Shown piece after piece: positions 1-64,000 of a DNA stretch of 64,000 bases. A model generated the notes under the pieces. The model was not told the DNA's origin. It was given only the letters and a program-made list of their open reading frames with translations, and did not search any database. Both the position numbers and the translations under genes were made by a program. The stretch lies in assembly GCA_018241725.1 (NCBI GenBank), contig JAFEDI010000103.1, positions 1 to 64,000 on the forward strand, given 5' to 3'. Each line of letters opens with the position of its first letter. The stretch's first letter is position 1. This stretch comes from Pseudomonadota bacterium. GTDB taxonomy: Bacteria > Pseudomonadota > Gammaproteobacteria > Burkholderiales > Rhodocyclaceae.

Positions 1-195
1 CACTACGTCACCAGCGAGCTCGATCAGGGGCCCATCGTCGAGCAGGACGTCATCCGCGTCGATCACTCCGACGCTCCCGACGACCTCGTCCGCTACGGCA
101 AGGACATCGAGAAGGCCGTGCTCGCCCGCGGGCTGCGCTACCACCTCGAGGACCGCGTCCTCGTCCATGGCAACAAGACGGTGGTGTTCCGATGA
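1..195 (+). CDS. purU: Formyltetrahydrofolate deformylase, C-terminal end (partial)
   Basis: The window opens inside this gene; only the last 64 codons are present, ending at the TGA at 193-195. The residues [17 protein letters not shown] and the ending [14 protein letters not shown] match the C-terminal part of PurU, the formyl-transferase-fold enzyme that hydrolyses 10-formyl-tetrahydrofolate to formate and tetrahydrofolate. The stop overlaps the folD start (ATGA), so the two are probably co-translated. The pairing makes sense because FolD makes the substrate that PurU removes. The N-terminal ACT domain lies outside the window and cannot be checked. Confidence 0.88.
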
Positions 196-1109
196 CCGCC
201 CAGATCATCGACGGCAAGGCCCTCTCGAAGCAGCTACGCGTGGGCTTCCGCGAGCGTGTCGATCACCTCGCCGACCAGGGCGTGCAGCCCGGCCTGGCCG
301 TCATCCTCGTCGGCGACAACCCGGCCTCCCGCGTCTATGTCGGCAACAAGATCAAGGCCTGCGAGGAGTGCGGTGTGCGCTCCTTCCACATCGCCCTGCC
401 CGCCGACACGCCCCAGGCCGAGGTGCTCGCCACCATCGCCCGCCTCAACGCCGATCCGGCCGTGCATGGCATCCTGATCCAGTTGCCGCTGCCACCGCAC
501 ATCGAGCCGCGCGCTGTTCTGGAGGCCATTTCCGTCCATAAGGACGTGGACGGCTTCCACCTCTACAACGTCGGCGGACTCGTCGTCGGCAACACCATCT
601 TCCCGCCCTGCACGCCCTACGGCGTACAGCTCCTGCTCGACACCACCGGCACCGACGTGGCCGGCAAGAACGTCGTCGTCGTCGGCGCCAGCAACATCGT
701 CGGCAAACCGATGGCCCTGATGCTCCTGCAGCGCGAGGCCACCGTGACGATCTGCCACGCGAAGACCCGCGACCTCGCCCAGCACACCATCCTCGCCGAC
801 ATCCTCATCGTCGCCGCCGGCAAACCGGGCCTGATCGTACCGCAGATGGTCAAGCAGGGCGCCATCGTCATCGACGTGGGCATCAACCGCCTCACGGACG
901 GCCCCAATGCCGGCAAGATCGTCGGTGACGTGGATTTCGACGGCGTCAAGGAGAAGGCCAGCTGGATCACCCCGGTGCCCGGCGGCGTCGGCCCGATGAC
1001 CGTCACCATGCTCATCGAGAACACCCTGCGCTCCGCCGAACGCACCTTGCGCATGCGCCAGGCCGACGATTTTCAGGAATGGGAAGCACCAATCCTCAAG
1101 AATGGCTGA
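192..1109 (+). CDS. folD: Bifunctional methylenetetrahydrofolate dehydrogenase / methenyltetrahydrofolate cyclohydrolase FolD
   Basis: Cytoplasmic enzyme that interconverts 5,10-methylene-THF, 5,10-methenyl-THF and 10-formyl-THF using NADP. Seen: the catalytic Y49-V-x-x-K53 motif (YVGNK), the substrate loop [11 protein letters not shown] near residues 98-108, the DVDGFH motif, the nucleotide-binding [13 protein letters not shown], and the C-terminal [12 protein letters not shown]. The product is 305 aa, about 20 longer than common FolD proteins because of a short C-terminal tail after the last helix. The start is fixed by the ATGA overlap with purU. folB follows about 70 bp downstream on the same strand. 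Confidence 0.97.
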
Positions 1110-1178
1110 CAATGCCGCCCTCGACGCGCCGGATGCGTTTCCGGCGCCGCACCCAACCACCGCCGCCGGAGCTTGCCC

Positions 1179-1574
1179 ATGTCCACCGATGATTGCCTGA
1201 TCCGCCTCGAAGGCCTCGCCCTCGACGCCTCCATCGGCATCTACGCCCACGAACTCGCCGCCCGCCAGCCACTCGAGATCGACCTCACCCTGGCCATCGA
1301 CGGCACGCTGGCCGCCCGCAGCGACGACATCCGCCACACGGTGGACTACGACCGGGTCGTCGAATGCCTGGAAGAACTCCTCGCCAGCCGCCACTTCAAC
1401 CTGCTGGAAAACCTCAGCCAGGCCATGCTCGATGCCATCGGCGCGCGCTTCCCGGTGCGCCGCGCCGAGATCCGCATCGCCAAGCCACTGGCGGTGCCCA
1501 AGGCCCGCCGTGTGTCGGTGAGCCGCAGCTGCGAATGGAAGCGCGAGACCATCAAGGCCGTCGCCGCCGGCTGA
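1179..1574 (+). CDS. folB: Dihydroneopterin aldolase FolB
   Basis: A 131-aa protein of the FolB/FolX family, which cleaves 7,8-dihydroneopterin to 6-hydroxymethyl-dihydropterin and glycolaldehyde in folate biosynthesis. Family features visible are the N-terminal LEGLALDASIGIYAHE, the DIRHTVDYDRVVE segment and the C-terminal VRRAEIRIAKPLAVPKARRVSV. The ATG at 1179 is preferred over the in-frame TTG at 1173 because GGAG lies 8 bases before it. It lies downstream of folD, which fits a folate cluster. The related FolX (dihydroneopterin triphosphate epimerase) cannot be excluded from sequence alone. Confidence 0.88.
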   Translation: MSTDDCLIRLEGLALDASIGIYAHELAARQPLEIDLTLAIDGTLAARSDDIRHTVDYDRVVECLEELLASRHFNLLENLSQAMLDAIGARFPVRRAEIRIAKPLAVPKARRVSVSRSCEWKRETIKAVAAG

Positions 1575-1732
1575 TCCACTGATCCACCGTGGCGGTGGAT
1601 TATCCCCGCCCGGCGTGACCAAGCCTGTGGATAAGATGTGGGGGCCAGACACAAACCCCTGACACGGCAGGATTTTTATCGACTGCCTAAAAAACAGGCA
1701 GCAACGCGCGCCATTGCCGCCCCGAGCCAGCC

Positions 1733-2185
1733 TCAGCTGGCGTTGAAGGCCAGCTCCTCTTCCGGCAGGTTTTCCGCCTGCCACTTCAGTCCGCTCGCCT
1801 CCATGGCGAGGAAACGCTTGGTCACGTGGCGCATCAGGAAACCGATCACGCCGCCCAGCAGGCCCTCGTACACCACGCACAGATCGACGACACAGCCGGA
1901 CGCGGTGGGCGTCACCATGTGCTGCGCGACGGCCTTCATGCCCGGGCTGCGGGACTCCCACACGAAATGCACGCCGGGCTCCAGCGCGGTGACCGTCCAT
2001 ATGGCCGCCGGAAAGCCCGGCTGGGACAGGCGCACGCTCGATCCGACCGCCAGCGGCAGGGGTGTCAGCGCTTCCACGCTGGACACCGACCCCGTCCATT
2101 CCGGCCAACGTGCCACGTCGGTCTGAATCTCCCAGACATGCTCCGCCGGGGCCCTGATTTCAGTCGATGTCTGGAAAGTGCGCAT
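1733..2185 (-). CDS. SRPBCC-family (polyketide cyclase/START-like) protein
   Basis: About 150 aa. The opening (FQTSTEIRAPAEHVWEIQTDVARWPEW) is the usual start of the SRPBCC hydrophobic-ligand fold, with the characteristic PAEHVWE and the later W-P-E-W. The C-terminal helix (LMRHVTKRFLAMEASGLKWQAE) is also typical. The ligand and role are unknown; many such proteins are called polyketide cyclase/dehydrase without evidence. The start at 2185 (MRTFQTST) matches the family. An upstream in-frame ATG at 2215 would add ten residues unlike the family. It is convergent with folB and divergent from the diguanylate cyclase gene. Confidence 0.8.
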   Translation of the reverse strand: MRTFQTSTEIRAPAEHVWEIQTDVARWPEWTGSVSSVEALTPLPLAVGSSVRLSQPGFPAAIWTVTALEPGVHFVWESRSPGMKAVAQHMVTPTASGCVVDLCVVYEGLLGGVIGFLMRHVTKRFLAMEASGLKWQAENLPEEELAFNAS

Positions 2186-2339
2186 GGCTCGTCCCCGAAT
2201 CGGAGGTGATGACATAGTAATAGCACCCGGTCCCCCCCTTGTCACCCTTCCCCTTTCCTTGAACTAGAATGATTTGAAACACCAAAAACACCGAAAATGC
2301 CGCACAAATGAGAGGCGGTAATCCGGAGGCCGCTCAGAC

Positions 2340-4073
2340 ATGCAGGATTGCGACGAGGCCAAGCGCCCCCTCGGTAGCCAGTTGCACGCGTTGCGCGGTG
2401 TGCTCGACGGGCTGGGCGCGCTGATCTTCACGAAGGACCGGCACGGGATCTACACCTACGCCAACCAGCGCTTCTGCGAAACGCTGGGCACATCGCTGGA
2501 CGCCATCATCGGGCGGAGCTCGGCCGACTTCTTCGATGCGGACACATCCGGGCGGCTGCAGAGCGATGACCGGCAGGTTCTCGAAACCGGCTGTCGCATC
2601 TCCCGCCGGGAGCTGCGCCTGAGCAAGGACAATCACGAACAACGCTGCTACCTGGCCGTCAAGGCGCCGGTCTTCGACGCCGACGGCCATATCTCCGGCC
2701 TGTCCGGCGTGCTGATCGACATCACCGAACACGCCCGTACCGAGCAACAGCTGAGGGAAAACCAGCAACTACTCATGACGGTGCTCGACAACGTGGACGG
2801 CTTTGTCTTCATGAAAGGACCGGATCGGCGCTATCGCTACGTGAACCGGGCCTTTGCCGATCTATTCCTGCTCCCTGCCGAGACCGTCGTCGGGCAGGAC
2901 GACAACGCACTGATGCGGGCCGAAGACGCCCGCCGTATCCGCGATATCGACGACAAGGTCTTCGCCACCGGCGTGCCAATCGCCGTTGAAGAGCAAGTCA
3001 CCGACGGACAGGGCCAACTGCGCCACTGGTGGGTCAAGAAGCTCCTGCTCCACGGCCATGGCGACGCGCTGCTCGGCTTTGCCACCGATATCACCGAACT
3101 CAAAGCGGCCGAGGAAGAACTGAAGCGCTCCGAAGCCCGCTTCCGGGTACTCTTCGAGGCCAGCCATGAGGCATTGGTGGTCTTCGACGAGGCACACCTG
3201 ATCGACTGCAATCAGAGCACCCTGGACCTGCTCGGCGTACCCAGTCGTGAAGCCTTCCGCGGCTTGACCGGCGGCATGCTGGCTCCGCGGTTTCAGCCTT
3301 GTGGCGGCGCATCGTCCAAACTGGCTGCACGCCACATGGAGGCCGCCCGCCGCAACGGCCATCACCAGCTGGAATGGACCGTGCAGCGCCACGACAACCA
3401 GCTCGAAATACCGGTCGAAGTCACCCTCAGCGCACTGGAACTGGACGGCCGGCCGGCCCTGCTGGCGACGATACGTGACCTGACGGAGCGCAAGCGCTAC
3501 GAGGAGCAGATCCACCAGCTGGCCTACTACGACGCCCTCACCGGCCTCCCCAACCGCCGCCTTTTCTTCGACCGCCTGGCCCAGACCCTGGCCCGCAGCC
3601 AGCGCAGCGGCCGCCACGGGGCAATCATCTACCTCGACCTGGACAACTTCAAACCGCTCAACGACCGCCACGGTCACAAGGCCGGCGATCTGCTGCTGCA
3701 GGAGGTCGCATACCGCCTGTCCGCCTGCCTGCGTGACGAGGACACCGTGGCCCGGCTCGGCGGCGACGAATTCGCGGTCCTGCTGGCGCAGATCGATGAC
3801 GGCCAGCCGGACAGTCAGCGGGACGCCACGCTGCAACATGCCAGCGACGTCGCAGAACGCATCCGCGATGCGCTGGCGCGACCCTACGTGCTGACAATGA
3901 ACACCGGCGGCGCATCCACCGAGCAGGTGGAACATCACTGCTCGGCCAGCGTCGGCGTCACCCTCTTCCCGCCCTGCGAGATGGACGGCGAAGCCATGCT
4001 CCGACGCGCCGACGCCGCGATGTACGCCGCCAAGGCCGCCGGCCGCAACCAGATCCGCTTTGCCGACGAGTAA
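2340..4073 (+). CDS. PAS-domain diguanylate cyclase
   Basis: A 577-aa soluble signalling protein with three PAS domains (roughly residues 15-130, 140-260, 265-390) followed by a GGDEF domain (about 395-575). The GGDEF active-site motif is intact (ARLGGDEFAV). RxxD occurs exactly five residues before it (RDED-TVARL-GGDEF), which is the product-inhibition I-site. Together these predict a feedback-inhibited enzyme making cyclic di-GMP from two GTP. There is no transmembrane segment or signal peptide, so it should sense an intracellular cue through the PAS domains; no cofactor-binding residue was identified. No EAL domain is present. Confidence 0.93.
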   Translation: MQDCDEAKRPLGSQLHALRGVLDGLGALIFTKDRHGIYTYANQRFCETLGTSLDAIIGRSSADFFDADTSGRLQSDDRQVLETGCRISRRELRLSKDNHEQRCYLAVKAPVFDADGHISGLSGVLIDITEHARTEQQLRENQQLLMTVLDNVDGFVFMKGPDRRYRYVNRAFADLFLLPAETVVGQDDNALMRAEDARRIRDIDDKVFATGVPIAVEEQVTDGQGQLRHWWVKKLLLHGHGDALLGFATDITELKAAEEELKRSEARFRVLFEASHEALVVFDEAHLIDCNQSTLDLLGVPSREAFRGLTGGMLAPRFQPCGGASSKLAARHMEAARRNGHHQLEWTVQRHDNQLEIPVEVTLSALELDGRPALLATIRDLTERKRYEEQIHQLAYYDALTGLPNRRLFFDRLAQTLARSQRSGRHGAIIYLDLDNFKPLNDRHGHKAGDLLLQEVAYRLSACLRDEDTVARLGGDEFAVLLAQIDDGQPDSQRDATLQHASDVAERIRDALARPYVLTMNTGGASTEQVEHHCSASVGVTLFPPCEMDGEAMLRRADAAMYAAKAAGRNQIRFADE

Positions 4074-4090
4074 AACCCCCGACGCGCCGG

Positions 4091-4726
4091 CTATGCCCCT
4101 CCGAGCAGCGGAAACAGCTGGCGCAGACCCGTGGCCATCATCTCGATGGCCATCGCCGACAGGATGAAGCCACTGACCCGCTCCACCACGTTCAGCGTGG
4201 CCTGGCGAACCTCCCGCCCGGCGCGGCAGGCGATGCGGAAACTGAGCCAGCAGGACAACCCGACCAGGATGATGGGCAGCACCACATGGATCAGGTCCAG
4301 CCGGCTATCCCACACGCTGTTGCCCATCACGTAGCTGAAGGCCGCCGGACCGGCCAGCAAGGGCACCGCCAGCGGCACGATGGACGCCTCGCGGCGCTCC
4401 GGCGGGCCGCCGTTGGCCGGCGAACCCTTGAAGCTGGTCTCCTTGCCGAGCACCATCGCAATCGCCAGGAGCAGCACGATGATCCCGCCACCGACCTGCA
4501 TCGCCCCCAGGGACACGCCGAGAAAACTCAGCAGCGGCAGGCCCAGGAAGGCCGCCACCAGCAGCGCCACCGTCACGCTCACGCCTATCGTCCGCGCGAA
4601 GCGCAGCCGGGCCGGCAGATCCAGCCCGTCGGTGGCGGACAGGAAGATCGGAATCATCGACACCGGCCCCACCAGCGCAAACAGGGTCACGGTCTTCTTG
4701 ATGGCGAGGGCAGCGATGGCGAGCAT
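4091..4726 (-). CDS. MarC/YchE-family integral membrane protein
   Basis: A protein of about 211 aa with six hydrophobic segments, in the MarC (YhgN/YchE) family; substrates of this family are unresolved. Seen: ALFALVGPVSMIPIFLS in the first repeat, and PLAVPLLAGPAAFSYVM in the second repeat after a hydrophilic central loop. The ATG at 4726 begins with MLAIAALAIKKTVTLFALV, a normal family start. The longer open frame back to 4852 adds a Cys-rich, non-membrane stretch and was not used. The gene is convergent with the diguanylate cyclase, 17 bp away. Confidence 0.85.
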   Translation of the reverse strand: MLAIAALAIKKTVTLFALVGPVSMIPIFLSATDGLDLPARLRFARTIGVSVTVALLVAAFLGLPLLSFLGVSLGAMQVGGGIIVLLLAIAMVLGKETSFKGSPANGGPPERREASIVPLAVPLLAGPAAFSYVMGNSVWDSRLDLIHVVLPIILVGLSCWLSFRIACRAGREVRQATLNVVERVSGFILSAMAIEMMATGLRQLFPLLGGA

Positions 4727-4906
4727 GGGGCGGACGGAAAGAGACAATGGCCGATTGTTGCCCGCCTGCCACAGGCCGACAACCGGGGTTTCCGCCAACA
4801 CGGCGCCGCACGACCAGCACACGCCCCGCACGCCGGCCGCTATGCTTGGCAATGAAGGCCGGCAGATACGTCCCCCGCCACCTACTTATTCCTCGAGACC
4901 GTAGCC

Positions 4907-5671
4907 ATGAAACTCCAGATCGTCTCCGACCTGCACCTGGGGCTGGCGCCCTGCGACTTGCCCGACACCGGCGCGGATCTGCTGATCCTCGCCGGCGACA
5001 TCCAGCGCCCGCAGGCAGCCCTGCAGTGGGCTATCGCGCTCAAACGTCCGGTGGTCTACGTGGCTGGCAACCACGAGTACTACGGTTCCAGCATCCCGGC
5101 CACCAACCGGTTGCTGCAGGACCTCAGCCGCGACAGCAAGGTGACGGTGCTCGACTGCAGCGAAAAGCGCATCTGCGACGTACGCATCCTCGGCGCCACG
5201 CTGTGGAGCGATTTCCGCATCGCCGGCGACGGCGCCGCCCGCGAGCGGGCCATGCAGGAAGCCGTCCGCTTCAGCCGCGACTTCAGCCGCATCGCCATCG
5301 CCGAAGAACGGGCGGACTGCCTGACCCCGCAGCACTGTGCCGCGCTGTTCGAGCGCCACACCGACTGGCTGGCCGGCCGCCTCGCCGAACCCTTTGACGG
5401 TCATACCGTGGTGGTCACCCACTTCGCGCCGTCACCGCGCAGCATCGCCCCACGCTTCGCCGGCTCCCCGCTCAACGCCTGCTTCGTGTCCGACCTGGAA
5501 AACCTGGTCGCCAGCAGCGACGCCGCCTTGTGGATACACGGCCACACCCACGACAGCTTCGACTACCGGCTCGGCTCCACCCGCGTACTGGCCAACCCGC
5601 GCGGCTATGTGCGCGACGGCAGCGCCGAGAACCCGGCGTTTGATCCCGGCCTGACCGTCACTCTGGGCTGA
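4907..5671 (+). CDS. Metallophosphoesterase (calcineurin-like)
   Basis: A 254-aa protein carrying the metal-binding blocks of the calcineurin-like phosphoesterase fold in order: SDLHLG (D8, H10), LAGDIQ, VAGNHEYYG, VVTHFAPS and WIHGHTHDS. It has no signal peptide or membrane segment, so it is cytoplasmic. The physiological substrate cannot be named; this subgroup contains uncharacterised phosphodiesterases or phosphatases. It stands alone, diverging from the MarC gene and convergent with the cytochrome block. Confidence 0.9.
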   Translation: MKLQIVSDLHLGLAPCDLPDTGADLLILAGDIQRPQAALQWAIALKRPVVYVAGNHEYYGSSIPATNRLLQDLSRDSKVTVLDCSEKRICDVRILGATLWSDFRIAGDGAARERAMQEAVRFSRDFSRIAIAEERADCLTPQHCAALFERHTDWLAGRLAEPFDGHTVVVTHFAPSPRSIAPRFAGSPLNACFVSDLENLVASSDAALWIHGHTHDSFDYRLGSTRVLANPRGYVRDGSAENPAFDPGLTVTLG

Positions 5672-5697
5672 GGACGCCGCGTAGCGGCGCCCGTGGC

Positions 5698-6639
5698 TCA
5701 CTGCACGCCCTGCCCCAGCTTGCGGCCGTCCACCACCACGCCGTAGAGATTGACGCCATCGTCCGCGTGGTAGCGCTTGCGGGTCTCGTCGATGTCTCCA
5801 TTCACCAGGCGCGGGTCCTGCGGGCGTTCGTGGGAATTGACGTAGGCGGCCACGTCCCAGGCTTCCTGGTCGCTCAGGGTCCGACCACGACCCAGCGGCA
5901 TGTTGTGCTGGATGAAGCCGGCGGCGGTGTTGATGCGGTGCATGCCCGCCCCCCAGTTATAGGAATCCTTACCCCACAGGGGCGGGAAGACCGAGGTGGC
6001 GCCGACCTTCTTGCCCGTGCCATCGTCCCCGTGGCACAACGCACACTGCTTGTCATACACCGCCTTGCCGCGGGCGATGTCGTAGCCGCCCTTCGGCGGT
6101 GGCGGTTCGTTGAAACCGCGCCCCGGCTGCGCTTTGCCGAGATGGATGCCGGTGGACATCCAGTAGGCGTAGGCAGTCAGCGCGGTCATCACCTCGCTGT
6201 CCGCTGCCGGTGGCTTGCCGTTCATGCTGAACTGGAAGCAGCCCTGCATGCGCTCGACGAAGGTGTTCACCTTGTTGTTTTTCTTGCGGTAGGCCGGATA
6301 CATCGGGTACGCCGCCCACATCGGCCCCGAGTTGGCCTTGCGGCCCCGGTCGATGTGGCAATTGACACAGTTCATGTCATTGCCCACGTACTGGGGCGCG
6401 AGGGCCCTGGTGTTCATGAACAGGTCCTGCCCGCGGCGCACCAGATCGCCGAAGGCGTTGTGCGGAATGTCGGCCTCGGCCGGCGGTTGGAAATAGGTCT
6501 GGCCTGCAGGACGGACGGGCGCCTTGGGAAGCTGGGTCTGGTCGTCCAGGCGGGGATTGCGGACGGCATCGGCCGCCAGCGCAGAGGTGGTCACCAGGGG
6601 CAGGAGCACGACGCTCAGGCAACGGAGGGTCATCTTCAT
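5698..6639 (-). CDS. TsdA-like dihaem cytochrome c (thiosulfate dehydrogenase / tetrathionate reductase family)
   Basis: A 313-aa exported protein: a signal peptide ends near ALA-AD (residue 23), then two CxxCH haem sites, C91-H95 (CVNCH) and C199-H203 (CALCH). TsdA-family marks are seen around the first haem: NCVNCHIDRG, the AYPMYPAYR segment, and Cys134 in MQGCFQFSMNGKP, the position where TsdA proteins use a cysteine as axial haem ligand. Met247 (HNMPLG) is a likely ligand for the second haem. TsdA couples two thiosulfates to tetrathionate in the periplasm, or the reverse. ATG 6639 is chosen for AAGGA nine bases upstream. It is the last gene of a minus-strand cytochrome block. Confidence 0.8.
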   Translation of the reverse strand: MKMTLRCLSVVLLPLVTTSALAADAVRNPRLDDQTQLPKAPVRPAGQTYFQPPAEADIPHNAFGDLVRRGQDLFMNTRALAPQYVGNDMNCVNCHIDRGRKANSGPMWAAYPMYPAYRKKNNKVNTFVERMQGCFQFSMNGKPPAADSEVMTALTAYAYWMSTGIHLGKAQPGRGFNEPPPPKGGYDIARGKAVYDKQCALCHGDDGTGKKVGATSVFPPLWGKDSYNWGAGMHRINTAAGFIQHNMPLGRGRTLSDQEAWDVAAYVNSHERPQDPRLVNGDIDETRKRYHADDGVNLYGVVVDGRKLGQGVQ

Positions 6640-6691
6640 GGGGGCAATTCCTTGATCGGTCACAGGGCGGGGCACAGGCAGCGACGACGGC

Positions 6692-7429
6692 TCAGCGCAG
6701 CCGGTGCTGGCTCTCATCGAAGGGCTCCGTGGATTCGCCCAGGCCGGCGAAGTAGGCCGCGACGGCCTTGATCTCGGCCTCGCTGAGGTCTGCCGCGATG
6801 TGCCGCATCAGGCCATTGGGATCGTTGCTGCGGGTGGGCGCGACGGCCGCCACCGCTCTTGCTTTCTTGCCGGCGGGCTGGGCTGGCGTGCCACGCCAGG
6901 CGCGCAGCTGGGCCTCGATGTATTCCGCGGACTGGCCGGCCAGCGGCGGGAAGGCATCGCCGACACCGACGCCGGATGGACCGTGGCACAAGGTGCATTC
7001 CGGGATGTTGCGGTCCCAGGCGCCGCGCAGGGCCAGCCAGGCCCCGCTGCCTTCCTTGGGCCGCTCCACCGGCCCGACCTTGACGTTGACCTTCGGCTTG
7101 GCCGCATAAGCCCTGGCCACCGCGGCCACCTCGGCATCGCCGAGGGCCTGGGCGATGGGTTGCATCAACGGGTTCTCGCGGCGGCCGGCCTTGAAGTCGG
7201 CCAGCTGCTTGGCGATGTAGGCCTCGGGCAGACCGGCCAGGCGCGGAAAGCCGCCGGCCGCCATGCCCTTGCCGTCGGTGCCATGGCAGCTCATGCAGGG
7301 CATGGCCGCCGGGTTGGAGCCGCCCTGCTGGATGATGGCCTCGCCATCGGCCGCCCCGGCCTGCAGCGGCAGGGTCAGCAGGGACGCGGACAGGCAGAGG
7401 GCAAGGGATCTCGTGGGGGATAAGGACAT
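6692..7429 (-). CDS. Dihaem cytochrome c (c4-like)
   Basis: A 245-aa periplasmic cytochrome with a signal peptide (cleavage near AGA-AD, residue 27) and two class-I haem domains. Haem sites are C45-H49 (CMSCHG) and C145-H149 (CTLCHG), each followed by the PRLAGLPEAYIAKQL / PPLAGQSAEYIEAQL helix typical of cytochrome c4-type domains. It probably shuttles electrons between the neighbouring TsdA-like enzymes and a terminal oxidase or reductase. It lies 52 bp before the dihaem TsdA-like gene and about 110 bp after the pentahaem gene, all on one strand, suggesting one operon. Confidence 0.85.
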   Translation of the reverse strand: MSLSPTRSLALCLSASLLTLPLQAGAADGEAIIQQGGSNPAAMPCMSCHGTDGKGMAAGGFPRLAGLPEAYIAKQLADFKAGRRENPLMQPIAQALGDAEVAAVARAYAAKPKVNVKVGPVERPKEGSGAWLALRGAWDRNIPECTLCHGPSGVGVGDAFPPLAGQSAEYIEAQLRAWRGTPAQPAGKKARAVAAVAPTRSNDPNGLMRHIAADLSEAEIKAVAAYFAGLGESTEPFDESQHRLR

Positions 7430-7538
7430 GGGATGACTCCTGGACTCGGGTGATCTCTCGTTGTCGTGCCGCCCTGAAAGGGCGGAAAAAAAGGCCGCCC
7501 CGCACGGGAGCGGCCCGGTTGCCCCGGAAGGGGCGGGT

Positions 7539-9599
7539 TCAGTAGCGGGCGTCGGCCGGCTTCTTGTCCTTCGGCCAGTCCTTCACCTTGTCGGGGAAGT
7601 CGGGGCGGGGCTGGTGGCTGAAGTACTCGGCCACGTCGACCGCCTCCTGGTCGGACAGGCCGCCCTGGCCGAGGGGGAACTTGCCGTGGAAGCCGATCGG
7701 CATGTTGCGTTTGACGAAGGCCGCCGCGGTGTAGGTGCGGGCCATGCCGGCGCCGATGTTGAAGGACGCGTCACCCCACAGCGGCGGATAGACGTAGCGG
7801 CCGTCCGCCTGCTTGAGGCCCTCGCCATCCTGACCGTGGCAGACCGCGCATTGCTCGGCATAGACCTTCTTGCCGTTATCCGGATTGGGCTGGATCTTCG
7901 GGTCGATCTTGCCGACACCGCGCCCCGGCACCTTGTCGCCGGGCTTGGTCTCGCGCTTCATCCAGTCGAAGTAGGCCACCATCGCCTTCATGTCGGCGGA
8001 GTCCGGCGGCAGCGGCTTGCCGTTCATGGAGCGCTTGAAGCAGCCGTTGATGCGGTCCTCCAGCGTGATCACCTTGCCGGCCCGCGGCGCATAGCTGGGG
8101 AAGAAGGCGGACACGCCGACGAAGGGCGAGCCATCCGCCACCGTACCGGCGTTGAGATGGCAACTCGTACAGTTGAGGGCGTTGCCGACGTGCTGCGGCA
8201 GCAGATCGCGGGTTTCCAGGTGCAGACGCATGCCGCGCACCAGTTGCTGGGCGTTGGTGCCAGCCAGCATGTCGGCCAGGCGCGGCGTCTCGAAGGCGCT
8301 CATGTCGGTCTTCGGGTCCAGCGCGGCACGCATCTTGTTCACCTGCGCCGCGCTCACCGGCGTGCCTCCATGGCCCCAGCTGTCACGCACGAAGTTGAGG
8401 ATCTCGGCCAGCTCCGCATCCTTCAGGCGCGCGAAACCGGGCATCGCGAAGACCCGCGGGTGGGCTGCCGTCGGCACCGTGTGGCCACCGGTCAGCACGA
8501 TGTGCATCAGGCTGGCCGGGTCCTTGGCGGCGATCGCCGGATTGCCGGCCAGCGGCGGGAAGACCTTGGGCACGCCGCTGCCGTCCGGACGGTGGCAATC
8601 GACGCAGAACTGCACATAACCCAGGCCGCCGCGGCTGCTGTACAGCTTGTCCGGTGCCGAGCCGGCCACCACCTTGCGCGGCGTGGCGGGCGCCGGCAGC
8701 TCGCCCTCGCCCGGCGGCAGGGCCTTCAGATAGGTGGCGATGGCCCGCAGGTCCTCGTCCTTCAGGTGCTGTGTACTGTGCAGGATGACGTCGGCCATAT
8801 TGCCGGACGCCGCAGCGAAGCGGTTCTGCCCGGTCTTCAGGAACAGCGCGGTGTCGTCCACCGTCCACAACCCGCGCAGGCTCAGGGCCCGCCAGTGTTC
8901 CACGGTCTCCCCGGCGAGGAAGTGGCGCCCCTTCGTGCCGGCGTCGCCCATCGCCTTTTCCTGGAAGGCGATGCCCCGCGGCGTGTGGCAGGCGCCGCAG
9001 TGCCCGAGGCCCTGGACCAGGTAGGCGCCGCGATTCCACACCGCGTCCTTCTGCGGATCGGCCTTGAAGGGCGTGCTGTCGAGGAAGACCCAGTTCCACA
9101 GGGACAGGCCCCAGCGCATGTTGAAGGGCCAGCTCATGTCGGAGGGCTTGTTGGCCTGCTTGACCGGGGCCAGACCCTGCATCAGGTAGGCGTAGAGGGC
9201 CTGCATGTCGTCCGCCGTGATTTTGGCGTAGGACGGGTAGGGCATGGCCGGGTAAAGGTTGTGGCCGTCCGCCGCCACGCCCTTGCGCATGGCCCGGTCG
9301 AACTGCTCGAAGCTGTATTTGCCGAGGCCGGTGTCCCGGTCCGGCGTGATGTTGGTGGAGTAGAGCTTGCCGAAGGGCGTTTCCAGCGCCCGGCCGCCGG
9401 CCATCGGCGCACCCTTGTCCGCCGTATGGCAGGCCACGCAATCGCCGGCCTGGGCCAGGTAGCGGCCGCGCTCGATGGTCTGGGTATCCGCGGCGGCCGC
9501 CTGGGCAAGCCCGCTGGTTGACACAAAAATGGCCGCGCCCATCAGGACGAGGCCGCTGGACGACCGGCGGATCTGCCGGCCCATGGCACTGCTCAACAT
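7539..9599 (-). CDS. Pentahaem cytochrome c: AdhB/Gnd-type trihaem module fused to a TsdA-like dihaem module
   Basis: A 686-aa exported protein with five CxxCH sites: C54-H58, C201-H205, C332-H336, C477-H481 and C584-H588. Residues about 40-410 resemble the trihaem cytochrome subunits of membrane alcohol, aldehyde or gluconate dehydrogenases (GRYLAQAGDCVACH, FGKLYSTNITPD, RGAYLVQGLGHCGACHTPRG). Residues about 435-670 resemble TsdA: NCTSCHLNAG, Cys520 in INGCFKRSMNGKPLPP, and Met633 in KRNMPIG. Usually these modules are separate proteins. The N-terminal hydrophobic segment is a signal peptide or anchor. GGGAG upstream supports the start at 9599. Probable role: periplasmic thiosulfate/tetrathionate or related redox chemistry with a built-in electron relay. 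Confidence 0.85.
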   Translation of the reverse strand: MLSSAMGRQIRRSSSGLVLMGAAIFVSTSGLAQAAAADTQTIERGRYLAQAGDCVACHTADKGAPMAGGRALETPFGKLYSTNITPDRDTGLGKYSFEQFDRAMRKGVAADGHNLYPAMPYPSYAKITADDMQALYAYLMQGLAPVKQANKPSDMSWPFNMRWGLSLWNWVFLDSTPFKADPQKDAVWNRGAYLVQGLGHCGACHTPRGIAFQEKAMGDAGTKGRHFLAGETVEHWRALSLRGLWTVDDTALFLKTGQNRFAAASGNMADVILHSTQHLKDEDLRAIATYLKALPPGEGELPAPATPRKVVAGSAPDKLYSSRGGLGYVQFCVDCHRPDGSGVPKVFPPLAGNPAIAAKDPASLMHIVLTGGHTVPTAAHPRVFAMPGFARLKDAELAEILNFVRDSWGHGGTPVSAAQVNKMRAALDPKTDMSAFETPRLADMLAGTNAQQLVRGMRLHLETRDLLPQHVGNALNCTSCHLNAGTVADGSPFVGVSAFFPSYAPRAGKVITLEDRINGCFKRSMNGKPLPPDSADMKAMVAYFDWMKRETKPGDKVPGRGVGKIDPKIQPNPDNGKKVYAEQCAVCHGQDGEGLKQADGRYVYPPLWGDASFNIGAGMARTYTAAAFVKRNMPIGFHGKFPLGQGGLSDQEAVDVAEYFSHQPRPDFPDKVKDWPKDKKPADARY

Positions 9600-9604
9600 G
9601 ACGT

Positions 9605-9688
9605 TCTCCCTACTGCTTGTTTTGGGTACAAGTCTAGGGAGAGGCCCCCGCCGCCACTATCCGGACATCGGGTTAACGCAATAACCGA
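9605..9688 (-). promoter_or_regulatory. Leader of the cytochrome block with two inverted repeats
   Basis: The 95 bp between the regulator gene and the pentahaem gene hold two dyads. The inner one is TCTCCCTA (9605-9612) facing TAGGGAGA (9635-9642), and includes CTTGT/ACAAG near its centre. The outer is TCGGGTTA facing TAACCGA (9668-9688) with a six-base spacer. The outer one lies 70-90 bp upstream of the ATG, a plausible operator for the adjacent TtrR-like activator; the inner one could form an mRNA hairpin before the ribosome binding site. Function is inferred from position only. Confidence 0.4.
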
Positions 9689-9694
9689 AACCGT

Positions 9695-10330
9695 CTAGTC
9701 GAGGCCCCGGGGATCGGCCCGCAGGATCAAGCGGGCCAGGTCGGCGGCACTGCCCGTGGCGGTCTTCTCCATCACGTGCTGGCGGTGCACATGCACGGTG
9801 TTGTCGCTGATGCCGAGCAGGCGCGCCACTTCCTTGTTGGCCAGGCCGAGGGCCAGCAGGCGGGCCACCTCCCGCTCCCGCGCCGACAGGCGGGCCAGAA
9901 TGTCCTGGGCCTCGCCCTGGCGGCGCTGGCTGGCGTGGCGTTCCAGGCTCACCTGCACGGCCCGCTCCACGGCGTCGAGGAAAAGCTGGTCCTTGAAGGG
10001 CTTCTGCAGGAAGTCGAGGGCGCCGTCCTTCATGGCCTGCACCGCCAGCTCCACGTCGCCGTGGCCGGTCATGAAGATCACCGGGAAGGACGAGCCTGCC
10101 GCCTGCAGACGGCGCTGCAGCTCCAGGCCGCTGACCCGCGGCATGCGGATGTCGAGGACGATGCAGCCGCCAGCGGCCGGGAAAGCCGGTGCCACGGCGA
10201 GGAAGGCCTCGGCGGACTCGTGCCCCACCGCCTGCCAGCCCACCGATTCGAGCAGGAACAGCAGCGAGCGGCGGAACGGCGCTTCGTCGTCCACCACGTG
10301 GATCACGGGCATGTCGGGGGAGGCGGTCAT
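9695..10330 (-). CDS. FixJ/TtrR-like response regulator
   Basis: A 211-aa two-component regulator. Receiver domain (about residues 8-122): acidic pocket VDDE, phospho-acceptor Asp in IVLDIRMPRVSG, conserved Thr/Ser in IFMTGHGD, Lys in LQKPF. A LuxR-type helix-turn-helix follows (about 145-205; LSAREREVARLLALGLANKEVARLLGI). The FMTGHGDVELAVQAMKDGALDFLQKPF run is typical of FixJ/TtrR/StyR regulators. It overlaps the kinase gene by ATGA and sits directly upstream of the cytochrome block on the same strand, so the cytochromes are the likely targets. Confidence 0.87.
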   Translation of the reverse strand: MTASPDMPVIHVVDDEAPFRRSLLFLLESVGWQAVGHESAEAFLAVAPAFPAAGGCIVLDIRMPRVSGLELQRRLQAAGSSFPVIFMTGHGDVELAVQAMKDGALDFLQKPFKDQLFLDAVERAVQVSLERHASQRRQGEAQDILARLSAREREVARLLALGLANKEVARLLGISDNTVHVHRQHVMEKTATGSAADLARLILRADPRGLD

Positions 10331-12135
10331 GAGTTCTCTCGGGAATCGGCTGGCGCTTCGTCGGCCAGCGGCAATGTGAAACGGAAAACCAGGCCGGGGC
10401 CGGGTTCGGCCGCAGTGACCGTGATGTCGCCGCCGTGGGCCTCGACGATGGTCTTGCAGATGGACAAACCCAGGCCCAACCCATCGGGCTTGGTCGTGAA
10501 GAAGGCTTCGAACAGGCGCTCGCGCTCGTCGGGTGGCAGACCCGGGCCGTGGTCGCGCACCTCAAGGGCACAGCGCTCGCCGTCCCGCCCCAGGCTCACC
10601 TCGATGGGCGCGTCGCAGCCGGCAGCCTGTTGCGCATCCCAAGCATTCTTGAAGAGATTGAGCAGCACTTGCTGAACCTGCAGCGGGTCTACCCACACCT
10701 TCGGCCCGGCCGTCTCCGCATTCTGGTGCACCGCCACCGCCGGCACGCCGGGCAGCATGCCGGCAAACAGCCGGCCGGCCTCACGGACCAGACTGGCTGG
10801 GTCGTGGGCTTCCCGCACCCGGTCGCGCTTGCGCGCAAAGGCGCGGATGCCGCCGAGGATGCCGGCCGCCCGTTCCGATTCGCTGGCGATCTCCTCCGCC
10901 GCCTGGCGCAACGCGGCCGGCGCCAGCGTGCCGCTGTCCTGGCGGCGCAGCAGGCTGCGCGCGTAGTTGCCGATGGCTGCCAGCGGCTGGTTGAGTTCGT
11001 GGGCCAGTGTGCCGGACAGCTCGCCGAGGATGGATAGACGCGACAGGTGGTCCATCTGCTGCTGGCCCTCGCGGAGCTGCGCCTCCAGGCGCTGCCCCGC
11101 GTCCATCGCGGCGGTCAGCTCCCCCGTGCGCCGCTGCACCAGATGCTCCACGTGCAGCGTGTAGGCGCCCCACGCCAAGAGCATCAGCACCAGGCCGCTC
11201 ACCCACGGCCAGTAACGCTCCCACAGGGACGGCCAGGCGGTTTCGCGCAGGAAGGCGTAGGGGCCGATCTGCAAGTCCTGCAGCAACTCATGCACCGGAT
11301 GGTAGTCCGCCGGCACGCTCCAGGACTGGCCGGCGGCGTCCGGCGACAGGGACAGCAGCGCCACCAGCACGTCCCGCGACAGGGCCGGCGGCGTACCCGG
11401 CGCGGCGGCGAAGGCCCAGCCCGGATAGAGCGGCGCCGACACCCGGCAATGCCGCACGTCGGCCCGCGGCGACAGCACCCGCAGCTGCCCGGGCCGCAGC
11501 GTGCCGTCCTGCTCCAGGCGCTCCAGCAGGCAGGCGCGCAGCACGCCTGCGTCGGCATCGCCGTTGAGCACTGCCTCCACCACCCGCGACATCGGAAAAT
11601 CGGTAAACACCGGTTGCGGCTGGCCCTGCTCCGGGTTCAGCCCGATACGGCGCAGCTCGGCCCAGGCCACCTGGTAGCCGCCGAAGGCATCCTGCGACAC
11701 CGCCGCCAGGGTTCGTCCCTTCAGGTCGGCCAGCGCGCGGATGTCCCGGCGCTCGTCCAGCACCACCACCGCGGAGCCCACCACGTGGGCCGGATCGGTG
11801 GATGCATCGGCGATCAGCGTGGCGATCCGGCTGACCCCGCTCCCCGCCTCCAGAAACACATAATGGCCCGGGTTGGTGACGACGAAATCCAGCTCCCCGG
11901 CCTGCAGCGCCGCCGCCATGCCGTCCAGGTCGAAATGGCGCAGCACCAGGTCACGGCCGGGCAGCTTGTCCTCCAGCTGGTCCATCAGCGCCGACCAGCG
12001 CACCTGCGCCTCCTCCGCGCCCTGCCAGGCCAGCACGCCGATGCGTACCTGCCGCGGCGGCTCGGCGGACCACGCGGCCAGCGCGAACAGAGCCATCAGT
12101 AACGGGGCGACAAGGAAACGGAACAAGGACTTCAT
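10327..12135 (-). CDS. TtrS-like sensor histidine kinase with PhnD-type periplasmic sensor
   Basis: A 602-aa inner-membrane kinase: signal or anchor segment (residues 1-23), a periplasmic substrate-binding domain of the PhnD/TtrS kind (about 25-290; IGVLAWQGAEEAQ, VTNPGHYVFLEAG), one membrane helix near 310-328, then a HisKA domain with LAHELNQPLAAIGNYAR and an HATPase_c domain (LFKNAWDAQ N-box, DHGPGLPP, GLGLGLSICKTI). This arrangement is that of TtrS and ThsS, which sense tetrathionate and thiosulfate. Together with the TsdA-like cytochromes this points to sulfur-oxyanion sensing. The ligand itself cannot be read from sequence. Confidence 0.85.
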   Translation of the reverse strand: MKSLFRFLVAPLLMALFALAAWSAEPPRQVRIGVLAWQGAEEAQVRWSALMDQLEDKLPGRDLVLRHFDLDGMAAALQAGELDFVVTNPGHYVFLEAGSGVSRIATLIADASTDPAHVVGSAVVVLDERRDIRALADLKGRTLAAVSQDAFGGYQVAWAELRRIGLNPEQGQPQPVFTDFPMSRVVEAVLNGDADAGVLRACLLERLEQDGTLRPGQLRVLSPRADVRHCRVSAPLYPGWAFAAAPGTPPALSRDVLVALLSLSPDAAGQSWSVPADYHPVHELLQDLQIGPYAFLRETAWPSLWERYWPWVSGLVLMLLAWGAYTLHVEHLVQRRTGELTAAMDAGQRLEAQLREGQQQMDHLSRLSILGELSGTLAHELNQPLAAIGNYARSLLRRQDSGTLAPAALRQAAEEIASESERAAGILGGIRAFARKRDRVREAHDPASLVREAGRLFAGMLPGVPAVAVHQNAETAGPKVWVDPLQVQQVLLNLFKNAWDAQQAAGCDAPIEVSLGRDGERCALEVRDHGPGLPPDERERLFEAFFTTKPDGLGLGLSICKTIVEAHGGDITVTAAEPGPGLVFRFTLPLADEAPADSRENS

Positions 12136-12209
12136 GGGCGGAAGTGTCCGCCGGATGACGGGAGCGGGACAAGCCCGCCCCCGCTGTTCTGCCCGCTTAC
12201 ACGAACAGA

Positions 12210-12833
12210 TTAGCCCACCACCAGATCCGCCGCCTGCAGCAGCCCGGCATTCGCAATGCCGACCAGATCGATTTGACCATCAGGGCTGACAAAGTCCGTA
12301 CGTGTCTCGCCACTGGCGATCTCGGTCCACAGGGCATCACCGTCATCGTCGCGGAAGACGCTGAACTCGATCTTGCCGCTGCGGCCGATCTCGGTCTTGA
12401 GGATGAACGTATCGGCACCCACCTCAACCACATCGACGCTCTCATTGGCGTCGAGGCGGTCGCTCTTCCAGCCACCGCGCCCCAGTTTCAACGCGCCGGT
12501 GACCGCATCACCTGCCAGGACCAGGTCGCCGCTCGCGGCGCTGCCGTCGGCCAGCGTGAACTTGTAGGTTTCCAGGGCACGCAGGCTCGCACCCGTAACC
12601 ACCTCGAGCTCGAAGCTCTTCTGGAACAGGCCATCCTGATTCAGATCCGTATAAGTGCTGATCTCGACTTTGCCAAACTCGGTCTCGGTGCGGGTCACGT
12701 CGACGCCGTCGAAAGACCAGGTTTCGTTGCTCTTCATACGTTCTTGTTGCAAGCGGCCATGCTCCTGCTCGTAAACCGCCGTCACGCTGCTGCCGTTGGT
12801 CACGAACTGATAGCCCTTGGATGAACTGCCCAT
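12210..12833 (-). CDS. Hypothetical protein with two similar halves and Asp-rich EF-like motifs
   Basis: A 207-aa acidic protein with no recognised family, signal peptide or membrane segment. It is built from two related halves. Each has a run of short beta-strand-like stretches (VEISTYTDLNQDG near residue 55 and IEFSVFRDDDGD near residue 160) ending in a D-x-N/D-x-D-G pattern reminiscent of calcium-binding loops. Threonine, glutamate and aspartate are abundant. The start at 12833 is supported by AAGGAG eight bases upstream. It diverges from the PepSY operon and shares its predicted operator type, so it may be a target of the neighbouring two-component system. Confidence 0.7.
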   Translation of the reverse strand: MGSSSKGYQFVTNGSSVTAVYEQEHGRLQQERMKSNETWSFDGVDVTRTETEFGKVEISTYTDLNQDGLFQKSFELEVVTGASLRALETYKFTLADGSAASGDLVLAGDAVTGALKLGRGGWKSDRLDANESVDVVEVGADTFILKTEIGRSGKIEFSVFRDDDGDALWTEIASGETRTDFVSPDGQIDLVGIANAGLLQAADLVVG

Positions 12834-12899
12834 GCTTCTGACTCCTTCAAGGATGGATCCCTCGGATTGGGATCGTTGAGGGGAGTCTAGAAAGCGCAG

Positions 12900-12916
12900 C
12901 TGAAGCCTCGCTGAAG
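12900..12916 (-). promoter_or_regulatory. CTTCAG-N5-CTTCAG operator for the 12.2-kb gene
   Basis: Reading on the minus strand the sequence is CTTCAG-CGAGG-CTTCAG, followed after exactly 10 bases by TAGACT as a possible -10 element and then the gene starting at 12833. Direct hexamer repeats spaced by five bases and replacing the -35 box are the usual binding pattern of OmpR-family regulators. The same box occurs in the opposite orientation at 12982-12998. Confidence 0.55.
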
Positions 12917-12981
12917 CGCCAGGAAGGTTCAGGCACGTCATGGGCCAGCGGGGCTGACGCGCCACCGGCAATCTGACCGGT

Positions 12982-12998
12982 CTTCAGATTGCCTTCAG
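12982..12998 (+). promoter_or_regulatory. CTTCAG-N5-CTTCAG operator for the PepSY-cytochrome-TCS operon
   Basis: On the plus strand CTTCAG-ATTGC-CTTCAG is followed after 10 bases by TTAAAT (13009-13014), a good -10 candidate, with the PepSY gene starting at 13065. The geometry is identical to the divergent box at 12900-12916. The OmpR-type regulator encoded in this operon (13942-14598) is the obvious candidate protein, implying positive autoregulation. Confidence 0.55.
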
Positions 12999-13064
12999 TT
13001 TGCTCCTGTTAAATGGTCACCACGTTCCCGGCCGGAACCCGTACAACGCCAATCAGGAGTCATC

Positions 13065-13325
13065 ATGAAGCGCATTCTCCTCACCCTCGCCGCCACAATC
13101 GCCACCACCACGGTCTTCGCCGGCCCCAGCTGCCATGTTCCCGAAGACAAGTGGATGAAGGAAGCCGACTTCAAGGCAAGAATCGAAGCGCAGGGCTACC
13201 GGATCAAGACCTTCAAGGTCTCCAAGGGCCAGTGCTACGAGATCTACGGCTTCGACAAGAACGGCAAGAGGGTGGAAATCTATTTCGATCCGGCCACCGG
13301 CGCCGAACTCGAACGCAAGTCCTGA
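13065..13325 (+). CDS. Small periplasmic PepSY-domain protein
   Basis: An 86-aa secreted protein: signal peptide MKRILLTLAATIATTTVFA, then one PepSY domain. The pattern is MKEADFKARIEAQGYRIKTFKV, CYEIYGFDKNGKRVEIYFDPATGAEL, the typical helix followed by a three-strand sheet. Two cysteines (near residues 23 and 57) may form a disulfide. Such proteins commonly accompany cytochrome b561 and OmpR-type two-component genes in proteobacteria, and this gene is the first of that operon. A ligand- or metal-sensing accessory role is an inference from context. AGGAG lies before the start. Confidence 0.85.
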   Translation: MKRILLTLAATIATTTVFAGPSCHVPEDKWMKEADFKARIEAQGYRIKTFKVSKGQCYEIYGFDKNGKRVEIYFDPATGAELERKS

Positions 13326-13387
13326 TGCCACATCGGCCGATGGCGGCAGGCCCAGCCAGCGGCCATCGACACAACCGGAGACATGCC

Positions 13388-13945
13388 ATGCAATCAGGCA
13401 CCCCTGCTCTTCCCATCCGCGTCTGGGACCCTTTCGTGCGCATCTTCCACTGGAGTCTGGTGAGCTGCGTCCTGATCAATTACTTCCTCATCGACGACGG
13501 CGAGACTCTGCACCAGTGGCTCGGCTACATCGCCTGCGGCCTGGTCGCGGCGCGGATCGGGTGGGGCTTCGTGGGCTCCGAACATGCCCGCTTCGCCAGC
13601 TTCTTCCCTACGCCGGCACGGCTCCGCGCCCATCTGACGGCGATGCGTGCAGCCCAGCCCGAATTCCACCCCGGCCATAATCCGCTCGGCGCCATCATGA
13701 TGCTCACCCTGATGGTGCTGGTCCTCGCCCTCGGCCTCAGCGGCTTCCTCCAGACCACCGACCTGTTCTGGGGTGAAGAATGGCTCGAGGAACTCCACGA
13801 AATGCTGGCCTCGGCCCTGATCGGCCTGGCCGCACTGCATGCGGCGGCGGCCATCGTCATGGGCCGGCTGGAAGGCGTGAATCTCGTCGGCGCCATGATC
13901 TCGGGCATCAAACGCCCACTCCACTCCGGCGCGAAGCGGCGATGA
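13388..13945 (+). CDS. Cytochrome b561-family membrane protein
   Basis: A 185-aa protein with four hydrophobic helices and haem-ligand histidines at the expected places: RIFHWSLV in helix 1, ETLHQWLGY in helix 2, and ELHEMLASALIGLAALHAAA in helices 3-4. This is the diprotein b-type cytochrome (CybB-like) architecture with the opening WDPFVRIFHW. It would carry electrons between the quinone pool and a periplasmic partner. The start at 13388 (MQSGTPALPIRVWDPF) has GGAG seven bases upstream. The stop overlaps the response regulator start (ATGA). Confidence 0.9.
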   Translation: MQSGTPALPIRVWDPFVRIFHWSLVSCVLINYFLIDDGETLHQWLGYIACGLVAARIGWGFVGSEHARFASFFPTPARLRAHLTAMRAAQPEFHPGHNPLGAIMMLTLMVLVLALGLSGFLQTTDLFWGEEWLEELHEMLASALIGLAALHAAAAIVMGRLEGVNLVGAMISGIKRPLHSGAKRR

Positions 13946-14598
13946 GGGTGCTACTCCTGGAAGACGACGCCATTCTCGGCGAAGCGCTGCGCGACTTCCT
14001 TCGCAGCGAAGGGCATGTCGTCGACTGGCTGCGCAACCTGGCAGGCGCCCGCGCCGTTGAGCGCGAGCCCTTCGATCTCCTGCTGGTCGACTGGAATCTT
14101 CCCGACGGTCTTGGCGTGAGCTGGCTCGCCACCCTGCGTACGAACGGTCGAAGTACTCCGGCCATCATATTGACCGCCCGCGACCGCCTCGCCGACCGCA
14201 TCGAAGGACTGGACAGCGGCGCCGATGACTACCTGGTCAAGCCCTTCGCCCCCGAAGAGCTGTCGGCCCGCATCCGCGCCCTGACCCGCCGCCTGAACGG
14301 CGAGGCGTCCAGGCAACTGTGCTTCGGCGAGGTCAGGATCGACCTGACGCGCCATGAGGCACACAGCGCGGGGACGCTGGTGACGCTCACCGCGCGCGAG
14401 TGGGCAGTGCTCGAAGCGCTTGCCTTGCGCGCCGGACGCATCGTTTCCAAGGCCGACCTGGACGCCCTCGTCAATGGCTTCGACGGGGAAGGCAGCAGCA
14501 ACAACACGCTCGAGGTCCACGTCAGCCGTCTGCGCCGCAAGCTGTCACCCGCCCTCATCGAGACGGTACGCGGGCTGGGCTACCGTATTCCCGCATGA
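13942..14598 (+). CDS. OmpR/QseB-family response regulator
   Basis: A 218-aa regulator. Receiver domain: MRVLLLEDDAILGE acidic pocket, phospho-acceptor Asp in LLVDWNLPDGLG, TARD, and YLVKPF with the conserved lysine. C-terminal winged helix: LTAREWAVLEALALRAGRIVSKADL, then NTLEVHVSRLRRKL and the ending TVRGLGYRIPA. Closest in style to QseB/PmrA/BasR. It overlaps both neighbours by 4 bp (ATGA), showing tight translational coupling with the cytochrome b561 and kinase genes. The likely target sites are the CTTCAG boxes at 12.9-13.0 kb. Confidence 0.93.
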   Translation: MRVLLLEDDAILGEALRDFLRSEGHVVDWLRNLAGARAVEREPFDLLLVDWNLPDGLGVSWLATLRTNGRSTPAIILTARDRLADRIEGLDSGADDYLVKPFAPEELSARIRALTRRLNGEASRQLCFGEVRIDLTRHEAHSAGTLVTLTAREWAVLEALALRAGRIVSKADLDALVNGFDGEGSSNNTLEVHVSRLRRKLSPALIETVRGLGYRIPA

Positions 14599-16049
14599 AG
14601 CTCACCTCGCTGCAGAATCGCCTGTCACGCAGCCTGCTCGCCGGCTGGCTGGTGTGGTCGCTCGCCATCCTCGGCTCCCTGTGGTGGGTCATTGATCACG
14701 AAATCGAGGAGCTGCTCGACGAGACCCTCGTCGAGTCGGCGGAGATCATCGCCGGCTTGCTGGCCTACGATGCGGCGGCGCTCAGGCTCGATGACAGCGA
14801 CACGCGCGCCCTGCCTGCCGCCGAGCATAGCGAGCGGCTCATCTGGCAGATCACCAATACGGCTGGACGCATCGCCTTGCGCTCCCATCGCGCGCCGGAC
14901 ACGCCCCTCGTTTCACCCGCCACCTCCGGCCTGAGCTACGACGCCTCCCGCAGCTGGCGGGTGTTCTCCCTGCGCCTGCCGGGCGCACCGGACCTGGTGT
15001 TGCACGTGGGGCAGGAGACGGCCGACCGGGAGGAGGCGGCCGTCGAGGCGGCCCGTTACACGGCAGCCACTGCCTTGTGCATCGGCATTCTGGTCATGCT
15101 GTGGACGCGGGTCAGGCTGCGCCGGGAGCTGGCCCCGCTGGACGCGTTCTCGGCAGCCATCCGCGACTATGACCCGCTGGCCCGCGACTATCCTCTCCCG
15201 CCTGCCAGCCATGCGGAACTGCAGCCGGTCCGCGATGCGATAGAGAGCCTGGCCACCCGCCTCGCCCAACGCGTGGAAAACGAACGCGCCTTCTCCGCAC
15301 ATGCCGCCCACGCGCTGCGCACGCCCCTGGCCGGGCTGGATGCGCAGCTGGCCGTCGCCCAGCGGGAAGCCCCCGCCATCATCCAGCCCCGGCTGGCACA
15401 GGCGCGGCAGGCTGCCAGCAGACTGCAGCGCGTCGTGACGGCGCTGCTGGCCCTGTTCCGCAGTGGCTCGGACCTGCACCCACAGCGCTTCCGGATGAGC
15501 GATCTGGCCGCAAGCCTGGGATTCAGCGGCCTGCAGCTTCAGGTAGAAGGGGCCGAATGGCTGGATGGCGATCCGGACCTGATCGCCGCCGCGCTCATGA
15601 ACCTGATCGACAACTCCGCACGGCATCACGCCACCATCGTCCGCCTGCAAGTTACCGACTCGCCGGAGGCGGCGATCACGATCGCGGATGACGGCAGCGG
15701 CATCGAACCCGGGCACATTAATCGTCTGAACCAGGCGCTGGCCACGCGGGACTATGCCGGACATACCGGCCTCGGTTTGATGCTGGCCGACATGGTCGCC
15801 CGCATCCATGGCGGACGGCTCGAGATCCTCACGCCAGCAGCAGGCTGCGCAGTCACCCTGCACCTCGGACCACATCCTCATAGAGCACCCGTACCAACCG
15901 CAAGGATTCACCCTGTTCCCAAGAAGAACGGGGCCGCACGCAAGCCGCGACCGAAAAAGCCCCCGACGCACCGCATGAAACCGCGTCCGTCGTCTACCCG
16001 CCCGGTTTCTCGACCGGCCCCAGCAGCAACGACAATGTGGAATGACTGA
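14595..16049 (+). CDS. Sensor histidine kinase (QseC-like)
   Basis: A 484-aa kinase with two membrane helices (about residues 13-35 and 155-172) enclosing a periplasmic domain of about 120 aa. A linker is followed by a dimerisation box (FSAHAAHALRTPLAGLDAQL, the second His being the phospho-acceptor position) and an HATPase_c domain (LIDNSARHH N-box, DDGSGI, TGLGLMLADMVARIHGG). After the ATPase the protein has a roughly 60-residue Pro/Arg/Lys-rich tail that looks disordered and is unusual for the family; a recent loss of the normal stop is one explanation. The start overlaps the regulator stop by ATGA. Confidence 0.9.
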   Translation: MKLTSLQNRLSRSLLAGWLVWSLAILGSLWWVIDHEIEELLDETLVESAEIIAGLLAYDAAALRLDDSDTRALPAAEHSERLIWQITNTAGRIALRSHRAPDTPLVSPATSGLSYDASRSWRVFSLRLPGAPDLVLHVGQETADREEAAVEAARYTAATALCIGILVMLWTRVRLRRELAPLDAFSAAIRDYDPLARDYPLPPASHAELQPVRDAIESLATRLAQRVENERAFSAHAAHALRTPLAGLDAQLAVAQREAPAIIQPRLAQARQAASRLQRVVTALLALFRSGSDLHPQRFRMSDLAASLGFSGLQLQVEGAEWLDGDPDLIAAALMNLIDNSARHHATIVRLQVTDSPEAAITIADDGSGIEPGHINRLNQALATRDYAGHTGLGLMLADMVARIHGGRLEILTPAAGCAVTLHLGPHPHRAPVPTARIHPVPKKNGAARKPRPKKPPTHRMKPRPSSTRPVSRPAPAATTMWND

Positions 16050-16102
16050 AACTCTGCAGGGCAGCACATAGCGCCCCCGCGTGAATCCGACGGAGAACAA
16101 GA

Positions 16103-17443
16103 ATGAACGAGAAGCCATGCCTATCCCTGCTCTGCAGTGCAATGCTGATGATGGGCGTGGGAATCAGTACGAGTACGGCCCGCGCCGCAGACAGTACAGC
16201 CCTTGAAAGCGAAGTACGTACGCGGGCGGCGGCTGTCGAAAGCCAGCTCATCGCCTGGCGCCGTGACATCCACCGACACCCGGAACTCGGCGACCAGGAG
16301 GTCCGCACCGCCAAGCTGGTCGCCGACCATCTGCGCAGCCTCGGCATCGAGGTGCAGACCGGTGTCGCCCGGCACGGGGTGGTGGGCATACTGCACGGGG
16401 CGCAGCCCGGTCCTGTCGTCGCCTTGCGGGCCGACATGGATGCGCTGCCAGTGAAGGAACCGGCCGGCCTTCCGTTCGCCTCCATCGCCAAGGGCAACTA
16501 TCAGGGCACCGAGGTCTCCGTGATGCACGCCTGCGGCCATGATGCCCACACCGCGATGCTGATGGCGACGGCATCCGTTCTTGCCGGCATGAAAGCGCAG
16601 CTGCCGGGCACGGTCATGTTCATCTTCCAGCCCGCCGAAGAGGGGCCGAGCCTGTTCATGCCGGGCCCGGGCAAGACCTGGGGGGCGCGCATGATGCTGG
16701 AAGAGGGCCTGTTCAAACGGCTCAAGCCCGCCGCCGTGTTCGGCCTCCACGTGATGCCGGGGCGCTCCGGCGAAATCACCTGGCGCGTGGGTTCGACCAC
16801 GGCCAGCAGCGACACGCTCAACATCACCGTCAAGGGCAAGCAAGGCCACGGCGGCATGCCCTGGTTCACCGTCGATCCGGTGGCAACCTCGGCCCTGATG
16901 ATCAGCGGCCTGCAGACCGTCGTCAGCCGCAAGGCCAACCTCACGGTGTCGCCGGCTGTGGTGACGATCGGGTCGATCCACGGAGGGACTGGCCCCAACA
17001 TCGTTCCCGAGAGCGTGGAGATGAGCGGCACCATCCGCACCTATGACAAGCAGGTGCGCAAACAGATCGGCGAAGACATCAGACTGAGCGCCGAGAAGAT
17101 CGCCGAGAGCAGCGGCGCCCACGCCGACGTGAGCATCGTCCCGATGTACGACGAAACCGTGAACGACGAGAACCTGGCGCAGCAGATGGCCCCGGTGCTG
17201 AAACGCGCCACCGACGGGAAGGTCGGTACGGCCGCACTGCCGGGGGCGGCGGAGGACTTCTCGTTCTACGCCAAGCAGGCCCCGGCCCTGTTCGTGTTCC
17301 TCGGCATCACGCCGGAAGGACAAGACCCCGCCAAGGCAGCCCCCAACCACAACCCACAGTTCTTCGTCGATGAAAAGGCGCTGGTGGTCGGTACGCGGGC
17401 GATGGCCTCGATGGCGGTGAACTTCCTGGCCCGGCAACCGTGA
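16103..17443 (+). CDS. Secreted M20-family amidohydrolase
   Basis: A 446-aa metal-dependent hydrolase with a signal peptide ending near ARA-AD (residue 29). Family motifs: RRDIHRHPELGDQE, ALRADMDALPVKEP, the metal-binding HACGHDAHTAMLM, FQPAEEG, and GLHVMPG before the dimerisation domain. This is the amidohydrolase/aminoacylase (M20D) group that includes hippurate and IAA-amino-acid hydrolases. The substrate is unknown; export points to periplasmic cleavage of an N-acyl amino acid or similar compound. It follows the kinase gene by 53 bp but has its own ribosome binding site. Confidence 0.9.
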   Translation: MNEKPCLSLLCSAMLMMGVGISTSTARAADSTALESEVRTRAAAVESQLIAWRRDIHRHPELGDQEVRTAKLVADHLRSLGIEVQTGVARHGVVGILHGAQPGPVVALRADMDALPVKEPAGLPFASIAKGNYQGTEVSVMHACGHDAHTAMLMATASVLAGMKAQLPGTVMFIFQPAEEGPSLFMPGPGKTWGARMMLEEGLFKRLKPAAVFGLHVMPGRSGEITWRVGSTTASSDTLNITVKGKQGHGGMPWFTVDPVATSALMISGLQTVVSRKANLTVSPAVVTIGSIHGGTGPNIVPESVEMSGTIRTYDKQVRKQIGEDIRLSAEKIAESSGAHADVSIVPMYDETVNDENLAQQMAPVLKRATDGKVGTAALPGAAEDFSFYAKQAPALFVFLGITPEGQDPAKAAPNHNPQFFVDEKALVVGTRAMASMAVNFLARQP

Positions 17444-17464
17444 TCCGGGCTCCCACTGACACTC

Positions 17465-17892
17465 CCGGGGCACCACGCGCAAGATCAGCCTGACCAGCGA
17501 AGGCGAGATCTACCTGATGCACGCCACCCGCATCCTCGCCGAGCTGCACGAAATGGACGACATCGTCTCCAGCAGCCGGCAAGCCCCGCCTGCTGCGCGT
17601 CAATGCGCCCCTCGGCTTCGGCCGCACCGAGATCGTCAAGATCCACGGCGCCCTCTCCAGCAACGACGGCGACATCGTCCTCGGCTGGGCCCTCGACAGC
17701 CATGGCATCGTGATCCGCTCCCAATGGGACCTGGCCAAATACCTCGAAAGCGGCCGCCTGCGGCACATCTTTCCCGAGTTCTCACTGCCCAGCGCGGATC
17801 TATACGTCTATTACCCGAGCAAGCAGAACCTGACGGCTCGGGCGCGGGCGTTCATCAATTTTCTGGTTGAAGAGTTGGCGACGGAGGGATGA
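17465..17892 (+). pseudogene. LysR-family regulator remnant (frameshifted and internally deleted)
   Basis: Two LysR-like pieces in different frames. The first (about 17468-17570) reads TRKISLTSEGEIYLMHATR, the end of the LysR DNA-binding domain and its linker helix. After a frameshift near 17575 comes PRLLRVNAPLGFGRTEIV, and then, with most of the effector domain missing, the C-terminal part reading LSSNDGDIVLGWALDSHG and continuing to ARAFINFLVEELATEG, stop at 17890-17892. The N-terminal helix-turn-helix is absent. The gene is clearly dead and marks the left edge of the accessory island. Confidence 0.85.
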
Positions 17893-18330
17893 GGGGTGGC
17901 GATTTGAATATCCGGGGCTGGGAGGGCTGCGGCTTTATCGTGGGCTGGGCCTGATTCCTCCATCTGCACGGCTACTGAGGCAGGGAGTTCAAGATATCTC
18001 GCCCGCCGATTTTGGCGCGACATTGATGTTTCTGCACGATGATTGGCGGTGGAAGAGAGTTTAAGGCGTCGGGTTATCAGCCAAAGGAAGCACTCAATTC
18101 CTCCGGTCTGAATGACCAGTCGAAGAACAAGTGCCAACATCCATCGCCCCCTTGTAAGAATAGGCGGAGCTGTCTTGCAACTATGCTAAACCTAGCCCCG
18201 GCCAACGACGATATCTGGCTTCAACAGGCTTAGTCAGCAGGCTGTTTGGTTGCTGCCCTGACAGTCAGGGGCTGACCTTGACGAGCGAGATGATAAAGTT
18301 CCGAACTCCTGTCCGAGTACTGATTCCGCG
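17893..18330. other. Non-coding gap, more A/T-rich than its left neighbours
   Basis: No gene was recognised in these 440 bp. Short open frames are present but have no ribosome binding site or family resemblance. Base composition shifts toward A/T here and stays so through the following two genes. This fits the left junction of a transferred segment. No convincing promoter or attachment site was identified. Confidence 0.5.
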
Positions 18331-19662
18331 ATGCTGAAAGAACTACAACTGCGGGGAGTTGGCCCCGCCCGTGAGATGGAGGTTGCTTTCTCCAAGCGCC
18401 TGAACATCATCACTGGTGACAACGGACTGGGGAAGAGCTTCCTCCTGGATATCGCATGGTGGGCACTAACGCGATCATGGGCCGGCCGACCTGCACAGCC
18501 AGCCCTTCGCCTCAAGAAGAGTGATCCGCTACCGAAGATCGGTTTCACCTTCGATGCAAAGACTCGGCCGGTCAGTGATGACTGCATTTTCGATCGCTAC
18601 GCGCAGACTTGGAAACGCTCAATGGGCCGGCCATCGAATCCTGGTCTTGTACTTTATGCGCAAGTTGATGGTGGTTTTTCTGTCTGGGATCCGGCACGCA
18701 ACTACTGGAAGCAGAATAAGAACAGCGAGGAGCCTGAGCGGCCTCGCTCCTACGTCTTTAAGCCTCAGGAAGTCTGGGACGGCTTGCCGATCGACAGTGC
18801 TAAGAAACAGTGCAATGGGCTTATAGCCGACTGGGCATCTTGGCAAAGAGAAGGTGGAGAATCGTTTGCACAACTTTCCCGTGCTCTCCAAGCCCTGTCA
18901 CCAACCCCAGATGAAGTGCTGATCCCTGGAAAATTGGCCCGTATCGGCCTAGATGACGTTCGTGACTACCCGACACTCACGATGCCATACGGACACGACG
19001 TGCCTGTTATCCATGCGTCAGCGGGCATGCGTCGGATTATTGCGTTGGCGTACTTGCTAGTGTGGAGTTGGAAAGAACACGTCATCGCCAGTCAGCGCCT
19101 CGGAGATCCCCCTGCTCATGAAATCGTCTTCCTGATCGATGAGATTGAGTCGCACCTTCACCCAAAATGGCAGCGCTGTATCTTTGATGCAGTGCTTTCA
19201 GTCATGAATGCCTTGGTTGGAGGAAAAACGGTGAAAAATATCCAAGTTATAGCGGCAACGCACTCACCCCTAGTTTTGGCATCGCTCGAACCACTATTCA
19301 ACCCAAAGATTGATGCACTCTTCGACATCGACATGGAATTAAGCGAGAAAGGGAAGCGCAATGTCATCATTCGGCGAAAGCAGTGGGAACGCCTTGGCAC
19401 TGCGGACCGCTGGTTGGTTAGCGATATCTTCAACCTTAAACAGGCACGTTCGCTAAAGGCCGAGCAGATAATCGAAGAGATCTCGGCTGCAATGAAGACT
19501 GAAAGGCTGACGAGATCAAAGGCTCTTCAACTCGACAAAGAACTTGCCTCGGTGCTCGGTGAGACCGATCCTCTCTGGGCACGCTGGCGATTCGTGGCAG
19601 AAGAAAAAGGCTGGCTCCCAAAAGAGAACGGTGAACGGAGTGCAGCAGATGCTGAGGATTGA
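18331..19662 (+). CDS. AAA-family ATPase, likely PtuA-like defence ATPase
   Basis: A 443-aa ABC/SMC-type ATPase: Walker A GDNGLGKS (residues 29-36), signature-like SAGMRRI (about 230-236), Walker B IVFLIDEIESHLHP (265-278) and the switch His311 in AATHSP. The gap between Walker A and the signature holds no coiled coil, as in the AAA15/AAA_21 group used by OLD, Septu and similar anti-phage ATPases. It overlaps the following HNH gene by 14 bp. Base composition is lower in GC than the flanking core genes, suggesting horizontal transfer. Assignment to Septu specifically is inference from the ATPase + HNH pairing. Confidence 0.8.
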   Translation: MLKELQLRGVGPAREMEVAFSKRLNIITGDNGLGKSFLLDIAWWALTRSWAGRPAQPALRLKKSDPLPKIGFTFDAKTRPVSDDCIFDRYAQTWKRSMGRPSNPGLVLYAQVDGGFSVWDPARNYWKQNKNSEEPERPRSYVFKPQEVWDGLPIDSAKKQCNGLIADWASWQREGGESFAQLSRALQALSPTPDEVLIPGKLARIGLDDVRDYPTLTMPYGHDVPVIHASAGMRRIIALAYLLVWSWKEHVIASQRLGDPPAHEIVFLIDEIESHLHPKWQRCIFDAVLSVMNALVGGKTVKNIQVIAATHSPLVLASLEPLFNPKIDALFDIDMELSEKGKRNVIIRRKQWERLGTADRWLVSDIFNLKQARSLKAEQIIEEISAAMKTERLTRSKALQLDKELASVLGETDPLWARWRFVAEEKGWLPKENGERSAADAED

Positions 19663-20266
19663 GCTTAGCGAGGAACCTCTGACGTTTGATACGGATGTGC
19701 GGCAGAAGGGATTGAAATGGATGGCTGCGCAGGGCATTGATCTGAATCGAGAACTGCCTAAGGGCACGGAACTCCCTGCGTATTGGAGGGCCTGCGCAGA
19801 CTCACTTCGGGAAGCATTTGACCGCAGGTGTTCCTACAGCGGGCAATACATGCGCAAGAGCGAGATCATTCCAGTAGAGCATGCTATTCCAAAATCCCTA
19901 CGCCCAGATTTAGCGTATGAATGGCTAAATTATCGGTATGCATCCCAACGCATCAACGGCAGAAAGGGCACAAAGATTATTCTCGATCCGGCGCACTTTC
20001 CGGCCGATACGGAGGTATTTCACCTTAACTTTGTGACCGGCGCGATTTTCCCGAATCCATCACTGAAGAAGAGTGCGCCCGCGTTATATCGAATGGCCGA
20101 TCAAGCAGTCACAGCCCTTGGCTTGGACGATGGGCTTTATCGTGACGAACGCATGGAAGTCTGGGATGACTACATGAGAGGCTCCAAAGGGGCATCTGAA
20201 AAGAAGTTGCTGAGGAAAACTAACAATTTTGTCTGGCAAGAGGCGATGCGCCAAAAACTACTTTAG
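19649..20266 (+). CDS. HNH-type nuclease, partner of the AAA ATPase (PtuB-like)
   Basis: A 205-aa protein with an HNH-like core: CSYSG at residue 61, then VEHAIPKS (His78), EWLNYRYAS (Asn94) and INGRKG (Asn103). This matches the pattern of HNH proteins encoded beside AAA ATPases, in which the first His is followed by P-K-S and a W-x-N-Y-R helix. A second zinc-binding CxxC pair is not visible. The ATG at 19649 has GGAG eight bases before it and lies inside the end of the ATPase gene, so the pair is translationally coupled. Predicted role is nucleic-acid cleavage during phage infection, not shown by sequence. Confidence 0.72.
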   Translation: MLRIELSEEPLTFDTDVRQKGLKWMAAQGIDLNRELPKGTELPAYWRACADSLREAFDRRCSYSGQYMRKSEIIPVEHAIPKSLRPDLAYEWLNYRYASQRINGRKGTKIILDPAHFPADTEVFHLNFVTGAIFPNPSLKKSAPALYRMADQAVTALGLDDGLYRDERMEVWDDYMRGSKGASEKKLLRKTNNFVWQEAMRQKLL

Positions 20267-20665
20267 AGCGGCGACTGTCGAGTCAGATCTAGCAAAGTGT
20301 CAAGACAGCCCCACCTATCTCAAGAGTATTTGCCATGGAGACGGCACTTGCTTCGTTCAGACATTAGTGTTGAAGGAGTTGAATAGCTCCGGCGGCCGAG
20401 TAACCGCCTAATCTGACAAACCATTTATCAGCCCGCCCCAAGCCTTGCCACACGCAACCACGGAAGATCCCACCCAGCGTCGTCAAACCGGAAACCCAGC
20501 CTCCCTTCCGCCAACCAGTCGGCCCACTCTCCCCAGCCCTCCGGCGGCACGCCGACACCCTGCCGACCTCCGCTGCCATCCGCTCGCCCCCCCGCTGCCC
20601 CACTCCGCACAAGCACCCCGCCCCACCAGCCCCCCCCCGCCCCCGTCCCGACCCTCCACAAGCTC

Positions 20666-20972
20666 CTCGCGAGAAACCCGGCGAATGTCCTGCCCTGTCC
20701 GCGAATCCCTCGCGAGTACCTCCGGGACAGACTAGCCCTATCCCGCCGATACTCCCGCCCTGTCCGACCGCTCCTCGCGAGGAGATCAAAGCTGCTCGCG
20801 AGGCCCACCGGGATAGGGACCGACTGTCCGGGATATAGTCCCGAGCAGCCCGGAGACAGTCCCGCCCTATCCCCCGCACCCAATCGAGGACTTCCGGTAC
20901 AGGACGGACCCCCTCGGCGGGGCTCGCGAGTATCTCCGGGATGGTCGCGAGTACCCCGCCGGGGGTCGCGAG
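20666..20972. repeat. Cluster of TCGCGAG palindromic words
   Basis: Seven copies of TCGCGAG occur in 310 bp, at 20667, 20710, 20775, 20796, 20924, 20944 and 20966 (approximate first bases). Most extend to the palindrome CTCGCGAG, and one to the 14-bp perfect palindrome CTCCTCGCGAGGAG (20771-20784). Several are followed by a related tail (AGTACCTCCGGGA / AGTATCTCCGGGA). An eighth, CATCGCGAGTAC, lies at about 22550. No coding frame crosses the cluster convincingly. Confidence 0.7.
20885..20954 (+). repeat. 70-bp direct repeat, copy 1
   Basis: Begins CGAGGACTTCCGGTACAGGA and ends in TCGCGAGTAC. It matches 22491-22560 with scattered changes, the first 23 bases being identical. The core C4-CTCGGC-G4 can form a hairpin in both copies. 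The two copies flank the DUF1016/SDR remnant and element copy A. Confidence 0.7.
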
Positions 20973-21123
20973 CCCATTCGAGGTGGCCGGGCCCGGGAGC
21001 CGTCGTGGGTGCAATCAAGAAAATGGCCGATCTGCCCCCAGATCGGCCATACGCACTGTCGGGAGGGATGAAGCCAGGGTTGAAGCTGAACGACGCTGGC
21101 TTTGGCCCCCTATCCAATCCGCC

Positions 21124-21681
21124 TTACACCTGCGCCATGCCGCCATCGACAAACAGCTCGATGCCGTTGATGAAGCTCGCGGAATCCGATGCCAGGAAGG
21201 CGACGGCCTTGCCGATTTCCTGCGGCTCCCCCAGGCGGCCCAGCGGGACTTGCGCGGCCAGGTAATCGAACAGACCCTGACGGCTCCATCTAGCCTTTGT
21301 GGGCGGCCTTGAAGCGGCCGAGTTCGAGGATGAAGCTTCGAGCTGGCGCAGGATGGCGGTTTCCAGGTCGGCTTCGGTGAGCGCGCTGGCTTGGGCACTA
21401 GCAATTTCGCTGCGCCCGAAGGCCTTACGTTCGATCTGCCGGTGCAGTTCGCGCACGCTCCAACGCTCGGCCAAGCACTGCCGGGCGTAGAAGTGGCGGG
21501 CGGGCTCGGTCTTGAGCGGCAGCAACTGCAGGAAGTGGGTCCAGCTCAATTGTCGCATCAGCGATGCGACAATTTCGGCATCCGGGAAGGCCTGGGCGAA
21601 CCGCACCATGTGGCGCAGGTTCTTGGGCTCGAATCCATAGCCGAATTCATGGGCCAGCCGTTCGCCGAGGCGGTCCATCAA
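21124..21681 (-). pseudogene. Chimeric remnant: DUF1016 N-terminal domain joined to an SDR C-terminal fragment
   Basis: One open frame of 185 codons made of two unrelated parts. The upstream part (about 21300-21681) is a DUF1016/YhcG N-terminal domain ([49 protein letters not shown]). It is homologous to, but clearly diverged from, the intact gene at 22612-23676. The last 50 codons (about 21124-21276) are the end of a short-chain dehydrogenase ([20 protein letters not shown], then [11 protein letters not shown]). The PD-(D/E)xK nuclease domain and the whole SDR nucleotide-binding domain are missing. Almost certainly the product of a deletion joining two genes. Confidence 0.8.
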
Positions 21682-21776
21682 CTGGGCACCATAGCGGGCA
21701 GGCGCATCCCCTTGGACAGATGGCAGACCCGTACCGCTCTCGTCCTGCCATCCCTCTCACTTGAAGCGCCGGGGGT

Positions 21777-22067
21777 TCAGCGCTCTATCTCCGCCCCTGC
21801 GCGCCAACCACCCTCCCGACGCTGAATCAGCACCATCAACTCCCTGGCCTCGTCCGCGATCATTCCGCAGGCCCACAAGTAGTTCTCCTGGAGTTCGGCG
21901 TCCATGCGCCGGAAAACCTCCCCGGCGTTGCCGCGGGTCATGGCGAGAAGGGCCTGGAGTTGGGCCTGTCGGGCGCTGAGCTGGTCGGTGAGGGTGAGCG
22001 TATCGGCATCGTAGGCGAGGACGTAGAGGCGGTCTCCGGGCGCGGGGAAGTTCATCGCTGTGCTCAT
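21777..22067 (-). CDS. Hypothetical 96-aa protein (element copy A)
   Basis: A small protein starting MSTAMNFPAPGDRLYVLAYD, with a predicted helical second half (SARQAQLQALLAMTRGNAGE, then MDAELQENYLWACGMIADEA). No signal peptide and no family I can name with confidence. It is preceded by GGAGGG and by an ATGA overlap with the 39-codon ORF. The other copy (23858-24148) differs at only two residues (Y19D, T25A), so the protein appears conserved. The helix-rich, small and duplicated character would suit an antitoxin, adaptor or phage-related regulator, but none of these is shown. Confidence 0.65.
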   Translation of the reverse strand: MSTAMNFPAPGDRLYVLAYDADTLTLTDQLSARQAQLQALLAMTRGNAGEVFRRMDAELQENYLWACGMIADEARELMVLIQRREGGWRAGAEIER

Positions 22068-22183
22068 TGCGGTGCCCTCCCCGTGTCGAGTTTGTCGCGC
22101 GGGGGCGGGCAATGGGATTGGGATCGGATCGAAGCGGGGACGGATGCGGGCGGGCGTGCGTACGTCAGGGCGATGAAAGCCAT
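22064..22183 (-). CDS. 39-codon ORF coupled to the 96-aa gene (element copy A)
   Basis: Reads MAFIALTYARPPASVPASIR and ends in GRAPQ, with the stop overlapping the next start (ATGA). AAGGAG (minus strand, plus positions 22193-22198) lies nine bases upstream. The frame and length are kept exactly in copy B, with 27 of 39 residues identical and no indels, although most base changes alter the amino acid. It could be a leader peptide whose translation controls the downstream gene rather than a functional protein. Confidence 0.5.
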   Translation of the reverse strand: MAFIALTYARPPASVPASIRSQSHCPPPRDKLDTGRAPQ

Positions 22184-22400
22184 GGTGCGAAACTCCTTTG
22201 TCGAAGGGCATTTCCGCTCCCCGTCGCCAAACGGGGGGCGGGCCAAAGCGGGGTTGGCGAACCGGGACAAAGGAACCGGCAGGGCCGAAGCCCTCCCCAC
22301 CCGGCCCGCCATTGATCATGGGCGCACCAAGGGTGCACGGACAAAAAAATAGCCGCATTGCGGCTTACGTCCGCCTTTGTCGGTCCGGGTCGCCAAACCC
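22184..22400 (-). promoter_or_regulatory. Leader with mutually exclusive pairing words, copy A
   Basis: Word 1 on the plus strand: CCTTTGTC at 22195-22202 and 22374-22381, complement GACAAAGG at 22266-22273. Word 2: TCGCCAA at 22224-22230 and 22390-22396, complement TTGGCGA at 22254-22260. The middle copy can therefore pair with either outer copy, not both. The outer copy nearest the ORF includes the AAGGAG ribosome binding site. A terminator-like hairpin and small hairpins (GCACC-AAG-GGTGC; AGGGC-CGAA-GCCCT) lie between the middle and upstream words. This is the layout of a transcription or translation attenuator; see copy B for the covariation. Confidence 0.6.
22343..22366 (-). terminator. 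Intrinsic-terminator-like hairpin in leader A
   Basis: On the minus strand AGCCGCA pairs with TGCGGCT across one base and is followed by A and seven T. It lies upstream of the small ORFs rather than after a gene, so it would act as an attenuator. Copy B has an equivalent hairpin with a changed but still perfectly paired stem. Confidence 0.65.
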
Positions 22401-22490
22401 GTTCGCTGTTGTTGCAGCGACAGTGGGGAGTATCTGCCGGGCGTTCGAGGAGCGTCAAGGGACGGTCGCCCCAGTACGGAGGCGACGGCC

Positions 22491-22560
22491 CGAGGACTTC
22501 CGGTACAGGACGGCCCCCTCGGCGGGGGGCGAAAGTACCTCCTGGATCATCGCGAGTACG
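22491..22560 (+). repeat. 70-bp direct repeat, copy 2
   Basis: Matches 20885-20954: identical for CGAGGACTTCCGGTACAGGA and nearby bases, then a CCCCCTCGGCGGGG hairpin core and an ending TCGCGAGTAC. It lies just past the right end of element copy A, before the DUF1016 gene. Confidence 0.7.
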
Positions 22561-22611
22561 CCAGCGCATTCGCCCTATGCCCAAACCCGGCCATTAACCG
22601 CTGCGCATCCA

Positions 22612-23676
22612 TCAGACATCCTCACCGCCACGGTTTTCCAACCGGGCGCGCGACAGGGCAATAGCTTCATGCAGTTTTGCCTGCAACACCTCCCGGGGCG
22701 GCAGCACGGTGAGGTATTCGGCGACGTGGATACCGCTGGCGTCCAGTTCCAGCAGCTCGATCTGCTCGCGCTTCTTGCCGCTGCACAGGATGATGCCCAG
22801 TGGCGGGGCCTCGCCGGGTTCCTGTTCGTACTTGGCCAGCCAGCGCAGGTAGAGCTCCATCTGGCCCTTGTACTCGGCCTTGAAGTCGCCCAGCTTGAGG
22901 TCAATGGCCACCAAGCGCTTGAGGCGGCGGTTGTAGAAGAGCAGGTCGATGTAAAAATCATCCTGGTCGAGCTGGATGCGCTTTTGGCGTGCCACGAAGC
23001 TGAAGCCGGCGCCCAGTTCCAGCAGAAAGCTCTCCAGCTCACGCAGGATGGCGTCTTCCAGATCCTTTTCCAGGTAGCGGTCGTTCAGGCCCAGAAAATC
23101 CAGCACATAGGGGTCTTTCAGCAGTAGCGGGGGCGTCATCTCGCCGCGCTGGCGCAGGCTGGCCAGCTCCTGCGCCAGCAGGGCGTCGGGCTGGCGGGAG
23201 AGAGCGGTGCGCTCGAACAGCTGGGAATCCAGCCGTTCCTGCAGGGTGCGGGTGCTCCAACCTTCCTGCTGGCACATCTGCAGGTAGAAGTCGCGCTTGA
23301 GCGGATCGCCGATGTAGATCAGCGTTCTGAAGTGGGTCCAGCTCAATTGTCTCCGCGTCGCGGAGACAATCTGCGCCTGCGGAAAGACTTCGGCAAAACG
23401 CAGCATGTGGCGCAGGTTCTTCTCGGAGAAGCCGCGGCCGTAATCCCTTTCCAGTTGCCTCGACAGGATGGAGACAATCTGTTCGCCATAGCTGGCGCGG
23501 GCATTCTGGAGCACTTCGCTGCGGATGCGTTGGCCGACGTGCCAGTACAGCGTGGTCAGGGCGCTGTTGACGGCACCAGCCAGTTGCTGACGGCTGTGCT
23601 CGATCAATTGGCGAATCTCGCCCAGCAAGGCATCGGGCTGCGATGGGGGCGGGGTGTGGACAGGGGGCTGGCTCAC
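22612..23676 (-). CDS. DUF1016 / YhcG-family PD-(D/E)xK nuclease-domain protein
   Basis: About 354 aa. The N-terminal DUF1016 helical domain is seen in LLGEIRQLIEHSRQQLAGAV, LYWHVGQRIRSEVL and RGFSEKNLRHMLRFAEVFP. The C-terminal nuclease fold is seen in DDFYIDLLFYNRRLKRLVAI, continuing DLKLGDFKAEYKGQM; D...(x)...DLKLG gives the metal-binding Asp and the E/D-x-K-like residues. Proteins of this family are common in defence and mobile islands and related to restriction-type nucleases. The GTG at 23676 is preferred: GGAGGA lies nine bases upstream and it overlaps the stop of a 32-codon ORF (GTGA). A longer GTG at 23733 is possible. Confidence 0.85.
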   Translation of the reverse strand: MSQPPVHTPPPSQPDALLGEIRQLIEHSRQQLAGAVNSALTTLYWHVGQRIRSEVLQNARASYGEQIVSILSRQLERDYGRGFSEKNLRHMLRFAEVFPQAQIVSATRRQLSWTHFRTLIYIGDPLKRDFYLQMCQQEGWSTRTLQERLDSQLFERTALSRQPDALLAQELASLRQRGEMTPPLLLKDPYVLDFLGLNDRYLEKDLEDAILRELESFLLELGAGFSFVARQKRIQLDQDDFYIDLLFYNRRLKRLVAIDLKLGDFKAEYKGQMELYLRWLAKYEQEPGEAPPLGIILCSGKKREQIELLELDASGIHVAEYLTVLPPREVLQAKLHEAIALSRARLENRGGEDV

Positions 23677-23771
23677 GGCGCCTGTTCCTCCGTGTTGAAG
23701 TGGTGCGCTAACGCGGCGGCCTGGGACTTCCACAGTCGGCCGATTGACTCGAAATCGTCTTGAATTTTCAT
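23673..23771 (-). CDS. Small 32-aa ORF coupled to the DUF1016 gene
   Basis: Reads MKIQDDFESIGRLWKSQAAA and ends NTEEQAP, with its TGA overlapping the GTG start of the nuclease gene (GTGA). No family is recognised; the peptide is helical and charged. The ribosome binding site before its ATG is weak. It may be a real micro-protein, a coupling leader, or chance; the exact four-base overlap favours one of the first two. Confidence 0.4.
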   Translation of the reverse strand: MKIQDDFESIGRLWKSQAAALAHHFNTEEQAP

Positions 23772-23857
23772 AAGTCTAACCGACTGATCGACTACGACAG
23801 ATGGCAGGCCCGTACCGCTCTCGTCCTGCCATCCTTCTCACTTGAAGCGCTGGGGGT

Positions 23858-24148
23858 TCAGCGCTCTATCTCCGCCCCTGCGCGCCAACCACCCTCCCGA
23901 CGCTGAATCAGCACCATCAACTCCCTGGCCTCGTCCGCGATCATTCCGCAGGCCCACAGGTAGTTCTCCTGGAGTTCGGCGTCCATGCGCCGGAAAACCT
24001 CCCCGGCGTTGCCGCGGGTCATGGCGAGAAGGGCCTGGAGTTGGGCCTGCCGGGCGCTGAGCTGGTCGGTGAGGGCGAGCGTATCGGCATCGTCGGCGAG
24101 GACGTAGAGGCGGTCTCCGGGCGCGGGGAAGTTCATCGCTGTGCTCAT
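23858..24148 (-). CDS. Hypothetical 96-aa protein (element copy B)
   Basis: Near-identical twin of the 21777-22067 product, differing at residues 19 (Asp for Tyr) and 25 (Ala for Thr). The same GGAGGG ribosome binding site and ATGA overlap with the upstream 39-codon ORF are present. The coding sequence differs at only a handful of bases, far fewer than the leader just upstream. That pattern suggests either purifying selection on the protein or recent gene conversion. No function assigned. Confidence 0.65.
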   Translation of the reverse strand: MSTAMNFPAPGDRLYVLADDADTLALTDQLSARQAQLQALLAMTRGNAGEVFRRMDAELQENYLWACGMIADEARELMVLIQRREGGWRAGAEIER

Positions 24149-24264
24149 TGCGGTGCCCTCCCCTTGTTGGGTTTGCAGCGCGGAGGTGGGCAATCGGATG
24201 GGGACCGGGTCGAAGCGGGGACGGACGCGTGCGGGCATGCGCACGCCAAGGCACGAAAAGCCAT
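24145..24264 (-). CDS. 39-codon ORF coupled to the 96-aa gene (element copy B)
   Basis: Starts MAFRALACACPHASVPASTR and ends GRAPQ; same length, frame and ATGA overlap as in copy A. The ribosome binding site is CTAGGAG (minus strand), part of word 1 of the leader. Twelve of 39 residues differ from copy A. Rich in Pro, Ser, Ala and Cys with no recognised domain. Confidence 0.5.
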   Translation of the reverse strand: MAFRALACACPHASVPASTRSPSDCPPPRCKPNKGRAPQ

Positions 24265-24471
24265 GGTGCGGAACTCCTAGGATATGGACTCATCCGCCTC
24301 CCGCTGCGAAACGGGGGGCGGGCCAAAGCGGGGTTCGCAGACCGGCATCCTAGGAACCGGCAGGCCGAAGCCTCCCCACCCGGCCCGCCATTGAGGGCGC
24401 ACCAAGGGTGTACGAACGAAAAAGGCCGCGGCGCGGCTTGAATGTCCGCCTAGGAATGGTCGGGCTGCGAA
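24265..24471 (-). promoter_or_regulatory. Leader with mutually exclusive pairing words, copy B
   Basis: Word 1 here is CCTAGGAT at 24276-24283 and CCTAGGA at 24449-24455, with complement ATCCTAGG at 24347-24354. Word 2 is CTGCGAA at 24304-24310 and 24465-24471, with complement TTCGCAG at 24334-24340. All six words sit at the same relative places as in copy A but have different sequences, and complementarity is kept in every case. Such compensatory change in two stems is strong evidence that the pairings matter. Confidence 0.6.
24419..24438 (-). terminator. Intrinsic-terminator-like hairpin in leader B
   Basis: On the minus strand GCCGCG and CGCGGC pair around a single base and are followed by five T after one extra C. 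It is equivalent in position to 22343-22366, with stem bases changed on both sides. Confidence 0.55.
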
Positions 24472-24528
24472 ACCCGTTCGCTGTTGTTGCAGCGACGGCG
24501 GCGAGTATCGGGTGGGTGACGGAGAGCG

Positions 24529-26133
24529 TCAAGCCTGCGCGAAGATCCGCACCCGGTTGCGGCCGGCGCGCTTGGCCTCGTACATGGCTTCATCGGCATG
24601 CTTGAGCAATTCGATGCTGCCGAGGCCGTGCTCGGGATAGAGGGCGATACCGATGCTGGCGGAGATCGTGATGGCATGGCTTTCGATCTCGAAGGGCGCG
24701 GCGAGGGCGGCGCCGAGTTTTTGCGCGACGGCCAGGGCATCGGGCGCGTCCGTGATGTTGCGCAGGAGCAGGATGAACTCGTCGCCGCCCACCCGCGCCA
24801 CGGTGTCGGATTCGCGCAGGCTGTGGCGCAGGCGGAGGGCGACCTGCTGCAGCAGGCAGTCGCCGATGCGGTGCCCCAGGTTGTCGTTGATCGGCTTGAA
24901 GTCGTCCAGATCCATGAACATGACGGCCAGCAGCTGGCCATCGCGCTTTGCGTTGGCCAGAGCCTGCTCCAGGCGGTCGGAAAACAGCGCGCGGTTGGGC
25001 AGGTCGGTCAGCGGATCGTGCTGCGCCAGATGACGGATGCGCCCCTCCGCGGCCCGGCTCTCGTCGAGCGCGCGGCGCAGGCGGTGGTTGATACGGTAGA
25101 TATAGACGGCCAGGGCACTGACGCCGGCCAGGAGCCCCAGCGCGATGTATAGCGTCGTCGGGTCGCGCGGGGCGTCGGGCTCGTAAAGGAAGCCATTCAG
25201 GGAGTAGTTGACGGGCAGCAGCCCGATTTCGGCATAGGTGTCGGCGATGTGGCGCCAGCGCCCGCGGTTCATGTAGCCGACCTCGACCAGATCGGTGCGC
25301 ATCAGCGAGGCCATGCGCTGGGCCTCGAAGAGATAGAAGCCGCGCGGATGCTGCGTGGAGTACCTGGCCAGGATCAGATCGGCGATCTCCTCCTGATGCT
25401 GCATCGCATACTGCCAGCCACGCAGGCTGGCCTCCCGGAAGGCGCGCACGCGCTCCGGATGGGCCTTCAGTTCCTGCTCGGTGGTGAACAGGTTGTCGCC
25501 GTAGAAATCGATGCCGCCGGCCCGGGGCGTATAGACCTGGTAGTCGAACCCGGCGCGGTCCAGGTAGTAAGGCTCGTTGCTGACGTAGGCGGAAATGGCG
25601 TCGACCCGGCCTTCGATCAGGTCTTCCGGCTTGAAGCTGTGGGGCAGCTGGACCAGGCGATCCAGCGTGATGCCTTCCTGTTTGAGGTAAGCGACCAGCT
25701 CGTCCGACTGCGGCTCGATCATGACGCGCTTGCCAACGATGTCATGGATGGCCTGGGTGCCGTTGTCCGCGCCGTTCTGGCGCGCAATCAGCACCAGCGG
25801 GGAATGCTGGAAGATCACCGCCAGCACGACCACCGGCTTGCCCGACCTGCGGGCCAGCAGCAGGCCGCTGGTGCCAACGCCGTACTGGGCCTGATCGGTC
25901 AGCACCGCCTGCAGCGGGTCGACTCCCGGCGTGGCCTCACGCAACTGGACATCCAGGCCGGCCTCCCGGTAATAGCCCTTCTCCAGCGCCGCGTAATAGC
26001 CGGCAAACTGGAAGGCATGGCTCCACTTGAGCTGCAGGGAGACTTTTTCCAGCGCCCAGGCCATGCCGGGAGCCCCCAGCAGGGCAGTGAAAAGCAGGGG
26101 CCACAGGCAACGACACAAAACATGACAAGGCAT
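24529..26133 (-). CDS. Periplasmic NMT1/THI5-like sensor fused to a GGDEF diguanylate cyclase
   Basis: About 534 aa: signal segment (residues 1-29), a substrate-binding-protein domain of the NMT1/THI5 type (about 30-300; VSLQLKWSHAFQFAGYYAAL, then EKGYYREAGLDV), one membrane helix near 330-350, and a GGDEF domain (about 370-530). The active site is VGGDEF, with RESD five residues upstream as inhibitory I-site. It should convert a small-molecule signal bound in the periplasm into c-di-GMP. NMT1-type domains bind pyrimidine/thiamine precursors or other organic ligands; the ligand here is unknown. ATG 26133 is used; a GTG lies two codons upstream. Confidence 0.9.
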   Translation of the reverse strand: MPCHVLCRCLWPLLFTALLGAPGMAWALEKVSLQLKWSHAFQFAGYYAALEKGYYREAGLDVQLREATPGVDPLQAVLTDQAQYGVGTSGLLLARRSGKPVVVLAVIFQHSPLVLIARQNGADNGTQAIHDIVGKRVMIEPQSDELVAYLKQEGITLDRLVQLPHSFKPEDLIEGRVDAISAYVSNEPYYLDRAGFDYQVYTPRAGGIDFYGDNLFTTEQELKAHPERVRAFREASLRGWQYAMQHQEEIADLILARYSTQHPRGFYLFEAQRMASLMRTDLVEVGYMNRGRWRHIADTYAEIGLLPVNYSLNGFLYEPDAPRDPTTLYIALGLLAGVSALAVYIYRINHRLRRALDESRAAEGRIRHLAQHDPLTDLPNRALFSDRLEQALANAKRDGQLLAVMFMDLDDFKPINDNLGHRIGDCLLQQVALRLRHSLRESDTVARVGGDEFILLLRNITDAPDALAVAQKLGAALAAPFEIESHAITISASIGIALYPEHGLGSIELLKHADEAMYEAKRAGRNRVRIFAQA

Positions 26134-26547
26134 TTGCACAATTATGCGCTGGGTGCTGCCTCACTCCGGCAAACTTTGGTGTCACACCGGCCCTCGAGCC
26201 GCCTCGCTCCAAACCCGTGCCCCCTGCACCAGCCAAGTGCATCCTCCGCCGCTTTCCCGCTCCAAAACCCCCATCCACCGCCTGTTTTGCGCCCAATCCG
26301 CGGGTGGCCCACGTCTTGCTATGAGGAAACCAGACCCCGGCTGGCAACGCTGCCGAAGGGGAATTTGCCTCCGCCAACGACGGCGGGATTCGAGTGAGCA
26401 GGATGCCTCTGTTGGCGCCGCTCGCCAGTTCCAACCCGAGTTTGAGCCGCGTTCTGCGGGGGCCCTTGATGCGCCGTGCCATTCACGTCCGTGAATCGCC
26501 GGTGATCCTGTGAGGCTTCTGCTGGAGCCGGACTCGCAGGATCGAAT
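26134..26547 (+). other. Intergenic region upstream of nirB with a 16-bp palindrome
   Basis: About 410 bp between two divergent genes; no further gene recognised. A palindrome ATTCACG-TC-CGTGAAT lies at 26481-26496, 52 bp before the nirB start, a position suited to a regulator controlling nitrite assimilation or to an mRNA hairpin. No clear NtrC or Fnr site was identified by eye. Confidence 0.45.
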
Positions 26548-29085
26548 ATGAAAATCATCGTTGTCGGCCATGGCATGGTGGGCCACAAGTTCCTCGAAGA
26601 ACTTCACCAACTGGCATCCGTCCCCACTGAAGTCAGCGTCCTGTGCGAGGAGCCCCGCGCGGCTTACGACCGGGTCCATCTGTCCGAATTCTTCGCCGGC
26701 AAGAGCGCCGACGAGCTGTCCCTGGTGGCGCCCGGCTTCTTCGAAGAAAGCGGCTTTGCGTTGCGCCTGAAGACCCGCGCCAGCGCCATCGACCGCCGCA
26801 AGAAGACGGTGACCACCGCCGACGGCGAGGTGCTGTCCTACGACAAGCTGGTGCTGGCCACCGGCTCCGTGCCCTTCGTGCCGCCGCTGCGTGGCGCCGA
26901 CCGGGCCGACTGTTTCGTCTATCGCACCATCGAAGACCTGGAGGCCATGACCGAGTGCGGCAAGCGCTCCCGTAGCGGCGTGGTGGTCGGCGGCGGCCTG
27001 CTCGGCCTGGAATGCGCCAAGGCCCTGCGCGACCTGGGCCTGGAGACCCACGTGGTGGAGTTTGCGCCGCGCCTGATGGCGGTGCAGGTGGACGACGACG
27101 GCGGCCGCATCCTGCGCAACAAGATCGAGGAGCTGGGCGTGCATGTGCATACCAGCCGCCACACGACGGAGATCACCGACGGCGCCCGCGCGCGCCACCG
27201 CATGGTGTTCGACGACGGCACCTATCTCGAGACCGACATGATCGTGTTCTCCGCCGGCATCCGCCCGCGCGACGAGCTGGCCCGCCAGAACGCGCTGGCC
27301 GTCGGCGCCCGCGGCGGTATTGCGGTGGATGACCACTGCCGCACGACCGATCCGGATGTGTACGCCATCGGCGAATGCGCGGCCTGGAAGGACCAGCTGT
27401 TCGGCCTCGTCGCCCCCGGCTACGACATGGCCCGCGTAACTGCCCGCCACATCTGCGGCCAACTGGATGCGGCCTTCGGCGGCGCCGACATGAGCACCAA
27501 GCTCAAGCTGATGGGCGTGGACGTGGCGAGCATCGGCGATGCGCAGGGCCGCACCCCCGGCTGCCGCAGCTTCCGCTACATGGACGAGGTGAAGCAGATC
27601 TACAAGAAGATCGTCACCAGCGCCGATGGCAAGCAGCTGATCGGCGCGGTGCTGGTCGGCAACGCCGACGAATACGGCACGCTGCTGCAGATGGCCCTCA
27701 ACGGCATCGCGCTGCCGGCCGACCCGGAATTCCTGATCCTGCCGTCCAGCGACGGCAAGGCCAAGCCCGGCCTGGGCGTGGATGCGCTGCCCGACAGCGC
27801 CCAGATCTGCTCCTGCAACAACGTCAGCAAGGGCCAGATCTGCGCGGCAGTGGCCGACGGCGCCACCACCATCGGCGCGCTGAAGGCCTGCACCAAGGCC
27901 GGCGCCACCTGTGGCGGCTGCGTGCCGCTGGTGACGCAGGTGATGAAGGCCGAGATGGGCCGCCTGGGCATGGCGGTGAACAACCACATCTGCGAGCACT
28001 TCTCCTACTCCCGCCAGGAGCTGTTCCACCTCATCAAGGTGGGCCAGATCAAGACCTTCGACGAACTGCTGGCCAAGCACGGCCAGGGCCTCGGCTGCGA
28101 CATCTGCAAGCCCGCCGCGGCGAGCATCTTCGCGTCGTGCTGGAACGAGTTCGTGCTGAAGAAGGAGCTGGCCGGCCTGCAGGACAGCAACGACTACTTC
28201 CTCGGCAACATCCAGAAGGACGGCACCTACTCGGTGGTCCCGCGCATGGCGGGGGGCGAGGTGACGCCGGACGGCCTGATCGCCGTCGGCCAGGTGGCCA
28301 AGAAGTACGGCTTGTACACCAAGATCACCGGCGGCCAGCGGGTGGACCTGTTCGGCGCCCGCGTCGAGCAGCTGCCGCTGATCTGGGAAGAGCTGATCGC
28401 CGCCGGCTTCGAATCCGGCCACGCCTACGGCAAGTCCCTGCGCACCGTGAAGAGCTGCGTCGGCTCCACCTGGTGCCGCTACGGCGTGGATGACAGCGTC
28501 GGCCTCGCGGTGGAGCTGGAGAACCGCTACAAGGGCCTGCGCGCGCCGCACAAGATCAAGTTCGGCGTGTCCGGCTGCACGCGGGAATGCGCCGAGGCCC
28601 AGGGCAAGGACGTGGGCATCATCGCCACCGAGAAGGGCTGGAACCTGTACGTGTGCGGCAACGGCGGCATGAAGCCGCGCCACGCCGAGCTGCTCGCCGC
28701 CGACCTGACCAAGGCCCAGCTGGTGCAGCTGATCGACCGCTTCCTGATGTTCTACGTCCGCACCGCCGACCGCCTGCAGCGCACCAGCACCTGGCGCGAC
28801 AACCTGGACGGCGGCCTGGACTACCTGAAGGACGTGGTGGTGAACGACAGCCTGGGCCTCGCCGCCGAGCTGGAAAACCAGATGCAGCACGTGGTGGACA
28901 CCTACCAGTGCGAGTGGAAGACCGCCGTCACCACCCCCGAGGTGCGCCAGCGCTTCCGCTCCTTCGTCAATAGCGAGAAGCCCGACGAACACATCGTCTT
29001 CGTGGAGGAGCGCGGCCAGATCCGCCCCGCCCGCGCCGACGAGCGCCCCGCCGCCGAGCTTGACGACACCGCCATTCCCGCCTGA
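26548..29085 (+). CDS. nirB: NAD(P)H-dependent nitrite reductase, large subunit
   Basis: 845 aa, cytoplasmic, reducing nitrite to ammonium with NAD(P)H. Domains in order: FAD/NAD oxidoreductase (1-400; IVVGHGMVGHKF, VVGGGLLGLECAKAL, YAIGECAAW), BFD-like [2Fe-2S] domain (about 415-470; CSCNNVSKGQICAA, CTKAGATCGGCVPL), then sulfite/nitrite reductase ferredoxin-like and sirohaem-4Fe4S domains (550-780). The sirohaem/cluster cysteines are seen in SCVGSTWCRYG and GVSGCTRECAEAQG. Length is normal for NirB. It begins the nirBDC operon; no nitrate reductase gene is present in the window. Confidence 0.97.
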   Translation: MKIIVVGHGMVGHKFLEELHQLASVPTEVSVLCEEPRAAYDRVHLSEFFAGKSADELSLVAPGFFEESGFALRLKTRASAIDRRKKTVTTADGEVLSYDKLVLATGSVPFVPPLRGADRADCFVYRTIEDLEAMTECGKRSRSGVVVGGGLLGLECAKALRDLGLETHVVEFAPRLMAVQVDDDGGRILRNKIEELGVHVHTSRHTTEITDGARARHRMVFDDGTYLETDMIVFSAGIRPRDELARQNALAVGARGGIAVDDHCRTTDPDVYAIGECAAWKDQLFGLVAPGYDMARVTARHICGQLDAAFGGADMSTKLKLMGVDVASIGDAQGRTPGCRSFRYMDEVKQIYKKIVTSADGKQLIGAVLVGNADEYGTLLQMALNGIALPADPEFLILPSSDGKAKPGLGVDALPDSAQICSCNNVSKGQICAAVADGATTIGALKACTKAGATCGGCVPLVTQVMKAEMGRLGMAVNNHICEHFSYSRQELFHLIKVGQIKTFDELLAKHGQGLGCDICKPAAASIFASCWNEFVLKKELAGLQDSNDYFLGNIQKDGTYSVVPRMAGGEVTPDGLIAVGQVAKKYGLYTKITGGQRVDLFGARVEQLPLIWEELIAAGFESGHAYGKSLRTVKSCVGSTWCRYGVDDSVGLAVELENRYKGLRAPHKIKFGVSGCTRECAEAQGKDVGIIATEKGWNLYVCGNGGMKPRHAELLAADLTKAQLVQLIDRFLMFYVRTADRLQRTSTWRDNLDGGLDYLKDVVVNDSLGLAAELENQMQHVVDTYQCEWKTAVTTPEVRQRFRSFVNSEKPDEHIVFVEERGQIRPARADERPAAELDDTAIPA

Positions 29086-29096
29086 GGAGACCCGCC

Positions 29097-29435
29097 ATGA
29101 GCATCGCCCCCCTCGTCTGGACCACCGTCTGCAAAGTGGACGAAATCCTGCCCAATACCGGCGTCTGCGCGCTGGTGGAAGACCGCCACGTGGCCGTGTT
29201 CCGCGTCGGCCAGTCCGACTTCTACGCCATCGACAATGTGGACCCGAAGTCCGGCGCCAGCGTGCTGTCCCGCGGCCTGCTGGGCAGCCTCGGCGAACAC
29301 GTCGTGGTCGCCTCGCCGCTCTACAAGAACCACTTCGACCTGAACACCGGCGAGTGCCTGGAGGCCCCCGAACACTCCGTGCGCGCCCACTCGGTGCGCA
29401 TCGACGACCAGCGCGTGCTGGTCGCCCTGGGCTGA
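29097..29435 (+). CDS. nirD: Nitrite reductase small subunit NirD
   Basis: 112 aa, Rieske-like fold subunit of the cytoplasmic NADH nitrite reductase. Seen: VCALVEDRHVAVFRVGQSDF, YAIDNVDPKSGASVLSRGLL, and YKNHFDLNTGECLE. As in other NirD proteins the [2Fe-2S] ligands of true Rieske proteins are absent, so it serves a structural role. It starts 11 bp after nirB with GAGGAGA before the ATG. Confidence 0.95.
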   Translation: MSIAPLVWTTVCKVDEILPNTGVCALVEDRHVAVFRVGQSDFYAIDNVDPKSGASVLSRGLLGSLGEHVVVASPLYKNHFDLNTGECLEAPEHSVRAHSVRIDDQRVLVALG

Positions 29436-29465
29436 GCCCCGCCCCGCATTCAGAAAGGAACTGAC

Positions 29466-30278
29466 ATGGCTTATCTCGCTCCCTCCGAGTTCGTCACCAA
29501 GATGGTGGACGCCGGCGAATCCAAACTGCTGATGTCCACCCGCGACACCCTGATCCGCGCCTACATGGCAGGCGCCATCCTGGCCCTCGCCGCCGCCTTC
29601 GCGGTGAGCGTGTCGGTGAATACGTCCAACCCGCTGATCGGCGCGCTGCTGTTCCCGGTCGGCTTCTGCATGCTCTACCTGATGGGCTTCGACCTGCTGA
29701 CCGGCGTGTTCACGCTGGCCCCGCTGGCGGTGCTCGACAAGCGTGCCGGCGCCACCTGGGGCGGCGTGCTGCGCAACTGGGGCCTGGTGTTCACCGGCAA
29801 CTTCGCCGGCGCGCTGACGGTGGCGGTGTTCATGGCGATCATCTTCACCAACGGCTTCTCGGAGGCGCCCAACGCCATCGGCCAGAAGATCGGCCACATC
29901 GGCGAAGGCCGCACCGTCGGCTACGCCGCCCACGGCGCGGCGGGCATGCTGACCCTGTTCGTGCGCGCGGTGATGTGCAACTGGATGGTGTCCACCGGCG
30001 TGGTCGCCGCGATGATGTCCACCAGCGTGTCCGGCAAGGTCATCGCCATGTGGATGCCGATCCTGGTGTTCTTCTACATGGGCTTCGAGCACAGCGTGGT
30101 GAACATGTACCTGTTCCCGTCGGGCCTGATGCTGGGTGGCAACTTCACCTTCATGGACTACCTGATCTGGAACGAGATCCCGACCGTGCTCGGCAACCTG
30201 GTCGGCGGCCTGACCTTCGTCGGCGCCACGCTGTACTCCACCCACTACAAGACCGCCCCCAAGCGTCGCGCCGCCTGA
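29466..30278 (+). CDS. nirC: Formate/nitrite transporter family channel (NirC-type)
   Basis: 270 aa with six hydrophobic helices in the FNT fold. Characteristic segments are the opening FVTKMVDAGESKLLMSTRDT, the cytoplasmic LMGFDLLTGVFT loop, NWGLVFTGNFAGAL, VMCNWMVSTGVVAAM and GFEHSVVNMYLF with the central His. The genomic position directly after nirBD supports nitrite as the physiological substrate. AAAGGAA lies before the start. Confidence 0.92.
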   Translation: MAYLAPSEFVTKMVDAGESKLLMSTRDTLIRAYMAGAILALAAAFAVSVSVNTSNPLIGALLFPVGFCMLYLMGFDLLTGVFTLAPLAVLDKRAGATWGGVLRNWGLVFTGNFAGALTVAVFMAIIFTNGFSEAPNAIGQKIGHIGEGRTVGYAAHGAAGMLTLFVRAVMCNWMVSTGVVAAMMSTSVSGKVIAMWMPILVFFYMGFEHSVVNMYLFPSGLMLGGNFTFMDYLIWNEIPTVLGNLVGGLTFVGATLYSTHYKTAPKRRAA

Positions 30279-30306
30279 TCGGCCCGGACGCACGGACGGC
30301 CGCCCC

Positions 30307-32028
30307 ATGTCGGCAACCCTGCGCGTGAGTCTCGGCCAGGCCTCCCTGGCCGGGGCCCACGACGCCAACCAGGACTTTCACGGCGCCGTGCTGCCCAGGG
30401 GCAGCCAGCTGGCCGGCAAGGGCATCGCGCTGGCGATTGCCGACGGCATCAGCTCCAGCCGGGTCAGCCAGCTGGCGAGCCAGACCGCCGTCGCCTCCTT
30501 CCTTGAAGACTATTACGCCACCTCCGAGGCCTGGTCGGTACGCCGGGCCGCCGAACGGGTGCTGAGCGCGGCCAATTCCTGGCTGCACTCCCAGACCATC
30601 TCCAGCGACGCCCGCTTCGAAAAGGACCGGGGCTACGTGTGCACCTTCAGCGCGCTGATCCTCAAGGGGCGCGACCTGCACCTGTTCCACGTCGGCGATT
30701 CGCGCATCTTCCGCGTGCATGCCCAGGCCCTCGAACAGCTCACCGAGGACCACCGGGTCCGCCTGTCGTCCGCCGAATCCTACCTGGGCCGCGCGCTGGG
30801 CACCGGCCCCCACGTCGAAATCGATTACCGCAGCTGGGAAGCGGAGGCCGGCGAGCTCTACCTGCTCGCCACCGACGGCGCCTATGCCCAGCTGGACGCC
30901 ACGACGGTGCATGACGCACTGCGCCGCCATCCGCAGGACCTGGACGCCGCCGCGGCCTGGCTGGTGGAGCAGGCCCGCCTGCGCGGCAGCAGCGACGACG
31001 CCACGCTGCAGCTGCTGCGCATCGACGCCCTGCCCGACGCCGGCACGCCGCGCGCCGACCTGCGCCGGCACGGGCTGGCGCTGCCACCGCCCCTTGCGCC
31101 GCAGATGGCCTTCGAGGGCTTCACCATCGTGCGGGAGCTGCAGGTCAGCGCCCGCAGCCACGTCTTCCTCGCCGTCGATGACGCCAGCGGCGCGGCGGTC
31201 GTACTCAAGGCGCCATCCATCGACCGGCGCGAGGACGCGGCCTACCTGGACAGCTTCGTGCTGGAGGAATGGGTCGCCCGCCGCGTGGACAGCCCCCACG
31301 TCATCAAGGCCTGGGCCGGCGAACGGCCGCGCGGCCACCTCTACGTGGCGATGGAATACATAGACGGCCAGACCCTCGCCCAGTGGATGGTGGACCACCC
31401 GCAGCCGACGCTGGACAGCGTGCGCGGCATCGTCGCGCAGCTGGGCCAGGGCCTGCAGGCCTTGCACCGGCGCGAGATGGTGCACCAGGACCTGCGCCCC
31501 GAGAACGTGATGATCGACCCGCAGGGCACCGTCAAGCTCATCGACCTGGCCACCGTCCACGTCGCCGGCCTGGCCGAGGACCGCCCCGACAGCCACGCCG
31601 ACGCGGCCCCCGGCACGCTGCAATACCTGGCGCCGGAATGTCTGCTCGGCCACCCCGGCAGCCCGCGCACCGACCTCTACGCGCTGGCCGCGCTCACCTA
31701 CCGCATGCTCAGCGGCCAGCTGCCCTACGGCCTGGCCGCGGCGCGCGTGCGCAGCCCGCAGGACCTGCGCCGCCTGCGCTACGTGCCGCTGCGCCACCAC
31801 CGCCCGGACCTGCCGCCGTGGGTGGACGCGGTGCTGGGCAAGGCCCTGCAGGTCAATCCCGGCAAGCGCCAGGAAGTCGTCTCCGAATTCGTCCACGACC
31901 TGCACGCCCCCGGCCAGCAGTTCCGCGAGCAGCGGACAACACCGCTGATCGAGCGCGATCCGGTGTTGTTCTGGAAGTGCACTACGGCTTTTCTGATGCT
32001 CGTGGTAATAGTGCTGGCGGTACGTTAG
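30307..32028 (+). CDS. Bifunctional PP2C-type phosphatase / Ser-Thr protein kinase
   Basis: 573 aa. Residues about 1-245 form a PP2C phosphatase (GAHDANQDFHG, IADGISSSRVSQLAS, HVGDSRIFRV, LLATDGAYAQL). Residues about 265-535 form a kinase domain with HQDLRPENVMI as catalytic loop. The usual DFG is changed to DLA (KLIDLATVHVAG), so Mg binding may be altered. A C-terminal membrane helix (TAFLMLVVIVLAV) anchors it. Such fusions recur beside nitrate/nitrite assimilation genes, and this gene follows nirC by 28 bp. It may set the activity of the nitrite system by phosphorylation; the target is unknown. Confidence 0.9.
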   Translation: MSATLRVSLGQASLAGAHDANQDFHGAVLPRGSQLAGKGIALAIADGISSSRVSQLASQTAVASFLEDYYATSEAWSVRRAAERVLSAANSWLHSQTISSDARFEKDRGYVCTFSALILKGRDLHLFHVGDSRIFRVHAQALEQLTEDHRVRLSSAESYLGRALGTGPHVEIDYRSWEAEAGELYLLATDGAYAQLDATTVHDALRRHPQDLDAAAAWLVEQARLRGSSDDATLQLLRIDALPDAGTPRADLRRHGLALPPPLAPQMAFEGFTIVRELQVSARSHVFLAVDDASGAAVVLKAPSIDRREDAAYLDSFVLEEWVARRVDSPHVIKAWAGERPRGHLYVAMEYIDGQTLAQWMVDHPQPTLDSVRGIVAQLGQGLQALHRREMVHQDLRPENVMIDPQGTVKLIDLATVHVAGLAEDRPDSHADAAPGTLQYLAPECLLGHPGSPRTDLYALAALTYRMLSGQLPYGLAAARVRSPQDLRRLRYVPLRHHRPDLPPWVDAVLGKALQVNPGKRQEVVSEFVHDLHAPGQQFREQRTTPLIERDPVLFWKCTTAFLMLVVIVLAVR

Positions 32029-32056
32029 ACGGCCGGGGTCGCAAAGACACCCGGCA

Positions 32057-32740
32057 ATGAACCCGGTGATTCCTGCAAGCTCCACCCAATTATTGCTGTG
32101 CCTTTCCCCTGACTGGGACGCCCCGGCAGGCCACCTGCAGCGCTTCGAGCGAAACGCCGGCGAGGACTGGCAGGCGGTGGGTTCGCCGATCCCGGTGACG
32201 CTGGGACGCAGCGGCATGGCGTGGGGGCGCGGCGTGCATCCGCCGGTGGATGACCGCGGCAAATGCGAGGGCGATGGCCGGGCGCCGGCCGGAGTGTTTG
32301 CGATAACGGGGCTGTTCGGCTACGCGGCGGCCGGCGACGGGTGGACCACGGACCTGCGCCTTCCCTACTTCGCCGCGCGGCCCGGGCTCAAGTGCGTCGA
32401 CGATCCGGCCTCGGCCCATTACAACTGCCTCGTCGACCAGGCGGCGGTGACGGCCGACTGGGCCTCCTGCGAGGACATGCTGCGCCAGGACCGGCGCTAC
32501 GAGGTCGGGGCAGTGGTCGCCCATAACAGCTCGCCGCCGCTGCCGGGCGCGGGTTCGTGCATCTTCCTGCATGTGTGGGAAACGCCGGACACACCGACGG
32601 CGGGCTGCACCGCGATGAGCCTGGCCGACATGCAGACCGTAGCCAACTGGCTGGACGGCGCCCGCCTGCCGCTGCTGGTGCAGCTGCCCGAGGCGGAGTT
32701 CGCTCGCCGGCAACAGGCCTGGGGCCTGCCGCGGCGGTGA
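32057..32740 (+). CDS. L,D-transpeptidase (YkuD) domain protein
   Basis: 227 aa with the YkuD catalytic pattern: GSCIFLHVWETPDTPTAGCT, where the His, Gly and Cys occupy the HxnSxGC-like positions with Ser replaced by Ala. Family members with DGRAPAGVF and PYF-AxxG segments are uncharacterised relatives of peptidoglycan L,D-transpeptidases. No strong signal peptide is seen at this start, which would be odd for a cell-wall enzyme; an unconventional export route or another substrate is possible. It follows the kinase gene by 28 bp. Confidence 0.78.
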   Translation: MNPVIPASSTQLLLCLSPDWDAPAGHLQRFERNAGEDWQAVGSPIPVTLGRSGMAWGRGVHPPVDDRGKCEGDGRAPAGVFAITGLFGYAAAGDGWTTDLRLPYFAARPGLKCVDDPASAHYNCLVDQAAVTADWASCEDMLRQDRRYEVGAVVAHNSSPPLPGAGSCIFLHVWETPDTPTAGCTAMSLADMQTVANWLDGARLPLLVQLPEAEFARRQQAWGLPRR

Positions 32741-32825
32741 CAGGCGCCGGCACCGTCGCTAGACTGCCGGCACTTCAACCCTTCCCCGCCCGCGCCCCGC
32801 AAGGCGCCGGGCCGCTCCCGTCATC

Positions 32826-34076
32826 GTGCTCAACCGGATCTGGGTCGCGTTTGTCCTCGTCGGTTTCATCGCGGCCCTGGTCCAGACCCTCCAGGGCGAC
32901 TTCGACATCTTCTCGCGCCTGCTGACCGGTCTGTTCGACACGGCCAAGAGCGGCTTCGAGATCGCCCTCGGCCTCGCCGGGGTCATGAGCCTGTGGCTGG
33001 GCGTGATGAAGATCGGCGAGAAAGGCGGCCTGATCCAGCTGTTCGGGCGGCTCGTCGCGCCCTTCTTCCGCCGCGTGTTCCCGGACATTCCGCCCGGCCA
33101 TCCGGCCAGCGGCAGCATCGTTATGAACTTCAGCGCCAACCTGCTCGGCCTGGACAACGCTGCCACGCCGCTGGGCCTCAAGGCAATGCAGGAACTGCAG
33201 GAGATCAACCCGCGCAAGGACACCGCCAGCAACCCGATGATCATGTTCCTGGTGCTCAACACGGCGGGCATCACGCTGATCCCCACGTCGGTAATCGCGA
33301 TCCGCCAGAGCATGGCCGTGCAGCAGGGGCTGACCGGTTTCAACGCGGCGGACATCTTCCTGCCGACGCTGATCAGCACCTTCATCTCCTTCTGCGCCGG
33401 CCTGGTCGCAGTGGCCGCCTGGCAGCGCATCAACCTGCTGTCCGCCCCGATGCTGGCCTTCTTCGCCGGCTTCGGCCTGCTGATGGGCGGCCTGTACGCA
33501 TGGCTGGCACCGCTGCCACCGGCCGAGATGGCACAGATGATCGGCCTGCTCGGCAGCGGCATCATCGTCTCGCTGATCGTGCTGTTCGTCGGCGTCGCCG
33601 CGTGGCGCGGTGTGGACGTCTATGAGTCCTTCGTGGAAGGTGCCAAGGAAGGCTTCGGCGTCGCGGTGCAGATCATCCCCTACCTGATCGCCATGCTGGT
33701 GGCGATCTCGATCTTCCGCACCAGCGGCTGCATGGCCTACCTGATCGACGGCATCCGCCATGTTGTGGTGGCCCTCGGCATCAACGCCGACTTCGTACCG
33801 GCGCTACCGGTCGGCCTGATGAAGACCCTCAGCGGCAGCGGCGCCCGCGGCCTGATGGTGGACGTGATGACCACCTACGGCGTCGACTCCTTCCAGGGCC
33901 GCCTCGCCGCCATCATCCAGGGCTCGACCGAAACCACCTTCTACGTGCTGGCGGTATATTTCGGCAGCGTCAACATCACCCGCACCCGCTACGCCGTCGC
34001 CTGCGGCCTGATCGCCGACGCGGTCGGACTGGTGGGGGCGATCATCGTCGGCTACCTGTTCTATCACGGCGGGTGA
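32826..34076 (+). CDS. Nucleoside recognition (SpmA-SpmB-like) membrane protein
   Basis: 416 aa with about ten hydrophobic helices. Two nucleoside-recognition (Gate) domains are fused: an SpmA-like first half (LWLGVMKIGEKGGLIQL, MNFSANLLGLDNAATPLGLK) and an SpmB-like second half (YESFVEGAKEGFGVAVQIIP, TLSGSGARGLMVDVM, IIQGSTETTFYVLAVYFGSV). In spore formers the halves are separate proteins; in proteobacteria the fused form is common and of unknown transport function. The start is a GTG at 32826. Confidence 0.88.
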   Translation: MLNRIWVAFVLVGFIAALVQTLQGDFDIFSRLLTGLFDTAKSGFEIALGLAGVMSLWLGVMKIGEKGGLIQLFGRLVAPFFRRVFPDIPPGHPASGSIVMNFSANLLGLDNAATPLGLKAMQELQEINPRKDTASNPMIMFLVLNTAGITLIPTSVIAIRQSMAVQQGLTGFNAADIFLPTLISTFISFCAGLVAVAAWQRINLLSAPMLAFFAGFGLLMGGLYAWLAPLPPAEMAQMIGLLGSGIIVSLIVLFVGVAAWRGVDVYESFVEGAKEGFGVAVQIIPYLIAMLVAISIFRTSGCMAYLIDGIRHVVVALGINADFVPALPVGLMKTLSGSGARGLMVDVMTTYGVDSFQGRLAAIIQGSTETTFYVLAVYFGSVNITRTRYAVACGLIADAVGLVGAIIVGYLFYHGG

Positions 34077-34119
34077 TCCGCACTGGCGGACTCCGGTGAT
34101 GCAGCCACCGGCATCGCGT

Positions 34120-34563
34120 TCATCGCCAGACGGGGAGCGGAGACTGGGGGTGATCGCTGTCGTAGCCCTGCGCCTTGAGCTCCATGAGGGCCGTGTCATG
34201 GTCGACCAACACGGGATCCAGACCTTTCTGACCTTCACTGCCGAAGCGGACGAAAACCTGTTGATCCTTGCCGACGTAAAAGCCCAGCTTCTCGTCGCTC
34301 ATCCCCACACGAACAATGTGTTTGCCGACAAACGTCTCGCCGCAGTAGTAACGGTCCGGTCTGATCTGCCCCGTCCATCTGCCATCGAGTACCCAGTCCT
34401 GCCACACCCCGGCGGTGATGCGGGGAATCGTTCGATAAAGACACAATTGCCCGCTCTGAGCAGCGTCACCCGTTGGCTGGTAATCCTTTGGATCGTCCGT
34501 TGTGGCGCAACTTGAAAGAATCATTGCAATCGCTGCGACGCTGAAAAGCCCGGTCTTGTTCAT
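34120..34563 (-). CDS. Hypothetical lipoprotein
   Basis: 147 aa with a lipoprotein signal peptide (MNKTGLFSVAAIAMILSSC, lipobox L-S-S-C with Cys19) and a hydrophilic mature part. The pattern CLYRTIPRITAGVWQDWVLD...VRVGMSDEKLGFYVGKDQQV suggests a small beta-rich domain similar in style to DUF2846-type lipoproteins, but I do not assign a family. It is convergent with the SpmAB-like gene and divergent from the GST gene. Cysteines near residues 41 and 74 could form a disulfide. Confidence 0.7.
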   Translation of the reverse strand: MNKTGLFSVAAIAMILSSCATTDDPKDYQPTGDAAQSGQLCLYRTIPRITAGVWQDWVLDGRWTGQIRPDRYYCGETFVGKHIVRVGMSDEKLGFYVGKDQQVFVRFGSEGQKGLDPVLVDHDTALMELKAQGYDSDHPQSPLPVWR

Positions 34564-34672
34564 GGCTGATCTCGACGTATGGCATCACTACCATCGTAGA
34601 TGCCTCAAGAATGATTTGCCACGCACCGCAAAACCATCCAGCATTTCCCTCCCATCAAGCCGAGGAAATGCG

Positions 34673-35290
34673 ATGAGCGCCGCTTCGATCACTCTCTACG
34701 GAACCCCGCCGTCGGGCCATGCCCACCGGGTGGAGGTCTTCCTGTCCCTGCTGGGCCTGCCCTACACCTATGTGACGGCGACGGCCGACGTGCGCAAGAC
34801 GCCGGAATTCCTGGCGCTGAATCCGCTGGGGCAGATCCCGGTGCTGGTGGATGGCGACGCGGTGATCTGCGACAGCACCGCGATCCTCATCTACCTGGCG
34901 GAGAAGTACGCGCCGGACAGCGCCTGGCTGCCGCGCGATCCGCTGACCCGCGCCGAGGTTCAGCGCTGGCTGTCGATCGCCTCCGCCGAGGTGCGCTTCG
35001 GCCCGGCCATCGCGCGGGCGATCAGCCAATGGAACCTGTCCGGCGATCTGTCCGCCGCCAAGGCCATCGCCGCGCGCCTGTTCGGTTTCATGGAAACCTA
35101 TCTGGCAGATCGCAGCTTCCTCGCCGCGGACCACCCGACGCTGGCCGATCTGGCTTGCCACGCCTACATCGCCCACGCTCCGGAGGGCGGCATCAGCCTC
35201 GCTCCCTACCCGAACATCCAGGCCTGGCTGGCACGGGTGGCGGCGATCCCCGGCTTCAAGGACATGGACCCGCTGCCGATCCCTGGCTGA
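34673..35290 (+). CDS. Glutathione S-transferase family protein
   Basis: 205 aa. N-terminal thioredoxin-like domain: SITLYGTPPSGHAHRVEVFL with Ser in the catalytic region, the cis-Pro loop NPLGQIPVLVDG, and DSTAILIYLAEKY for glutathione binding. The C-terminal helical domain contains the ADHPTLADLACHAYIA N-capping motif. Substrate unknown; conjugation or peroxide detoxification is usual. ATG 34673 has GAGG upstream; the longer open frame starting at 34502 overlaps the divergent lipoprotein and is rejected. Confidence 0.92.
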   Translation: MSAASITLYGTPPSGHAHRVEVFLSLLGLPYTYVTATADVRKTPEFLALNPLGQIPVLVDGDAVICDSTAILIYLAEKYAPDSAWLPRDPLTRAEVQRWLSIASAEVRFGPAIARAISQWNLSGDLSAAKAIAARLFGFMETYLADRSFLAADHPTLADLACHAYIAHAPEGGISLAPYPNIQAWLARVAAIPGFKDMDPLPIPG

Positions 35291-35397
35291 CGCGCGCCGG
35301 GGATCCGCCGACAGGCCGCGATCCCCGGTTGCCCCGGCTGTCACACGAACTTAACATGACTGTCATGTGCCCCATCCTGACCAGCGAGGAGGCGTCC

Positions 35398-36090
35398 ATG
35401 ACGAGCGACATCGAACCCATCGCCCTGCATCTCTTCGGGGCCGTACTCGCCGGCGGCATCATCGGCATGGAACGCAGCTTCCACGCCCGGCCGGCGGGCT
35501 TCCGCACCCACACCCTGGTGTGCCTCGCCTCCAGCCTGCTGATGCTGGTGACCCTTTACCAGTGGAACTGGCTGCCCGGCGTGGCGATGGACACGATACG
35601 CACCGACCCGACCCGCATGGCCCAGGGGATCATGACCGGCATCGGTTTCCTCGGAGCCGGCGTGATCTTCAAGGAAGGGCTCAGCGTGCGGGGGCTGACC
35701 ACCGCGGCATCGATCTGGATCACCGCGGCGATCGGCATCCTGATCGGCGTCGGCTTCTACCTGCCCGCCGTGCTGGCGACGGCGCTGACCCTCGGCGTGC
35801 TGTCGGCCTTCCGCTGGATCGAGGCGCGCCTGCCGTCCCATTCCTACGCCCATCACTACCTGCGCTTCAACCGCAACGACGTGATGCCGGAGAGCGAGGT
35901 GCGCAGCTTCCTGGAGCAGCACGGGTTCACCATTGCCAACATGAGCTACCGCGTCACCGACGACGGCGTGTCCTTCGAGTACAAGATGGTCATCCGGACC
36001 ACCCGTGCCGAAAACACCGCCCGGCTGGTCGAGGCCCTGCGCGAGATGCCCCGGCTACGCACCTTCCGGGTGTCGCCGACCGGCGACTGA
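35398..36090 (+). CDS. MgtC/SapB family membrane protein
   Basis: 230 aa. The N-terminal MgtC domain shows the family helices: LFGAVLAGGIIGMERSFHAR, PAGFRTHTLVCLASSLLMLV, DPTRMAQGIMTGIGFLGAGV with the FLGAGVIFKEG motif, and GLTTAASIWITAAIGILIGV. A soluble C-terminal ACT-like domain follows (about 155-230). MgtC proteins in pathogens help growth at low Mg and modulate F-ATPase; the role in this organism is unknown. GAGGAG lies before ATG 35398; an upstream ATG at 35356 is possible. Confidence 0.92.
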   Translation: MTSDIEPIALHLFGAVLAGGIIGMERSFHARPAGFRTHTLVCLASSLLMLVTLYQWNWLPGVAMDTIRTDPTRMAQGIMTGIGFLGAGVIFKEGLSVRGLTTAASIWITAAIGILIGVGFYLPAVLATALTLGVLSAFRWIEARLPSHSYAHHYLRFNRNDVMPESEVRSFLEQHGFTIANMSYRVTDDGVSFEYKMVIRTTRAENTARLVEALREMPRLRTFRVSPTGD

Positions 36091-36095
36091 GCCCC

Positions 36096-36695
36096 TCAGG
36101 CCAGCCACGGATGGGACGCCAGCCAGCGTCCCAGTTCGTTGTCGTTGGCCATCTGCAGCTTGGCGAAGAGGTTGGCGCGGTGGGTTTCCACCGAGCGCGG
36201 ACTGCACGGCGGTACCAGCAGGCGGGCGATTTCCTTGTTGGGCTGGCCGACGCCGACCAGGCGGGCGACCTCCCGCTCCCGCGGGGTCAGCTCGGCCCAC
36301 AGGCGCAGCGCGGTGCTGCGGGCCCGCGCTTCGGCCATCGCGGCGGGCAGTTTCTGCAGCAGCTGCTGGGTGTCCGGCTTGACGACCCAGTCGTAGGCGC
36401 CGTTGCGCATCGCCTCCAGCGCGGTGGGAATGTCCCCGTGGCCGGACAGGAACAGCGTAACTAGCGGGCTGTGGCCGAGGCGCAGGCGTTCCAGCACTTC
36501 CAGGCCGCTGATACCACCCATGCGCAGGTCGAGGATCACGCAACCGGGCTGGCGCATGTCCACCGCCTCCAGGAAGGCCTCGCCGGAGTCGAAGGCCTGC
36601 ACCGCCAGCCCCTGGGAGAACAGCAGCATCAGCAGCGAGCGGCGCAGGGCCTCGTCGTCGTCCACCACGTAGAGGGTCAGCGGCGTGTCTTTCAT
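36096..36695 (-). CDS. FixJ/LuxR-family response regulator
   Basis: 199 aa. Receiver: VVDDDEALRRSLLML, phospho-acceptor Asp in VILDLRMGGISGLEV, TLFLSGHGDIPTALEAMRNG, VVKPDTQQ with the Lys. C-terminal LuxR helix-turn-helix: LTPREREVARLVGVGQPNKEIARLLV, then PPCSPRSVETHRANLFAKLQ; the turn between helices appears about two residues longer than usual. It overlaps the kinase gene by ATGA. The divergent transporter at 39028 is the likely target. Confidence 0.9.
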   Translation of the reverse strand: MKDTPLTLYVVDDDEALRRSLLMLLFSQGLAVQAFDSGEAFLEAVDMRQPGCVILDLRMGGISGLEVLERLRLGHSPLVTLFLSGHGDIPTALEAMRNGAYDWVVKPDTQQLLQKLPAAMAEARARSTALRLWAELTPREREVARLVGVGQPNKEIARLLVPPCSPRSVETHRANLFAKLQMANDNELGRWLASHPWLA

Positions 36696-38830
36696 GGGCT
36701 TGTCGGCAGCGTGAAGGTGAAGGCGGCACCGCCGCCGGAACGGTTGGCCACCGCCAGGTGGCCGCCGTGGGCCTCGACGATGGTGCGGCAGATGTTGAGC
36801 CCCAGCCCCAGTCCGTCGGACTTGGTGCTGAAAAAGGCCGAGAAGACCTGCTCCAGCTGCTCGGCCGGGATACCGGGACCGGCGTCGGCCACCGTCACCT
36901 CGACGGCTGGCCCGGCCTGGCGGGCCGTCAACTCGATGCGGCGCCACGCCGGTGGCGTGTCGTGCATGGCCTGTACGGCGTTCTGGACCAGGTTGACCAG
37001 CACCTGCTCCAGCAGCACGCGGTCGCCACGTACCGGCGGCAGGCCGTCCGCCAGCACGCTGCGCACCGTCACGTGGCCGCGCTGCAGTTCGGGCTGCAGC
37101 AGCGCCAGCGAATGGGCGATCACGCCGTCGATGGCCAGCCCCTCGTAGCTCCCCCGCTGGGGGTTGATGAAAGCGCGCACGCGCTTGACGATCTCGCTGG
37201 CCCGCGTGGCCTGTTCGACGATCTCGTCGAGGGCCGTGACCAGCATGTCCTGCGGGCAGTGGCCGATCATCGCGCGGGCGGCGACGGCGAAGTTCGACAG
37301 CGCCATCAGCGGCTGGTTGAGCTCGTGGGCCAGCGTGGACGCCATCTCGCCGACGCTGGCGAGGCGCGCGCTGCGCTGCAGCTGGCGTTCCTGCTCGCGC
37401 TGGCGGGCCTCGGCGTGCTTCTGGGCGGTGATGTCCACCACCGAGCTCATCCAGCCCTGGTGCTCCCCCTCGGCGTCGATCAGCGGCGCGGTGTAGACCA
37501 TGGTGATCACGTCGTGGCCGTCCCGGTGGCGGACGCGCGACTCGAAGCCGTGCGGCGCGGCGCGGCCCTGCAGCGCGTCGTCGCTCTCGCGCATGTGCTT
37601 GTCCAGGTCGTCCGGGTGCCAGTAAGGGTACGGCGGCATGCAGCCGAGCAGCTCCTCCTGGCTGTAGCCGACCATCTCGCACAGGGCCGGGTTCACGTAG
37701 ATGATGCGGCCCTGCGGGTCGCGGGCGCGCATGCCGATCAGCAGCGAATCCTCCATCGCCTTGCGGAAAGCATGGGCCTCCTGCAGGTCGTGGGTGCGCT
37801 CCCGCACGCGGCGCTCCAGTTCGAGGCGGGCCTGGCGTTGCTCCGCGTAGCGCTTCTCGCGCAGGCGCCAGTACAGCACGCCGAGCAGCAGCAACGCAGC
37901 AGCCAGCGTGGCGATGGCCAGGGCCTCCTGGCGGGCCTGGCGGACTTCCACCAGATCGCTGGTGACGGTCAGCGTCCAGCCCAGCTCCGGCAGCGTCGTC
38001 TGCACCGCGAGATAGTCCCGGCGGCGGTTCTGCAGGCTGGCCTGCAGGGTGAAGCCGTCCCCGTCGCCATTGCGTTCGAGCTGCCACGGCAGGCGCTCAT
38101 AGCGCTCCCGCGCGCCGTACTGGCCGTGCTGGCGCAGCCAGTCCAGGTCGGCACGTTGCAGTGGCCGGTCGCTGTGGTACAGCCATTCCGGCACCGAGCT
38201 CAGAAAGACGATGCCGCGGCTGTCCTGCAGCACCACCGGATCGACGCTGCGCGACCAGGTCTGCTCCAACCTCTCCAGCCCCAGCTTGACCACCGCCACG
38301 CCGACGATGGCCGCCCCGCTGCGCACCGGCTCGGCGATGAACAGGCCGGGCTGGCCGGTGGTCAGGCCGAGGCCGTAGAACAGCCCCCGCCGCCCCTGCA
38401 GCGCGTCCTCGAAATACGGCCTCTGGCGGTAGGACTGGCCGACGAAGCTCGTCGGCGTGCCCCAGTTGCTGGCCGCCAGCGTCTGCCCGCGGGCATCCAC
38501 GACGAACAGCGCGGCGGCGCCGGTGCGCTGCTGCAGATCGGCCAGGTAGCGATTGACCCGGTCCGGCAACGCCGCGTCGGCCGGGTGCAGCAGCAGACCC
38601 AGCACGTCCGGATGGCGAGCGGCCACGTAGGGCAGGTAGTCGTGCTTCTCGACGATGCCGCGCAGGCCCAGCGCGTGCGCGGCGGCAGCCTGGCGCAGGG
38701 TGACGGCCTTGAGCTGGAACTCGCGGTGCTCCGCCCAGCGCCCCACCGCGACGATCAGCAGCAGCGCAGCCAGGGCGACGAGGCCCCAGCGCCAGTGGCG
38801 CAGGAAGGAAAAACGGGCGGGCGGCGTCAT
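36692..38830 (-). CDS. DctB-like sensor histidine kinase with dCache and PAS domains
   Basis: 712 aa: membrane helix near 14-32, a large periplasmic Cache-type sensor (about 45-290; YLADLQQRTGAAALFVVDAR, SYRQRPYFEDALQGRRGLFY, characteristic of DctB-like dCache), second helix near 300-320, a PAS domain (about 360-480), then HisKA (STLAHELNQPLMALSNFAVA) and HATPase_c (LVQNAVQAM, DAGPGIP, GLGLGLNICRTI). The GRRGLFYGLGLTTGQPGLF stretch matches carboxylate-sensing kinases. With the divergent MHS transporter this suggests organic-acid sensing, probably of a di- or tricarboxylate. Confidence 0.9.
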   Translation of the reverse strand: MTPPARFSFLRHWRWGLVALAALLLIVAVGRWAEHREFQLKAVTLRQAAAAHALGLRGIVEKHDYLPYVAARHPDVLGLLLHPADAALPDRVNRYLADLQQRTGAAALFVVDARGQTLAASNWGTPTSFVGQSYRQRPYFEDALQGRRGLFYGLGLTTGQPGLFIAEPVRSGAAIVGVAVVKLGLERLEQTWSRSVDPVVLQDSRGIVFLSSVPEWLYHSDRPLQRADLDWLRQHGQYGARERYERLPWQLERNGDGDGFTLQASLQNRRRDYLAVQTTLPELGWTLTVTSDLVEVRQARQEALAIATLAAALLLLGVLYWRLREKRYAEQRQARLELERRVRERTHDLQEAHAFRKAMEDSLLIGMRARDPQGRIIYVNPALCEMVGYSQEELLGCMPPYPYWHPDDLDKHMRESDDALQGRAAPHGFESRVRHRDGHDVITMVYTAPLIDAEGEHQGWMSSVVDITAQKHAEARQREQERQLQRSARLASVGEMASTLAHELNQPLMALSNFAVAARAMIGHCPQDMLVTALDEIVEQATRASEIVKRVRAFINPQRGSYEGLAIDGVIAHSLALLQPELQRGHVTVRSVLADGLPPVRGDRVLLEQVLVNLVQNAVQAMHDTPPAWRRIELTARQAGPAVEVTVADAGPGIPAEQLEQVFSAFFSTKSDGLGLGLNICRTIVEAHGGHLAVANRSGGGAAFTFTLPTSP

Positions 38831-38862
38831 CGACGAAATGGCATTGAGGATGCGTCAACGAT

Positions 38863-38901
38863 AGCGCGTCTGCCGCCCACAACGGGGCAGGCAGACGCGC
38901 T
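38863..38901. promoter_or_regulatory. 12-bp perfect inverted repeat between kinase and transporter
   Basis: AGCGCGTCTGCC (38863-38874) faces GGCAGACGCGCT (38890-38901) across 15 bases. It lies 33 bp upstream of the kinase start and about 125 bp before the transporter. It is a good candidate operator for the FixJ-type regulator or a shared hairpin in the kinase leader. There is no T-run, so it is not a typical terminator. Confidence 0.5.
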
Positions 38902-39027
38902 CTGCGTAGTTTTACGGAGGAGCCGGGGGTGAATGCTGCGGATGTGCCCGCCCCGCCGCCTGCGGATACTCGCTCCATAACGCGAACCTCCATCCGGGGG
39001 CAGACGCGGTTCCACAGGAGACAAGAC

Positions 39028-40386
39028 ATGAGCACTGGCACGGCACAACTGGCCCTGGAGCGCCCGCTGGCGGCGGCACCGGGCGAGCGCATCAGCGGGC
39101 AACGCCTGCGCGCGATCATCGTCGGCTCGGCGGGCAACCTGGTCGAGTGGTTCGACTTCTATTGCTACGCGGCCTTCGCCCTCTATTTCGCCAATTCCTT
39201 CTTCCCGGCCCAGGACCCCACCGCGCAGATGATGTCCACCGCCGGCATCTTCGCGCTGGGCTTCTTCGTGCGTCCGCTGGGCGGCGTGCTGTTCGGCCAC
39301 ATCGGCGACCGCCACGGCCGCAAGGTGGCGCTGATGCTGTCGGTGCTGCTGATGTGCTTCGGCTCCCTGCTGATCGCCTGTGCGCCCACCTACGCCACCG
39401 CCGGCATCCTGTCGCCGATCCTGCTGCTGCTCGCCCGCCTGCTGCAGGGCCTCAGCCTCGGCGGCGAATACGGCGCCAGCGCCACCTACCTGTCGGAGAT
39501 GGCCGACTCGCGCCATCGCGGCTTCTACGCCAGCTTCCAGTACGTGACGCTGATCGGCGGCCAGCTGCTGGCCCTGCTGCTGCTGCTCGTACTGCAGAAC
39601 TTCCTGCTCGATGCCGAGCAGCTGCGCGCCTGGGGCTGGCGCATCCCCTTCGTGGTCGGCGCCTGTCTGGCCCTGCTGGCCCTGCGCATGCGCCACGACC
39701 TGCCGGAAACCCAGTCCTTCGAGAACGCCCGCAAGAAGGCCTCGCCGATGGGCGGCCTCAAGCAGCTCGCCCAGCACCCCCGCGAAGTGCTGCTGGTGGT
39801 CGGCCTGACGATGGGCGGCACGCTGGCCTTCTACGTCTATACGACCTACATGCAGAAGTTCCTGCGCCTGTCGGTAGGCCTCACCGACGCACAGACCACC
39901 GCCGTGTCGGCCGCCTCGCTGATCTTCGCGATGTGCCTGCAACCGCTCTACGGCGCGCTGTCCGACCGCATCGGCCGGCGCCCGCTGCTGGTCGGCTTCG
40001 CGCTGCTCGGCACCTTGTTCACCGTGCCCCTGCTGACCGCCATCCGCCACGCCAGCGGCCCGTGGGAAGCCTTCGGCCTGATCGCCTGCGCCTGGCTGAT
40101 CGTGTCCGGCTACACCTCCATCAACGCGCTGGTGAAGGCCGAGATGTTCCCGGCGTCGATCCGCGCCACCGGCGTCGGCGTGCCCTACGCCTTCGCGGTG
40201 TCGGTGTTCGGCGGCACCTCGGAATACCTCGCCCTGTGGTTCAAGCAGTCCGGCCTGGAGAGCGGCTTCTACTGGTACGCCACCGCGGTGATCGGGTGCA
40301 CGCTGCTGGTCTGCTGGTTCATGCGCGATACCCGCGCCAGCTCGCAGATCGAGGCGGAAGCCCAGCTGCAGCCCGTCGAAGCCTGA
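39028..40386 (+). CDS. MFS transporter, metabolite:H+ symporter family (KgtP-like)
   Basis: 452 aa with 12 predicted helices. MHS-family signatures: IIVGSAGNLVEWFDFYCYAAFALYFANSFFP at the first helix (only part quoted by motif: GNLVEWFDFY), RPLGGVLFGHIGDRHGRK in the 2-3 loop, LARLLQGLSLGGEYGAS, and GALSDRIGRRPLL in the 8-9 loop. This resembles alpha-ketoglutarate and related organic-acid permeases. ATG 39028 is chosen because of AGGAG upstream. Divergent from the DctB-like kinase, which presumably regulates it. Confidence 0.9.
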   Translation: MSTGTAQLALERPLAAAPGERISGQRLRAIIVGSAGNLVEWFDFYCYAAFALYFANSFFPAQDPTAQMMSTAGIFALGFFVRPLGGVLFGHIGDRHGRKVALMLSVLLMCFGSLLIACAPTYATAGILSPILLLLARLLQGLSLGGEYGASATYLSEMADSRHRGFYASFQYVTLIGGQLLALLLLLVLQNFLLDAEQLRAWGWRIPFVVGACLALLALRMRHDLPETQSFENARKKASPMGGLKQLAQHPREVLLVVGLTMGGTLAFYVYTTYMQKFLRLSVGLTDAQTTAVSAASLIFAMCLQPLYGALSDRIGRRPLLVGFALLGTLFTVPLLTAIRHASGPWEAFGLIACAWLIVSGYTSINALVKAEMFPASIRATGVGVPYAFAVSVFGGTSEYLALWFKQSGLESGFYWYATAVIGCTLLVCWFMRDTRASSQIEAEAQLQPVEA

Positions 40387-40423
40387 TCCCTGACGCGGAT
40401 GCCCCGGCATCCGCATTTCCTCA

Positions 40424-40457
40424 GCCTCCCCGCCAGCCCCGGCGCGGAGGCTTTTTT
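40424..40457 (+). terminator. Intrinsic terminator after the MFS gene
   Basis: GCCTCC (40424-40429) pairs with GGAGGC (40446-40451), with further GC pairing inside, followed by six T (40452-40457). It lies 38 bp after the MFS stop. A second hairpin GCGGATGCC/GGCATCCGC precedes it at 40395-40414. Confidence 0.8.
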
Positions 40458-40680
40458 GCGTCACGTTGCCACCAACGCCGGGAACCAACACGGCGCCCGG
40501 CTATCCCACTGCGGGAACCCCCGGTCCCCAGCTCCATATAGAGCGCGCACAATAAGCGTGCATACACCGGCTTCCTTCATAATGCCGCCCGATACTGGAG
40601 GATGAAGCCGCGCTGCGAGCCCCATCGCGACGCGGCCACTGCATCCGTCCCAACTGAATCTGTCCCAAGGAATCCGACTT

Positions 40681-42267
40681 TTGAGCGATCCCCTGCTGCG
40701 CCGCCTGGCCCTCTTCGACCGTGCCGACCAGCACGCCCTGCTGCGTCACTGCCGACATGGCGTGGAGCGGGAGAGCCTGCGTGCCGATCCCGCCGGCGAC
40801 CTGGCGCTGACGCCCCATCCGCCGGCCCTCGGCTCGGCGCTGACCCACACCCAGATCACCACCGACTACTCCGAAGCGCTGCTGGAGTTCATCACCGACG
40901 CCCGCGAGGATGCCGCCGACACGCTGGACGAGCTGGACGCCATCCACCGCTTCGTGCAGGCCCACCTCGGCGAAGAGCGGCTGTGGCCCAACTCCATGCC
41001 GTGCCGGCTCCCGGACGAAGCCACCATCCCGATCGCCGACTACGGCAGCAGCCACGTCGGCCGCCTCAAGCACGTCTATCGCAAGGGCCTGGCGGTGCGC
41101 TACGGCAAGACGATGCAGTGCATCGCCGGCATCCACTACAACTTCTCGCTGCCCGAGGCCCTGTGGCCGCTGCTGCAGCAGGAGGAAGGCGACACGCGCT
41201 CCGCGCAGGACTGGCAATCGGCCTGTTACATCGCGCTGATCCGCAACTTCCGCCGCTACAGCTGGCTGCTGCCCTACCTGTTCGGCGCCTCGCCGGCGGT
41301 GGGCGCCAGCTTCTTCCGCGGCCAGCCGCACCGCCTCGACACGCTGGACGCCGAGACCCTGTACCTGCCGTGGGCGACCAGCCTGCGCATGAGCGACCTG
41401 GGCTACCAGAGCGAGGCCCAGGCCAGCCTGACGCCCTGCTACGACAGCCTGGACAGCTACCTGGACAGCCTGCGCCGCGCCGTGACCACGCCTTACGCCC
41501 CCTACGCTGCGGTCGGCACGCAGCGGGACGGCGAGTGGGTGCAGCTCAACACCAACGTGCTGCAGATCGAGAACGAGTACTACTCGACGATCCGCCCCAA
41601 GCGCGTGATCAACAGCGGCGAACGGCCGCTACAGGCGCTGGGCGCCCGTGGCGTGCAGTACGTGGAAGTGCGCTGCCTGGACCTCAACCCCTTCCTGCCG
41701 CTGGGCATCGACCTTACCGAGACGCGCTTCCTCGACGCCTTCCTGCTGTTCTGCGCGCTGGAGGACGGCCCTGGCCTGATCTCCGGCGAATGCGGAGAAT
41801 GCACCGGCAACTTCGCGCGCAGCGTCAATGAAGGCCGCAAGCCGGGCCTGCAGCTGAAGCGCCACGGCAAGCCCATCGGCCTGCAGGCGTGGGGATTGGA
41901 GCTGCTGGAACGCATCGGCGCCTGTGCCGACCGCCTCGATGCCGCCTTCGGCCACGACCAGCACCGCCGTGCCCTGGACGCCCAGCGGGCCAAGCTGGAG
42001 GACGTGTCGCTGACCCCGTCCGCCCAGGTGCTGCAGAGCCTGCAGGACGACAAGATCAGCCTGTTCGCCTTCGGCCGCCGCCAGGCCGAGCGCCACGCCG
42101 AATGGTTCCGCCAGCACCCGCTGGATGCCGCCACGGAAGCCCGTTTCGAACAGGCCGCCCGCGACTCCCTGGCCGCCCAGGCCAGGCTGGAAGCGGAGCA
42201 GCAAGGCAGCTTCGAGGACTACATGGCGCACTACCTGGGCGCCATCCACGCCGAGCCCGCCGCTTAA
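40681..42267 (+). CDS. gshA: Glutamate-cysteine ligase (gamma-proteobacterial type)
   Basis: 528 aa, first enzyme of glutathione synthesis, joining glutamate and cysteine with ATP. Family segments: [64 protein letters not shown], and [20 protein letters not shown] with [12 protein letters not shown]. Length matches E. coli-type GshA. The start is a TTG at 40681 with AAGGA about nine bases before it; E. coli gshA also uses TTG, so weak initiation may be a conserved control. It stands alone after the terminator. Confidence 0.96.
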
Positions 42268-42402
42268 AGCCCCTCAAGGAAACACCGGGCCGCCCCAGGC
42301 GACCTCGCCCTCGCGGGGGCGACTGGACGCAACCCGGCCTTGGGAGTGCTCAGATCGAGCCGCGGCCCCGGCCGCCAGCTCGACAAACCGGCTACAACGC
42401 GC

Positions 42403-45132
42403 CTACTCGCCGCGGCCGACCGACCACACCAGCGGCGCGCCCTGCAGATACTTGCGGAACACCGCGGTCACGTCGGCGGCGCTGAGGCGCGCAATCTGCG
42501 CGTCGTACTGGGCGATCCACGCGTAATCGTGGCCGTTCTCCAGGCCGGCGGACAGCACGCCGACAAAGCCCTTCTCGTTGCGCAGCCCGGTCTTGCGCTC
42601 CTCCAGCCAGGTGCGCTTGGCGCGTTCCACTTCCTGCTCGCTGAAGCCGTCCTTGAGCGCACGGGCCAGCTCGGCCTTCAGGCTGACCAGCGCGGCCTCC
42701 GCCTGCGGGCTGGCCGCCGAGGCCTGCAGCCGGAAGCTGCTGCGCGGGTCGAAGCTGCGCCCGGCAAGGCTGACCCCGGCCCCGTAGGCCAGGCCCTCCT
42801 TCTCCCGCAGACGCTGCCAGATGCGGCTGTCCGCATCGCCGCCGAGCACCTTGGCGGCAATGCGCAGGGCCGGGAAGTCCGGTGAGTCGTCGGTGATCGG
42901 CAGCAGGGCCTGGCCGACCACCGAGGCGTTCGGCTTGGCCGGCATGCTTACGACGATGGGCGCCGTATCGACCTCGGCCGGCGCAGCCTCCTCGCGGATG
43001 CGCTCATAAGGCACCGGCGATTTCGGCAGCTGGGCGAGCTTGTTCCACACGCCCTGCACGTCGGCCGGCGTGAAGTCGCCCACCGCCGCCAGGCGCAGCC
43101 GGCCGATGCCGTGCAGGTCGGCGACGCACTGGCAGGCCTGCTCGTAGGTGGCAGCCCGCACCGCAGCCAGCTGGCGCTCCAGCGACCAGGGCTGGTTGGG
43201 ATGCTCGTCCGGGTAGTTGTCGAAGCGCAGCGCGGCCTGGCTGGATGCCACGGAGGCCGGGTCCTTCAGCGCGGCCTCCAGACGGGCGATGGACGCCGCC
43301 TTCATGCGCTCGAACTCGTTCTGCGGCAGGCTCGGCTTGGCCCACACGGCCAGCAGGATATCCAGCGCGGCGTCGGCGTTCTTGCGCGGCACTTCCAGCG
43401 TGATCTCGCCGAGGCTGAGGGACCACTGGGCCTGCAGGGCTTCGAGCCTGGCATCGAGCTGATCCCGGTCGAGACCCGCACCGCCGTAGGCCAGCAGGCT
43501 GCTGCCGAAGTTGCAGGCCACGCGGCGGCCGGTGAAGGCCTGGGTGTTGCCGTAGTCGTTGTTGAGGCTGATCCAGGCCAGCGCGCCCTGGGTCTTGCGG
43601 GGGATCAGCACGGCCTTGGCCGTCTCACTGGGGAGCGCCACCGCCACGCTGGCCTTGGCGAGTTCCGCCGCGCTGGCGGGGATCGGGTCGCTGGCCTGGG
43701 CGAGCACCGGCCAGTTGCCGTTGGCGACCAGTGCCTGCGCCGTCGGCGCGACAGTCCATGCCGGCACCTCCGGCTGGTCGCCGTGGCGCAACAGCACGTC
43801 GGCCCGGTTGGTGGGTACCACCCACTTGCGCAGCGCCGCGTTCACCTCGTCCAGCGTCACCTCGCGGGCCATGTCCCGCTGCCAGAAGAACAGCCGCCAG
43901 TCGCCGGCCACCTCGGCGCGGGACAGCAGGCTGGCCACGCTCTCGTGGTTGCTGGCCAGGCGTTCGTAGCCGTTCAGCTCGGCCTGGCGGGCGCGCTCCA
44001 GCTGCTCACTGGTGATGCCCTGGCGCGCCGCCGTCTCCAGGTGCTCGCGCAGCGCGCGGCCGAGGGCTTCCGCATCGGCATCCTTGCCGGCCGACGCGCT
44101 GCCGACCAGCAGGCTGTAGTCGGGCTGGATCTGGGTGCGGCACTGGGCCGACACCGCCAGCTTGCGCTCCAGCACCAGGTCCTTGCGCAGGCTGCCCCAG
44201 TCCTGCGCGCAGATGGCGCTGACGCCGAGGTCGAAGGCATACACGCTGCGGTCGCGCATGCCCGGCAGCTTCCAGCCGCTGGCGGCGATGGTGGTGCCGG
44301 CGGGCAGGAACAGCTCGCTGCGGTTGATCACGGCGCGCGGCTCCTCCCGCGTCCACGTGGTGGGCTTCGGCCCGGCCGGGTTGCGTGCCTCGGCGAACAG
44401 GCGGCTGGCCAGCGCCAGCACCCGCTGCGTGTCGAACCTGCCGCTGACGATCAGCGCCGCGTTGTCCGGCCGGTAATACTTGTCGTGGAAGGCCTGCAGC
44501 GCCTCGAAGGGCGCGTCCTCGATGTCGCTGCGCGCGCCGATGGTCGGCCGCCCGTAGCCATGCCAGAAATAGGACTGGCGCTGCAGCGCGCGCATCACCA
44601 CGCTGCCCGGATCGGTATCGTTGCGCTCCAGCTCGTTGCGCACCACCGTCATCTCGCTGGCCAGGTGGGCCTTGGTGAAGCTGGCGCGGATGAAGCGGTC
44701 GGCCTCCAGGCGCAGCACCTCGTCCACCTTCTCCGGCTCGGCGGCGACCACCTCGAAATAGTTGGTGCGGTCGGTGGTCGTCGTGCCGTTCCACGTCGCA
44801 CCGAGCGCGGTCAAGTCCCGCTTCAGGTCGGCACGCGGGCCGGCGCTCTTGAACAGCATGTGTTCCAGCAGGTGCGCCATGCCCGTCTCGCCATAGCCCT
44901 CCTGCTTGCTGCCGGTCTTCACCAGCAGTTCCACCCGCACGCTCGCCGCCGACGGAAACGGCGCCAGGACGATCTTGAAGCCATTGGCCAGCCGGTACGA
45001 CGCAAACCCGCCCGCCTCGGCTTCCGGCGTCGGCACGGCCACCTCGGTTTTCCCCGCGGCCTCCGCGGCGGGCATCAGCATCTGTATGGCAAGAAAGACG
45101 GCCAGGGGCAGGCGACGGGGGATCAGGGACAT
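42403..45132 (-). CDS. Two-domain M16-family zinc peptidase (periplasmic)
   Basis: 909 aa with a signal peptide (MSLIPRRLPLAVFLAIQMLM, cleavage near AEA-AG). It contains two M16 (insulinase-like) units. The first carries the inverted zinc motif H87-L-L-E90-H91 and the downstream Glu in RNELERND. The second unit (from about residue 460) lacks HxxEH and is the usual inactive half (LLPITDDSPDFPALRIAAKV, REKEGLAYGAGV). It resembles secreted pitrilysin-like peptidases of proteobacteria that cut small peptides. The longer open frame to 45906 is not used. Confidence 0.9.
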   Translation of the reverse strand: MSLIPRRLPLAVFLAIQMLMPAAEAAGKTEVAVPTPEAEAGGFASYRLANGFKIVLAPFPSAASVRVELLVKTGSKQEGYGETGMAHLLEHMLFKSAGPRADLKRDLTALGATWNGTTTTDRTNYFEVVAAEPEKVDEVLRLEADRFIRASFTKAHLASEMTVVRNELERNDTDPGSVVMRALQRQSYFWHGYGRPTIGARSDIEDAPFEALQAFHDKYYRPDNAALIVSGRFDTQRVLALASRLFAEARNPAGPKPTTWTREEPRAVINRSELFLPAGTTIAASGWKLPGMRDRSVYAFDLGVSAICAQDWGSLRKDLVLERKLAVSAQCRTQIQPDYSLLVGSASAGKDADAEALGRALREHLETAARQGITSEQLERARQAELNGYERLASNHESVASLLSRAEVAGDWRLFFWQRDMAREVTLDEVNAALRKWVVPTNRADVLLRHGDQPEVPAWTVAPTAQALVANGNWPVLAQASDPIPASAAELAKASVAVALPSETAKAVLIPRKTQGALAWISLNNDYGNTQAFTGRRVACNFGSSLLAYGGAGLDRDQLDARLEALQAQWSLSLGEITLEVPRKNADAALDILLAVWAKPSLPQNEFERMKAASIARLEAALKDPASVASSQAALRFDNYPDEHPNQPWSLERQLAAVRAATYEQACQCVADLHGIGRLRLAAVGDFTPADVQGVWNKLAQLPKSPVPYERIREEAAPAEVDTAPIVVSMPAKPNASVVGQALLPITDDSPDFPALRIAAKVLGGDADSRIWQRLREKEGLAYGAGVSLAGRSFDPRSSFRLQASAASPQAEAALVSLKAELARALKDGFSEQEVERAKRTWLEERKTGLRNEKGFVGVLSAGLENGHDYAWIAQYDAQIARLSAADVTAVFRKYLQGAPLVWSVGRGE

Positions 45133-45345
45133 GGTGGGGCTCGGTGGGCACGATGCAGGGGCGCTGATGATAACGCGCGGGGCTGGAGCGAACCTTGCGG
45201 GAAGGGAGCGGTGCTTATGCGAATTTCTGCGATCTTTAGAGCGAACGTGCCCTTCGAAGGCAAGCCCGCCATGGGATCCGGGAATAAATCCGGCCCTCGC
45301 CCGGTATTGCAAGACAGGAGATCCCGTTCGAGAAAGGAGCACCCC

Positions 45346-45741
45346 ATGGGACGCGGCATTCCGAAATTCACTGCCGTCCTGCGCACCGCCCTTGCCGGGC
45401 TGGGCCTGCTGGGGCTGGGCGCGGCCCTGGCCGCCGGCGACGCGGAGCGCGGCCGGGCGCTGTACCAGGAGCGCTGCTCGGCCTGCCATTCGATCCGTTA
45501 CAACGGCCAGGGGCCGGCCCACGCCGGCGTGGTGGGGCGCACCATCGGGCGGGCTCCGGGCTTCGACTACTCCCCGGCGCTGCGCAACGCCCAGGGCGTA
45601 TGGACCGAAGAGAACCTGGACCGCTGGCTCACCGATCCGGAGCGCTTCCTGCCCGGCCAGCGGATGAATGTGAGCGTGGAGGACGCCCGCGACCGGAGCG
45701 ACCTCATCGAATTCCTCAAAAGCCAGGGCAAGCGGGAATAA
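45346..45741 (+). CDS. Class I cytochrome c (monohaem)
   Basis: 131 aa: signal peptide (cleavage near ALA-AG, residue 30), haem site CSACHS, the following AHAGVVGRTIGRAPGFDYSP pattern, and Met in PGQRMNVSVED as the sixth ligand position. This is the mitochondrial-type c2/c550 fold (GxxxGPxLxGVxGRxxGxxxGFxYS) with a shortened N-terminal loop. A good ribosome binding site (AAAGGAG) precedes ATG 45346. First gene of an operon with a phosphoesterase, CuA protein, ECF sigma and anti-sigma factor, so it may be the electron partner of the CuA protein. Confidence 0.9.
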   Translation: MGRGIPKFTAVLRTALAGLGLLGLGAALAAGDAERGRALYQERCSACHSIRYNGQGPAHAGVVGRTIGRAPGFDYSPALRNAQGVWTEENLDRWLTDPERFLPGQRMNVSVEDARDRSDLIEFLKSQGKRE

Positions 45742-45814
45742 ACCACGGCCCGACGCGGTATGCAGTGTATGGAGACGCCCTTCCCGGGCGTCCCGACCCA
45801 CGGAGAGGACCACC

Positions 45815-46714
45815 ATGAACACCATGGATCGCAGGCGGTTTCTGGAATTGTGCGGGCTCGGCGGCGGCGCGGTATTCGCGTCCGCGCTGGCCGGCTGTTC
45901 CGGCATGGGCGCCGCAAAGAACGCGGACGCCGCGGATTTCTATTTCGTCCAGCTATCGGACGTACACTGGGGCTTCCGCGGCCCCGAGAACCCCGATCCC
46001 ACCGGCACGCTGCCGAAGGCCATCGCGGCGGTGAACGCCCTGCCCCGGCAACCGGACTTCATCGTCTTCACCGGCGACTTGACCCACACCACCGACGACC
46101 CCGAGGAACGGCGGCGGCGCATGGCCGAATTCAAGGACGTGGCGGCCGCACTGAAGGTGCCGACCGTGCATTTCATGCCCGGCGAGCACGACGCCTCCCT
46201 CGACCGGGGCGCCGCCTTCCAGGAATACTTCGGCGCCACCCACTACACCTTCGATCACAAGGGCATCCACTTCATCGTCCTCGACAACGTGTCGGACCCC
46301 GGCGCCCGTGTCGGCAGCGAGCAACTGGAGTGGCTGAAGGCAGACCTGGAGCGGCAGGACAAGGACGCCCCCATCGTGCTGTTCACCCACCGCCCCCTCT
46401 TCGACCTGGTGCCCAAGTGGGACTGGGCCACGCGCGACGGCGCCCAGGTGATCGCCACGCTGATGCCCTACCGCAACCTGACCGTGTTCTACGGCCACAT
46501 CCACCAGGAACACCACCACCTGACCGGCCACATCGCCCACCACTCGGCCAAGTCCCTGATGTTCCCGCTGCCCGCCCCCGGCTCCCAGGAGAAGCGCACG
46601 CCGCTGCCGTGGAACCCGGCGGTACCCTACCAGGGCCTGGGCTTCCGCGAGGTGGACGCCGAGCCGCGCACGGCCCGCCTGGCGATCCAGGAATTCCCGG
46701 TGGTGGCGACATGA
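45815..46714 (+). CDS. Tat-exported metallophosphoesterase
   Basis: 299 aa. The N-terminus MNTMDRRRFLELCGLGGGAV is a Tat signal (RRRF) followed by a lipobox-like LAGC. Metal-binding blocks of the calcineurin fold are present: LSDVHWG, FTGDLTH, PGEHD (in place of GNHD), FTHRP and YGHIHQEHHH. A phosphodiesterase or phosphatase in the periplasm is likely. The stop overlaps the CuA gene start by ATGA, linking it to that redox protein; why a phosphoesterase belongs in a redox operon is unclear. Confidence 0.87.
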   Translation: MNTMDRRRFLELCGLGGGAVFASALAGCSGMGAAKNADAADFYFVQLSDVHWGFRGPENPDPTGTLPKAIAAVNALPRQPDFIVFTGDLTHTTDDPEERRRRMAEFKDVAAALKVPTVHFMPGEHDASLDRGAAFQEYFGATHYTFDHKGIHFIVLDNVSDPGARVGSEQLEWLKADLERQDKDAPIVLFTHRPLFDLVPKWDWATRDGAQVIATLMPYRNLTVFYGHIHQEHHHLTGHIAHHSAKSLMFPLPAPGSQEKRTPLPWNPAVPYQGLGFREVDAEPRTARLAIQEFPVVAT

Positions 46715-47085
46715 AGCGGCGCGACGTCCTGCGCTGCCTGGGAGGCGTGGCCGTGGCGCTGCCGCTGCTGGAACTGGGTGTTGGTCACGTGCGCGCCGCC
46801 GAGGGCGAAGGCCGGGTCATCGAGCTGGAGGCGCGGCGCTTCCGCTACACGCCCAACGAGATCCACGCCCGCGCTGGCGAAACCCTGACCCTGGCCATCC
46901 GCTCGGTGGATTTCGTGCACGGCTTCAGCATGCCCGAGCTGGGCCTGCGCAGCGATCTGCCGCCGGGCCGGGTGACGCGCATCCGCGTGGCCGATCTGCC
47001 TGCCGGGCGATGGACCTTTCTGTGTGACAATTTCTGCGGCGAAGGCCACGAGGAGATGAACGGCATGCTGATCGTGGAAGCCTGA
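46711..47085 (+). CDS. Soluble CuA-type cupredoxin
   Basis: 124 aa with an N-terminal MKRRDVLRCLGGVAVALPLL Tat-like signal and a cupredoxin domain. All CuA-site residues of cytochrome oxidase subunit II are present: His70 (FVHGFSM), then C105-x3-C109-x3-H113-x2-M116 (CDNFCGEGHEEM). There are no membrane helices, unlike true COX2. It should hold a binuclear copper centre and act as a free periplasmic electron carrier or copper sensor. The position between a phosphoesterase and an ECF sigma gene suggests a copper- or redox-responsive operon. Confidence 0.87.
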   Translation: MKRRDVLRCLGGVAVALPLLELGVGHVRAAEGEGRVIELEARRFRYTPNEIHARAGETLTLAIRSVDFVHGFSMPELGLRSDLPPGRVTRIRVADLPAGRWTFLCDNFCGEGHEEMNGMLIVEA

Positions 47086-47091
47086 CTGGCC

Positions 47092-47628
47092 ATGGCGCAC
47101 ACGCGGGATTTCGAAGCGCTGGTCCTGCCCCACCTGGACGCGGCCTACAACCTGGCGCGCTGGCTGGTGCGGGACGAGCACGTGGCCGACGACATGGTGC
47201 AGGACGCCTGCCTGCGGGCCTACCGCTACTTCGACGCCCTGCGCGGCGACGCCGCCAAGCCCTGGCTGCTGGGCATCGTGCGCAACAACTGCTACGCCTG
47301 GCTGGAAGAACAGCGCATGAGCGCCCGCTGGGTGGCCCACGGCGAGGACGACGAGTTGCTGGCCGCCGTGCCGGTACCGCCGGACAGCCGCGGCGCCACG
47401 CCCGAAACCGAGCTGTGGCACGCCTACCGCCGCCAGGCGGTGGACGCGGCGATCCGCGCACTGGAACCGCCCTACCGGGAAGTGATCGTGCTGCGGGAGC
47501 TGGAAGACCTCTCCTACGCGGAGATCGCCCAGGTCGCCGCCATTCCCATCGGCACGGTGATGTCCCGCCTGTCCCGCGCCCGCGCGGCCCTGCGCACGGC
47601 GCTGGCGGATTTGCTTGGAACGGAATGA
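47092..47628 (+). CDS. ECF sigma factor
   Basis: 178 aa, sigma-70 family with regions 2 and 4 only. Region 2: LPHLDAAYNLARWLVRDEHV, DDMVQDACLRAYRYFDAL, PWLLGIVRNNCYAWL. Region 4: ALEPPYREVIVLRELEDLSY, then AEIAQVAAIPIGTVMSRLSRARAAL. It begins 7 bp after the CuA gene and ends 2 bp before the anti-sigma gene. Likely to transcribe its own operon in response to an envelope or redox/copper signal. Confidence 0.95.
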   Translation: MAHTRDFEALVLPHLDAAYNLARWLVRDEHVADDMVQDACLRAYRYFDALRGDAAKPWLLGIVRNNCYAWLEEQRMSARWVAHGEDDELLAAVPVPPDSRGATPETELWHAYRRQAVDAAIRALEPPYREVIVLRELEDLSYAEIAQVAAIPIGTVMSRLSRARAALRTALADLLGTE

Positions 47629-47629
47629 C

Positions 47630-48286
47630 ATGAACGAAGAAGACGCCGACCGGGCCGTGGGCCGCCTGCTGCGGGAACACGCCACCCGCCACCGGGCCGG
47701 CGACGCGCTGCAATCCGCCGTGCGCACCGAGATCGCCCTGGAAGCGGCCGGCCAGCGGCGCCAGGCCGCGCCACCGGTCGCCCGCCGCTGGCACTGGCCG
47801 GCCTGGGGCCTTACCGCCGCCGGCTTCGCCTGCGGCGTGCTGGCCACCGCGATCACGCTGCACCTGCTGCCGCCGACGGACGGCAGCCGCGCACTGGAGC
47901 AGGAACTGGCCAGCAGCCACGTGCGCGCGCTGATGGTCGCCCACCTCACCGACGTCGCCTCCTCCGACCAGCACACCGTCAAGCCCTGGTTCCAGGGCAA
48001 GCTGGACTACTCGCCGCCGGTGAAGGACCTCGCCGGCGACGGCTACCCGCTGATCGGCGGCCGCCTCGACTACGTGGCCGGCCACCCGGTGGCGGCCCTG
48101 GTCTACCGCCGCCACGGCCACCTCATCAACCTTTTCATATGGCCCGCCGACGGCCAGGCCGCCCCGACCCTGCACAGCCACCAGGGCTACCAGCTCGCCC
48201 ACTGGCGCAACGCCGGCATGCAGTTCTGGGCCGTGTCCGACCTCAACGGCGAGGAGCTCCAGACCCTGGCCCGGCTGATTCCCTAG
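47630..48286 (+). CDS. Anti-sigma factor, transmembrane
   Basis: 218 aa: a cytoplasmic N-terminal region (about 1-58), one membrane helix (WGLTAAGFACGVLATAITLH), and a periplasmic domain ending LNGEELQTLARLIP. The periplasmic part (VAGHPVAALVYRRHGHLINLFIWP, YQLAHWRNAGMQFWAVSDLN) is the pattern of anti-sigma factors paired with these ECF sigma genes. No zinc-binding HxxxCxxC was found, so it belongs to a non-ZAS type. It should hold the upstream sigma factor inactive at the membrane. Confidence 0.85.
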   Translation: MNEEDADRAVGRLLREHATRHRAGDALQSAVRTEIALEAAGQRRQAAPPVARRWHWPAWGLTAAGFACGVLATAITLHLLPPTDGSRALEQELASSHVRALMVAHLTDVASSDQHTVKPWFQGKLDYSPPVKDLAGDGYPLIGGRLDYVAGHPVAALVYRRHGHLINLFIWPADGQAAPTLHSHQGYQLAHWRNAGMQFWAVSDLNGEELQTLARLIP

Positions 48287-49320
48287 GCGAACTTTGCGCT
48301 GACCCGCCAGCCGTTTCCGGACGGCACGGTCGAGAATTTCACCGGCAGAAAGCGCTCGATCACTTCGAAGTTGGTCTTCGCGTGGGGCGTCAGGGCCGTG
48401 CAGGTGTAGGAAGCCTCGCGGCGGCGCTTCCAGACGGCGAGGGCCAGGGGCAAAGCCCACTGATCGGTCAGGTGCGGGCCGCACGCGGCGTCGCTCAGCT
48501 GATGCGCCCGCACTTGCCGCATCAGGTTGTGCGCGACTTTTTCGGCGCTGACCCCCTTTTCGCCGAATTCGGTGAAAACCTCGGTGAGATTTTCATACGC
48601 CAGGGTCACCAGCAAGGCATTGCCAGGCCCTTCGTGCTGACGGGTGGGCGCCTCGCGCAGTTGATCGCCGCTCCAACCGAGAGCTTCCCCCAGGTGCTCG
48701 AGTTCGCGCCGGGCGACGGAGCGCGGTAGCGCTGGCGCAAAGCATTCGGCGTAGCCTTCCAGCCTGGCCCCGCGGTCATTCAAGTCAAAGGGCCGCAGCG
48801 TTTCCTCCGCGGGCCAGATGGTCACCTCGATCTCACCGCCACCAGCCGGATAGAAGCCCAAGCGACGCAGGTTCAGCTCGGCATTGGCGCCGAGCCTGCG
48901 CATCAGCGGCGCATAGCTGCGCGCCAGGAAGTGGAACGGCGGGGCCATCGGGTTGTGGGTCCCGCCGCCCAGCTTCAGGCGGCTCGGGGCCTCGGCCATC
49001 AGCAGGGCCGGCCAGACGGTCTGCAGCACCAGCGTGCAGCTGCCCGCCGTACCGACGTTGAAGTGGTAATCGCCCGCGCGCACCTGGCCCGGCGTGAAGC
49101 TCAGCGACTGGGCGTTCAGCTCGGCCCCATGGACGTCAGCGCTGCAGACCTCGGCCGCGGCGTTCACGCAGGTCAGGTGTTGCCGCATCAGGCCGGGCTT
49201 TGCGCGGCCGGCGCGAATCCGGGTCAGCGTGAAGGGCTGGCCCGTGCACATGGACAGGGCCAGCGCGGTGCGCAGGATTTGTCCGCCGCCTTCGCCGGCA
49301 GCGCCATCGATTTCGATCAT
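48283..49320 (-). CDS. rtcA: RNA 3'-terminal phosphate cyclase
   Basis: 345 aa. RtcA converts RNA 3'-phosphates to 2',3'-cyclic phosphates using ATP. Motifs: IDGAAGEGGGQILRTALALS at the N-terminus, GLMRQHLTCVNAAAEV, GGGTHNPMAPPFHFL, GFYPAGGGEI, and the catalytic His313 in TPHAKTNFEVIERFLPV. This corresponds to His309 of the E. coli enzyme by count from the C-terminus. It is the last gene of the rsr-rtc operon, 27 bp after the nucleotidyltransferase gene, and meets the anti-sigma gene tail to tail. Confidence 0.96.
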   Translation of the reverse strand: MIEIDGAAGEGGGQILRTALALSMCTGQPFTLTRIRAGRAKPGLMRQHLTCVNAAAEVCSADVHGAELNAQSLSFTPGQVRAGDYHFNVGTAGSCTLVLQTVWPALLMAEAPSRLKLGGGTHNPMAPPFHFLARSYAPLMRRLGANAELNLRRLGFYPAGGGEIEVTIWPAEETLRPFDLNDRGARLEGYAECFAPALPRSVARRELEHLGEALGWSGDQLREAPTRQHEGPGNALLVTLAYENLTEVFTEFGEKGVSAEKVAHNLMRQVRAHQLSDAACGPHLTDQWALPLALAVWKRRREASYTCTALTPHAKTNFEVIERFLPVKFSTVPSGNGWRVSAKFA

Positions 49321-49347
49321 ACTCTTCCCTCGTCTCTTCTTGTTGTT

Positions 49348-50163
49348 CTAGGCCTGGGCATCGAAATGCAGTACCGCGTCATGCAGGTATCGGTCGAGCC
49401 CGCCCCTGCCCGCCTTCGGCCCCTTTCCCGGCGTATGCGCCATAGCCACGGCCAGTTCGCGCTCGATGAAGTCGTGGATGCCGACCCAGCGCGGGCTGGT
49501 CGCGGATTCTCCGGCGCGCATCTTGACCTCGAGCAGCGCGTTGATCTCGTCGAGCAGGCTGTGGTCCGTCAGCGTCCGGCTCGCCAGTTCCGCAAAACGC
49601 ATCGGCGGAACCCCACGTCCCTCGCGTATCCAGCGCGCGGCCAGCAGCGGGCGCAGCACGTAGAGGTATTTCTTGTACCGGACACGCTCGCCGTACAGAT
49701 GCTCCCGCAGGTTCTTCCGGGCCATGGACACATAGTGGTGATAGCCCCGTACCGGTGAAAAGCCCTCTTCGGCCAGCCTCTGCAGACGCTCCACCCAGGC
49801 TGTCTCCTGCCGGTAAACGATGGGCGAGCGCAGCCATTCGAGCAGGGTCGGATTGGACTCCCGCAGCAAGTGCAGCGCCTTGCGCAGATCCCAGCCGCTG
49901 ATGTCCAGGTCACCGCTGATGGGCTGCTCGATGACGTCGCGGCCGGGCTCGACGGCCAGATACCAGGACAGCCGATTGACATACACGAAGCGCACGTCGT
50001 AGTCGCTGTCGGGCGATGCAAAGCCCCAGCCGCGGCTACCCGATTCGCAGGCGAACAGCACCTTCACCTGGTGCCGGCGCTCCAGCGCCGCAAGCTCTTC
50101 GAGCACGGTGGCCCGCATCTCGTCCGGGACCGGATGCGCGCTCAGAACAGTCTCTTCTTGCAT
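49348..50163 (-). CDS. Nucleotidyltransferase of the RNA-repair (RlaP/YcgL-like) type
   Basis: 271 aa with a DNA-polymerase-beta-type nucleotidyltransferase core: ACESGSRGWGFASPDSDYDV (G-S, then D-x-D metal ligands) and RFVYVNRLSWYL. The downstream segment includes SGWDLRKALHLLRESNPTLL and EWLRSPIVYR. This pattern is the family that sits in bacterial RNA-repair operons, between rtcB and rtcA as here. It probably adds or transfers nucleotides during tRNA or RNA end repair; the exact reaction is not known to me. Confidence 0.85.
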   Translation of the reverse strand: MQEETVLSAHPVPDEMRATVLEELAALERRHQVKVLFACESGSRGWGFASPDSDYDVRFVYVNRLSWYLAVEPGRDVIEQPISGDLDISGWDLRKALHLLRESNPTLLEWLRSPIVYRQETAWVERLQRLAEEGFSPVRGYHHYVSMARKNLREHLYGERVRYKKYLYVLRPLLAARWIREGRGVPPMRFAELASRTLTDHSLLDEINALLEVKMRAGESATSPRWVGIHDFIERELAVAMAHTPGKGPKAGRGGLDRYLHDAVLHFDAQA

Positions 50164-50216
50164 GCTCTCCCCAATGCCTTCCTTTACGCGGGTGAGAGCA
50201 CTGCGCCCTCACCCGA

Positions 50217-51443
<1,227 letters not shown>

Positions 51444-51495
51444 GTTCTTCTTCTCCATGAAGGGAGCGGTGACAAGGCTTGAAAGAAACAGGCGA

Positions 51496-51556
51496 TGCCA
51501 TGTTGCGACAAGGATTGGTGAAACATCGTGCTCTACCACTGAGCTACGGCCCCCCT
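51496..51556 (-). ncRNA. tRNA 5'-half-like segment upstream of rtcB
   Basis: On the minus strand GGGGCCG begins an acceptor-like strand, followed by the tRNA D-arm TAGCTCAGTGGTAGAGC and then a stem ATGTT/AACAT with a 17-base loop containing TCACCAATCCTTGTCG. No T-arm follows, so this is not a functional tRNA. The TCACCAA(N4)TTGTCG word recurs upstream at about 51760-51776. It lies about 60 bases before the rtcB start. Confidence 0.6.
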
Positions 51557-51562
51557 GATCTG

Positions 51563-51650
51563 GAGCCGGCGGGATTCGAACCCGCGACACCGAGCGTTAC
51601 ATGCTGTAGTTCCACCTGCATTCGCAACAAGGCATCTCAAAAGCGCGCGA
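51563..51650 (-). ncRNA. Y-RNA/tRNA-like element with T-arm (downstream copy)
   Basis: Minus strand: GCGAATGCAGGTGGAACTACA (the repeat at 51605-51625 of the plus strand), a short variable part, then CGCGGGTTCGAATCCCGCCGG, a perfect tRNA T-arm with GTTCGAATC loop and a CGGCTCCA-like 3' end. There is no complete D-arm or anticodon arm. Rsr-associated YrlA-type Y RNAs carry such a tRNA-like module, and the position between rsr and rtcB is where those RNAs are encoded. Confidence 0.65.
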
Positions 51651-51685
51651 CAAGAGTCGGCAAGACAATGCCAGGCCGGTCTCCC

Positions 51686-51752
51686 GGCTGGGGATTCGAA
51701 CCCCGCGGCTCCCGATGTAGTCCTGCCAGCATTCGCGCATGACCCGCCAGCC
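51686..51752 (-). ncRNA. Y-RNA/tRNA-like element with T-arm (upstream copy)
   Basis: A 67-base mini tRNA-like unit on the minus strand, closed by GGCTGG at the 5' side (51747-51752) and CCAGCC at the 3' side (51686-51691). Inside are GCGAATGCTGGCAGGACTACA and a GGGGTTCGAATCCCC T-arm. It is related to the downstream copy by the GAATGC-(N10)-CTACA word; a third such word without T-arm lies at 51791-51811. It is too short for a tRNA and has no anticodon arm. Confidence 0.65.
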
Positions 51753-51844
51753 CCCGTGACGACAAACAGTTGGTGAGACTCCGTTTTGGATGTAGAGCCG
51801 CACCGCATTCGTCCGGGACGCTTGTTACTCGTTTGATCGTGGCC

Positions 51845-53419
51845 CTACTGCGCGGCCAACGACACGTTCTCGATCTCGCCGACCCAATGCCCGGCGTCCA
51901 TCTTGCCGGCGGCGAAGTTCGCCAGCATGGCGAACACCGCATCCGAGAAGCCACCGACATTCAGGATGTCGTGACGCTCGGCCGCCTGCGTGGTCGCCGT
52001 CGGCTGGATGTCGATGCACACCAGGCGCGCCTCCGGGTTGCGGCGCTTCAGCACTTCCCACTCGCGCAGGGTCTGCGTCGCGCCGCGCCGGCGGGCATCG
52101 ACCCAGGACTCGTTGTCCGAGACCAGGATCACCAGATCCACCGACGCACGCTCTCGGTTCAGCAGCGCCAACGGCGCACTGCAGCTGGTCCCACCGCCCC
52201 CGATCCTGGCCAGGGCCTGCGCATTGGTCATGACCGAATCCCGTGCATTCAGCGACAGCTTCACCACATCCTGCTCGAACGGCAACACCCGGGCCGACGG
52301 ATTCTTGCGGAGCACTGCCGCCGCCACCAGCGCGGCCACATCGATGCAGCGGACGCAGGAGCTTGCCGAACCGCGCTGGCCGGTCACGGCCGAACTCATC
52401 GAACCCGACACGTCCGGGCACACCACCACCCGCCCCTGCAGGCTGGGCACGTTGGCCAGCGAAAGCTCCATCGCGTCCTGCAGTGCATCGCGGACCACGG
52501 CGGGCACGGCCTCGCCGGTGGCCTTGAAGGCCGCCAGCAACTGGTACGGCATCACCCGCGCCCTTGCCACCGCCTGTGCGTCGCTCAACCTGGCGGCGAC
52601 CACCTCGGCCATGCCGGGAAGGTCGAACACACCGTGCCGGGCAAAGGTGTTCAGGTTCTGACGCACCATCTGCCACGGGCCCGAGCGGGCGATCTGCGCC
52701 CATTGAGCCGGGTTCAGCGCCAGAGCCGTCAGCATCTGGAACGGAACGTCGGGTACCTCAGTGGCGACACCCTGCACGCTTTCGCGCTTGAAGCGCTCGA
52801 AGGCCTGGGTGATGGGCGGCAGCGCCGCTTCATCGACCGGCTTGCCGATCAACCATGCGAACCAGGCCGCCCGCCAGGCCTCGGCCGGCTTGGGGTGAAC
52901 CATCCTGACCACGTCGGCCAGCGAAGGCGTATTACCCACGGCAGCGTTCAACAACTGCTTCTCGGTGGCCGTCAGCAGCCAGTGCTGCACCAGCTTCTTC
53001 GGGCGGGTTCCCAGCGACTTGCGCCCCACGGCCCCGCTGCGCAGGATCTGCACGAAGTTGCGCAGCATCTTGCCGTTGTCCACCACGCGGGAGAACACCT
53101 GGCTCAGCAGTGCGACGTCGCGCACGGCCAGGCTGGCCGCCAGCAGGGCCGGCATGTCCTTCATGTGGCCGGACTCGCGGGCGTAGATCGCAGTTCTCGC
53201 GACGAAGGACGCATCCACTTCCCGGACCAGCGCCATCACCCGGTCGAGCTGGTCTTCCCCGTTGGCATAGAAGGTCGGGCTCAGGCATCCGGTGGCCGCG
53301 AGCTGTGCCAGTTGATGCCGGGCACTGAAGGCGTAGGCCGGTGCCTGCTCGGCGTTGCACGCCGTCGCAGAGGGCGGCAAGGCTCCCTTGAATGTCTGGA
53401 AAAGCTGCGTGTTGACCAT
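51845..53419 (-). CDS. rsr: Rsr, Ro60-family RNA-binding protein (TROVE + VWA)
   Basis: 524 aa. The TROVE helical-repeat domain occupies about residues 25-350 (GEDQLDRVMALVREVDASFV, ARTAIYARESGHMKDMPALL). The von Willebrand A-like domain follows with the MIDAS motif DVSGSMSS near 360 and a later LVSDNES. Ro60 orthologues bind Y RNAs and misfolded RNAs. Here rsr heads the operon containing Y-RNA-like elements, rtcB, a nucleotidyltransferase and rtcA. AGGGGAA precedes ATG 53419. A sigma-54 promoter lies 47 bp upstream. Confidence 0.95.
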   Translation of the reverse strand: MVNTQLFQTFKGALPPSATACNAEQAPAYAFSARHQLAQLAATGCLSPTFYANGEDQLDRVMALVREVDASFVARTAIYARESGHMKDMPALLAASLAVRDVALLSQVFSRVVDNGKMLRNFVQILRSGAVGRKSLGTRPKKLVQHWLLTATEKQLLNAAVGNTPSLADVVRMVHPKPAEAWRAAWFAWLIGKPVDEAALPPITQAFERFKRESVQGVATEVPDVPFQMLTALALNPAQWAQIARSGPWQMVRQNLNTFARHGVFDLPGMAEVVAARLSDAQAVARARVMPYQLLAAFKATGEAVPAVVRDALQDAMELSLANVPSLQGRVVVCPDVSGSMSSAVTGQRGSASSCVRCIDVAALVAAAVLRKNPSARVLPFEQDVVKLSLNARDSVMTNAQALARIGGGGTSCSAPLALLNRERASVDLVILVSDNESWVDARRRGATQTLREWEVLKRRNPEARLVCIDIQPTATTQAAERHDILNVGGFSDAVFAMLANFAAGKMDAGHWVGEIENVSLAAQ

Positions 53420-53465
53420 GGCGTTCCCCTCTATGCATTCAACCCGTTGTTCATGCTCCCTTCTT

Positions 53466-53481
53466 TGCAATGGGTGTGCCA
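53466..53481 (-). promoter_or_regulatory. Sigma-54 promoter of the rsr-rtc operon
   Basis: Minus strand TGGCACACCCATTGCA, which is the full -24/-12 consensus TGGCAC-N5-TTGC. It is oriented toward rsr and 47 bp from its start codon. The divergent neighbour rtcR encodes a sigma-54 activator, so the assignment is well supported by context. Confidence 0.88.
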
Positions 53482-53568
53482 GCACTTCTGAATTCTGGAC
53501 AAATAAATTACAAGACACTGATCTACAAGCGAATAAATCCAACAAAACAAAAGACCACATGGCTTTCG

Positions 53569-53601
53569 AAATTCTAAATGGCTATACATGCGCTAGAATT
53601 T
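53569..53601. promoter_or_regulatory. Probable RtcR upstream activating site
   Basis: AAATTCTA (53569-53576) faces TAGAATTT (53594-53601) across 17 bases, about 90-120 bp upstream of the -24 element, the usual distance for a sigma-54 activator site. It also lies just before the rtcR start, so it could mediate autoregulation. No other dyad of this quality is seen in the 207-bp intergenic region. Confidence 0.5.
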
Positions 53602-53626
53602 TGACTAGCTATTTATACGAACAGAT

Positions 53627-55228
53627 ATGGCCAAGAAGAACGTCGTGATCGGATTCATGGGCACCCAGCTGGACTCGGGCCTGGGGGCCGGTCGGTGGGA
53701 GAAGTGGCGCCCGACGATCTCCCTCGTTCAGCACGAGGACACGCTGATCGACCGGATGGAGTTGTTCTACGCGACGAAGTACGAGGCGCTGGCCCAGACC
53801 CTGGTGCGCGACATTGCCAACGCATCGCCCGACACCGTCGTGAACCTGGTGCGCATGGACCTTGCCGACCCCTGGGACTTCGGCGAGATGTATGCGGCCC
53901 TCTACGACTGGGCGCGGAGCTACCGCTTCGACCCTGCCCACGAGCAATATTGGGCGCACATCACCACCGGCACGCACGTGGCACAGATCTGCATGTTCCT
54001 GATGGTGGAGTCGCGCTTCATTCCCGGCGTACTGCTGCAGACCGCACCGCCCAGGAAGCAGGGGCCCGGAAATCCGGGCAGCTACACGCTGATCGACCTG
54101 GATCTCTCCCGCTACGACGTGCTGGCCCAACGCTTCAGCCAGGCGCATACGGAAGCCCTGGCGTTTCTGAAGAGCGGCATCCCCACCCGCAACAAGCGCT
54201 TCAATGCGCTCATCGAAGAGATCGAGCGCGTCGCGGTGCGCTCCCGGGCGCCCATCCTGCTGACCGGTCCCACCGGAGCCGGCAAGTCGCACCTCGCGCG
54301 GCGCATGTTCGAGCTCAAGAAGTCACGGCACCAGGTACAGGGGGATTTCGTCGAGGTGAACTGCGCCACGCTGCGCGGCGATGGCGCGGCGTCGACGCTG
54401 TTCGGCCACAAGAAGGGCGCGTTCACCGGCGCGACCGCCGACCGCGCCGGCCTGCTGCGCACGGCCCACCAGGGCGTGCTGTTTCTCGACGAAATCGGCG
54501 AACTGGGGCTGGACGAACAGGCCATGCTGCTCAAAGCCGTGGAGGAGAAGCGCTTCCTGCCGGTGGGCAGCGATCGCGAGGTCAGCAGCGACTTCCAGCT
54601 GATCACGGGCACCAACCGGGACCTGCGCATCGACGTGGCCCAGGGCCGCTTCCGCGAAGACCTGTTCGCACGCATCAACCTGTGGACCTACACGCTACCG
54701 GGCCTGGCCCAGCGCCCCGAGGACATCGAACCCAATATCGACCACCTGCTCACGCAAGCGGCCAGCGACGCCGGCCGCGCCGTTCGATTCAACACCGAAG
54801 CCAAGGCACGCTACCTCCGCTTCGCCCGATCAGCCGAAGCCCCCTGGCGCGGCAACTTCCGCGACCTCTCGGCCAGCGTGACGCGCATGGCGACACTGGC
54901 CGACGGGGGCCGGATTTCAACCGGATTGGTCGATGCCGAAATCCAGCGTCTCCAGTGGCAATGGCAATCGGCAGAAGCACGGCAGGTGCGCGATGGGGAC
55001 CTCGATGCACGGCTGCCGGCAGAGGTCGCCAGCAGACTGGACCTCTTCGACCGCCTGCAACTCGAAGCCGTCATCCGGATCTGCCAGGAGTCGCAAACGC
55101 TTTCCGACGCCGGCCGCCGGCTCTTCGACCAATCACGCAACCAGCGCGCCGTGGTCAACGACGCCGACCGCCTGCGCAAGTACCTGCTCAAGTTCGGACT
55201 GACGTGGGATGTGGTAAGCCGGCAATAG
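53627..55228 (+). CDS. rtcR: RtcR, sigma-54-dependent transcriptional activator of RNA repair
   Basis: 533 aa. The N-terminal CARF-like RtcR regulatory domain (about 1-185) is followed by an AAA+ sigma-54 interaction domain: Walker A GPTGAGKS near 215-222, GAFTGA loop near 264-269, Walker B VLFLDEIGELG, and arginine finger region RFREDLFARINLW. A short C-terminal DNA-binding part (QLEAVIRICQESQTLSDAGR) ends the protein. RtcR is thought to sense RNA fragments or cyclic-phosphate ends through the CARF domain and to switch on rsr-rtcBA. It is divergent from rsr. Confidence 0.95.
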   Translation: MAKKNVVIGFMGTQLDSGLGAGRWEKWRPTISLVQHEDTLIDRMELFYATKYEALAQTLVRDIANASPDTVVNLVRMDLADPWDFGEMYAALYDWARSYRFDPAHEQYWAHITTGTHVAQICMFLMVESRFIPGVLLQTAPPRKQGPGNPGSYTLIDLDLSRYDVLAQRFSQAHTEALAFLKSGIPTRNKRFNALIEEIERVAVRSRAPILLTGPTGAGKSHLARRMFELKKSRHQVQGDFVEVNCATLRGDGAASTLFGHKKGAFTGATADRAGLLRTAHQGVLFLDEIGELGLDEQAMLLKAVEEKRFLPVGSDREVSSDFQLITGTNRDLRIDVAQGRFREDLFARINLWTYTLPGLAQRPEDIEPNIDHLLTQAASDAGRAVRFNTEAKARYLRFARSAEAPWRGNFRDLSASVTRMATLADGGRISTGLVDAEIQRLQWQWQSAEARQVRDGDLDARLPAEVASRLDLFDRLQLEAVIRICQESQTLSDAGRRLFDQSRNQRAVVNDADRLRKYLLKFGLTWDVVSRQ

Positions 55229-55380
55229 GGGCTTTGGCGCAGGGTCAGGCCTGAGCCCAGGCACACGCGCATGCCCCCAACTATTTTTTCCTCACCCCAC
55301 AATATCCGCGCCTGCCGTTCGTCTACCCAGGCATGGACGCATCGTTTTCACTTCCTCTGCCCCACGAAGAGAGCCGCCCG

Positions 55381-55929
55381 ATGGCCGAGCAGGACCGACG
55401 CCTGACCGAGACCATCGCCCGCGAAAGCGGGCGGCTGGGCAGCTTCATCCGTCAGCGGGTGCCGGACTCGGGCGAGGCGGAGGACATCCTGCAGGATGTC
55501 TTCTTCGAGCTGGTCCAGGCCTGGCGCCTGCCGCAGCCGATCGAGCAGGTCGGCGCATGGCTGTTCCGGGTGGCGCGCAACCGCATCGTGGACCGCTTCC
55601 GCAAACGGCACGAAGACCCCCTGCCGCTTGCCGCGACCGAGGATGACGACGACGACGCCCATTGGCTCGACAACGCCCTGCCGGCCAGCGACGGCGGCCC
55701 GGAGGCGGCGCATCTGCGACGGCTGTGGCTGGAGGCCATCGCGGCGGCCCTCGACGAGTTGCCCCCAGGGCCGCGCGACGCCTTCATCGGCCACGAGATC
55801 GACGGGCGCAGCTTCAAGGACATGGCGGCCGACAGCGGCGTCCCCCTGAACACCTTGCTCGGCTGGAAGCGCCAGGCGGTGCTGCACCTGCGCGAGCGCC
55901 TCCAGCCCCTTTACGACGAACAGACCTGA
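55381..55929 (+). CDS. ECF sigma factor (RpoE-like)
   Basis: About 182 aa from this start. Region 2: RRLTETIARESGRLGSFIRQ, EAEDILQDVFFELVQAW, AWLFRVARNRIVDRFRKRHE. Region 4: ALDELPPGPRDAFIGHEIDG, then RSFKDMAADSGVPLNTLLGWKRQAV. A run of Asp residues (EDDDDD) lies between the domains. ATG 55333 would add 16 residues and cannot be excluded. No anti-sigma gene is recognised next to it, but the small membrane protein that follows 14 bp later may be involved. Confidence 0.9.
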   Translation: MAEQDRRLTETIARESGRLGSFIRQRVPDSGEAEDILQDVFFELVQAWRLPQPIEQVGAWLFRVARNRIVDRFRKRHEDPLPLAATEDDDDDAHWLDNALPASDGGPEAAHLRRLWLEAIAAALDELPPGPRDAFIGHEIDGRSFKDMAADSGVPLNTLLGWKRQAVLHLRERLQPLYDEQT

Positions 55930-55943
55930 AGGAAATCACCAAG

Positions 55944-56321
55944 ATGAAATGCTCTACTGAACAATCCGGCTGCGTGTCCCGCTGCATCAAGATCGGCCTG
56001 CTGGCGGTGGCCGGTATCGGCGCCCTCACCTGGATCGTCATGGAACTGTGGAACTGCCTGCTGCCCGACCTGTTTACCGGCGTCTCGCGCATCGGCTACT
56101 GGCAGGCGCTGGGCGTGCTGGTGCTCAGCCGGATCCTCTTCGGCGGCCTGCGCGGCGGCTGCCACGGCCACTGGCGCGGGCACCGGGCCCAGTGGGAAAG
56201 CCTGACGCCGGAAGAACGCCAGCAGCTCAAGGGACGCTTCCACAGCCGCTGGGGCCGCTGCGGCTCGCCCACCAAGGCCGAGGCGCCTGAGAACACCGGC
56301 GACAACGCCGACAAAGCCTGA
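55944..56321 (+). CDS. Small membrane protein of unknown function
   Basis: 125 aa with two hydrophobic stretches (GLLAVAGIGALTWIVMELWN and IGYWQALGVLVLSRILFGGL) and a basic, His/Arg-rich C-terminal tail (GGCHGHWRGHRAQWESLTPE, EERQQLKGRFHSRW). Four or more cysteines occur, two near the N-terminus. It follows an ECF sigma gene by 14 bp with AAGGAAA upstream, so it is probably cotranscribed. The WESLTPEERQQLKGRF part recalls the metal-responsive CpxP/Spy-like helix but is too short to claim. Confidence 0.75.
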   Translation: MKCSTEQSGCVSRCIKIGLLAVAGIGALTWIVMELWNCLLPDLFTGVSRIGYWQALGVLVLSRILFGGLRGGCHGHWRGHRAQWESLTPEERQQLKGRFHSRWGRCGSPTKAEAPENTGDNADKA

Positions 56322-56347
56322 AACGAGACAAGAAAGAAACGCAAGCC

Positions 56348-57523
56348 ATGCCCCAGACCCGAACCGAGATACGGCCGGCTAGCGGCCGGACACTGCTACC
56401 CAGCCACCTGCGCCGCGCCCTGTGGCGCATGCTGCCCCTCATCGGCGCCCTGCACGCCTACATCGGCTGGCGCCTGCTGCCGCCCCTGGACCTGGGCCCG
56501 ACCGGTCTGGCGCTGGCCATCGGCGGGCTGGTGCTGTCCGCCGGCCTCGTGCCGCTCGGCCTGCTGGGGCGCTTCGTCGTAGCCAACCAAGCGTTGGCCG
56601 ACCGGCTGTCCTGGCTCGGCAGTCTGGCGATGGGCCTGTTTTCCTCGCTGCTGGTGCTGACGGTGCTGCGCGATGCCGGCCTGCTGGTCGCCGATGCGCC
56701 GTCGCTGGCCGAGCCGACGGCGCTGGCCGTCGTCGGGCTGGCCAGCCTGTTCAGCGTGGTCGGCTTCGTCAATGCCCGGCGCGTGGCCGGCGTGGTCCGC
56801 ATCGACATTCCGCTGGCCGATCTGCCGCCGGAGCTGGCCGGCTTCACCATCGTCCAGCTCAGCGACATCCACGTCGGGCCGACGATAAAGCGCGACTACG
56901 TGCAGGCCATCGTGAACCGCGTCAATGAACTGGATGCCGACCTCGTCGCGATCACCGGCGACGTCGTCGACGGCAGCGTCGACCAACTGCGCGCCGACAC
57001 CGCGCCGCTGGGTGGCCTGCTGAGCCGGCATGGCAGCTATTTCGTGACCGGCAACCACGAATACTATTCCGGCGCCACGGCCTGGATGCGCGAGTTCGAG
57101 CGCATCGGCCTGCGCGGGCTGCACAACCGCCACGTGGTCATCAACCACCGTGGCGCCCGCTTCGTGCTGGCCGGCGTGACCGATTATTCCGCCGGCGCCT
57201 TCGACGCCGCCCAGGCCAGCGACCCACAGGCGGCGCTGGCCGGCAGTCCGCCCGATCTGCCGCGCGTCCTCCTCGCCCACCAGCCCCGTTCGGCTGCCGC
57301 CGCCGACGCCGCCGGCTTCGACCTGCAGCTCTCCGGCCACACCCACGGCGGCCAGTTCTGGCCGTGGAATTTCTTCGTGCCCCTGCAACAGCCCTTCACC
57401 GCCGGCCTGCACCGGCACGGCGGACTACAGGTCTACACCAGCCGCGGCACCGGCTACTGGGGCCCGCCGAAACGCTTTGGCGCCCCGTCGGAAATCACCG
57501 TGCTACGCCTCATCGCGGCTTGA
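56348..57523 (+). CDS. Membrane-anchored metallophosphoesterase (YkuE-like)
   Basis: 391 aa with four hydrophobic helices in the first 140 residues, then a calcineurin-type phosphoesterase domain (about 155-390): VQLSDIHVGPTIKRDYV, ITGDVVDGSVDQL, VTGNHEYYSGATAW, LLAHQPRSA, LQLSGHTHGGQFWPW. The GHTHGGQ and the ending TSRGTGYWGPPKRFGAPSEI are typical of YkuE-type enzymes. Substrate not known; relatives act on lipid- or nucleotide-linked phosphates. Starts 26 bp after the small membrane protein. Confidence 0.9.
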   Translation: MPQTRTEIRPASGRTLLPSHLRRALWRMLPLIGALHAYIGWRLLPPLDLGPTGLALAIGGLVLSAGLVPLGLLGRFVVANQALADRLSWLGSLAMGLFSSLLVLTVLRDAGLLVADAPSLAEPTALAVVGLASLFSVVGFVNARRVAGVVRIDIPLADLPPELAGFTIVQLSDIHVGPTIKRDYVQAIVNRVNELDADLVAITGDVVDGSVDQLRADTAPLGGLLSRHGSYFVTGNHEYYSGATAWMREFERIGLRGLHNRHVVINHRGARFVLAGVTDYSAGAFDAAQASDPQAALAGSPPDLPRVLLAHQPRSAAAADAAGFDLQLSGHTHGGQFWPWNFFVPLQQPFTAGLHRHGGLQVYTSRGTGYWGPPKRFGAPSEITVLRLIAA

Positions 57524-57557
57524 CCCGGCGATATGAAGGCGCGCGCGGTGGTCGACG

Positions 57558-58532
57558 CTATTTTCCGTTCTTGATCCGCGCGTACTCGGCCACGCTGATG
57601 TTCACCAGCAGGCGCGCATTGGCGTAATAAATCCCGTCGCTTTCACTGCCTCTCAACAGGTACTTCAGCTTGCACAGCCAACTGCTCCACGAATAAAACA
57701 GCCAATGCGTGGCGAACGTGAAAAAGCGGTATTGCGGATAATGCTGGAACAGGAACTTCAGGCGTGAGCGGGTGAAATGATCGTCGCTACGCACCACCTC
57801 CGCCCGCCCCCGCGAGCTTTCCCCGCATAAATGCAGGGCGCGCGCGGACGGCAGATAGACACTCCGGAACCCGGCACGACGCATCCGGAAAAACAGATCA
57901 TCCTCCTCGGAATACAGGAAGCGGTCCTCGGGCAACAGGCCAACCCGGGCAAAAACCTCGCGCCGGACCAGCAGGCAGGCGGCAGACATGAGCGGCACAT
58001 CCCGCGGCGCCTCACCTGCGATCAAGACATCCCGGTTGCCGTAAAAGAGCTTTCTGAAGAAGCGGTCAAACGGCGGAAAATGGAACGCCAGCAAGCAACC
58101 CAGTTGTGACCAGGGCGACGTGATCTGCGTTACCGAATGCTGGAACTCCCCGGAGGCCAGCACCAAGCGGGGCCCCACCGCGCCGACCCCCGGATCGCCC
58201 TGCATGACGGCGAGCAACCCAGTCAGACAGCCCGCCTCCAGAAACGCATCGGAGTTCAGCAAGAGTACAAACGGAGCCGAAGAACGCCGGATCGCCATGT
58301 TATTGGCCACCGAAAAACCGGCATTGCGATCATTTTCGATCACCGTAATGCCAGGGAAACGCGATTGCAGGGCCTCCACCGTGCCATCCTGCGAATCGTT
58401 ATCCACAACGTAGACGTGCGCTGCGATCCCTTCGGCATCAATCTTTCCCAGGACATCGCCGACACATCGACACGTCAGCTCGGGGGTCTTCCACGTCACG
58501 ATGACGATATCAACCACGGCGTTGCCACTCAT
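57558..58532 (-). CDS. Family 2 glycosyltransferase
   Basis: 324 aa GT-A fold enzyme of the rhamnosyltransferase-like group: VDIVIVTWKTPELTCRCV, YVVDNDSQDGTVEAL, ENDRNAGFSVANNMAI, VLLLNSDAFLEAGCL with the metal-binding D-x-D replaced by NSDA, and RFLYSEEDDLFFRMRRAGF (acceptor-side E-E-D-D-L). It probably adds a sugar to a surface polysaccharide or lipid. There are no other polysaccharide genes nearby. The start at 58532 is preceded by GGAGG. Local composition is slightly lower in GC than flanking genes. Confidence 0.9.
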   Translation of the reverse strand: MSGNAVVDIVIVTWKTPELTCRCVGDVLGKIDAEGIAAHVYVVDNDSQDGTVEALQSRFPGITVIENDRNAGFSVANNMAIRRSSAPFVLLLNSDAFLEAGCLTGLLAVMQGDPGVGAVGPRLVLASGEFQHSVTQITSPWSQLGCLLAFHFPPFDRFFRKLFYGNRDVLIAGEAPRDVPLMSAACLLVRREVFARVGLLPEDRFLYSEEDDLFFRMRRAGFRSVYLPSARALHLCGESSRGRAEVVRSDDHFTRSRLKFLFQHYPQYRFFTFATHWLFYSWSSWLCKLKYLLRGSESDGIYYANARLLVNISVAEYARIKNGK

Positions 58533-58682
58533 CTCCCACCTCCAGCACCCGGAATACATTTACATATCAGGCGACGATACCCGGTACGCCGCCGGGCTTC
58601 AACCAGCCATCCTGACCCGCCGCGCCGGAATACCCCCGGGGAACGCGCCTGGTTGCGGCTTGACCGGGCAGCTCCGTCCGCC

Positions 58683-60158
58683 TCAGCTTTCCTTGCCCGC
58701 GTTCATCTGCCGGACCAGCCGCCAGGCCATTCCGCCTATGATGGCGACGCCGAGCAGCAGCACGCCCCACAGGATGTAAGTGCGCTGCCGTGCCGCTGCG
58801 GCGGCCTGGCTGGCGGCGCTGGCCTCGGCGGCATCGCTGCGGCCGACCTTCAGCTCGCCGACCTGCGCCTGCTCCAGCCGCTGGAGTTCGGCCGGAGTGA
58901 ATCCCGGTGCCACCTGGTCCAGTGCCTGGTTGGCCGGGATCGCATCGCTGCGGCCGAAGCTGAGGGAATAAGGCGGCGTGCCGCCGGCCAGGAAGATCAG
59001 CGTCGCGGCCTGCCACGACAGTCCGAGCTCGGGTTGCGCGGTGGAGGCGGCGTTCAAGGGCCGGAGCACCCACTCCTGCTGATGGCCGAGGCCGATGCCC
59101 ACGGCGCCCGAGCGGCGGGTCTGGCCGTCCTGGGTGATCTGGTAGAAGGTGGCCTGGGTCCTCGGCTGAAAGACCCACTCGGTGGTCTTGCCGGCCTGGC
59201 GGCTGGGGCGCTCGACGTAGGCGCCCAAGGCCACCGGATAGACGATGTTCGCCTCCCGCAGCCCAAGGCTGAACTGCTCCACGGGTAAGGCGATTCCCGC
59301 AGGGTAAACCAGATCGCCGGCCTGCTTGCCGGCCACGGGCTTGATCCACAGGGTTTCGCGGCGCGGCTCGCTGCTTCGCGGCTTGAGCGTTTCCGCTTCG
59401 ATGGCCGGGAACACGATCGGCTCGCCCCGCTGCCAGCTCAGGCGCGCGTAGCGGAAGGACTGCGGACTCAATTCGAGGCGGTCGCTGGCCAGGGTCTGGG
59501 CGCTGTCATTGCGCAGCCAGCTCAGTTCGGCAACGCCGGCGGTATGCCATTGCTTGAGGTCGTTGCTGGTCTCCAGCCAGACCTCGGCGCTGTAGCTGCT
59601 TCGCTCCTTCGGCGCGCTGAAACGCAAGGCTTCGATATGCAGCGGATCGTTCCCGTCGCCTTTGGCCGCCGGACCGAAATCCAGGATCAGGTGGCTGATC
59701 GCGGCCCGGTCACGGCCCGGCACGCGGCCGGTCCGCGCCTGTACCGACTGCACACTGCCATCGGGGCGGGTCTGGATGTCGATGTCGATAGGCGCGCTGC
59801 CGGCTGCCGTGGGCACGCCACCGCGCACCGGAAAGATGCTCGCCGCCAAGATGCCGCGCCGGGCCTGCTGTTCCGCCGGCGGGCGATACAAGGCATGCGG
59901 CTGGACCACGCCCCGCGCATCGAAGACCCGCAAGTCATCGAGTTCGGCCGTTCGCGCCTTGAGATAAACCGTCTGCGGCAGGCGCAGGCCGACCACGCCC
60001 TGCTTGCCGTTGACCTGCAAAGGCAGCGCGTAGGCGTAGTCCGCGGGGGTGTCCGACTTCAATTCAGTGGAAGCCGCCGCCACGGCCGGGACGGCAAGGC
60101 TGGCCGCCAGCAGAAAAGCGGGGAAGACAAGGACTCGCGGTGGGAACATGGCTGTCAT
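58683..60158 (-). CDS. DUF3999 family exported protein
   Basis: 491 aa: signal peptide (MFPPRVLVFPAFLLAASLAV, cleavage near AVA-AA), a large beta-rich periplasmic part, and a C-terminal membrane helix (TYILWGVLLLGVAIIGGMAW). The pattern DYAYALPLQVNGKQGVVGLR and the ending match DUF3999 proteins, which always travel with DUF2339 genes. The start overlaps the DUF2339 stop by ATGA. Function unknown; an envelope role is inferred from topology. Confidence 0.85.
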   Translation of the reverse strand: MTAMFPPRVLVFPAFLLAASLAVPAVAAASTELKSDTPADYAYALPLQVNGKQGVVGLRLPQTVYLKARTAELDDLRVFDARGVVQPHALYRPPAEQQARRGILAASIFPVRGGVPTAAGSAPIDIDIQTRPDGSVQSVQARTGRVPGRDRAAISHLILDFGPAAKGDGNDPLHIEALRFSAPKERSSYSAEVWLETSNDLKQWHTAGVAELSWLRNDSAQTLASDRLELSPQSFRYARLSWQRGEPIVFPAIEAETLKPRSSEPRRETLWIKPVAGKQAGDLVYPAGIALPVEQFSLGLREANIVYPVALGAYVERPSRQAGKTTEWVFQPRTQATFYQITQDGQTRRSGAVGIGLGHQQEWVLRPLNAASTAQPELGLSWQAATLIFLAGGTPPYSLSFGRSDAIPANQALDQVAPGFTPAELQRLEQAQVGELKVGRSDAAEASAASQAAAAARQRTYILWGVLLLGVAIIGGMAWRLVRQMNAGKES

Positions 60159-63100
60159 GGCGCGACGGACGGTTTCTTTTCGGTGGGTTCGGTGGCTTGG
60201 GTGGGAAATGGGGCCAGATAGCCGATGGTCAGCATCAGGATGCCCACGCCGAGGAAGGACACGATACGCTCGATGCCACCGACGTTGGAGAGGTCCACAA
60301 AGAACAGCTTGCCGATGACCAGCACCAGCAGCCCGGCCCCCGCCATCCAGGGCGTGCGCAGCTGGCGCCGGGCGGCGAAACGCATCAGCACCAGCGCCGT
60401 GGCGCTCCATACCAGCGACAGCATGGCCTGCACGAATTGCGAGCGGAACAGCGGCTCCATCTGGTACGGGATGTCCAGGAAGTACGCGGCGCTACGCAAC
60501 AGCATCAGGTTGAACCACAGGTAGGCGGCGCAGGCCGCGCCTTGCGGCAGCCACGCCGGCAGCCTGCGTTCGCCGCCCGCGCTCAGCCGCCAGGTGGCCA
60601 CGGCGAGCAGCGCGGCGTAGCCGGTGGTGAGATCGAGGGGGTTGAGCAGCGGCAGATAGGGCAAGGGCGCCATCAGGCCGTTCTGGGTGAAGTTCCAGAT
60701 CACGGCCACCCCGACGGACCACAGCGTACCCAAGGGGATCAGCACGTCCCGGTACCAGCCGGCAATCGGCGCGGTCGGCCAGCGCTCGCTGCGGGCGCGG
60801 GGGATCAGCAGCGCCACGTAGGCCATCATTGCCCAGGCCGGCAGGTAGCGCGCCCAGCTGCCGGCGGTGAACCAGCCGCCCGCAGCCAGCAGTTCGGCCT
60901 GTTCCGGCGAATCGGCCTGCAGGCCCAGGATGACCAGGTGGTGCCCGAGCGGCCACAGGATGAGCCAGGGCCCGACCGTGCGCAGGGTGTGCAGCACCCG
61001 CAACAAACGGGGCTGCCGTTCCGGCAGCAGCCAGCCGGTGCGATCCGCGTCCCGCAGCAGCCATTCGCTGGTGGCCCACAGCGCGCCAAAGGCCAGCCAC
61101 ACCGGCCAGGCTGGGATGACGAGATAAGCGTCGAGCTGCTGGAGAATCCGCAACGTGGCGTGGAGCAGGCCCGGCCACACGGCCGCCGCGAACCAGCGCA
61201 ATTCGCCCCATTGCCAGTGCCCGGCCAGACGGACGAAGAGCGGTGCGGTAAGCGCCAGGAAGAGGCAATAGAGGGGATGGACGGGCGGCCAGACGGCTTC
61301 GCTGAACAGGTTACGGCTGTCGAGAATATGCGCCCCCCAGCCGTTGAGGCTGCCCAGCACATAGGCAAACCACCAGAAGCCGGCCCAGCCGAGCAGGATG
61401 CGGGAATGCTGGCGATAGCGGCCTTCCGGCTGGTGTTGAAAGCTCAGGCTGCTGAAACCCGCGCCCAGCGCAAGAAGAAGGCCACCGAGGAAGCCGGTGT
61501 CGAGAAGGTTGTCGCTGACAACGTCCCCTGACGCGCTGATGCCGAAGTCCAGCACCTGGAGGAAGACCAGGCCAGCCAGCACCTGCAGCAACAGGGCGAA
61601 ATGGCGTGCAACGCTCCATTCCAGCCGGCCGGCGATCAAGCCCAGGATGGCGGCAACCACCATCGCGCTCAAAACGTACAAGGTGTGGGCCTGCGCGCTG
61701 CCGTGCAGGTAGATTTCCAGCCAGGCGCCGGCCAGCAGCCAGAGTGCTGCAAAAAAGAGGAAGACGGTGGCCAGCGTGGCGGCAAACGGAACGGACGCCC
61801 CTTCGGCGGCGTCGGCGCGGCTTCCCTTGCGGAAATTCATCGCCATGACAAAGCCGGTACCGGCCAGCAGCAGGAAGCCGAGCCACAGATTGGAGTGGAC
61901 GGCGACTTCCGGCTGCAAGCCGCTGATCGATACCACGTAGGACACCCACGCCCCGACCTGCACCAGCACGCCGAACACCCAGGCCAGCGTCTGCTTCTGG
62001 CGCAGGCCGACCCAGACGATGCCGGCCCCTTCCAGCGCCCAGGCGGCCGAGGTCCAGCGGCCATCGAGGGCAAACGGAATGGCCAGGGTGCCGAACACGA
62101 TGCCGAGGGCGAGGAAGGACTCGACCAGCAGCTTCAGCGTGTCGCCGCGGCGCCGCCACAGGGCCGCCGTCAGGCCGGTGTAGAACAGCCCCAGCGCCAG
62201 CGCCGAGAAGGCCAGGCCGAAGGGCGTGTCGCGGACGATGCCGTATTGCAGGCCGAAGGCCAGCAAGGGCGTGCCGAAGACCAGCGTGCCATCCACATAG
62301 TGCTTGAGGCGCGGCGCCTGGCGGCGGGCGTAGAGGATGGCGATGGCGACGTAGAAGACGAAGAACAGGATCAGGAAGCCCTGCACCGACAGATAGTTTT
62401 CCGGCGTGTAGCGCAGCACGCCCCAGGCCGTTCCGATCACGAAGGTGAAGGCGAAGCCGAGCAGGTTGAGCAGGCGCCACGAGCGCTCGAGCGCGATGGC
62501 CAGAATTCCGGCGTTGAGCAGCGCGTAGTACGAGAACAGGCCGATATGGCTGCCCTGCCCGGTGGACGTCAGGATCGGCGCCGCAAAGCCGCCGACGATG
62601 CCGAACACCGCCAGCCAGACGGCATCCTGCAGGACGGCCAGGAGGCAGGTGAACAAGGTCAGCACGAACAGCAGCGCGAAGGCCAGGCCGCCCGGAATCA
62701 GGTCGTACAGGCGGAAGGCGCCGAAGGTCACCAGCATCAGGATGCCGAGGGCCGTGCCCTGCACCGGCAGGCTGATCGACGCGCGGGTTTCCCGGATGCG
62801 CCAGCCCCACAGCAGCAAGACAATGTCGGCGACCACGATGCCGGCCAGACGCAGCTCGATCGGCACCGAAACCCGCGCCGCGGCGTACTTGAGCAGGAAA
62901 CTGATACCGAAGAAGAGAATCAGCAGGCCGGCCTTGGCAACCAGGTTGCCGCCGAACAGCCAGGCCTTGGCGGCCAGCAGCCAGGCCGGTGGCGGAGCCG
63001 GTTCGTAGGGTTCCGGCGGCGCGGCGGGGCGGACGGGATCGGGCTTGGCCGGCGCCTCCACGGGGCCAGGAATCATTGCCGGCTCCGGATCGTGCGCGGT

Positions 63101-63427
63101 CGCCGCTCCCACCAGCGGTGCCGGCTCCGGGCCCGGCAGCGTGCGCACGAACACCGGCCCGTAGTCGATCTCGACAGGGACGGCGGCAGCGGCGTCGCCG
63201 GGCGGCGGAGCAACGGACGCTTCGGCGGGCCAGGCGACGGGCACCTCGGACGGCTCAGCCGCGTGGGCTGCACTGGCTTGACGATAAAGCTGCTGGATCC
63301 GCTCCTCCTGCATCAGGACCTTTTGCTCCAGGTCCCCCAGCCGGCGGCGGGCGCCGATCACCAGGAACAGCAGCACGATGGGCGCAATGACAAAGGCAAA
63401 CGCCAGCAGGACGAGCAGGGATTCCAT
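60155..63427 (-). CDS. DUF2339 family multi-spanning membrane protein
   Basis: 1090 aa with an N-terminal anchor, a coiled-coil segment (RRRLGDLEQKVLMQEERIQQ), a Pro/Ala/Glu-rich linker (about 60-150) and roughly 25-30 hydrophobic helices. The segment KAWLFGGNLVAKAGLLILFF near residue 155 is the usual DUF2339 opening (W.. GGN.. ..G..L), followed by repeated four-to-five-helix units. Function unknown. Coupled by ATGA to the DUF3999 gene, so the two products probably form one complex. Confidence 0.9.
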   Translation of the reverse strand: MESLLVLLAFAFVIAPIVLLFLVIGARRRLGDLEQKVLMQEERIQQLYRQASAAHAAEPSEVPVAWPAEASVAPPPGDAAAAVPVEIDYGPVFVRTLPGPEPAPLVGAATAHDPEPAMIPGPVEAPAKPDPVRPAAPPEPYEPAPPPAWLLAAKAWLFGGNLVAKAGLLILFFGISFLLKYAAARVSVPIELRLAGIVVADIVLLLWGWRIRETRASISLPVQGTALGILMLVTFGAFRLYDLIPGGLAFALLFVLTLFTCLLAVLQDAVWLAVFGIVGGFAAPILTSTGQGSHIGLFSYYALLNAGILAIALERSWRLLNLLGFAFTFVIGTAWGVLRYTPENYLSVQGFLILFFVFYVAIAILYARRQAPRLKHYVDGTLVFGTPLLAFGLQYGIVRDTPFGLAFSALALGLFYTGLTAALWRRRGDTLKLLVESFLALGIVFGTLAIPFALDGRWTSAAWALEGAGIVWVGLRQKQTLAWVFGVLVQVGAWVSYVVSISGLQPEVAVHSNLWLGFLLLAGTGFVMAMNFRKGSRADAAEGASVPFAATLATVFLFFAALWLLAGAWLEIYLHGSAQAHTLYVLSAMVVAAILGLIAGRLEWSVARHFALLLQVLAGLVFLQVLDFGISASGDVVSDNLLDTGFLGGLLLALGAGFSSLSFQHQPEGRYRQHSRILLGWAGFWWFAYVLGSLNGWGAHILDSRNLFSEAVWPPVHPLYCLFLALTAPLFVRLAGHWQWGELRWFAAAVWPGLLHATLRILQQLDAYLVIPAWPVWLAFGALWATSEWLLRDADRTGWLLPERQPRLLRVLHTLRTVGPWLILWPLGHHLVILGLQADSPEQAELLAAGGWFTAGSWARYLPAWAMMAYVALLIPRARSERWPTAPIAGWYRDVLIPLGTLWSVGVAVIWNFTQNGLMAPLPYLPLLNPLDLTTGYAALLAVATWRLSAGGERRLPAWLPQGAACAAYLWFNLMLLRSAAYFLDIPYQMEPLFRSQFVQAMLSLVWSATALVLMRFAARRQLRTPWMAGAGLLVLVIGKLFFVDLSNVGGIERIVSFLGVGILMLTIGYLAPFPTQATEPTEKKPSVAP

Positions 63428-63560
63428 ACGGATCTTCCGTGCAAGAAAGTGGGCGGAATTATCACATGAGAGTAATTTCCGCCGTGTGCCGCGCGTCCTT
63501 CTCGCCGGCAGCCTTTAATCAGGTGCAGCACAATGCCTTTGGCAAGAGGTGACCAGAATC

Positions 63561-64000
63561 ATGAAGACCCAGTACTACACCGCCTCAAGCCTCGATGGCT
63601 TCATCGCCACCGAGGATGACTCACTGGAATGGCTGTTTCCGCTAGGCGACCTGAACGCGTCCAGCTATCCCGCCTTCATTGCCGAAGTCGGCGCGCTGGC
63701 CATGGGCTCCTCCACCTATGAATGGATGCTCCGCAACGCCGACCAGGTGGCCGCCGAAACCGGCTCCCCCTGGCCCTACACCCAGCCCGTCTGGGTATTC
63801 ACCACCCGCCAGCTCCCCAGCGTGGAAGGTTCGGACATCCGCTTCGTCAAAGGCGACGTGCGCGAGGTGCACGAGCAAATGCGCACCGCCGCCGGGCCCA
63901 AGAACATCTGGATCGTCGGCGGTGGAGACCTGGCCGGCCAGTTCCATGACGCCGGCCTGGTGGATGAGATCATCATCCAGATCGGCTCCGTGACCCTCGG
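63561..64000 (+). CDS. Dihydrofolate reductase family (RibD-like) protein, partial
   Basis: The first 146 codons; the gene runs off the window. MKTQYYTASSLDGFIATEDD is the typical opening of the RibD C-terminal-domain / DHFR-like family, followed by GALAMGSSTYEWML, WVFTTRQLP and IWIVGGGDLAGQFHDAGLVD with the nucleotide-binding GGG. These proteins are uncharacterised reductases distinct from true FolA. The start at 63561 follows AGAGGTGA. Confidence 0.88.
   Translation, partial: MKTQYYTASSLDGFIATEDDSLEWLFPLGDLNASSYPAFIAEVGALAMGSSTYEWMLRNADQVAAETGSPWPYTQPVWVFTTRQLPSVEGSDIRFVKGDVREVHEQMRTAAGPKNIWIVGGGDLAGQFHDAGLVDEIIIQIGSVTL

Follow-up and report, generated by a model that had tools for sequence, protein, structure and literature searches.

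Candidate C4/IsrK-type antisense RNA switches with copy-specific address words in a Zoogloea-like genome

C4 antisense RNAs are known from phage immunity regions. In the c4-icd-ant systems of phages P1 and P7 (RF01695 with RF03163) the regulated gene encodes an antirepressor, and in P7 the elements run in the order b1, a1, U-tract, C4, b2, a2 at the ribosome-binding site (RBS), small ORF, ATGA and next gene, with the c4-a1b1 (RF03163) cut-off reached at 55.5 bits. Phage members of the C4 family are described as acting as free processed RNAs (PMC5320573). In Salmonella Gifsy-1 the short IsrK RNA (RF01394) is reported to activate its own read-through mRNA via a coupled small ORF (PMC4825925), and a B. 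cenocepacia listing places isrK together with C4 in a single transcriptional unit (PMC4603805). Phage P4 (seqA - CI RNA - seqC), likened here by description only, also has one transcript in which complementary targets lie on either side of an antisense RNA, although CI acts by transcription termination, unlike the model proposed below (PMC4825925). A parallel in copy number is Acinetobacter baumannii AB5075, with 21 C4-like RNAs described as highly expressed and apparently processed (PMC5320573).

Two elements, copies A and B, are present on the minus strand of the 64,000-nucleotide stretch analysed here (the window), which derives from a Zoogloea-like bacterium. Both match the Rfam C4 antisense RNA family RF01695 (73 bits for A and 67.3 bits for B; cut-off 45). 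The initial annotation had described two sets of pairing words in each copy, with one partner containing the RBS of a 39-codon ORF and, between the central word and its far partner, a hairpin resembling an intrinsic terminator; all were found in both copies, as listed.

Copy A, 22429..22458, minus strand: promoter-like site TTGACG-18-GATACT (promoter-pair scan)
Copy A, 22346..22421, minus strand: isrK / c4-a1b1-like segment, b1 in hairpin loop, then a1 (below-cut-off Rfam matches and fold)
Copy A, 22390-22396, minus strand: word b1, TTGGCGA
Copy A, 22374-22381, minus strand: word a1, GACAAAGG
Copy A, 22341..22365, minus strand: terminator-like hairpin (from 22365 to 22351) and U-tract, between a1 and C4 (terminator scan)
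Copy A, 22231..22316, minus strand: C4 antisense RNA with a' and b' (RF01695, 73 bits)
Copy A, 22266-22273, minus strand: word a', CCTTTGTC
Copy A, 22254-22260, minus strand: word b', TCGCCAA
Copy A, 22195..22230, minus strand: target site, b2 and a2 at RBS (word positions)
Copy A, 22224-22230, minus strand: word b2, TTGGCGA
Copy A, 22195-22202, minus strand: word a2, GACAAAGG, in RBS region of 39-codon ORF
Copy A, 22064..22183, minus strand: 39-codon ORF, icd-like by position, stop overlapping next start as ATGA
Copy A, 21777..22067, minus strand: 96-aa protein
Copy B, 24504..24532, minus strand: promoter-like site TTGACG-17-GATACT (promoter-pair scan)
Copy B, 24444..24490, minus strand: a1b1-like segment, b1 in hairpin loop, then a1 (fold, words, 78% repeat of copy A)
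Copy B, 24465-24471, minus strand: word b1, TTCGCAG
Copy B, 24449-24455, minus strand: word a1, TCCTAGG
Copy B, 24415..24437, minus strand: terminator-like hairpin (from 24437 to 24425) and U-tract (terminator scan)
Copy B, 24311..24395, minus strand: C4 antisense RNA with a' and b' (RF01695, 67.3 bits)
Copy B, 24347-24354, minus strand: word a', CCTAGGAT
Copy B, 24334-24340, minus strand: word b', CTGCGAA
Copy B, 24276..24310, minus strand: target site, b2 and a2 at RBS (word positions)
Copy B, 24304-24310, minus strand: word b2, TTCGCAG
Copy B, 24276-24283, minus strand: word a2, ATCCTAGG, in RBS region of 39-codon ORF
Copy B, 24145..24264, minus strand: 39-codon ORF, icd-like by position, ATGA overlap with next gene
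Copy B, 23858..24148, minus strand: 96-aa protein, 98% identical to that of copy A

The anatomy and homology of these elements are thus established. In both copies the a' and b' loops are complementary to a2 and b2 at the small-ORF RBS, an upstream a1/b1 site carries the same words and the small ORF overlaps the regulated gene as ATGA, the last two features being shared with P7; GGC is found where RNase P processing of the C4 5' end is expected. In a low-threshold Rfam search that covered copy A within the window, the far partner matched isrK (46.5 bits, E 3.5e-9) and, at 22382-22433, c4-a1b1 (33.3 bits, E 6.3e-7), both under the curated cut-offs of 50 and 46.7, respectively. The corresponding segment of copy B is a direct repeat of that in copy A (78%). 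Of four loci scanned in the same genome (L002, L004, L006 and L018), one passed the isrK cut-off (L018, 58.9 bits) and none that of c4-a1b1. The layout, said in the initial annotation to belong to no described family, is therefore that of a C4 antisense RNA with an isrK / c4-a1b1-like segment, as in P7, and by sequence the copies are a known phage-type RNA switch, a C4 antisense RNA plus its target sites. We put the probability that both are C4/IsrK-type antisense switches, outside any recognised phage and working as outlined below, at about 0.85.

The individual signals differ in weight. Promoter-like sites number two in the 3-kb region against 0.4 in shuffles, and a similar pair accompanies 15 of the 18 C4 copies in this genome (0.7 expected). 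Terminator-like sites are not rare here: the same region has five, and shuffles give 2.2. The C4 RNAs fold moderately better than shuffles (z -2.2 and -1.8; approximately -47 kcal/mol), and the a1b1 segments no better (z -1.2 for A, -0.9 for B). Complementarity of word 1 in copy B carries little information by itself since its core, CCTAGG, is palindromic, further weight coming solely from the A/AT on its flanks.

How might such a switch operate? Transcription from the promoter would first produce b1, within a hairpin loop, and then a1. Many transcripts would stop at the hairpin and U-tract to give a short IsrK-like RNA, while read-through would give a precursor from which the C4 RNA is cut. 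Pairing of its a' loop with a2, at the RBS, and of its b' loop with b2 is predicted to block the 39-codon ORF and, through the ATGA overlap of its stop with the next start, the 96-aa protein; the short a1b1 RNA could then compete for the C4 loops and relieve the block. The two words would act as a copy-specific address, such that each C4 RNA acts mainly on its own operon, recalling P1/P7 heteroimmunity as it is described (PMC12197685; PMC5320573). Transcription, processing, repression and relief are likely by analogy to P1/P7 and to Gifsy-1, where the read-through mRNA is likewise preceded by a short terminated RNA and has a small ORF coupled to the gene that follows. Relief is the least certain step and need not carry over, because the mapped partner of IsrK in Gifsy-1 is the 3' part of orf45; that account does not present the partners mapped there as a2/b2 words at an RBS (PMC4825925).

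A leader that works in cis alone, as an attenuator or ligand riboswitch whose centre pairs alternately with the far and the near partner of one transcript and with no trans-acting RNA involved, is unlikely. The partners are mutually exclusive and a terminator-like hairpin lies between the far partner and the centre, as this reading would have it, but the centre folds on its own as a C4 RNA, whose phage relatives are free RNAs in the description cited above. From the attenuator or riboswitch-like logic of the initial annotation, alternative partners and control at the RBS hold; the riboswitch itself was rejected given the C4 RNA at the centre and no riboswitch family at the gathering threshold in the window (Rfam).

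The genome contains 18 C4 copies, all above the RF01695 cut-off, and 17 retain all four pairings, most having been lost from the remaining one (L001). For the wider comparison 224 copies were examined, comprising all 78 genus matches, 27 of 42 matches from other families and 119 of 173 further matches. Pairings were scored as length less 1.5 per G-U pair, with cognate pairing counted at 6.5 or above. All four pairings are kept in 168 of the 224 (142/188 plus 26/36, the loop finder having picked a wrong hairpin in a few of the latter) and 56 lack at least one by this scoring, so in most copies of this covariation check, which the initial annotation had set beforehand, the words have not changed without compensation. 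That the words change while complementarity is kept is borne out across 188 copies, where each of the four pairings is cognate in 80-87% against a background of 3-8% (loops and sites from different genomes); taken together, the words pair far more often than chance would give. Copy numbers in three wider searches are lower bounds because at most 20, 10 and 11 candidates per genome were scored; two of these searches recovered 10 and 11 of the 18 copies of this genome. In some copies (e.g., L014 of this genome) the small ORF is missing and a2 lies directly 5' of the cargo ORF. Fifteen of the 188 keep a1/b1 and lack the RBS partner, a class unexplained by the proposed model. T-runs of at least 5 occur in 119/142 full copies and 6/15 a1/b1-only copies, counts that are confounded with genome, so no tie between loss of the RBS partner and loss of the U-tract is claimed.

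The C4 switch itself is already known phage biology; what looks new is its setting, with many copies in one genome and nearly all carrying their own matching address words. Within genomes, 1 of 490 pairs shares a two-word address. This uniqueness alone is not significant, as about 0.9 coincident pairs are expected if the two words pair independently (summed over ten genomes with at least 4 full copies). Near-identical paralogs carry different words, in a descriptive comparison over 41 of the 50 copies of three genomes (those with a cargo family found and all pairings; pairs not independent). Among 11 loci matched by their flanks, 5 show a b word that has changed jointly at its three sites while the a word is unchanged; the 11 leave out two copies of this genome (L002 with L090 and L014 with L092), whose flank matches are out of register and in which both words differ. 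For 17 of the 18 copies in this genome the cognate RBS site has the best predicted a'+b' duplex energy, compared with 14 for a alone and 8 for b alone; this comparison was made in six chosen genomes, outside those with many copies devoid of an RBS partner. Selection for orthogonality between copies is suggested. Tentatively, and at somewhat under even odds, a genome-wide C4/IsrK array may serve some bacteria, and certain Zoogloea in particular, as an evolving orthogonal code: each operon would bear a two-word label that its own antisense RNA reads, word pools would be limited, and selection against cross-talk would switch the b word at three sites together, even at orthologous loci, keeping labels distinct within the cell.

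The same data bear on whether the C4 RNAs now target other host mRNAs instead, a re-aiming that has been proposed for A. baumannii (PMC5320573). Loops differ between copies and the AB5075 RNAs are numerous and expressed, but with both an upstream and an RBS site of their own near the variant loops in 142/188 copies, re-aiming seems improbable, about as much so as the cis-acting leader. Cognate downstream sites and distinct addresses do not feature in the description by which the AB5075 system is known here.

Outside any recognised phage, what do these switches control? In contrast to P1/P7, there are up to 18 copies per genome, not phage-borne as far as cargo searches show, and the regulated 96-aa protein belongs to no recognised family. 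Pfam, run on copy B, gave no match for the 39-codon ORF or, at E 0.1, for the 96-aa protein (99-codon frame); NCBIfam gave none above cut-off for either copy (99-codon frame) and PHROGs weak unnamed matches only for both (E 0.17 for copy A, 99-codon frame). Antirepressor identity is thus unsupported by Pfam (copy B), NCBIfam and PHROGs (both copies). An AlphaFold model has three helices (mean pLDDT 80.7), with no Foldseek match at E <= 0.001 in PDB or BFVD. By eye the protein resembles DUF3077, the family matched by another C4-controlled protein (L033). YhcG was rejected as a regular partner, since it adjoins only the two window copies among loci examined, many with just 0.4-2.5 kb downstream.

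Decay of prophage remnants without function would suit the presence of C4 in phage immunity regions and the eroded L001, 1 of 18 copies. It is a little less probable still than re-aiming: pairings and promoter-like pairs persist in 17 and 15 of the 18 copies, words remain matched after change, and the cargo protein gave no match in one query of phage records, one of plasmid records and a pattern scan of viral contigs. A mobile element with guide words and single-stranded DNA recognition hairpins, also raised initially, would fit dispersed multi-copy units, but this highly improbable reading was rejected, as no transposase-like frame was seen by eye among the frames listed after the 18 copies, the words occupy the RBS and the loops of a known antisense RNA, and the promoter-like pair, the C4 fold and the pairing at the RBS all favour RNA.

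If the cross-copy pattern holds, the C4/IsrK-type switches of this genome would form a natural set of approximately 17 antisense regulators, predicted to be mutually insulated. It would argue, in these genomes, against multi-copy C4 RNAs being re-aimed at unrelated host mRNAs, and would make it testable how matched RNA words change jointly without a non-functional intermediate and how paralogous RNA regulators escape cross-talk.

The central segment of both copies belongs to the C4 antisense RNA family (RF01695), scoring 73 bits in copy A and 67.3 bits in copy B against a cut-off of 45. The word positions proposed in the initial annotation were confirmed on the minus strand in both copies, and each transcript runs b1, a1, a hairpin with a U-tract, the centre (a' and b', the C4 loops), b2 and a2, where a is word 1 and b is word 2. 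The annotation had also placed the ribosome binding site (RBS) of a 39-codon ORF in one pairing partner, and a2 indeed covers that RBS region; an ATGA overlap joins this ORF to one of 96 aa in both copies. Word 1 of copy B is weaker evidence than it appears, because its core, CCTAGG, is a palindrome. In a permissive search of copy A, its far segment matched isrK (RF01394; 46.5 bits, E 3.5e-9) and c4-a1b1 (RF03163; 33.3 bits, E 6.3e-7), below the respective cut-offs of 50 and 46.7. At gathering threshold, isrK lies beside C4 in 4 of 12 loci scanned and c4-a1b1 in 2 of 12. C4 antisense RNA and c4-a1b1 are both listed by Weinberg et al. (2010; PMC2864571).

Sequence comparison reveals a tandem duplication in the window, with these features:

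21124-23733, minus strand: tandem duplication of the C4 unit and the yhcG/DUF1016 nuclease gene after it
22612-23733, minus strand: whole copy of the yhcG/DUF1016 nuclease gene
21124-21681, minus strand: partial yhcG/DUF1016 gene, whose frame enters a short-chain-dehydrogenase-like tail

Among the loci examined, yhcG was found beside no C4 copy other than those of the window. A short repeat (20885-20957 and 22491-22562; pieces 96% and 82% alike) belongs to a patch rich in CTCGCGAG. The window also contains YrlA, a Y RNA-like gene (51499-51628, minus strand, 73.1 bits), and the next C4 copy, L004, lies just past its end (same genome, contig C4, 64662-64747, minus strand).

The genome carries 18 C4 copies, all above cut-off, and the 14 control genomes none. 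Of 23 genomes in the genus, 18 carry C4, three of them with 15-18 copies. With few candidates scored per genome, and this genome included, matches occur in at least 38 of 199 genomes of the family sample, 55 of 399 of the order and 24 of 369 of the class. One locus (L237; genome G861, contig C9) packs four C4 units into ~1.4 kb; three have one a word in common, and the b word differs in all four.

All four pairings (a1, a2, b1, b2) score at least 6 (length less 1.5 per G-U pair) in 142 of 188 copies, and all four are present in 26 of 36 extra copies from the order and class. Single pairings reach 6.5 in 80-87% of cognate and 3-8% of non-cognate combinations (188 copies). Fifteen of the 188 (G520, G966, G874 and G463 hold some of them) have the a1/b1 pairing only, the RBS partner a2/b2 being absent. 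Two G463 copies (L247 and L248) have nearly identical downstream leaders and different a words. A promoter-like pair (TTGACG-like and GATACT-like, 17-18 bases between) lies upstream of 15 of the 18 copies in this genome (against 0.7 expected from shuffled sequence), of 23 of the 32 in the copy-rich genomes G006 and G014 (0.9 expected) and of 79 of all 224 (8.6 expected).

The two words together may serve as an address for each copy. The 142 full copies use 80 a words and 35 b words in 115 combinations, and a combination is common to both copies in 1 of 490 within-genome pairs and 30 of 9521 between-genome pairs. The sole within-genome coincidence (G346, L251/L252) has the same leader and a different next gene. 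Within-genome distinctness alone proves nothing, since ~0.9 coincident pairs are expected if words pair independently. By predicted a'+b' duplex energy, the cognate RBS site ranks best for 17/18 copies in the own genome, 15/15 in G006, 15/17 in G014, 9/10 in G312, 9/10 in G287 and 6/6 in G861. One word alone is mostly poorer at picking the cognate site, with the exception of G861 (b alone, 6/6). Median predicted margins are 2.6-4.9 kcal/mol; some margins are negative, so cross-talk between copies may occur.

Words can differ even between closely related copies. The coding regions of A and B are 98% identical, and their leaders differ at 12/29 a-site, 9/23 b-site and 42/216 other positions. At coding identity of at least 95%, words are identical in 0/3 within-genome versus 8/13 between-genome pairs; at 75% or more, in 0/23 versus 17/76. 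Eleven own-genome copies have flank-matched counterparts, two of them (L005 and L013) by just 124 and 120 bases; out-of-register matches (L002-L090 and L014-L092), in which both words differ, were excluded. Both words are unchanged in six of the eleven, and in five (L004, L006, L008, L010, L011) the b word changed and the a word was kept. Aligned positions that differ in these five pairs number 6-12 of 23-31 in the b sites, none in the a sites and 11-41 of 204-215 in the rest of the leader. A relative of L011 with identical words occurs in G006 (L088), flank support being absent. An RT-12 RNA (RF03016, 72 bits) lies at L006 (2477-2593, plus strand), ~0.9 kb downstream of a C4 copy. L004 (b TTCTCAC) and L008 (b TTTCCAC type) have the a word CCTATGTC in common, and their counterparts in G006 and G014 carry b words GTTCCAA and TTCTCAC. 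The b words of this pair are thus re-dealt between genomes, yet still distinct. Mutation may underlie the change, as may selection or recombination with a different leader.

The 96-aa protein belongs to a family of 86-101 aa (15 sequences) found downstream of 42 of 50 C4 copies in the three copy-rich genomes. A pattern scan of the genome collection gave 31 loci, all in Zoogloea or MAGs; no match came from viral contigs, nor from a single query each of the phage and the plasmid records. Its predicted fold has three helices and no significant structural match. The small ORF is not universal, as L014 has its RBS site immediately before the cargo gene. Ten cargo proteins of other copies, hand-picked among 22 listed, were run against Pfam: four gave families above cut-off, namely DUF3077, Bro-N (which occurs in phage regulators), pRha (a phage regulatory protein according to Pfam) and AntA (in Pfam, an antirepressor); five had no match, and for one the sole match was weak and under the cut-off.

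In phage P7, the annotated c4-icd-ant1 region shows the part order of the window copies (b1, a1, U-tract, C4, b2, a2, icd, with an ATGA icd/ant1 overlap) and P7-specific words (b1 and b2 TTAGCAG; a1 and a2 TGATTGTG). Many C4-like RNAs within one genome have been reported in A. baumannii (PMC5320573), and one transcriptional unit is listed for isrK and C4 in B. cenocepacia (PMC4603805). In the portions covered of the openly accessible literature searched, neither copy-specific addresses nor the switching of words was found described.

In P1/P7, C4 is described as base-pairing with the region around the RBS and preventing translation (PMC12197685). For Gifsy-1, Hershko-Shalev et al. (2016; PMC4825925) show that IsrK, a short terminated RNA, acts as an activator of its read-through mRNA, and that translation of the antirepressor-like gene is coupled to that of a small ORF. 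If, by analogy, the window copies follow the same logic, their C4 would pair around the RBS and block translation, a short terminated IsrK-like RNA would activate its own read-through mRNA, and small ORF translation would be coupled to the next gene. Since the switch itself is the same but copy number, cargo and setting differ, the window units are a variant of the P1/P7 type.
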